Below are positions 1-25,634 of a stretch of 25,634 nt of DNA, piece after piece. The notes beneath the pieces are model-generated. The model searched no databases. It saw only the letters and a program-made list of their open reading frames with translations, and was not told the DNA's origin. The stretch comes from a virus: the IMG/VR virus record IMGVR_UViG_3300024255_000139, positions 1 through 25,634 of that record; one strand, given 5' to 3'. Each line of letters opens with the position of its first letter. Within the stretch, counting starts at the first letter, position 1. The position numbers and the translations under genes were made by a program.

Positions 1-1289
1 AAGATACGGGTAGGTTTGCATTGGTTGGTACTGATATGTTAGTACGTGCGGGTGAAATCGCGGGTGCGTATGGTATGAAGATGTCCGAAGTTGTCGGTGC
101 ATATGACGACTTTGAAAAAGTAGGTATAGGTGCAGCACAAGCACAAGAGTCTATTGCAGATGCGGGTAAACGATCTTTAGAGGTTGGAATACAATCAAGA
201 CAAACCATTCAAGGAATGGTAGAGAATGTTGGAAAACTGAATGAATATGGTTTCCAACAAGGGGTTGAAGGTCTCGAGAAAATGGTTAGAAGATCAACCG
301 AAATTAGAATGAGTTTAAGTGAAACATTTAAAGTGGCGGATAAAGTATTTTCACCTGAAGGGGCGTTAGAACTATCTGCGGAATTAGGTGTTTTAGGTGC
401 TGCGTTTGGAGACTTTAACGATCCATTAAGACTTATGTATATGGCAACCAATGAGGTTGAAGGATTACAAGGGGCGTTAGAAGGTGTTGCGGGTAACTTA
501 GCAACCTACAATATGGAAACAGGTGGGTTTGAAGTTACAGGTGCCAACCTTAGACAGGCAAGAGAAATTGCGGGTAAACTAGGTATAGACATGTCTGAAC
601 TTACCCAATCAGCAATTGCACTACAAGAACGTCAACAGGCGGCGTTAGCGTTAGAGGGTTTAAATATTAAACCTGAAAACAAGGAATTCTTAACCAACCT
701 CGCGAGAATGAAAGACGGAGAAATGTCAATTGATTTACAAGCGGCAGGGTTAGAGGAAGAATTTGGGGCGAAAACTATGAAACTAAGTGACATGAATAAA
801 GATGTTGCGGAAAAAATACTTGCATTTCAAGACGAATTTAAAGATAAATCAGAAAAAGATCTCATAAGAGAACAAGTAACTTTAGTTGAAAACATAAGTA
901 GGGATGTTAATTACCTTGCGATGTTAGCAAGATTAGAAGTTGCGGGTGTGGGAGACCAAGCGGTACAAGCATTAACACAAATGACTGCAAAAGGTAAGGG
1001 AGTCGATATAAGTAAAATGTTAGCGACAGAATTTGATGGGTTAGTAGAAATGTTTGGTGAACAAAAAGCGGCAATTATAAAGGCGGCACAAGAAAAAATG
1101 GGTATAGATCCATCCGAATTTAAAAATAATAAAAATACCTCTTCAGAATCAAGTACTGAAAAAGGTAAGACAGACACTCTTAAAGTAGAAGTTAGTGCTA
1201 AAGACGCAATTGCCGGATTCTATCAAAAGGAATGGTCGTTAAATCCTGAGAGATGGGTTCAAGGTAAAGGTTATTTAAACCCTAATTAA
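1..1289 (+). CDS. Tail tape-measure-like protein, C-terminal part (5' end outside window)
   Basis: The reading frame is open from the first full codon at position 3, with no stop and no convincing start before it. The gene therefore begins upstream of the window, and the TTG at 21 is just an internal codon. About 429 residues are visible. They are almost entirely predicted helix, rich in Ala, Gly and Glu, with no cysteine and no enzymatic motif. Segments such as LGVLGAAFGDFNDPLRLMYM and ANLRQAREIAGKLGIDMSEL look like the helical repeats of phage tape-measure proteins, which set tail length and are threaded through the tail tube. The last ~70 residues become polar and Ser/Thr/Lys-rich (NNKNTSSESSTEKGKT) before a short ending in NPN. 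In T4 the tape measure (gp29) directly precedes the tube-initiator genes, and the same order is seen here. Tape measure is the best call; another helical tail protein remains possible. Confidence 0.6.
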   Translation, partial: DTGRFALVGTDMLVRAGEIAGAYGMKMSEVVGAYDDFEKVGIGAAQAQESIADAGKRSLEVGIQSRQTIQGMVENVGKLNEYGFQQGVEGLEKMVRRSTEIRMSLSETFKVADKVFSPEGALELSAELGVLGAAFGDFNDPLRLMYMATNEVEGLQGALEGVAGNLATYNMETGGFEVTGANLRQAREIAGKLGIDMSELTQSAIALQERQQAALALEGLNIKPENKEFLTNLARMKDGEMSIDLQAAGLEEEFGAKTMKLSDMNKDVAEKILAFQDEFKDKSEKDLIREQVTLVENISRDVNYLAMLARLEVAGVGDQAVQALTQMTAKGKGVDISKMLATEFDGLVEMFGEQKAAIIKAAQEKMGIDPSEFKNNKNTSSESSTEKGKTDTLKVEVSAKDAIAGFYQKEWSLNPERWVQGKGYLNPN

Positions 1290-1302
1290 TTTGAGGGTTT
1301 TT
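1277..1302 (+). terminator. Intrinsic terminator overlapping the end of the tape-measure-like gene
   Basis: A 7-bp perfect inverted repeat, AAACCCT (1277-1283) and AGGGTTT (1294-1300), encloses a 10-nt loop and runs into a T tract (1298-1302). The 5' arm encodes the last residues of the upstream protein and its TAA stop (1287-1289) lies in the loop. The stem is short and the T tract is only five bases, so termination may be partial. Confidence 0.5.
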
Positions 1303-1309
1303 CATCTTA

Positions 1310-1322
1310 AATCTATTTATAT
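1310..1322 (+). promoter_or_regulatory. Candidate late-promoter-like motif TATTTATA
   Basis: The 13-mer AATCTATTTATAT lies 13 bases before the ATG at 1335. The identical 13-mer occurs at 24224-24236 before another structural gene, and its core TATTTATA recurs at 12137-12144. It is the reverse complement of the T4 late-promoter box TATAAATA, although all genes here run on the + strand. A role as a late promoter is inferred from its position and recurrence only. Confidence 0.35.
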
Positions 1323-1334
1323 TAAAAAGAAATT

Positions 1335-4300
1335 ATGCCGAGTAACTTAGATTTCGATTCTACAAGTCAATTTAGGGACAGTATACTAAACAGGACGTTA
1401 CAACAACCTAACGGTCCTCAGACATTTACTAGTTCCGCATACGCTGTAGAGTCTCTTAGTGACCATTCAAACATGAGTCAGGGAGACGTAGACGATAATC
1501 TAAACACTTACTTATCAGTACCTCAAAATTCAAATACATTTACAACAGAAAATTTTAGTACTGTCGATACTTTAAGAAATTTAACAAGGATTGACGATTT
1601 GGGGTTATATCCCGAATATTTTGTACAAGGAAGTTATAGTAATTTAATTAGTATTATGACAACCGACAACTACGATAATGAGTCGAGGTTGATGAAGTTT
1701 GCCGCGAGACACATCAGAGAAAATAAACAAGGACCTGTTTTAGCGAGAATAACACAAAATTTAGTTGCCGCCACTTATGGTCGGGTAAGACTGATAGATG
1801 CGTTAGAAGGTAACTTAGCCACAGCGGTTAATATTGTTACAGGTAAAGAAGGTTTAATAGAGAAGAATTTTAAAGTAACGGTTGCCAAAACCATAGCGGG
1901 TAAGGCGATAGATTTCTTACAAACAGTTGCGGGTGTGGAATTTCCATGGAGTGAAATACCTGGTGATTATTTAACAAACCCAAGAAGACCAACAGTCAAT
2001 AGACCTGAAGCACAAACGGGGTTAGGTGCAATAATACAAGACGTAACGGGGGTATTAGGTTCCTTAATTGGAATTCAAAGAAGACCTAAATTGTCAAGAA
2101 AACCATCTGATTTAATGATTGAATATTTAGGGTCAGGACAGAAGGATGTTTTATTTGATAACCTAAGTTATTCTACATACGCACCAAATTACACAAAAAC
2201 AGCAAGATCACAACAATCATCCAAACTATTCACTTTTATTGATAAGGTGGGTGACGCAATTAACGACGTTTTAGGTATGGGTGCACCGAGAGGTGTCGCA
2301 TACATAGGTGATGACAGAGGAGAAGATGTTAAATATGCGATGGGTGATTTTAATGACAACATTGTTAGAAGTAGTTATTACTTAAGTTTAATGTTTGACC
2401 CTGTACAGACAGCACTATTTGAAAGACAACGTTCTGTAGTTGAGGGAGGTCAAATCGGTGGTAAACTGACGTGGTATAGTAGTAAATCACAAAATAAATT
2501 AGGTGAGAGTAATCTTGAATACCAAGTTGAAAGATCTCAATTAGAGGAAAGTTTATCAACCAAATACGGATTTAGAAGTGATTCTATCTTAGGTAAAACT
2601 CAAGAGTTACTTGAAACTATGCCATCGGACGGTGGAGCCGCAAGATCACACGTGGCAAATGCAATTGACCAAACAAGTAGAATATTTAGAGAAGGTAATG
2701 TAATGATGTCGAGAGGATCGGCGGTAAAGTATGTAGATAAGTTCGGGGAAGAGTCAGGTGTTGAATACTGTAGAGTATGGACAAAAGACGATCCATACAT
2801 GAATATGTCCGACACAATGAAACGTACAGGTAACATAAGAAAATTTGACTCTAGTGTGATGTCAAAACCATGGAATTTAAACATGGCACCAATGTCTAAT
2901 GGAGAAGGTTCTTTTGAGGGATCAACTAATATTGTTGAATCTACATTTGGTGATGGTTACATGGCAAAAAAATATATGTTCTCACTTGAGAACTTAGCGT
3001 GGAAAACATCTACACTACCAGGTTTTACATACACGGACTTACCGTTTTGTGAAAGAGGACCTAATGGAGGTAGAGTGATGTGGTTCCCACCATACGATAT
3101 TAAAGTATCAGAACAAAATAGTGCAAGATGGGAAAGTAATGTCTTTTTAGGTAGACCTGAACCGATATATACATATCAATCTACTGAAAGGTCGGGACAA
3201 ATATCATTTAAAGTAGTTGTCGATCACCCAAGTATATTGAACCTTTTAGTTACTAAAGTTTTCAAAGGAATGTCAGATGAAGAATCCGACAATTATATAA
3301 ACGCGTTTTTTGCGGGATGTAAGGAATTAGATTTTTATGAGTTAATAAGAACTTACACAACTTTAACTAAGGAAGATATAGGTAGTATTCAAAAATATTT
3401 AGAAGCGGATAATCCTGATAAAGAATCAATCACCAAATATAAAGTAGAGGTGGATGATAGTGAATATGAAACACCCGATTTAAGTCCTATTGAACAAGCA
3501 CCTGAGAAAACCTTAATTAACTTATATTTTAGGAACGACTTTCCAAAGATAGGTTCAAGTGCGGTAACAAGTCCCAACACATACACCGAAGAATATACTA
3601 GGTATGTTGGAAATAGAGGTTCAGCAACAGGAACACCGGCTGACGGGACTTATATGAAAGACTTAATAAACGGATTGGATATGGTCTTTACCGCACCACT
3701 TACCGTTAATAAAAAGAATGACATAAAAAATATGTTTGGTAAATCCGAGGGGATAACGGGTAGTACTTCTGATTATTCACTTGTTAGGGATAAAATAGAT
3801 AAGGGTTTCAATAGACTTGTTGATAATAAGACGACATATGACAGCAAACTAACCTCTATTAAATCAAGGATTGAAGGTGGAGAACTTAAAGATGTTTTAA
3901 TTAAAATATTTACTAGTACATCATCTGTTGCCGATAACAATTATAACGTAAAATTATCGGCGAGGAGAGCTCATAGTGTCTTTATAGATGTTATGAAGAA
4001 GATACAGAAAAACAGTAAAGATTATGGAGAAGACTTTTCAAAGGTCGTTCCATCATCGGGAGTACCCTCAGTATCTCAAACACTTGGTTATACTTTTGAA
4101 GAGTTAGGATATGAAGGTATAGAAGGTGGTTTACGTATAGGTTATAGTGCAAATGGAGAAACAGTTAGTAAAGAAGAAAACTTGTTTGGTGGGGGTAGTA
4201 TTCCTGTAGATTGTCACAAAGATGAAATACGATCTAATAGTGCACTAAAAAGAACCGCACCTGTTACGTTTTATTGTAGACACGCAACCGTAGAAATGGT

Positions 4301-6059
4301 TGAGACACCAATAGATAAATTACCTGACCCTCCTGATGATCCAAAAGTTAAACTAACACCCGACGGAACAATAGAACCACCTAAGGTAAAGAAACCACCT
4401 ATTAATGAAATGAAAAAAATTATTATGAAGACGTTGTCTGAGTGTTATTATTTCAAGGCATTAGAGGAGGATTCACCTGTAACATTTAAAAGTTTAACGG
4501 AAAAATTAAAATACTTCCACCCCGCGTTTCACTCAACAACACCTGAAGGTTTGAATGCAAGGTTAACATTCCTTTTACAGTGTGTTAGACCTGGCGACAC
4601 TATACCACTTAAAGGTATTGCGGATAATAACGACCTAAACGCAAGAAACACGAGTTTCGGTCCACCACCAATATGTGTGGTTAGAATTGGTGATTTTTAT
4701 CATTCTAAGATAGCAATTAGAGATGTCAACATAAATTACGACGAAGGTGTATGGGATTTAAATCCTGAAGGTATCGGTGTACAACCAATGATTGCTAATG
4801 TAACTCTACAAGTAAACTTTATTGGTGGACAAGGATTAGAAAAACCTGTTGAAAGATTACAAAACGCGTTATCATCTAATTTCTTTGCAAATACGGAAAT
4901 GTACGACCCAAGATCTATAGGTACAAGTAACATTGACGGAAAAGACCCTGAAGAATTTACAAAAGAGTTTTTGGAACAACTACAAACGGCGGGTGCTAAT
5001 TCTCAAACACCTGATGGTGAACCATTAGAAGAAAACGAAATAAAACAAGGGGAATTTATTGGAGGGTCAGGAGAAACACTTTCTTATGGTGAGATTGTTA
5101 GTGGATTAAATACGGACATAGAATCATATTTTAATACCTATAAGGAATCATACAATACGGTATTAACGGAATTTGGACCACACATACATTCATTAGCGTT
5201 TTCACCTGATTATAGAAATATAAACAAGTATGAGGTTAACACGTCAACCACAGCAACAAGAGACATAACTATGTTTGGTGAGTTTGATAAAATAAGAACC
5301 TTAGATCTTTTCTTAATAGAACTTAAAACAAAATTAGTAACAAGTATTGAATCGGAAGATGTTACCACAATGTTTAAATTCCATAGTTTTTTAAATGACC
5401 CTAAAACGGAGAGATCCAACGAGTTATTAAAACCAGTATTAAGGAAATTGGTTGAGGATAAGTTAGATTCTTTATTAACTAACGAGTCGATCAAAAATAT
5501 AAAATCAGCAAGAAATAAAGTTATAATTAATTTAGATAAAGTTAATTACTTGACGAAGTATGTGAGTGATGGTATGATTATAGAAGGTAACGCTACACAA
5601 GCAAATCTTTCAGGTTTTACTTATGAATCGGTTTATTCTGAAATTGATCACATGATGGACTATTTTGACAAAAACTATGATAAGTTCGAGAAAAAAATAG
5701 ACACAACTTATAATTTTAACAGTCTTTCGGTAGATGTGGATACACTAAGTGAAATTTTATCCGTATTATTAAGTGGTAGTGAATCTGAAGTGAAAAAAAC
5801 GTATGAGGTGGATACGACACTATTCCCACCCAACATAAAAAATAAAATTGATAGAAAGGTCGATAAGTTTTTTGATGAAACAAAAGAGGATAGAATAAGA
5901 CTTTCTAAATGGAAACCTAAGAAAAACAGTTCTGAACTTAAGTTCGGAGTAATAGATCAGGTACCAATTACTGATTCATCACAACAAGATACATTAACAA
6001 AAGTCCATTCAACTATGGGTGAACTTGGGTCTAAATTAAATCACTTTAAAAATGAGTAG
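1335..6059 (+). CDS. Giant tail-tube initiator/baseplate-cap-like structural protein (1574 aa)
   Basis: This large virion protein probably joins the tail tube to the baseplate. The clearest region is about residues 1040-1175. There, a segment ending PPPICVVRIGDFYHSKIAIR, followed by NYDEGVWDLNPEGIGVQPMI and a β-rich LQVNFIGGQGL, has the pattern of tube-initiator proteins (T4 gp48/gp54 and the equivalents in contractile injection systems). Residues ~600-660 contain another β segment (SGQISFKVVVDHPSILNLL). A Pro/Asp-rich linker lies at ~988-1022, and the last ~300 residues are mostly helical and charged. At 1574 aa it is four to five times longer than T4 gp48 or gp54, so much of it is unexplained. 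It follows the tape-measure-like gene, as gp48/gp54 follow gp29 in T4. The ATG at 1335 has an A-rich leader (AAAAAGAAATT). The gene overlaps the next by 8 nt. Confidence 0.5.
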   Translation: MPSNLDFDSTSQFRDSILNRTLQQPNGPQTFTSSAYAVESLSDHSNMSQGDVDDNLNTYLSVPQNSNTFTTENFSTVDTLRNLTRIDDLGLYPEYFVQGSYSNLISIMTTDNYDNESRLMKFAARHIRENKQGPVLARITQNLVAATYGRVRLIDALEGNLATAVNIVTGKEGLIEKNFKVTVAKTIAGKAIDFLQTVAGVEFPWSEIPGDYLTNPRRPTVNRPEAQTGLGAIIQDVTGVLGSLIGIQRRPKLSRKPSDLMIEYLGSGQKDVLFDNLSYSTYAPNYTKTARSQQSSKLFTFIDKVGDAINDVLGMGAPRGVAYIGDDRGEDVKYAMGDFNDNIVRSSYYLSLMFDPVQTALFERQRSVVEGGQIGGKLTWYSSKSQNKLGESNLEYQVERSQLEESLSTKYGFRSDSILGKTQELLETMPSDGGAARSHVANAIDQTSRIFREGNVMMSRGSAVKYVDKFGEESGVEYCRVWTKDDPYMNMSDTMKRTGNIRKFDSSVMSKPWNLNMAPMSNGEGSFEGSTNIVESTFGDGYMAKKYMFSLENLAWKTSTLPGFTYTDLPFCERGPNGGRVMWFPPYDIKVSEQNSARWESNVFLGRPEPIYTYQSTERSGQISFKVVVDHPSILNLLVTKVFKGMSDEESDNYINAFFAGCKELDFYELIRTYTTLTKEDIGSIQKYLEADNPDKESITKYKVEVDDSEYETPDLSPIEQAPEKTLINLYFRNDFPKIGSSAVTSPNTYTEEYTRYVGNRGSATGTPADGTYMKDLINGLDMVFTAPLTVNKKNDIKNMFGKSEGITGSTSDYSLVRDKIDKGFNRLVDNKTTYDSKLTSIKSRIEGGELKDVLIKIFTSTSSVADNNYNVKLSARRAHSVFIDVMKKIQKNSKDYGEDFSKVVPSSGVPSVSQTLGYTFEELGYEGIEGGLRIGYSANGETVSKEENLFGGGSIPVDCHKDEIRSNSALKRTAPVTFYCRHATVEMVETPIDKLPDPPDDPKVKLTPDGTIEPPKVKKPPINEMKKIIMKTLSECYYFKALEEDSPVTFKSLTEKLKYFHPAFHSTTPEGLNARLTFLLQCVRPGDTIPLKGIADNNDLNARNTSFGPPPICVVRIGDFYHSKIAIRDVNINYDEGVWDLNPEGIGVQPMIANVTLQVNFIGGQGLEKPVERLQNALSSNFFANTEMYDPRSIGTSNIDGKDPEEFTKEFLEQLQTAGANSQTPDGEPLEENEIKQGEFIGGSGETLSYGEIVSGLNTDIESYFNTYKESYNTVLTEFGPHIHSLAFSPDYRNINKYEVNTSTTATRDITMFGEFDKIRTLDLFLIELKTKLVTSIESEDVTTMFKFHSFLNDPKTERSNELLKPVLRKLVEDKLDSLLTNESIKNIKSARNKVIINLDKVNYLTKYVSDGMIIEGNATQANLSGFTYESVYSEIDHMMDYFDKNYDKFEKKIDTTYNFNSLSVDVDTLSEILSVLLSGSESEVKKTYEVDTTLFPPNIKNKIDRKVDKFFDETKEDRIRLSKWKPKKNSSELKFGVIDQVPITDSSQQDTLTKVHSTMGELGSKLNHFKNE

Positions 6060-6378
6060 AAAATATTTCAACAGATATGAATTTTTCGAGGAAGAAGGAG
6101 ATTTTAAAATAGTCCCTGGTATCGAAATACCCATTAGATCAACGGACAAATATTTACAATATAAGAAAGGGAAGGATAGGTTTGATAAAATTTCTCAAGA
6201 GTATTATAATACCCCTGTTTTTGGGTGGATGATACTACAAGCGAATCCATTAGCAGGAAGTATTGAATTTGAGGTACCAAACAATTTTACATTAAGAATC
6301 CCATTCCCGTTGGTTAGTGCTTTACAAGAATATAAAAAATCGGTAGAGTTATACAACTTATATTATGGCGAAGAATGA
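6052..6378 (+). CDS. LysM-like baseplate wedge protein, gp53-type
   Basis: This 108-aa protein has one LysM/tail-protein-X-like module at about residues 38-86. The segment DRFDKISQEYYNTPVFGWMI, then LQANPL and NNFTLRIPFP, matches the family pattern 'D-x-x-D-x-I-[AS]-x-x-Y-Y-x-x-x-x-x-x-W-x-I-x-x-A-N ... L-R-I-P'. T4 gp53 (196 aa) carries such a module and helps build the wedge around the hub, so this is a short version with little outside the module. The ATG at 6052 sits inside the preceding gene's end (ATGAGTAG, 8-nt overlap), and the gene overlaps the hub gene by 14 nt. Translational coupling across all three is likely. Other LysM-bearing baseplate proteins cannot be excluded, but position between tube cap and hub fits gp53. 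Confidence 0.6.
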   Translation: MSRKYFNRYEFFEEEGDFKIVPGIEIPIRSTDKYLQYKKGKDRFDKISQEYYNTPVFGWMILQANPLAGSIEFEVPNNFTLRIPFPLVSALQEYKKSVELYNLYYGEE

Positions 6379-9300
6379 TACCACAAATAGTGAAAACATA
6401 TTAGTTAAGGTTAATCAAAACAATCTTGTTTACATTGACCCTAATAGTGTTGTATCTGATGGTATTGTTGAACCTAGATCCACAAATCACGAAAATTTAG
6501 TTTATTATATAAACTTGGAGGCTGACTTAGTTCCAAGAACTACACTTAACTCATCAAACGGAAGTGGGGGTAAATTAACATCGGTAGCTAAAGGAACACT
6601 TAATTTATTACAAAATAAAGACGGAGAATATCTTGATACGAAATGGACAGATGTTTATACCGAACAACCAACAAAGGACCCTAAAAAAGAGGGTATTTAC
6701 GAACCTAATGACGATGCGTCGGGACAATCTTTTGGAATGACAAGTGTTAGTATAGAGGTAAAAGGTGTGAACTTTGTTCCCGTAGTAAACGTATCTTTCG
6801 TAGACATAAGAGGTAAAACTCTTTTTGAGTCGCCGAGTAATTCTCCTTATAAATCTTTTTTTCATCTACCATGGCCAATATTTTATTTAACTGTAAAAGG
6901 TTATTATGGTAAGGCAATAAGGTACAGACTTCATTTAGTTGGGTTTAATACCTCATATAATGCGGGTAATGGTAACTTTGAAAGTACAGGTAAGTTTGTT
7001 GGGTCAACATATGCATATCTTAATGATATTTCTTTAACGTCTATCCTTAATGCACCTTACATGTATGGTATTGAAATACCCACTAAAAAAGAAACAAACA
7101 CTAAAACGGGAGAATCAAAAATTAAACTCTCAAAAACATCACGAGGATACCAAACACTACTATCTGTATATCAGGAGTATCGTAGAAAAGGGTTAATAAC
7201 AATACCCGAAGGTATAAACCCTACATTAAGGGAACTTATACAACAATCAAAAGATTTAGATAAACAACTAGAAGCATCAATATTTGGTGATAATGGTATC
7301 GTTGACATGAAACTTTTTGGTTTAGTTAAGGAATTTGATGATGCGTTGGTAGAATTTGTTGGTGCGGTTAAGGCGTGGAGAACAAGATATCTATCGGACG
7401 GATTTACTATGATTCCAGATATAGATGGTATAAAATACAACTACCTCAGTAAGGACCAATCAAATAAGACAACAAATATAGTTGGGCCTAAGAGTGGGAC
7501 ATTACAATCAATCTTAAAGGTAAAAAGTGATAAGATTAAAAAAATACAAAACTCAATAAGAGAACTACTTAAAAAATCAGGAAAAGAATTCAAATCCTTT
7601 AATGTTAGTGTGAAGAACCCATTAGTTGATATAAGTACATACTACTCTTCAACCAACCCAAGTTTGGGAGGTAAAATTGGTGTGGCTTATGAATTAATAA
7701 TAGACCACATAAATGAAATTATAACCTCATTTAATCAAGAAAAGAAAAAATTACAAGACAAGGTAGAGGAAAAAATGAACGACATTGTTAAGGGTAATGG
7801 TAATGGTGGTTTAGGTTTTGAACCAACTATACGTAATGTCTTTGGTGTTGTTTTAGCTGGTGCGGACACCTATTTAAGGTTAATGCAAAATGTTCATTTT
7901 AGGGCATATAATGTTAGAGAGGAAAAGAAAAATGTTTTAGTTGGATTCTCAGATGAATCAACTTCCGAAGGTGCGGTATATCCTTGGCCAGAAGTCAATA
8001 AGGTAAGTGAAGATAAGAAAAAGATATTGGCATACCCTGCGGAGTTTGACTTAGTAAGAAAGTTAAGGTCTGATAATCCTACACTGTGGCCCGAAGTTGA
8101 ATTTGTTGAAGAATATATGGCGGTGTCCCAAAGGATATCGGATAATTTAGCGGAAAAAGAAAAAACCTTTGATAAGGTTAGTTTCGAATTTGAAAACTCA
8201 GATCCTAATCAAAACGATCTAAAAAAGATTTCTGAAATCAATAGTTTGGGTAGTACTGTCCCTTATTCTGATAAGACGTTAGCATCTTTATTCTATGAAA
8301 TTGCAGAAAGAGGTAGGTACAGTATGTTAAATGATACTTTCAATACGGAAAAGTCAATTAAAGAATTGGCGGAATTAGAATTTCAAACCATACAAACTAT
8401 GGTAGAGGGTGATTCGTTTGTGGTGGACATTCTAAAAGAAGTGTCAAGTCTCAACCAATTGCAATCTAAAATGGAAAGTTTTTCACCCTTTGAAAGAAAA
8501 CCATATTATAATGATGGGATTGCCACAGTACCTTATATTTCTGATAATGTGTCTGAATCGTTTAAGTTACAAGACTACTCCCCCGATACATTAGAGTCGG
8601 CGGATATGAGTGAAGAGTATGAAAAATTAAAACTTAATTTAGTTGAGTACAATACAGATTCAACTAAAATAGGATCGAATACAATTGAATACAGAACTAA
8701 TATATATCCTTTCAACTCTACCACATATTTGGGGTATATTGATAAGACTTCGATAACAAAAAACGACATTAACTTAAAAGATATTTTTGATGTCAAAACA
8801 ACTAAAGGACTTATACAAACACCTGTAAACTCCGAAGCATGGGTTCGAGATTTAAATGGTCAAGATAATCTCTTTAGTGGTTTAAATTCATACGCAGATA
8901 TAGGAGATTCTAATAATAATAGACTAAGTTCTATAATCAATACACCTTATTTCCATAAATCATTATTTAATGATTTCTTTGGAACAAATAGTTCGGGTAA
9001 ATATAAATCGTCCGCATACCTACTTCTTAATTCATTACCATATCACGATTTAGACATGGAAATAGAGTTAAAAGAAGGTAAAAAAACAAGAATGTCAAAC
9101 ATCTTTAAAGAGATAAGTTCGACACACTTTATACCATATCACCTTATGGTTAAGTGGGGGTCTATCTACCATAGATATAAAACATATATATTAGACGGTA
9201 TTGATATAATGAATGGTGTTACTACACCAATAGACGGTGGATTATTTTTCGACATTAATCAGAATCAAACATTTTCGGGAATTACAAGAAATGATCAGAC

Positions 9301-12112
9301 CGATATAGGTATACACCCTTATTATTCGAGTGTGTACCACCAAGTTATTAATGGGTACCTTTATTATGATGTATCAGACACAACACCAACATCGTTTGAA
9401 AACACGATTACAAACGGTATTTTACATATAGACTCATTCGAAAAGTTTGGTGGTTTTAAATATTATAATTCATTTGTTGATAATAGTAAGTTTGTTGGTG
9501 GTGAAAAAAGATACACTATTTTACCATCACATGGTGTCATGGTTAGGACTGGAGGTAGTGCCGATAATTTTTATAACCCATACTCTACTGACTATAATAT
9601 AACAGAACAATATAATTTTAATGTCGATTGGACTTTTAAACACGATGAGGAGTTTGCGTTTAGTGGAGTGACATTCCCACCATATAACCAATACGTGAGT
9701 AAAAACAATAATGGGGATGTTAGACAGAATATAACAATAAGTGATAATAATAAAAAAGTTATAGATCTTATTGCAACATTCTCACCCGAAATATTAAATG
9801 AGTTTGAAGATTCATTTATTAAGTTCTCGAGTGAAAAGGTTGATACATACCAAGTCAGTAAAGAATTCGAAACTGTAAAATATGACAAATTTCAAAATTT
9901 ATTACACGATTTAGTTACAGTAGAAAAGAAAGATGATGATGACTTAACAAATATTAATCACCACTTAAGATTAATCACTAGTAGACAGATAGAACAACAA
10001 AATTATGTGACATCAGAATTGATTAATGATAGGAATTTAGTACAACTAACGTTAGCGAACCCTAAGGAATTAAACTTAAATGCAATTAAGTTATATTCAG
10101 GTACAGGTGACAGAACATACGATAGAGGATATGACTCATCACAACTAACGAACAACTCAAAATACATTGAATTATATCTTGGGGAAGATATGGACGGATA
10201 TTACTCGGAATTTTTCCCAATAAGTGATATGATACTAAATGAAGATAACATACTACACTACAGGTCAATAATTCAAATATATGCGGGTTATAGGGTGAAT
10301 GGGGGTAATGCGGATAAAACAGAGTTCACAGAATATCTAAGTAATGTAATTGTACTACCGTTTGAAGAAAGGTTTACTTCTTTTATGACAGGTTTATTAA
10401 GTCGATTCTCTCAGTTAAAGAGAAGTAAAGATAAAAACAATAATTTAGGTGTATTGAGAACATTTGGTATGGACCCACTAAAGTTGGAAACGTACAGTAT
10501 GTTTAAACTCTTTAATGATAGGTGGTCCTCAGGAAACTCAATAGGACAAAGATTACTAATGGAAGAATTCTTATTTTTGGATAAGGCAAATAAAGACATT
10601 GGTAATGACCTATTTTATGACGTAAAAAGACTACAAGTATTTGAAAAACCAGAAAGTCAAAATTTAAAACTATATAATGTTATTTCCCAAATGTTATCAA
10701 GAAATAATTTAGATTTTAGACCACTTCCAGCATACGTTAATTTTTATGGTAACCAATCGGGTAAAACTAAAATCAAAAAATCAGAAGAAGTTGCGTCACT
10801 ACTTTTTGGTAAATTTTTAGATGTTGATGTTGAACATTCGACACCTAAAATGATTGTACAATACGTTGGTAAACCATCATCTCATATTGATACATCCACT
10901 ATTAGTGAGGAATACAAATACAAAAATGACACATTTAATGTGGGTGATGTAAACAATAACCCTGTATTGATAACCGACCCGAACTACTTTGAACAGAAAA
11001 ATTTTAAAGACTCTAATAAAGTGGTTGCATTCGAGGTTAGTTTTGGTGACCAAAATCAAGGTATATTTAAGTCAATTAGTTTAGATCAATCACAATTCAA
11101 AGAAACATTTGAAAGTAATGTTGCATTAGAGAACACAGCGAGATCGGAATCGGGATCAGGGGTAGCACAAGTTAGTACTAATTTATATGACATATATAAG
11201 GTAAGGTCTTATGAGTGTACGGTAGAATGTATGGGTAATGTAATGATCCAACCCACAATGTACTTCCAACTTAAGAACGTTCCTTTATTTGAGGGAGCGT
11301 ATTGGATCGTTGAGGTATCTCATAGAATAGAAAACAACACTATACGTACAAACTTTAAAGGGGTTAGAATGCCAAGTGCTAGTTTACCTGACCCAAAAGA
11401 ATCATTCACCGCATCATATAGAGTTATGTATGATAAGATAATGAAAAGTGCGCTGGCTAAGATTAAATCAGAAACTAAAAATGATACGTCTGAAGTAATA
11501 TCAACACCTGAAGGTAATTTTAAGACCGATAGGGGTGGTACTACCATAGAGGGAGAAGAACTACTAAAACAAGTAGGTGTAACTAGTTTAGGAATACCAT
11601 ACAACGGGTATAAAAATAACCTATCAATACAGAAGGTAAGATATCAAAACAAAACTTGGTTTAGAACCATCGTAACTAAATTCGATGGACCAACCGATTT
11701 AAATATGTCCTTACCTACAAAAGTATCTTCAAACATTACTGTAAAACCAACTAAAGTACCTTTTACAGAAATAGATCAATCTAGTAATAATTTTTATAGA
11801 TTAAACTTTTATTCCCCACACCTAACTAAGAAAAACAACACCACACCATCACAAGTGTCTGATTATTTACTTACCGCATCTTCAACGGATTTCAAAAACC
11901 CAAAAAACGGTATAACTAAAACTATTGTGAGTTCTTCCGTATTGGATGGTTCGGGGGGAGCGACAAGACAAATAACAGGGCCGGCGGATGAAGGTGGGTC
12001 AGTGTTAACGATTGGAGACAAAAAAGTCTATAGTGGAATTGCGTTATCTAAACAGTTAATGAAGGATTTAAAACTTCAAGAGGGGGACGTTATCTATTTT
12101 AATATTCGATAA
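6365..12112 (+). CDS. Giant baseplate hub-like structural protein (1915 aa)
   Basis: This is the largest gene in the window and probably the central baseplate hub. Residues ~135-230 form a β-rich segment (NVSFVDIRGKTLFESPSN, FYLTVKGYYGKAIRYRLHLV) typical of the first gp27-like barrel. Residues ~1606-1668 (YECTVECMGNVMIQPTMYFQ, then FEGAYWIVEVSHRIE and IRTNFKGVRM) resemble the final barrel of gp27/VgrG/gpD hubs, where the chain ends in 'G-x-Y-x-I-x-x-V-x-H ... T-x-F-x-G'. Between them lie over 1,300 residues, including a charged helix at ~440-480 and long Tyr/Asn/Ser-rich β-like stretches. The last ~50 residues form a compact Gly-rich module ending LKLQEGDVIYFNIR. No lysozyme or peptidase motif was recognised. 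T4 gp27 is 391 aa, so this is about five times larger. It begins 14 nt inside the gp53-like gene. Hub is an inference from motifs plus order. Confidence 0.5.
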   Translation: MAKNDTTNSENILVKVNQNNLVYIDPNSVVSDGIVEPRSTNHENLVYYINLEADLVPRTTLNSSNGSGGKLTSVAKGTLNLLQNKDGEYLDTKWTDVYTEQPTKDPKKEGIYEPNDDASGQSFGMTSVSIEVKGVNFVPVVNVSFVDIRGKTLFESPSNSPYKSFFHLPWPIFYLTVKGYYGKAIRYRLHLVGFNTSYNAGNGNFESTGKFVGSTYAYLNDISLTSILNAPYMYGIEIPTKKETNTKTGESKIKLSKTSRGYQTLLSVYQEYRRKGLITIPEGINPTLRELIQQSKDLDKQLEASIFGDNGIVDMKLFGLVKEFDDALVEFVGAVKAWRTRYLSDGFTMIPDIDGIKYNYLSKDQSNKTTNIVGPKSGTLQSILKVKSDKIKKIQNSIRELLKKSGKEFKSFNVSVKNPLVDISTYYSSTNPSLGGKIGVAYELIIDHINEIITSFNQEKKKLQDKVEEKMNDIVKGNGNGGLGFEPTIRNVFGVVLAGADTYLRLMQNVHFRAYNVREEKKNVLVGFSDESTSEGAVYPWPEVNKVSEDKKKILAYPAEFDLVRKLRSDNPTLWPEVEFVEEYMAVSQRISDNLAEKEKTFDKVSFEFENSDPNQNDLKKISEINSLGSTVPYSDKTLASLFYEIAERGRYSMLNDTFNTEKSIKELAELEFQTIQTMVEGDSFVVDILKEVSSLNQLQSKMESFSPFERKPYYNDGIATVPYISDNVSESFKLQDYSPDTLESADMSEEYEKLKLNLVEYNTDSTKIGSNTIEYRTNIYPFNSTTYLGYIDKTSITKNDINLKDIFDVKTTKGLIQTPVNSEAWVRDLNGQDNLFSGLNSYADIGDSNNNRLSSIINTPYFHKSLFNDFFGTNSSGKYKSSAYLLLNSLPYHDLDMEIELKEGKKTRMSNIFKEISSTHFIPYHLMVKWGSIYHRYKTYILDGIDIMNGVTTPIDGGLFFDINQNQTFSGITRNDQTDIGIHPYYSSVYHQVINGYLYYDVSDTTPTSFENTITNGILHIDSFEKFGGFKYYNSFVDNSKFVGGEKRYTILPSHGVMVRTGGSADNFYNPYSTDYNITEQYNFNVDWTFKHDEEFAFSGVTFPPYNQYVSKNNNGDVRQNITISDNNKKVIDLIATFSPEILNEFEDSFIKFSSEKVDTYQVSKEFETVKYDKFQNLLHDLVTVEKKDDDDLTNINHHLRLITSRQIEQQNYVTSELINDRNLVQLTLANPKELNLNAIKLYSGTGDRTYDRGYDSSQLTNNSKYIELYLGEDMDGYYSEFFPISDMILNEDNILHYRSIIQIYAGYRVNGGNADKTEFTEYLSNVIVLPFEERFTSFMTGLLSRFSQLKRSKDKNNNLGVLRTFGMDPLKLETYSMFKLFNDRWSSGNSIGQRLLMEEFLFLDKANKDIGNDLFYDVKRLQVFEKPESQNLKLYNVISQMLSRNNLDFRPLPAYVNFYGNQSGKTKIKKSEEVASLLFGKFLDVDVEHSTPKMIVQYVGKPSSHIDTSTISEEYKYKNDTFNVGDVNNNPVLITDPNYFEQKNFKDSNKVVAFEVSFGDQNQGIFKSISLDQSQFKETFESNVALENTARSESGSGVAQVSTNLYDIYKVRSYECTVECMGNVMIQPTMYFQLKNVPLFEGAYWIVEVSHRIENNTIRTNFKGVRMPSASLPDPKESFTASYRVMYDKIMKSALAKIKSETKNDTSEVISTPEGNFKTDRGGTTIEGEELLKQVGVTSLGIPYNGYKNNLSIQKVRYQNKTWFRTIVTKFDGPTDLNMSLPTKVSSNITVKPTKVPFTEIDQSSNNFYRLNFYSPHLTKKNNTTPSQVSDYLLTASSTDFKNPKNGITKTIVSSSVLDGSGGATRQITGPADEGGSVLTIGDKKVYSGIALSKQLMKDLKLQEGDVIYFNIR

Positions 12113-12136
12113 ACAGGATAATTAGTAAAAACTTGA

Positions 12137-12144
12137 TATTTATA
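12137..12144 (+). promoter_or_regulatory. TATTTATA motif before the small late genes
   Basis: TATTTATA ends 14 bases before the ATG at 12159 and is followed by ATAAAAAGAATATT. This leader closely matches the one before 1335 (TTAAAAAGAAATT), so motif and leader look like one reusable promoter-plus-start cassette. Function is inferred. The 46-base gap after the hub gene (12113-12158) contains no hairpin terminator. Confidence 0.35.
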
Positions 12145-12158
12145 ATAAAAAGAATATT

Positions 12159-12362
12159 ATGAGCAATATCAAAATAGGTTCTGCAATTGATGGTTTTCTA
12201 AAAAATAAGAGTGTTAGAAACATTAATGAAGAGGGAACAGAACAAGAAGTGTGTGACATGAACACAGGTGAGTGCTACACAATCAAAAGTAAGGATGGTC
12301 TCGTAGAGAGAATTAATAAAAAATATATTACCGAAGACGGTAGACAATTATTAAGAGATTAA
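12159..12362 (+). CDS. Small protein of unknown function (67 aa)
   Basis: I do not recognise a family. The protein is 67 aa and mixed-charge, with a central CDMNTGEC in which Cys32 and Cys39 flank a likely turn, then a β-like YTIKSKDGLVERINKKYIT. There is no signal peptide or membrane segment. It has its own TATTTATA/A-rich leader and is followed after only 3 bases by the acidic repeat protein, so the two are probably co-transcribed with the Dps-like gene. A minor virion or virion-associated role is plausible from its place at the end of the structural block but is not shown by the sequence. Confidence 0.6.
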   Translation: MSNIKIGSAIDGFLKNKSVRNINEEGTEQEVCDMNTGECYTIKSKDGLVERINKKYITEDGRQLLRD

Positions 12363-12365
12363 AAG

Positions 12366-13052
12366 ATGAATTTAGAAAAACAACTACAAGAAGAGTTAAT
12401 GAGATACCGTAGTATCAATCAATACGGTAAGAAATTAATACAAGAACAAGAAGAACCTGTTGGTGATGCACCTTTAGAAGATATTCCTGCGGAAGAACCT
12501 GCTGGTGATGCACCTGTAGACGATCTTCCTGTAGATGATCTTCCTGTAGACGATCTTCCTGATGGTGATGCACCTTTAGAAGATATTCCTGCTGAAGAAC
12601 CTGCCGATGGTGGTATGGAAGCAGATGTTGAAGAAGTTGATATTACAGATCTTGTTAATATGACACAAAACATCAAAAACGACTTAGATTCATCTAAGTC
12701 TGATAACGATCAGGTAATGGGTAAAATGGGGGATCTATTCTCTAAATTAGATGATTTAGAAAGTAAATTATCTAAAATGGATAATCTAATAACTAAAATA
12801 GATGGTTTAGAATCTAAGGTTGAGAACATGAAAGAACCTACACCAGTGGAAAGACTTGAAATGAGATCGTTAGATTCATATCCATTTAGTCAAATTCCTT
12901 CAGAGTTTTTTTCACAGAAACAACTTGATATGAAAGCGAGTGGTAAAAATGAATACGTTATAACTAAACAAGATGTGGCGGATTACAATCCAGGTGAAAT
13001 GAGAGATTCATTTAATCAAGAAAAACCGGACGAAAATGAGGTTGAGTGGTAA
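12366..13052 (+). CDS. Acidic Pro-rich repeat and coiled-coil protein (228 aa)
   Basis: The family is not recognised, but the architecture is clear. Residues 1-29 are a charged helix (QLQEELMRYRS, GKKLIQEQEE). Residues 31-80 are a very acidic, proline-spaced repeat region (GDAPLEDIPAEEPA twice, VDDLP three times). Residues ~95-156 are a heptad-like coiled coil with Leu/Met/Ile spacing (DLFSKLDDLESKLSKMDNLI). A polar C-terminal domain ends VEW. It has no cysteine and no membrane segment. The N-terminal helix carries L-x-E sites (LQE at 7-9, IQE at 25-27) of the kind cut by T4-type prohead protease in encapsidated proteins, so a capsid-targeted internal or scaffold-like protein is possible; this is speculation. 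It overlaps the next gene by 17 nt. Confidence 0.6.
   Translation: MNLEKQLQEELMRYRSINQYGKKLIQEQEEPVGDAPLEDIPAEEPAGDAPVDDLPVDDLPVDDLPDGDAPLEDIPAEEPADGGMEADVEEVDITDLVNMTQNIKNDLDSSKSDNDQVMGKMGDLFSKLDDLESKLSKMDNLITKIDGLESKVENMKEPTPVERLEMRSLDSYPFSQIPSEFFSQKQLDMKASGKNEYVITKQDVADYNPGEMRDSFNQEKPDENEVEW
12462..12604 (+). repeat. In-frame tandem repeats in the acidic protein gene
   Basis: Two 41-bp copies (12462-12502 and 12564-12604) differ at a single position and bracket a partial copy starting at 12504. Between them are three tandem 15-bp units (12516-12530, 12531-12545, 12546-12560; GTAGAYGATCTTCCT) with one base difference. All units are multiples of three and keep the frame, which fits recent slippage or unequal recombination that lengthens the acidic linker. 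Confidence 0.85.
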
Positions 13053-13401
13053 TGTAAAATTCTTTCTTGAAGTTCAATCACAACTTAAGGTACTACATTG
13101 GCAAACTAAAAGTCACGCAAAACATGTATCGTTTGGGGAAACCTATAATGTATTAGATGGTTTAATTGATAATTTTGTTGAAATTGCAATGGGTATCTAT
13201 GGTAGATTTAAGTTAGAAGAGGAAGAAACACACATATCCATTCAAAACCTTTCTGATGTTGATGTACTTGGAATGATTAAAACCGTAAGGGGTAGTCTAC
13301 AACAAATGGAGATAAACCCAAAAGACACAGACTTACTAAATATCAAAGACGAAATGTTAGCTCAGATTAACAAACTATCTTATTTACTGACACTTAAGTA
13401 A
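13036..13401 (+). CDS. Small Dps/ferritin-like helical protein (121 aa)
   Basis: Residues ~10-57 (QLKVLHWQTKSHAKHVSFGE, TYNVLDGLIDNFVEIAMGIY) follow the signature of Dps proteins: a helix with Leu-His-Trp, later histidines, then D-x3-E, here Asp45 and Glu49, as in the Dps ferroxidase pair. The second half (~70-121) is helical but much shorter than in bacterial Dps (about 150-170 aa in total), so a complete four-helix bundle is doubtful. Related small proteins of unknown function occur in T4-like phages. Iron binding or DNA protection is possible but unproven, as the set of metal ligands looks incomplete. The ATG at 13036 lies 17 nt inside the previous gene, implying translational coupling. 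A terminator follows closely. Confidence 0.55.
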   Translation: MRLSGNVKFFLEVQSQLKVLHWQTKSHAKHVSFGETYNVLDGLIDNFVEIAMGIYGRFKLEEEETHISIQNLSDVDVLGMIKTVRGSLQQMEINPKDTDLLNIKDEMLAQINKLSYLLTLK

Positions 13402-13427
13402 AAAATACTACATATTTAAAATTAATA

Positions 13428-13459
13428 AAGTTCAAGGGGTTGACTCTTGGACTTTTTTT
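13428..13459 (+). terminator. Intrinsic terminator ending the first structural block
   Basis: AAGTTCAAG (13428-13436) pairs with CTTGGACTT (13446-13454) over 9 bp with one G-U pair and a 9-nt loop, followed by a run of seven T (13453-13459). It lies 27 bases after the Dps-like gene and separates the structural genes from the replication genes. Confidence 0.8.
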
Positions 13460-13470
13460 ATGTATCTTTT
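13440..13470 (+). promoter_or_regulatory. Possible Bacteroidota-type promoter for the SSB/replication genes
   Basis: A TTG at 13440-13442 is separated by 20 bases from TATCTTTT at 13463-13470. This resembles the Bacteroidota housekeeping promoter (TTG near -33 and TAnnTTTG near -7). The 13471-13503 leader is A/T-only apart from single bases and carries no Shine-Dalgarno site. The match is partial, and overlap with the terminator makes it tentative. Confidence 0.3.
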
Positions 13471-13503
13471 TTATATAACATTAATAAATTAAAATTTAAA
13501 ATT

Positions 13504-14349
13504 ATGAGTTCAATCGACGCAATTCTTTCTCAATATGAGAAAAACACGCAACCTGCCGCAGGCGGCAACAGAATTTCCAGTGAGGAAAGACTTAAAAAGT
13601 ACTTCACTACAATTCTTCCTAAAGGAACACAATCAGGACAAAAGAGAATTAGAATTCTCCCAACAACTGACGGTACAAGTCCGTTCCAAGAAATCGCATT
13701 CCATGAAGTACAAGTAGATGGGAAATGGTTAAAACTTTATGATCCATCACAAGATGGTGATGTATCTCCGTTAAACGAGGTAAGAGAAAGTTTATTATCA
13801 ACAGGAAGTGAGGATGACAAAATCTTGGCAAGAAATTATAGAGCAAAAAAATTCTATATAGTCAAAGTTATCGATAGAGATAACGAACAAGATGGTCCAA
13901 AATTTTGGAGATTCAAACACAACTACAAAGGTGATGGTAATTTAGATAAAATTATACCTATCATTAGAAGTAAAGGTGATATTACAGATGTTGTTGAAGG
14001 TAGAGATTTAATACTATCGTTAGCCGTAACTAAGGCAAACAATGGTAGAGAATACACTACTATCAACTCAATTATTCAAGAAGATAAGTCAGGTTTACAT
14101 AGTGATCCTGAAGTGTCAAACGCATGGACAAACGATCCACAAACTTGGAGAGATGTCTATTCGGTAAAACCTCTTGAATACTTACAATTAGTTGCATCAG
14201 GTGAAAACCCTGTTTGGGACAAAGACGCTAAGAAGTTTATTTCTTCTATGGGTGGTGAGGAAACATTTGGTGGGTCATCAATGACACCTAAGGTTGAAGT
14301 AGAAGATGCACAATCAACAACAAAAGTAGACGACAACCTACCATTTTAA
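13504..14349 (+). CDS. gp32-like single-stranded DNA-binding protein
   Basis: This 281-aa protein is the counterpart of T4 gp32, which coats single-stranded DNA and organises the recombination and replication machinery. The OB-fold region (~30-205) includes RIRILPTTDGTSPFQEIAFH and PKFWRFKHNYKGDGNLDKII, a segment characteristic of this family. The C-terminal third is acidic and flexible. The protein has no cysteine at all, so the zinc site of T4 gp32 (three Cys and one His) is absent. The chain ends DDNLPF, almost identical to the protein-docking tip of bacterial SSB (DDDIPF). The ATG at 13504, after an A-rich leader (TTAAAATTTAAAATT), is chosen over a TTG at 13447 that would lie inside the terminator and add a hydrophobic 19-residue extension. 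UvsX and helicase genes follow. Confidence 0.85.
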   Translation: MSSIDAILSQYEKNTQPAAGGNRISSEERLKKYFTTILPKGTQSGQKRIRILPTTDGTSPFQEIAFHEVQVDGKWLKLYDPSQDGDVSPLNEVRESLLSTGSEDDKILARNYRAKKFYIVKVIDRDNEQDGPKFWRFKHNYKGDGNLDKIIPIIRSKGDITDVVEGRDLILSLAVTKANNGREYTTINSIIQEDKSGLHSDPEVSNAWTNDPQTWRDVYSVKPLEYLQLVASGENPVWDKDAKKFISSMGGEETFGGSSMTPKVEVEDAQSTTKVDDNLPF

Positions 14350-14356
14350 TTAACAC

Positions 14357-14435
14357 GGACCCACCCAAAACAATTATTGATGGAAACATCTGGTGGAGCT
14401 ACAGAACCGATTAGTCGGTCCCTACGGGTGGGTCC
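14357..14435 (+). ncRNA. Structured RNA candidate: three-way junction between SSB and uvsX genes
   Basis: The 101-base gap between the two genes is nearly filled by one structure. A perfect 10-bp outer stem (GGACCCACCC 14357-14366 with GGGTGGGTCC 14426-14435) encloses two hairpins. One is GATG-GAAA-CATC (14379-14390) with a GNRA-type GAAA tetraloop; the other is ACCGA-TTAG-TCGGT (14406-14419). The joining strands are 12, 15 and 6 nt. ATTTTAAAAAA follows, so it is a poor intrinsic terminator but could stabilise the SSB mRNA end, attenuate uvsX, or act as a regulatory RNA. CCACC in the 5' arm (14361-14365) can alternatively pair with GGTGG (14392-14396), so two folds are possible. It does not match the core of any ribozyme or riboswitch I can recall, nor a tRNA. 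Confidence 0.6.
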
Positions 14436-14450
14436 ATTTTAAAAAACAAT

Positions 14451-15446
14451 ATGGCAATTAAGAAAAAAGATTTTAAAAGTATTAAATCAAAGTTCTCTAA
14501 ACAGGCTAAGTTTAAGTCTGATAGGTTTTTTGATTTAGGGGACGCATTTTTGGATGCGACGGGATTACCAGGACCATCTATGGGACATATTAATATGTTT
14601 TTAGGACATTCGGATACGGGTAAAACAACGGCACTTGTTAAGACCGCAGTTGATGCACAGAAAAAAGGGGTACTCCCTGTTTTTGTTATTACAGAACAGA
14701 AATGGGATTTCCCACACGCAAAACTAATGGGTCTTGATATTGAAGAAACGGTTGATGAGGAAACGGGAGAAATCGAATATGATGGATTCTTTCTATTCAA
14801 CAACGAATTCCAATATATAGAACAAATTACTGATTACATAAATGAACTAATAGACGCTCAGAAGAAAGGTGAATTGGAATATGATTTACTATTCTTGTGG
14901 GATTCGGTTGGTTCGGTACCGTGTAAAATGACGTTTGATGGTAAAGGTGGTAAACAACACAACGCATCGACGTTAGCCGATAAAATCGGAATGGGTTTAA
15001 ATCAGAGAATTTCAGGTTCAAGAAGAGTGGATTCAGAATTTACAAATACACTTGTTATTGTAAATCAACCATGGGTAGAACTACCTGACAATCCATTTAG
15101 TCAACCAAAGATTAAAGCGAAGGGTGGAGAATCAATATGGTTAAACTCTACACTTGTATTTAGATTTGGTAATCAGAAAAATGCGGGTACTAACCCTATC
15201 TCTGCCGTTAAGGACAAGAGAAAGGTAAAATTCGCAACAAGAACAAAGATTTCTATCATGAAGAACCACGTAAATGGTCTTGGTTATGAAGATGGTAGGA
15301 TTATAGTAACCGCACATGGTTTCTTAAGTGGGAAAGATTCTACAGAAGAAAAGAAATCGTTAGAGGGTTACAAACAGGAACACGCAGAATTTTGGAAAGA
15401 CCAATTAGGTATTGAAGGTGACTTCGATATCAAAGAGGAGGTATAG
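14451..15446 (+). CDS. uvsX: UvsX/RecA-like recombinase
   Basis: This 331-aa strand-exchange ATPase corresponds to T4 UvsX, which forms filaments on gp32-cleared single-stranded DNA and drives recombination-dependent replication and repair. Walker A is GHSDTGKT at residues 52-59, and the Walker B-like strand is DLLFLWDSVGSVP in the RecA core. LVIVNQPWVELPDN and a Gly-rich segment (KIKAKGGESIWLNS) fit the DNA-binding loop region. The length is close to T4 UvsX (391 aa) minus C-terminal sequence, and the end is short and acidic (GDFDIKEEV). Start ATG 14451 follows TTTTAAAAAACAAT, with no Shine-Dalgarno site. The gene lies 16 bases after the structured RNA and 26 bases before the nuclease gene. 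The family call is secure. Confidence 0.9.
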   Translation: MAIKKKDFKSIKSKFSKQAKFKSDRFFDLGDAFLDATGLPGPSMGHINMFLGHSDTGKTTALVKTAVDAQKKGVLPVFVITEQKWDFPHAKLMGLDIEETVDEETGEIEYDGFFLFNNEFQYIEQITDYINELIDAQKKGELEYDLLFLWDSVGSVPCKMTFDGKGGKQHNASTLADKIGMGLNQRISGSRRVDSEFTNTLVIVNQPWVELPDNPFSQPKIKAKGGESIWLNSTLVFRFGNQKNAGTNPISAVKDKRKVKFATRTKISIMKNHVNGLGYEDGRIIVTAHGFLSGKDSTEEKKSLEGYKQEHAEFWKDQLGIEGDFDIKEEV

Positions 15447-15472
15447 AATTGTTGAACCTATAAAAGGTAAAA

Positions 15473-16489
15473 ATGTCAGTATTATTAGTAGACGGAGATA
15501 ACTTACTTACAATCGGATTTTATGGAGTAAAAAATTACTTCTATAAGGGTGATCACATTGGTGGTATATATCATTTCATTAATACTTTAAGAAAATCATT
15601 TGAACTTTATAAGTTAGACAAAATCGTTGTTTTTTGGGACGGAGAAGATGGTGCCGCCACTCGTAAAAGGATGTATTCTCGTTACAAAGAAAACAGAAGA
15701 CAACGAATTAGAACCGACAAAGAAAAAGAGTCTTACACAAGACAAAGAAGAAGAATTCAACAGTACCTCGAGGAACTATATGTTAGACAAGGTGAGTTTG
15801 AATTCTGTGAGGCGGACGACGGTATTGCTGAATACACACAAAAAAGTTCCGAAAATATAATTGTTTACTCTTCTGATGGGGACTTAGCTCAATTAGTATC
15901 TGATACAACAAAGATATATAACCCATCACACAGGAAACTATACGGTCAAGATGATATAATCCTATACGAAAAAGAAGAACTACACATACAGAACGTTAAA
16001 ATCGTTAAGATAGTGTGTGGGGACCGATCAGACAACATTACTGGTATCTATAATTTGGGTACTAAGAAAATGTTAAAACTTTTTCCCGAATTAAAAACAA
16101 AACCTGTCACTTTAAATCAAATTGTTGAACGTTCAAATGAATTATTTGAGGGTGACAAGGATAACAAAACCATTAAAAACCTTTTAACGGGAGTTACAAA
16201 GTACGGTATTTACGGGGAGGAGTTCTTTAACCTTAACGAAAGTATTGTAAGTTTAGATCAACCGTTTCTCACGGATATTGCGAGAGAAACAATCACAGAC
16301 CTTATAAATGAAAAATTGGATCCTGAAGGAAGATCCTATAAGAACACGATGAAGATGATGATGGAAGATGGGATATTCACTGTCTTACCTAAATCGGATG
16401 ATGCGTGGATAAAATTCCTTAATCCTTTCTTACGTTTAACCCGTAAGGAAAAAAATAAAAGAGTTATAAAAATTAAAACAAATGAGTAA
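15473..16489 (+). CDS. 5'-3' exonuclease / RNase H of the FEN (T4 Rnh) family
   Basis: This 338-aa flap nuclease probably removes RNA primers and 5' flaps from lagging-strand fragments, as T4 RNase H does. The metal-binding acidic residues of the PIN-like/FEN fold are visible in order: Asp7 in LLVDGDN, Asp56 in VVFWDGEDG, Glu113-Asp115-Asp116 in FCEADDG, Asp135/Asp137 in YSSDGDLAQL, and Asp184/Asp187 in CGDRSDNI. The last is followed by the helix-hairpin-helix-like GIYNLGTKKMLKLF. The basic arch segment (RKRMYSRYKENRRQ, 64-77) suits single-strand threading. Length is close to T4 Rnh (305 aa), with a Lys-rich C terminus. It overlaps the next gene by 8 nt (ATGAGTAA). RNase H versus general 5' exonuclease cannot be separated from sequence alone. 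Confidence 0.85.
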   Translation: MSVLLVDGDNLLTIGFYGVKNYFYKGDHIGGIYHFINTLRKSFELYKLDKIVVFWDGEDGAATRKRMYSRYKENRRQRIRTDKEKESYTRQRRRIQQYLEELYVRQGEFEFCEADDGIAEYTQKSSENIIVYSSDGDLAQLVSDTTKIYNPSHRKLYGQDDIILYEKEELHIQNVKIVKIVCGDRSDNITGIYNLGTKKMLKLFPELKTKPVTLNQIVERSNELFEGDKDNKTIKNLLTGVTKYGIYGEEFFNLNESIVSLDQPFLTDIARETITDLINEKLDPEGRSYKNTMKMMMEDGIFTVLPKSDDAWIKFLNPFLRLTRKEKNKRVIKIKTNE

Positions 16490-16934
16490 CAACGAAACTA
16501 CAAAACTTGAATTTCTATTAACCTTGAATGATAATATTATCTGTCAAAGGTTCTTCAATGTCCGAGCATTTAACCCAAAAGTTAAAAGATCTTTAGATCT
16601 TCACTATGATGTAAAAAATATTTGTGAAGAAATCGAAGAAAATTTAAAACAAAAAACTTTGGATTATCTACATAAAGATCAACATTATTTTCCCGTTTTC
16701 GACCCTTCGAACAACGAGGGTCCAGACCCAGATGAATACTTCAGAGTAGAGATTAAGCAGAATGACGATGTATTTATTTCAAGGGCATTCCCTGCACATA
16801 TTTATCACCCTAAGGTGAGATATTCTGTGGACATTCGACCGATCTTAAGAAGAGTATTAGGTGGACTAAGTGAGACCTTCTCTTTAGAGGACATAACGAC
16901 AAAATATATGAATTATAATTTACAACAAAACTAA
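16482..16934 (+). CDS. Unknown protein with an internal duplication, between nuclease and helicase genes
   Basis: The family is not recognised. This 150-aa protein consists of two homologous halves at a constant offset of 78 residues. Residues 11-53 and 87-128 share R-x-F-x(4)-[FY]-[NH]-P-K-V-[KR]-x-S-[LV]-D-[LI], with identical R23/R101, F25/F103, P32/P110, K33/K111, V34/V112, S37/S115 and D39/D117. Each half starts with β-like sequence and ends with a helix. The linker (~70-85) is Pro/Asp-rich (PVFDPSNNEGPDPDE). It has no membrane segment. It sits inside the replication operon, overlapping the nuclease gene by 8 nt and 6 bases before the helicase gene, so a replication accessory role, such as helicase loader or SSB partner, is a reasonable guess. 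It does not look like helical T4 gp59 (217 aa). Confidence 0.65.
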   Translation: MSNNETTKLEFLLTLNDNIICQRFFNVRAFNPKVKRSLDLHYDVKNICEEIEENLKQKTLDYLHKDQHYFPVFDPSNNEGPDPDEYFRVEIKQNDDVFISRAFPAHIYHPKVRYSVDIRPILRRVLGGLSETFSLEDITTKYMNYNLQQN

Positions 16935-16940
16935 AGTACT

Positions 16941-18332
16941 ATGAGTGAGATGAACTTCGGAAAATTAGGAAACCAATTCCAACAAGCATTAATAAAATCC
17001 ATCATTGAAGATTCCAAATACGGTGAACAAATAATGGAGGTTCTTGAAAGTAGGTACTTTGATAATAATTCATTTAAATACATTATTACACACGTAAAAG
17101 AGTTGCAGGATATATATAAAACTATCCCAACATACGAGACTCTGAAACAGAAGATAATGACTGAAACGGCAAACAACCCATTAGCCGGTAGATTACACAG
17201 TGAAACACTTCAATCCATTGAAAATTTAGATGAGATTATTGTAGGTCAAACATACGTAAAGGATACTGCCCTTAATTTTTGTAAACAACAAAATTTAAGA
17301 AAAACAATGAGTGAAGCGTTAAAAATAATCGATAAGGGTGATTTTGAATCATATGATAAAATTGCAGATATGGTTAATACGTCACTACAGGTAGGGGCAA
17401 CAGACGATGACATTGTTGATATATTCGATGATCTTGATAATGCGTTGGATATTGATCCAAGAGTACCAATTCCAACAGGAATAGACGGATTGGACAACCT
17501 TTTAAAGGGTGGTATTGGTACAGGTGAGTTAGGTATGATATTGGCACCCACAGGTGTCGGTAAATCAACTATTCTTACTAAGTTCGCGAACACAGCAGCA
17601 AACACTGGACACAATGTTGTACAAATATTTTTTGAAGATACTCAGACACAAATTAGACAGAAACATTTCACATGTTGGTCAGGGTTTAGTACCGATCAGC
17701 AAGTTGAAAGTCCCGAGGCTAAGTTAGAGACAATATCGAAAGCACGTGAATGTCAAGAAAGAGAAAGTTTTGGTGGTTTAAAAATTATCAGAATGGAAAA
17801 TTATAACACCACAGTTAGTGATGTTAAAAGAAAATTATTAAAATTGCAGTCACAAGGGTTTAAGGCGGATTTAGTTGTTATTGATTATGTGGATTGTATG
17901 ATTGCAGATAGATCAAAAGGATATGATGAAGAGTGGAAAGGTGAGGGTTCTGTAATAAGACAATTAGATGCGATGTGTTACGACCTAAACGTGGCATTGT
18001 GGACAGCATCACAAGGTAATAGAAGTTCAATATCTGCGGACATTGTAAATGTAGATGATATGGGTGGTTCGATTAAAAAGGCACAGACAGCACATATAAT
18101 TCTTTCTATTGCAAAGAGTTTAGAACAAAAAGATAATAAGACGGCTAATATGAGTTTAATTAAGTCGCGAATTGGTAGAGACGGTGTGAACTTTAACAAT
18201 TGTAAATTCGATAATGAATTTATGGATATCGATGTTACGGAACAAGAAACTTTATTGGGTCATCAAATGAGGAAACAAGAACAAGGTATTAGCCGTGCAG
18301 CAGAGATATACAAACAGACACACAACATATAA
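16941..18332 (+). CDS. Replicative DNA helicase, gp41/DnaB-type
   Basis: This 463-aa hexameric RecA-fold helicase corresponds to T4 gp41, the fork helicase that moves 5'-3' on the lagging strand. An N-terminal helical domain (~1-150) carries no visible primase motif. A linker with PTGIDGLDNLLKGGIGTGEL precedes the ATPase domain. Walker A is APTGVGKST (202-210); the catalytic glutamate is in FFEDT (Glu232); Walker B is LVVIDYVD (311-318). A sensor/arginine-finger region follows (LWTASQGNRSS, then SLIKSRIGRDG). The length is close to T4 gp41 (475 aa). The primase (gp61 type) is not in this window. ATG 16941 lies 6 bases after the preceding stop. The family call is secure. Confidence 0.9.
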   Translation: MSEMNFGKLGNQFQQALIKSIIEDSKYGEQIMEVLESRYFDNNSFKYIITHVKELQDIYKTIPTYETLKQKIMTETANNPLAGRLHSETLQSIENLDEIIVGQTYVKDTALNFCKQQNLRKTMSEALKIIDKGDFESYDKIADMVNTSLQVGATDDDIVDIFDDLDNALDIDPRVPIPTGIDGLDNLLKGGIGTGELGMILAPTGVGKSTILTKFANTAANTGHNVVQIFFEDTQTQIRQKHFTCWSGFSTDQQVESPEAKLETISKARECQERESFGGLKIIRMENYNTTVSDVKRKLLKLQSQGFKADLVVIDYVDCMIADRSKGYDEEWKGEGSVIRQLDAMCYDLNVALWTASQGNRSSISADIVNVDDMGGSIKKAQTAHIILSIAKSLEQKDNKTANMSLIKSRIGRDGVNFNNCKFDNEFMDIDVTEQETLLGHQMRKQEQGISRAAEIYKQTHNI

Positions 18333-18360
18333 TTAACTTAACTAAATACATTAAAAAAAC

Positions 18361-19335
18361 ATGAGTGAAAAGATTTTACAAGAAAATCCTGGACGATTCG
18401 TCCTATTCCCAATAACACACAACGATATTTGGAAATACTATAAACAACAAGAGGCGAGTTTTTGGACTGCGGAAGAAATTGACTTACAACAAGATGTGAG
18501 TGATTGGGCCAATAAATTAAACGACGATGAAAGACATTTCGTAAAACACGTATTGGCGTTTTTTGCGGCGTCTGATGGTATTGTCAATGAAAATCTCGCG
18601 GAGAATTTCATTAATGATGTACAGTATACTGAAGCAAAGTTCTTTTATGGTTTTCAAATTGCGATGGAGAATATCCACTCAGAGACTTATTCATTATTAA
18701 TTGATTCATTAATTAAAGATACGGAAGAACAAGATAGATTGTTTAATGCAATTGAAACTATTCCTGCAATTCAAAAGAAGGCGGAATGGGCACTTAAATG
18801 GATTGAATCTGATTCATTTGCAGAGAGACTTATTGCATTCGCAGCGGTGGAGGGTATATTCTTTTCAGGATCATTCTGTTCTATATTTTGGTTAAAGAAA
18901 CGTGGTTTAATGCCGGGTCTAACATTTTCTAATGAATTAATTTCGAGAGATGAGGGATTACACTGTGATTTTGCATGTCACTTATATAACAATCATATTG
19001 AAAATAAATTACCTAAAGGAAGAATCGAGGAAATTATTCTTTCCGCATTGGAAATAGAGAAAGAATTTATCCTTGAGGCACTACCTGTTAGGTTAATCGG
19101 TATGAATGCGGATTTAATGGAAAAATACTTGGAATTTGTTACTGATAGATTGTTAGATTCTTTAAATATTAAAAAGAAATTTAATACTGAGAATCCATTT
19201 GACTTTATGCAAAACATAGCATTACAAGGAAAAACTAACTTTTTCGAGAAAAGAGTGGCGGAATACCAAAAAGCGGGTGTTAATAACGAAACCGAAGAGG
19301 ATATAGATTCTGCGTTCGGAGATATGGATTTTTAA
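18361..19335 (+). CDS. nrdB: Ribonucleotide reductase class Ia, small (beta/R2) subunit
   Basis: This 324-aa radical-generating subunit supports dNTP synthesis with NrdA. All diiron ligands and the radical tyrosine are visible: Asp72 ([10 protein letters not shown]), Glu103, His106 and Tyr110 (ENIHSETY), Glu164 (AAVEGIFF), Glu198 and His201 (RDEGLHCDF). Tyr110 is spaced from Asp72, Glu103 and His106 exactly as in E. coli R2 (Tyr122 with Asp84, Glu115, His118). [12 protein letters not shown] and [20 protein letters not shown] are closer to the eukaryotic and Bacteroidota R2 type than to E. coli or T4. The C terminus, ending FGDMDF, is the expected tail that docks on the large subunit. The gene is complete and lies 12 bases before nrdA. 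Start ATG follows ATTAAAAAAAC. Confidence 0.95.
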
Positions 19336-19347
19336 CAACTAAAAAAG

Positions 19348-21801
19348 ATGAAAGTAAAAAAGAGAAATGGTTCCTTAGAACAAATGAAATATGACAAGAT
19401 CACAAGGAGAATATCCGCACTGTGTTCTGATCTAAACTTAGATTACGTAGACCCCACATATATTACTTTAAAGGTTACACAAGGAATATATGATGAGATA
19501 ACCACAACAGAGTTAGATACTTTGGCTGCGGAGACTGCGGCGTCTATGACAACCACTCATCCCGATTATGCAAAACTTGCGGGTAGACTAGCGGTTACTA
19601 ACTTACATAAAACAACACCTAAAAAGTTTTCACAAGCAATAAAAGAACTATATTCTTTTATCGAACCAAGGACAGGTAAAGAATCCTCATTAATATCTGA
19701 CGATTTATATGAATTCGTTATGAAAAACAAAAGTGTCATTGATGGTGCGGTTGTACAGGAAAGGGATTTTGATTTTGATTATTTTGGGTTTAAGACTTTA
19801 GAGAGATCATATCTATTAAAAATTAGTGGTAAAATAGTTGAGAGACCTCAATACATGTATATGAGGGTCGCAATGGGAATATGTAATGGAGATATAAATG
19901 AAGGAATAAGGATTTATAATGACTTGTCTCAACACTTCTATACTCACGCAACACCAACCCTATTCAATGCAGGTACAAGACGACCACAAATGTCATCTTG
20001 TTTCCTTATTGGTAATAAAGGTGATGATATTAATTCGTTATTTGATACCGTAAAGGATGTTGCTAATATATCCAAATGGGCTGGTGGTATTGGGTTACAC
20101 GTACACGATGTAAGAGCGAAAGGTTCGTACATAAAAGGTACAGGTGGTGAGTCCGACGGGTTACTACCAATGATGAAAACCTACAACGAAGTTGCGAGAT
20201 GGATAAATCAAGGGGGTAAAAGAAAAGGGTCATTTGCAATATACCTTGAACCATGGCATGCAGATGTCTTCGAATTTATTGACTTAAGAAAAAATCATGG
20301 TAAAGAAGAGATGAGAGCGAGAGATTTATTTCTCGCAATGTGGACTCCTGATTTATTCATGGAAAGGGTTAAACAAGATGGGGATTGGACTTTATTCTCA
20401 CCTGATGAAGCGCCTGGTTTGTCAGATGTATATGATTCATCAGAATCTAAAAACTTTACTAAGTTGTATGAAAAATATGAACAAGAGGGTAAAGGTAGAA
20501 GAGTGGTGAAGGCGAGAAAACTTATGGACGCGATATTGACAGCACAGATTGAAACAGGTACACCATACATGTTATATAAAGATGCCGCTAACTCTAAATC
20601 AAATCAAAAGAATTTAGGAACCATTAAGTCATCTAACCTATGTACTGAAATTATTGAATATAGTTCACCTACAGAACAGGCGGTTTGTAACTTAGCATCT
20701 ATAGCATTACCAAAATATATTATAGATGGTGAGTTCAGTCACAGTTTACTATATGACTATGTCTATCAGGTAGTAAGGAATTTAAATAATGTAATTAACT
20801 TAAATTTCTACCCTACAGAAGAAACTAAAAGATCTAATTTTAGACACAGACCAATTGGGTTGGGTATACAAGGTTTGGCGGATGTATTCTGTAAACTTAA
20901 AATACCTTTTGAATCAGAAATTGCGGATACACTTCAAACAGACATATTTGAAACCATCTATTTTGCGGCAATGACATCATCTAAAGACATTTCTTCTGAT
21001 GTTGGACCATATGAATCCATATCAGGGTCACCTATAGAAAAAGGTATTTTCCAATACCAAATGTGGGGATTAAAAGATAAAGATTTATCAGGTAGATGGG
21101 ATTGGAAATCACTCAGAAAAGAGGTGGTTAAGTACGGTGTAAGAAATTCACTTCTATTGGCACCTATGCCGACAGCATCTACAGCACAAATATTAGGTAA
21201 TAATGAGGCGTTCGAACCATTTACTTCTAACCTATATTCAAGAAGAACATTAGGTGGTGAATTTATTGTAATCAACAAACATCTTGTACAGAGTTTAATG
21301 GAAAATGATTTATGGAATGATGAAATCAAGAATAAACTTATAATGGAGAATGGTTCTGTACAGAATATTCCTGAAATCCCTGTTGATGTTAAGGAAGTTT
21401 ACAAGACTGTTTGGGAAATGTCTCAAAAAACATTACTGAATATGGCGGCGAAAAGATCTGTTTTTATTGATCAATCACAGTCACTTAATCTTTTTATAAG
21501 TAATGCTACGAAGGCGAAGTTGTTGGCGGCACATTTACATGGATGGAATTTAGGTTTAAAAACAGGAATGTATTATTTAAGAACAAAATCTGCGGTCGAC
21601 CCACTTAAAGGTTTGGGTGTAAGTACAACTAAAAACAAAACACCCGAGGTAGAGTCGGAACCACAAAAAGAAGTGGTTGAAAACAATACCATACTAACCT
21701 CTAATTCCTTAATAAGTGACAATAAAGAATTACAAATGGTTTCACAACCTACAATACGTCCTGATGACTCACCGTTCGAGTGTGAAGGTTGCGGATCGTA
21801 A
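19348..21801 (+). CDS. nrdA: Ribonucleotide reductase class Ia, large (alpha/R1) subunit
   Basis: This complete 817-aa catalytic subunit reduces ribonucleoside diphosphates. The N-terminal ATP cone (KKRNGSLEQMKYDKI, residues 4-18) is the allosteric activity site. Active-site residues are present: Cys218 (QMSSCFLIG), Asn430-Cys432-Glu434 (SNLCTEI) and Cys447 (AVCNLAS). The phosphate-binding loop PMPTASTAQILG and the radical-transfer tyrosine pair in GMYYLRTKSA are also intact. After a ~45-residue polar linker the chain ends ECEGCGS, the redox CxxC tail (Cys812, Cys815) that accepts electrons from thioredoxin or glutaredoxin. Residue spacing follows the eukaryotic-type enzyme, matching nrdB just upstream. 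No intein or intron interrupts it. A strong terminator follows 28 bases after the stop. Confidence 0.95.
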   Translation: MKVKKRNGSLEQMKYDKITRRISALCSDLNLDYVDPTYITLKVTQGIYDEITTTELDTLAAETAASMTTTHPDYAKLAGRLAVTNLHKTTPKKFSQAIKELYSFIEPRTGKESSLISDDLYEFVMKNKSVIDGAVVQERDFDFDYFGFKTLERSYLLKISGKIVERPQYMYMRVAMGICNGDINEGIRIYNDLSQHFYTHATPTLFNAGTRRPQMSSCFLIGNKGDDINSLFDTVKDVANISKWAGGIGLHVHDVRAKGSYIKGTGGESDGLLPMMKTYNEVARWINQGGKRKGSFAIYLEPWHADVFEFIDLRKNHGKEEMRARDLFLAMWTPDLFMERVKQDGDWTLFSPDEAPGLSDVYDSSESKNFTKLYEKYEQEGKGRRVVKARKLMDAILTAQIETGTPYMLYKDAANSKSNQKNLGTIKSSNLCTEIIEYSSPTEQAVCNLASIALPKYIIDGEFSHSLLYDYVYQVVRNLNNVINLNFYPTEETKRSNFRHRPIGLGIQGLADVFCKLKIPFESEIADTLQTDIFETIYFAAMTSSKDISSDVGPYESISGSPIEKGIFQYQMWGLKDKDLSGRWDWKSLRKEVVKYGVRNSLLLAPMPTASTAQILGNNEAFEPFTSNLYSRRTLGGEFIVINKHLVQSLMENDLWNDEIKNKLIMENGSVQNIPEIPVDVKEVYKTVWEMSQKTLLNMAAKRSVFIDQSQSLNLFISNATKAKLLAAHLHGWNLGLKTGMYYLRTKSAVDPLKGLGVSTTKNKTPEVESEPQKEVVENNTILTSNSLISDNKELQMVSQPTIRPDDSPFECEGCGS

Positions 21802-21829
21802 GTTTAACCACATTTTGTCAGTTTTTTTT

Positions 21830-21858
21830 AAACCCACCACCAAGGTGGGTTTTTTATT
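21830..21858 (+). terminator. Strong intrinsic terminator after nrdA
   Basis: AAACCCACC (21830-21838) pairs perfectly with GGTGGGTTT (21844-21852) over 9 bp around a 5-nt loop (ACCAA), followed by TTATTTA; T residues 21850-21854 form the tract. It marks the end of the replication/nucleotide operon before the baseplate wedge genes. The CCCACC/GGTGGG core also occurs in the outer stem of the RNA element at 14357-14435. Confidence 0.85.
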
Positions 21859-21881
21859 TACAATCATTTTGGTATTGAATA

Positions 21882-21889
21882 TATTTATT
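21882..21889 (+). promoter_or_regulatory. Degenerate TATTTATA-like motif before the gp25-like gene
   Basis: TATTTATT differs by one base from the motif at 1314-1321, 12137-12144 and 24228-24235 and lies 3 bases before the ATG at 21893. A new transcription start is expected here because a strong terminator lies just upstream. If used as a -10-like element it would give a leaderless transcript, so the assignment is weak. Confidence 0.2.
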
Positions 21890-21892
21890 AGT

Positions 21893-22345
21893 ATGGCAGT
21901 AACATATGGAATTGACTTTCCTTTTAGAGAAAGTCTGACAGGAGATTATTTAAAAATGAGTACAAGCCCCGAAAAAGAGGTCAGGGCAAACCTTATTCAC
22001 CTTATTCTTACAAAGAAAGGTAGTAGATATTACTTACCTGATTTTGGGACGAGGATATATGAATACATCTTTGATCAAAACGATATGGTTACATTTAATT
22101 TAATTGAGGAAGAAATTAGAGAGGGTTGTAAGAAATACTTACCGAATCTTGATATTAATTCAATTAAAGTGATTTCTTCAGAAGATGATTCCGATCCCGT
22201 AACAACGGTGGATGAAGAAGATGATGAAAGATTATTTAGACTTGCGGACGAATCAACTAAACCATACACCGCAAAAGTTAAAATTGATTACACGGTTAAT
22301 AATGGTGCGTTTTCGTCATCAGATTTTATAATAATTAATATATAA
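21893..22345 (+). CDS. Baseplate wedge protein, gp25-like
   Basis: This 150-aa protein belongs to the GPW/gp25 family, whose members sit in the inner baseplate and start sheath assembly. The pattern is clear: an N-terminal GIDFPFRES, a helix SPEKEVRANLIHLILTKKGS and the family hallmark RYYLPDFGTRIYEYIFD ('R-x-x-x-P-x-F-G'), followed by a helix and a C-terminal β segment (KVKIDYTVNNGAF). An acidic insertion at ~103-120 (SEDDSDPVTTVDEEDDE) makes it slightly longer than T4 gp25 (132 aa). ATG 21893 is chosen because an in-frame upstream start at 21716 would lie inside nrdA and run through the terminator. The gp6-like gene starts 1 base after the stop, repeating the common gp25-gp6 wedge neighbourhood of T4-like phages. 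Confidence 0.88.
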   Translation: MAVTYGIDFPFRESLTGDYLKMSTSPEKEVRANLIHLILTKKGSRYYLPDFGTRIYEYIFDQNDMVTFNLIEEEIREGCKKYLPNLDINSIKVISSEDDSDPVTTVDEEDDERLFRLADESTKPYTAKVKIDYTVNNGAFSSSDFIIINI

Positions 22346-22346
22346 G

Positions 22347-24179
22347 ATGGCAAAAAAAATATCATACGCTAAAAGAGACTTTGCAGGATTAAGAGAGGAG
22401 TTGGTTAATTTAACTAACGATTTTTACCCTGACTTAATAAAGAACACTAACGATGCATCGATTTATTCGGTGATGTTAGATCTTAACGCCGCAATAGGTG
22501 ATAACCTACACTACCATATTGATAGGGTTTGGCAAGAAACGATGTTAGATTTCGCACAACAAAGGAGATCACTTTTTCACATTGCAAAAACATATGGTAT
22601 TAATGTACCGGGTAATCGTCCATCAGTTGCATTATCTGATTTCTCAGTAAATGTACCTGTAAGAGGTGATAAAGAAGATGAGAGATATTTGGGTGTACTC
22701 AAGGCAGGGGCACAAGTATCGGGTGGAGGACAAACATTTGAAACTATAGAGGATATAGATTTCTCAAGTCCATTTAATAGTAAGGGAGAACCGAATAGAC
22801 TTAAGATACCAAACTTTGACAGTAATAATAAGTTGGTATCATACACAATTACAAAAAGAGATGCAATAGTTAATGGTGTGTCAAGAGTTTTTAGGAGAGT
22901 AATTGGGGCACAAGATCAAAAACCATTTTTAAAACTGTTTTTACCTGAACAAAATGTGTTAGGTGTAACGTCAATAATACATAAGGAAGGAACTAACTTC
23001 ACATCTAACCCGTCAACCTCCGAATTTCAAGATGAGAAAAACAGGTGGTATGAAGTTAAGAGTTTAATGGAGGATAAGGTATTCCTCCCAAATAAAACCA
23101 AAACATCAGACACAGATAATTTTACTGCGGGTGAATACAAAAGAGTAACAAACAAATTTATTTCAGAATATACACCTGAAGGATATATGTCAGTGACTTT
23201 TGGATCTGGTAATATTGATCCACTTGATAACTTAGACAAGTTTAACGAAGGTAAGTTGAAGGTTAACTTGGCATCATATTTAAATAATTTATCATTAGGG
23301 TCAACACCTAAGAAAAACTCAACTGTGTTTATCAAATATAGAATAGGTGGAGGTAAAAATAGCAATCTTGGTGTTAATGTAATAACAAGTGTAGAAAATG
23401 TAGAGTTTAATGTGACAGGACCATTAGGAAATGTCAATAGTCAAGTTATACGTTCTTTAAATGCGACCAATGTAACCCCTGCGGTAGGTGGTTCAGATCA
23501 ACCCACAATTGAGGAAATAAGAAATATGGTGGGATATAACTTTGCGGCACAGGATAGAGCGGTAACACTTAATGATTATAAAGTTTTGATAGAGACGATG
23601 CCTTCCACATACGGCGCACCCGCAAAAGTAAATGTCATGGAAGAAGACAATAAAGTTAAAATAAAACTTCTTTCCTACGATGATGAGGGTAACTTAAATG
23701 ATACTGTTTCAACAACACTTAAAAACAACATATTAAGGTATCTAACGAACTATAGAATGATTAATGACTATATTGATATACAAAGTGGAGAAGTCCTTGA
23801 TTTAGGGTTAGAAATCGATTTATTAATTGATAAGAATATTAATCAGACAGACGTACTCAAAGAAGTGGTTAGTCAATCAACATCATTCTTCAACATCGAG
23901 AAAAGAAAAATGGGTGACCCACTGTTTGTAGGTGAGTTACAGAAAGAAATATCAAATATATCTGGAATTGTTAATGTTGTTGACTTAAGAGTTTTTGGAA
24001 AAACAGGTGGAGAATATTCACCGGCGGAAGTAAGTCAAGGATATAGTGACGAGGAAACAAAACAAGTTGCTCAGTCAGATTCAACAATTTTTATGAAAAG
24101 TAACCAAATCTTCCAAATTAGATTCCCTAATAAAGATATAAAAATTAGGGTTAAATCTTTAGGTTCCACTACATTTTAA
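22347..24179 (+). CDS. Baseplate wedge protein, gp6/Baseplate J-like
   Basis: This 610-aa protein has the features of the T4 gp6/phage J family, which dimerises to form the inner ring of the baseplate wedge. The N terminus (SYAKRDFAGLREELVNLTND, then IYSVMLDLNAAIGDNLHYHI and a helix with RRSLFHIAKTYGINVPG) is typical of the family. It continues with β-rich arms (SVALSDFSVNVPV). A C-terminal module contains NMVGYNFAAQDRAVTLNDYK, the J-protein 'A-x-x-R-A-V-T-x-x-D-Y' signature. Its length is close to T4 gp6 (660 aa). It has no cysteine-rich or enzymatic motifs. The partner gp25-like gene is immediately upstream, and a possible gp7-position gene follows after 60 bases. Confidence 0.82.
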   Translation: MAKKISYAKRDFAGLREELVNLTNDFYPDLIKNTNDASIYSVMLDLNAAIGDNLHYHIDRVWQETMLDFAQQRRSLFHIAKTYGINVPGNRPSVALSDFSVNVPVRGDKEDERYLGVLKAGAQVSGGGQTFETIEDIDFSSPFNSKGEPNRLKIPNFDSNNKLVSYTITKRDAIVNGVSRVFRRVIGAQDQKPFLKLFLPEQNVLGVTSIIHKEGTNFTSNPSTSEFQDEKNRWYEVKSLMEDKVFLPNKTKTSDTDNFTAGEYKRVTNKFISEYTPEGYMSVTFGSGNIDPLDNLDKFNEGKLKVNLASYLNNLSLGSTPKKNSTVFIKYRIGGGKNSNLGVNVITSVENVEFNVTGPLGNVNSQVIRSLNATNVTPAVGGSDQPTIEEIRNMVGYNFAAQDRAVTLNDYKVLIETMPSTYGAPAKVNVMEEDNKVKIKLLSYDDEGNLNDTVSTTLKNNILRYLTNYRMINDYIDIQSGEVLDLGLEIDLLIDKNINQTDVLKEVVSQSTSFFNIEKRKMGDPLFVGELQKEISNISGIVNVVDLRVFGKTGGEYSPAEVSQGYSDEETKQVAQSDSTIFMKSNQIFQIRFPNKDIKIRVKSLGSTTF

Positions 24180-24223
24180 AATTCTTTTTCTGTATTATTA
24201 TTAATTAAGGGAAACTATGTTCC

Positions 24224-24236
24224 AATCTATTTATAT
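24224..24236 (+). promoter_or_regulatory. Second copy of the 13-mer AATCTATTTATAT
   Basis: Identical over 13 bases to 1310-1322, this copy lies just before the ATG pair at 24240/24243. The spacing is so short (4-7 bases) that, if it is a -10-like element, the mRNA would begin at or near the start codon. The 60-base gap it lies in (24180-24239) has no clear hairpin. Confidence 0.35.
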
Positions 24237-24239
24237 GAT

Positions 24240-25634
24240 ATGATGCAGAAACACAGAATACGTACTGAAATAGGAAATAATCAAAAATTGACTGTAGAGT
24301 TAAAACAAGATTACGACTTATTAGAAATACTTTCACTCAAATTTAGTCAAAAAGACGCATACACATCTCTTTGTGCTGATTATGGGGTGGTCTGTGGTAG
24401 AATCAGTGCAAACAATGGATTTGGTGTTGCAAATGCAAGGGTATCTATTTTTATACCGTTGGATGATGTTGATGAACAAGATCCCGTAGTATCTGCACTT
24501 TATCCATATAAATTAACACAGGACACAAATACAGACGGATACAAGTACAATCTATTCCCAAAAAGGAAACAACACACAGGACATACTCCTACAGGTACAT
24601 TTCCTGATCAAGAAGACATTCTAACAAGAGAGGAAGTACTATATGTGTATGAAAAATATTATAAGTACACTGTAAAGACTAACGACGCTGGTGATTTCAT
24701 GATATGGGGTGTTCCTGTTGGTAAACAAACAATACATGTAGATGTAGATTTGTCCGACATGGGGTGTCAGTCATTAGTACCTTATGATTTTATTTATGAG
24801 GGGGTTTCTGAAGAAAAGTTTGAAAACAATTACATATTTAGAAGTAGTTCTGATATTGGAAGTTTACCACAGACATTAACTTTTGAAGAGAGTTTGGAAG
24901 TTTATCCTTTTTGGGGTAACGAGGATTTATGTGAAATTGGAATTACAAGGACAGATTACGATTTATCTGAACAAGGTATTAGGATAGAACCATATTCAAT
25001 CATGATGGGCGGAACCTTTACTGATTCAGGAAAAGATTCGGTAAGAGTTGGGTGTAATGTTGATAATCAAATGGGAGAAAAATGTTCACTCATAACTGGT
25101 GAGGGGGATATTGAAACTATTAGATTTTCAGGATATTATGAAGATAATGATGATGGGACACCAAACTACGAGAGACCAATATTGGAAGCATTACAATTGG
25201 ATTCCCAAATAGATAAGGATGGTAATTTCTTTTTTAGGGTTCCTATGAATATGGGATACAGAATCACAAATGAATTCGGTGAATTGGTAGAGACTAAAGA
25301 CACCCAAAGAGGTATACCAACAAGAGGAACATATAGATTTAGACTTTCATTACAAAATGATAATGGTCAGAAAAAACAATACAGGGGTAAGTATTTGGTA
25401 CCACAAATTAAAGAACATCAATTAAGTGGTCAAATTCATCCCAATGCGTATGCATTCTCAGATAATTTAGATGACTACCCTTCCGATTCACATGATGATA
25501 TTACGGGGGTTAATAATAATGGGTTTGCAAATGACATGTTTTACTCTTTTAGATACAATAGGGTTTATACAGTATCGTCATTTATTAACCAATACCATAA
25601 TAAATCTTGGGGTGAACGAGTATTTCCGTTTTTT
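24240..25634 (+). CDS. Large tail/baseplate structural protein with Ig-like domains, N-terminal part (3' end outside window)
   Basis: The frame is open for 465 codons from ATG 24240 (or the adjacent ATG 24243) to the window end, so the protein is truncated here. The specific family is not recognised. Residues ~50-75 (VVCGRISANNGFGVANARVS) and ~145-170 (VKTNDAGDFMIWGVPVGKQT) together look like a carboxypeptidase-regulatory/CNA-B-type β-sandwich split by a ~70-residue insertion. Such domains are common in phage tail and surface proteins. A second similar pattern occurs at ~300-350 (DKDGNFFFRVPMNMGYRI). Several cysteines are present. In T4, gp7 follows gp6, so a wedge or tail-periphery (gp7 position) protein is plausible. 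The evidence is context plus fold pattern, not a recognised gp7 match. Confidence 0.6.
   Translation, partial: MMQKHRIRTEIGNNQKLTVELKQDYDLLEILSLKFSQKDAYTSLCADYGVVCGRISANNGFGVANARVSIFIPLDDVDEQDPVVSALYPYKLTQDTNTDGYKYNLFPKRKQHTGHTPTGTFPDQEDILTREEVLYVYEKYYKYTVKTNDAGDFMIWGVPVGKQTIHVDVDLSDMGCQSLVPYDFIYEGVSEEKFENNYIFRSSSDIGSLPQTLTFEESLEVYPFWGNEDLCEIGITRTDYDLSEQGIRIEPYSIMMGGTFTDSGKDSVRVGCNVDNQMGEKCSLITGEGDIETIRFSGYYEDNDDGTPNYERPILEALQLDSQIDKDGNFFFRVPMNMGYRITNEFGELVETKDTQRGIPTRGTYRFRLSLQNDNGQKKQYRGKYLVPQIKEHQLSGQIHPNAYAFSDNLDDYPSDSHDDITGVNNNGFANDMFYSFRYNRVYTVSSFINQYHNKSWGERVFPFF

Follow-up and report, generated by a model that had tools for sequence, protein, structure and literature searches.

A folded RNA between ssb and uvsX of a T4-like phage carries, in the loop of a terminator-like stem, an apparent single-unit relative of wcaG RNA

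A three-stem RNA element lies between ssb and uvsX

The window, that is, the whole 25.6-kb stretch of DNA analyzed here, is a virus record of the IMG/VR type. Between two DNA-repair genes of this T4-like bacterial virus, ssb and a uvsX-like recombinase gene, lies an element built from an outer stem (P1) and two inner hairpins (P2 and P3) (Table 1). By sequence inspection, the arms of P1 form ten perfect base pairs; a 10-bp stem with at least 7 G/C and a gap of 20-80 occurs once in the window and in 0 of 300 first-order Markov resamplings. The minimum free energy of the element is -31.8 kcal/mol (z -3.3). All three stems that a first-pass annotation had drawn are present where it placed them, and compensatory changes across all three bear out its claim of a structured RNA. 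The element is a genuine folded RNA. An Rfam search of the window element gave zero family matches, in agreement with the annotation's remark that no known ribozyme or riboswitch core could be recognized; the Rfam ribozyme models matched neither the element nor its relatives, and the T-box model (RF00230) did not match the element.

Table 1. Features of the ssb-uvsX region in the window
Feature	Position	Strand	Remarks
Terminator-like hairpin AAAGTTCAAGGGGTTGACTCTTGGACTTT and T run	13427-13455	+	Strong; upstream of ssb, 5' boundary of the ssb unit
ssb (single-strand DNA-binding protein)	13504-14349	+	PHROG 224; start taken as ATG 13504; element in its 3' UTR
P1, 5' arm GGACCCACCC	14357-14366	+	Outer stem, read as ssb terminator
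P2 hairpin GATG-GAAA-CATC	14379-14390	+	4 bp, GAAA loop
UGGUGGA heptamer	14391-14397	+	Unchanged across all aligned copies
P3 hairpin (A)CCGA-TTAG-TCGG(T)	14406-14419	+	Closing pair of A14406 with the first YCC base
YCC element (UCC)	14419-14421	+	Directly 3' of P3; first base also pairs with A14406
P1, 3' arm GGGTGGGTCC	14426-14435	+	Pairs with the 5' arm
ATTTT (AUUUU), short U tract	14436-14440	+	Directly after P1
uvsX-like recombinase, downstream gene	14451-15446	+	PHROG 97

The first-pass annotation had also proposed two competing folds, in which CCACC (14361-14365) pairs either within P1 or with GGTGG (14392-14396). Although these two stretches are complementary, the equilibrium probability of their pairing was 0.00, both in the window and in each of 11 distinct relatives, compared to 1.00 for P1, and CCACC is missing upstream of the copies found outside the ssb-uvsX family. 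Since the probability was 0.00 in every variant, a two-state model finds no equilibrium support in these predictions, and the competing fold was rejected; a transient alternative fold formed during transcription is conceivable.

The gene upstream of ssb (13036-13401) matches PHROG 858, which is named starvation-inducible transcriptional regulator. An upstream 228-aa gene contains tandem-like repeats of Pro-[Ala/Val]-Gly-Asp-rich units in a 15-nt register (12456-12644) and had no family match.

P1 is best read as the terminator of ssb

Relatives of the locus were gathered by UvsX similarity, giving 80 loci. In the 14 closest of these (L001-L014, at least 91% identity) the structure is kept at the same ssb-uvsX spot. 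A plain single hairpin, with a loop of a few nucleotides, without the inner domain and in many cases with a visible T run, fills the gap in 45 other relatives in which it is readable, and the gap is almost absent in 3 further relatives. Two loci labelled 'module' by the script do not belong there: L048 has only TGGTGGAG inside coding sequence, and L053 is a plain hairpin. Thus, the plain ssb-uvsX terminator of related phages resembles the window element in position, stem and short T run, but differs from it in its short loop and in the absence of the inner domain. Loss of the structure with the gene order kept, the outcome that the first-pass annotation had named as counting against its candidate, is what the 45 relatives display.

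All 12 distinct variants form the nine outer pairs of P1, in several cases through double changes (GGACCC.../...GGGTCC, GGGTCCCC.../...GGGGACCC and GAACCTAT.../...GTAGGTTC). Furthermore, the G/C-rich 10-bp stem is followed by a U tract, AUUUU in the window and CUUUU or longer among the relatives (CTTTT to CTTTTTT in the DNA), so that the earlier statement that the element lacks a T tract was too strong. This resembles the anatomy of an intrinsic terminator, although a simple terminator scan missed the element because the loop is long. Given the plain hairpin in the same gap of 45 relatives and the U tract, P1 most plausibly represents the terminator of ssb, with a domain carried in its loop; this reading takes termination from position and anatomy. 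Together with the hairpin that precedes ssb, the 45 plain hairpins also point to a transcription-unit boundary rather than to an odd gap in a tightly packed operon, as the locus had first been described.

The loop of P1 holds a module that recurs in other phages

Within the loop lies a module of the form [UU(U)-hairpin P2]-UGGUGGA-n-[hairpin P3]-YCC, which is separate from P1. The feature that defines membership, UGGUGGA between two covarying hairpins followed by YCC, is present in the window, as are P1, P2 and P3. A first retrieval pattern derived from the ssb-uvsX family (GGTGGAG-n-CCGAC-n-GTCGG[CT]CC) returned, besides ssb-uvsX loci and GC-rich chance matches, two large sets of AT-rich phage loci. 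Both sets share traits that the pattern did not demand: GGUGGAG is preceded by a U and, immediately 5', by a hairpin, which itself usually follows UUU; a stop codon falls at or close to this hairpin, and YCC is followed by a terminator. A second pattern led to a fourth set of loci with quite different P3 sequences. At two sites other than ssb-uvsX where loci were retrieved by protein similarity, all 44 readable loci retained UGGUGGA, with the hairpins varying; since GGTGGA was part of the patterns that found most copies, the invariance of the heptamer is unbiased only in these protein-retrieved loci.

The secondary structure of the module is borne out by covariation. In alignment A4, for which model R1 aligned 57 sequences, pairing held in 98.6% of cells, 8 of 10 pairs showed two-sided changes, and the covariation score was 0.438; shuffles gave 0.207 and slid partners no more than 0.125. 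Alignment A5, which leaves out the ssb-uvsX family and takes in named phages, had 98.2% of cells paired, two-sided changes in 9 of 10 pairs and a score of 0.479 against at most 0.156. A4 and A5 were fitted to the structure, so that their cell counts lean its way, but the MAFFT alignment A3 agrees with them (95.5% paired, score 0.354 against at most 0.136) and left the picture unchanged. A pattern scan of bacterial genome contigs gave solely GC-rich chance matches among 80 loci scored, and the module was absent from two Bacteroidota MAGs. No description of the module was found in the literature searched.

How the window copy itself fits this class was assessed with model R3, which was built without any ssb-uvsX sequence. 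R3 scored the window copy at 12 bits (E 0.2-0.9), which is not significant and was not the best match in the window, while its orthologues at the same site scored 16-24 bits (E 1.4e-4 to 0.016). The window copy would thus take its place in the class through orthology with L200, L007 and L009, and not by its own sequence alone. The low score of the window copy, together with a terminator-like P1 where relatives have plain hairpins, is what would be expected if the element were only an elaborate terminator, with P1 ending ssb and the loop content incidental and not homologous to the module elsewhere. We regard this as distinctly improbable. In the ssb-uvsX family the loop retains UGGUGGAG, P3 and YCC while the sequence of P1 changes (P2 is lost in L011/L158); R3 finds the orthologues at exactly this site; and the pattern-found loci share P2, the preceding U and UUU, the stop codon and the terminator, none of which the pattern contained.

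Two further resemblances of the core were rejected. A T-box antiterminator likewise has a UGG(U) stretch beside a hairpin and, like the module, could pair with a tRNA 3' end (UGGUGGA/UCCACCA); however, the module has no RF00230 match, no stem I and no conserved antiterminator helix, its downstream genes are unrelated, and a T-box-like helix between the 3' arm of P2 and YCC fails to form in L237 and throughout the ssb-uvsX family. A twister-like arrangement of GUGGAG and GGUCC had no Rfam match, and its UAA part is absent from many copies.

The module is kept at about one copy per genome while its carrier changes

With models R1 and R2, each of 34 IMG/VR records, genomes of 115-322 kb included, yielded a single strong copy, as did each of 11 named phage records: LR745206.1 (a 635-kb uncultured phage), S-CAM7, S-ShM2, S-B43, S-RIM50, S-BM1, S-P4, S-SZBM1, S-SM1, S-SCSM2R and Vibrio phage nt-1. 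Many of the records are fragments, so the count of one per genome should be taken as a minimum. Upstream of the module lie at least 10 unrelated gene families and downstream of it at least 8, the latter including uvsX, structural proteins, peptidase, hli, endonuclease V and baseplate genes. Most copies begin within the interval from 20 nt before to 49 nt after the end of a stop codon on the same strand, and in several copies the stop codon lies inside P2 (..VEFS*, ..FPCLEK*). The module is thus mostly found at a stop codon, ahead of a terminator.

Among four large phages searched, G010 (326 kb), immuto, T4 and KVP40, a credible copy was missing; the single weak match in G010 lies within coding sequence. 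Their lack of the module argues that it is not essential to large T4-like phages. A second match in nt-1 and the only match in KVP40 were discarded as antisense to tRNA genes or tRNA-like sequence. These antisense tRNA 3' halves (UGGUGGAGA-n-ACCGA..UCGG; W08 93292-93352 in nt-1 and W14 174837-174880 in KVP40) score 20-23 bits; they resemble the 3' half of the module, UGGUGGA being the complement of a tRNA 3' end, and are a source of false positives.

Two copies lie away from protein-coding carriers. In L315 (IMGVR_UViG_3300005831_000060) the module is found inside a phage tmRNA gene, with mRNA absent on both sides. This gene, at 1062-1345 and on, encodes the tag EDNVRVMSFATALAA, and its T loop contains a group I intron (RF00028, 1350-1629); the gene was recognized by its 5' end, its tag (..ALAA*) and its 3' end, while ARAGORN gave no call, and no tmRNA relatives lacking the insert were found. 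In L274 (IMGVR_UViG_3300042889_000900, about 85-390, minus strand) the module is flanked by a tRNA 5' half on one side and a tRNA-Leu-like gene on the other, and a terminator after the module is absent. The tRNA 5' half has no evident 3' half, and the tRNA-Leu-like gene also looks interrupted.

This distribution bears on a role specific to ssb or uvsX. The order of stop codon, module, terminator and next gene would suit a cis-acting riboswitch or attenuator, in which the module would be the aptamer and P1 or the following terminator the expression platform governing read-through into the downstream gene, here uvsX. Moreover, the unpaired core is strongly conserved, and the same kind of reading has been proposed for wcaG RNA as a riboswitch candidate (PMC2864571). 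Nevertheless, we consider such a switch unlikely: the downstream genes are unrelated, the tmRNA copy and the tRNA-region copy lack a downstream platform, the alternative fold has a probability of 0.00, and pairing of GGUGGAG with the terminator arm fails in several copies. This anti-terminator, possible by eye in L100/L198 but not in L156, L179, L275, L276 and L279, was rejected. The occurrence of the same domain beside unrelated genes in other phages likewise leaves the ssb/uvsX-specific regulator or two-state attenuator of the first-pass annotation unsupported.

Low copy number and changing neighbors also recall catalytic RNAs. Small ribozymes known from phages occur about once per genome with changing neighbors, and in size and in its helices around invariant unpaired nucleotides the module could pass for a new small self-cleaving ribozyme around a UGGUGGA/YCC core. 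Against this, Rfam ribozyme matches were zero, a conserved cleavage-site pattern outside the core is absent, and P2 is lost in L011/L158, and we hold a ribozyme to be very unlikely. As a stability element, the compact fold would block 3'-to-5' or 5'-to-3' exonucleases and protect the carrier mRNA, that of ssb here, as a decorated terminator. Its position at 3' ends directly before terminators and the tandem units in cyanophage 3' UTRs fit such a role, as does its compactness; yet a general protector would be expected many times per genome rather than about once, and the carriers differ in function, so that this too is decidedly unlikely.

The module is an apparent one-unit relative of wcaG RNA

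wcaG RNA (RF01761), known from marine metagenomes and T4-like cyanophages, was proposed to be a candidate riboswitch of exopolysaccharide and high-light genes (Weinberg et al., 2010; PMC2864571). In the literature searched, five papers name wcaG alongside riboswitches. In S-CAM7, an Rfam wcaG RNA (77 bits) follows the module in the same 3' UTR. A scan of 220 kb of this genome for UUU-hairpin-UGGYG units returned five, compared to 0-4 in total in resampled genomes, and three of the five lie within about 155 nt, as the module and both halves of wcaG. The tandem order of module and wcaG is repeated in S-B43, S-RIM50 and S-SZBM1. Furthermore, in S-BM1, a relative and not the window phage, a wcaG match at 94805-94904 (51.3 bits, cut-off 42) encloses the module at 94810-94859. 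These tandems and the enclosing match suggest that the module is related to wcaG RNA and consists of a single one of its units.

The two are built from the same UUU-hairpin-UGGYG units and stand in tandem in cyanophage 3' UTRs, but they are not identical. wcaG has two units, with UGGUGCGGAUG/UGGCGNG cores. In the window there is a single unit containing UGGUGGAG; its P2 is 4 bp long and capped by a GAAA loop, and P1 is taken as the terminator. Two or three units were found only in cyanophages. RF01761 gave no match in the region of the element, even with E allowed to reach 10, nor in the whole record, and it matched neither G002 nor LR745206.1. By the Rfam model, then, the window element itself falls outside wcaG.

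wcaG has been a functionally unexplained orphan riboswitch candidate since 2010. The analysis that set out from the ssb-uvsX gap revealed the wcaG-type unit in a widespread form that stands by itself in large T4-like phages. A unit that stands alone at about single copy, mostly in 3' UTRs, in a terminator loop and even in tmRNA invites re-examination of the gene-linked, 5'-UTR view of wcaG. A minimal module construct of about 55 nt and the isolated carriers S-CAM7, S-SM1, S-RIM50 and nt-1 allow functional tests.

A proposed carrier-independent role

Retention of about one copy per genome while the carrier changes makes a self-contained RNA domain the most likely nature of the module. In our preferred reading, to which we give about an even chance, the ssb-uvsX element would have two superimposed parts: P1 and the short U tract, which would act as the intrinsic terminator of the ssb transcript, and the loop, which would hold an RNA domain independent of ssb and uvsX. 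The module would be transcribed as the 3' end of its carrier transcript, that of ssb here and those of unrelated genes or tmRNA elsewhere, and would most likely persist as a stable, self-contained 3'-end noncoding RNA or RNA tag. UGGUGGA would be exposed between two helices and offered to a conserved phage or host partner, and the role would be exerted through the heptamer whatever the carrier. The module is probably not a switch that controls ssb or uvsX.

One candidate partner is suggested by the heptamer itself. UCCACCA is the 3' end of tRNA-Ala and tmRNA, and UGGUGGA is complementary to it. The module could dock to these ends through UGGUGGA-UCCACCA pairing and, independently of its carrier, sense or block tRNA-Ala or tmRNA; we treat the complementarity as a lead, not as evidence, and rate docking a long shot. 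If it were true, a near-universal target would explain the unchanging seed across phages of very different hosts, and wcaG would be the tandem form. An sRNA seed acting on phage mRNAs is unlikely, since TCCACCA is not enriched in the 318-kb carrier genome G002 (84 observed, 81.6 expected).

GOLLD RNA (RF02032), like the module a noncoding RNA of large phages, was found in 7 of 26 carrier or related records tested; unlike the module it exceeds 400 nt, and its sequence is unrelated. It occurs in L088, L100, L156, L170 and L198 and in G001, G002, G008, G009 and G036-G038, large phages related to that of the window. GOLLD lies 1-2 kb upstream of the module in some large phages and far away in others, and a linkage was rejected because the two are physically near in one lineage only. 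Many different proteins encoded just after the module in L202-L318 have a similar motif at their N terminus (..ILTEKQLEKL.., ..FILTEEESKRIL..), which is possibly a common targeting or processing signal.
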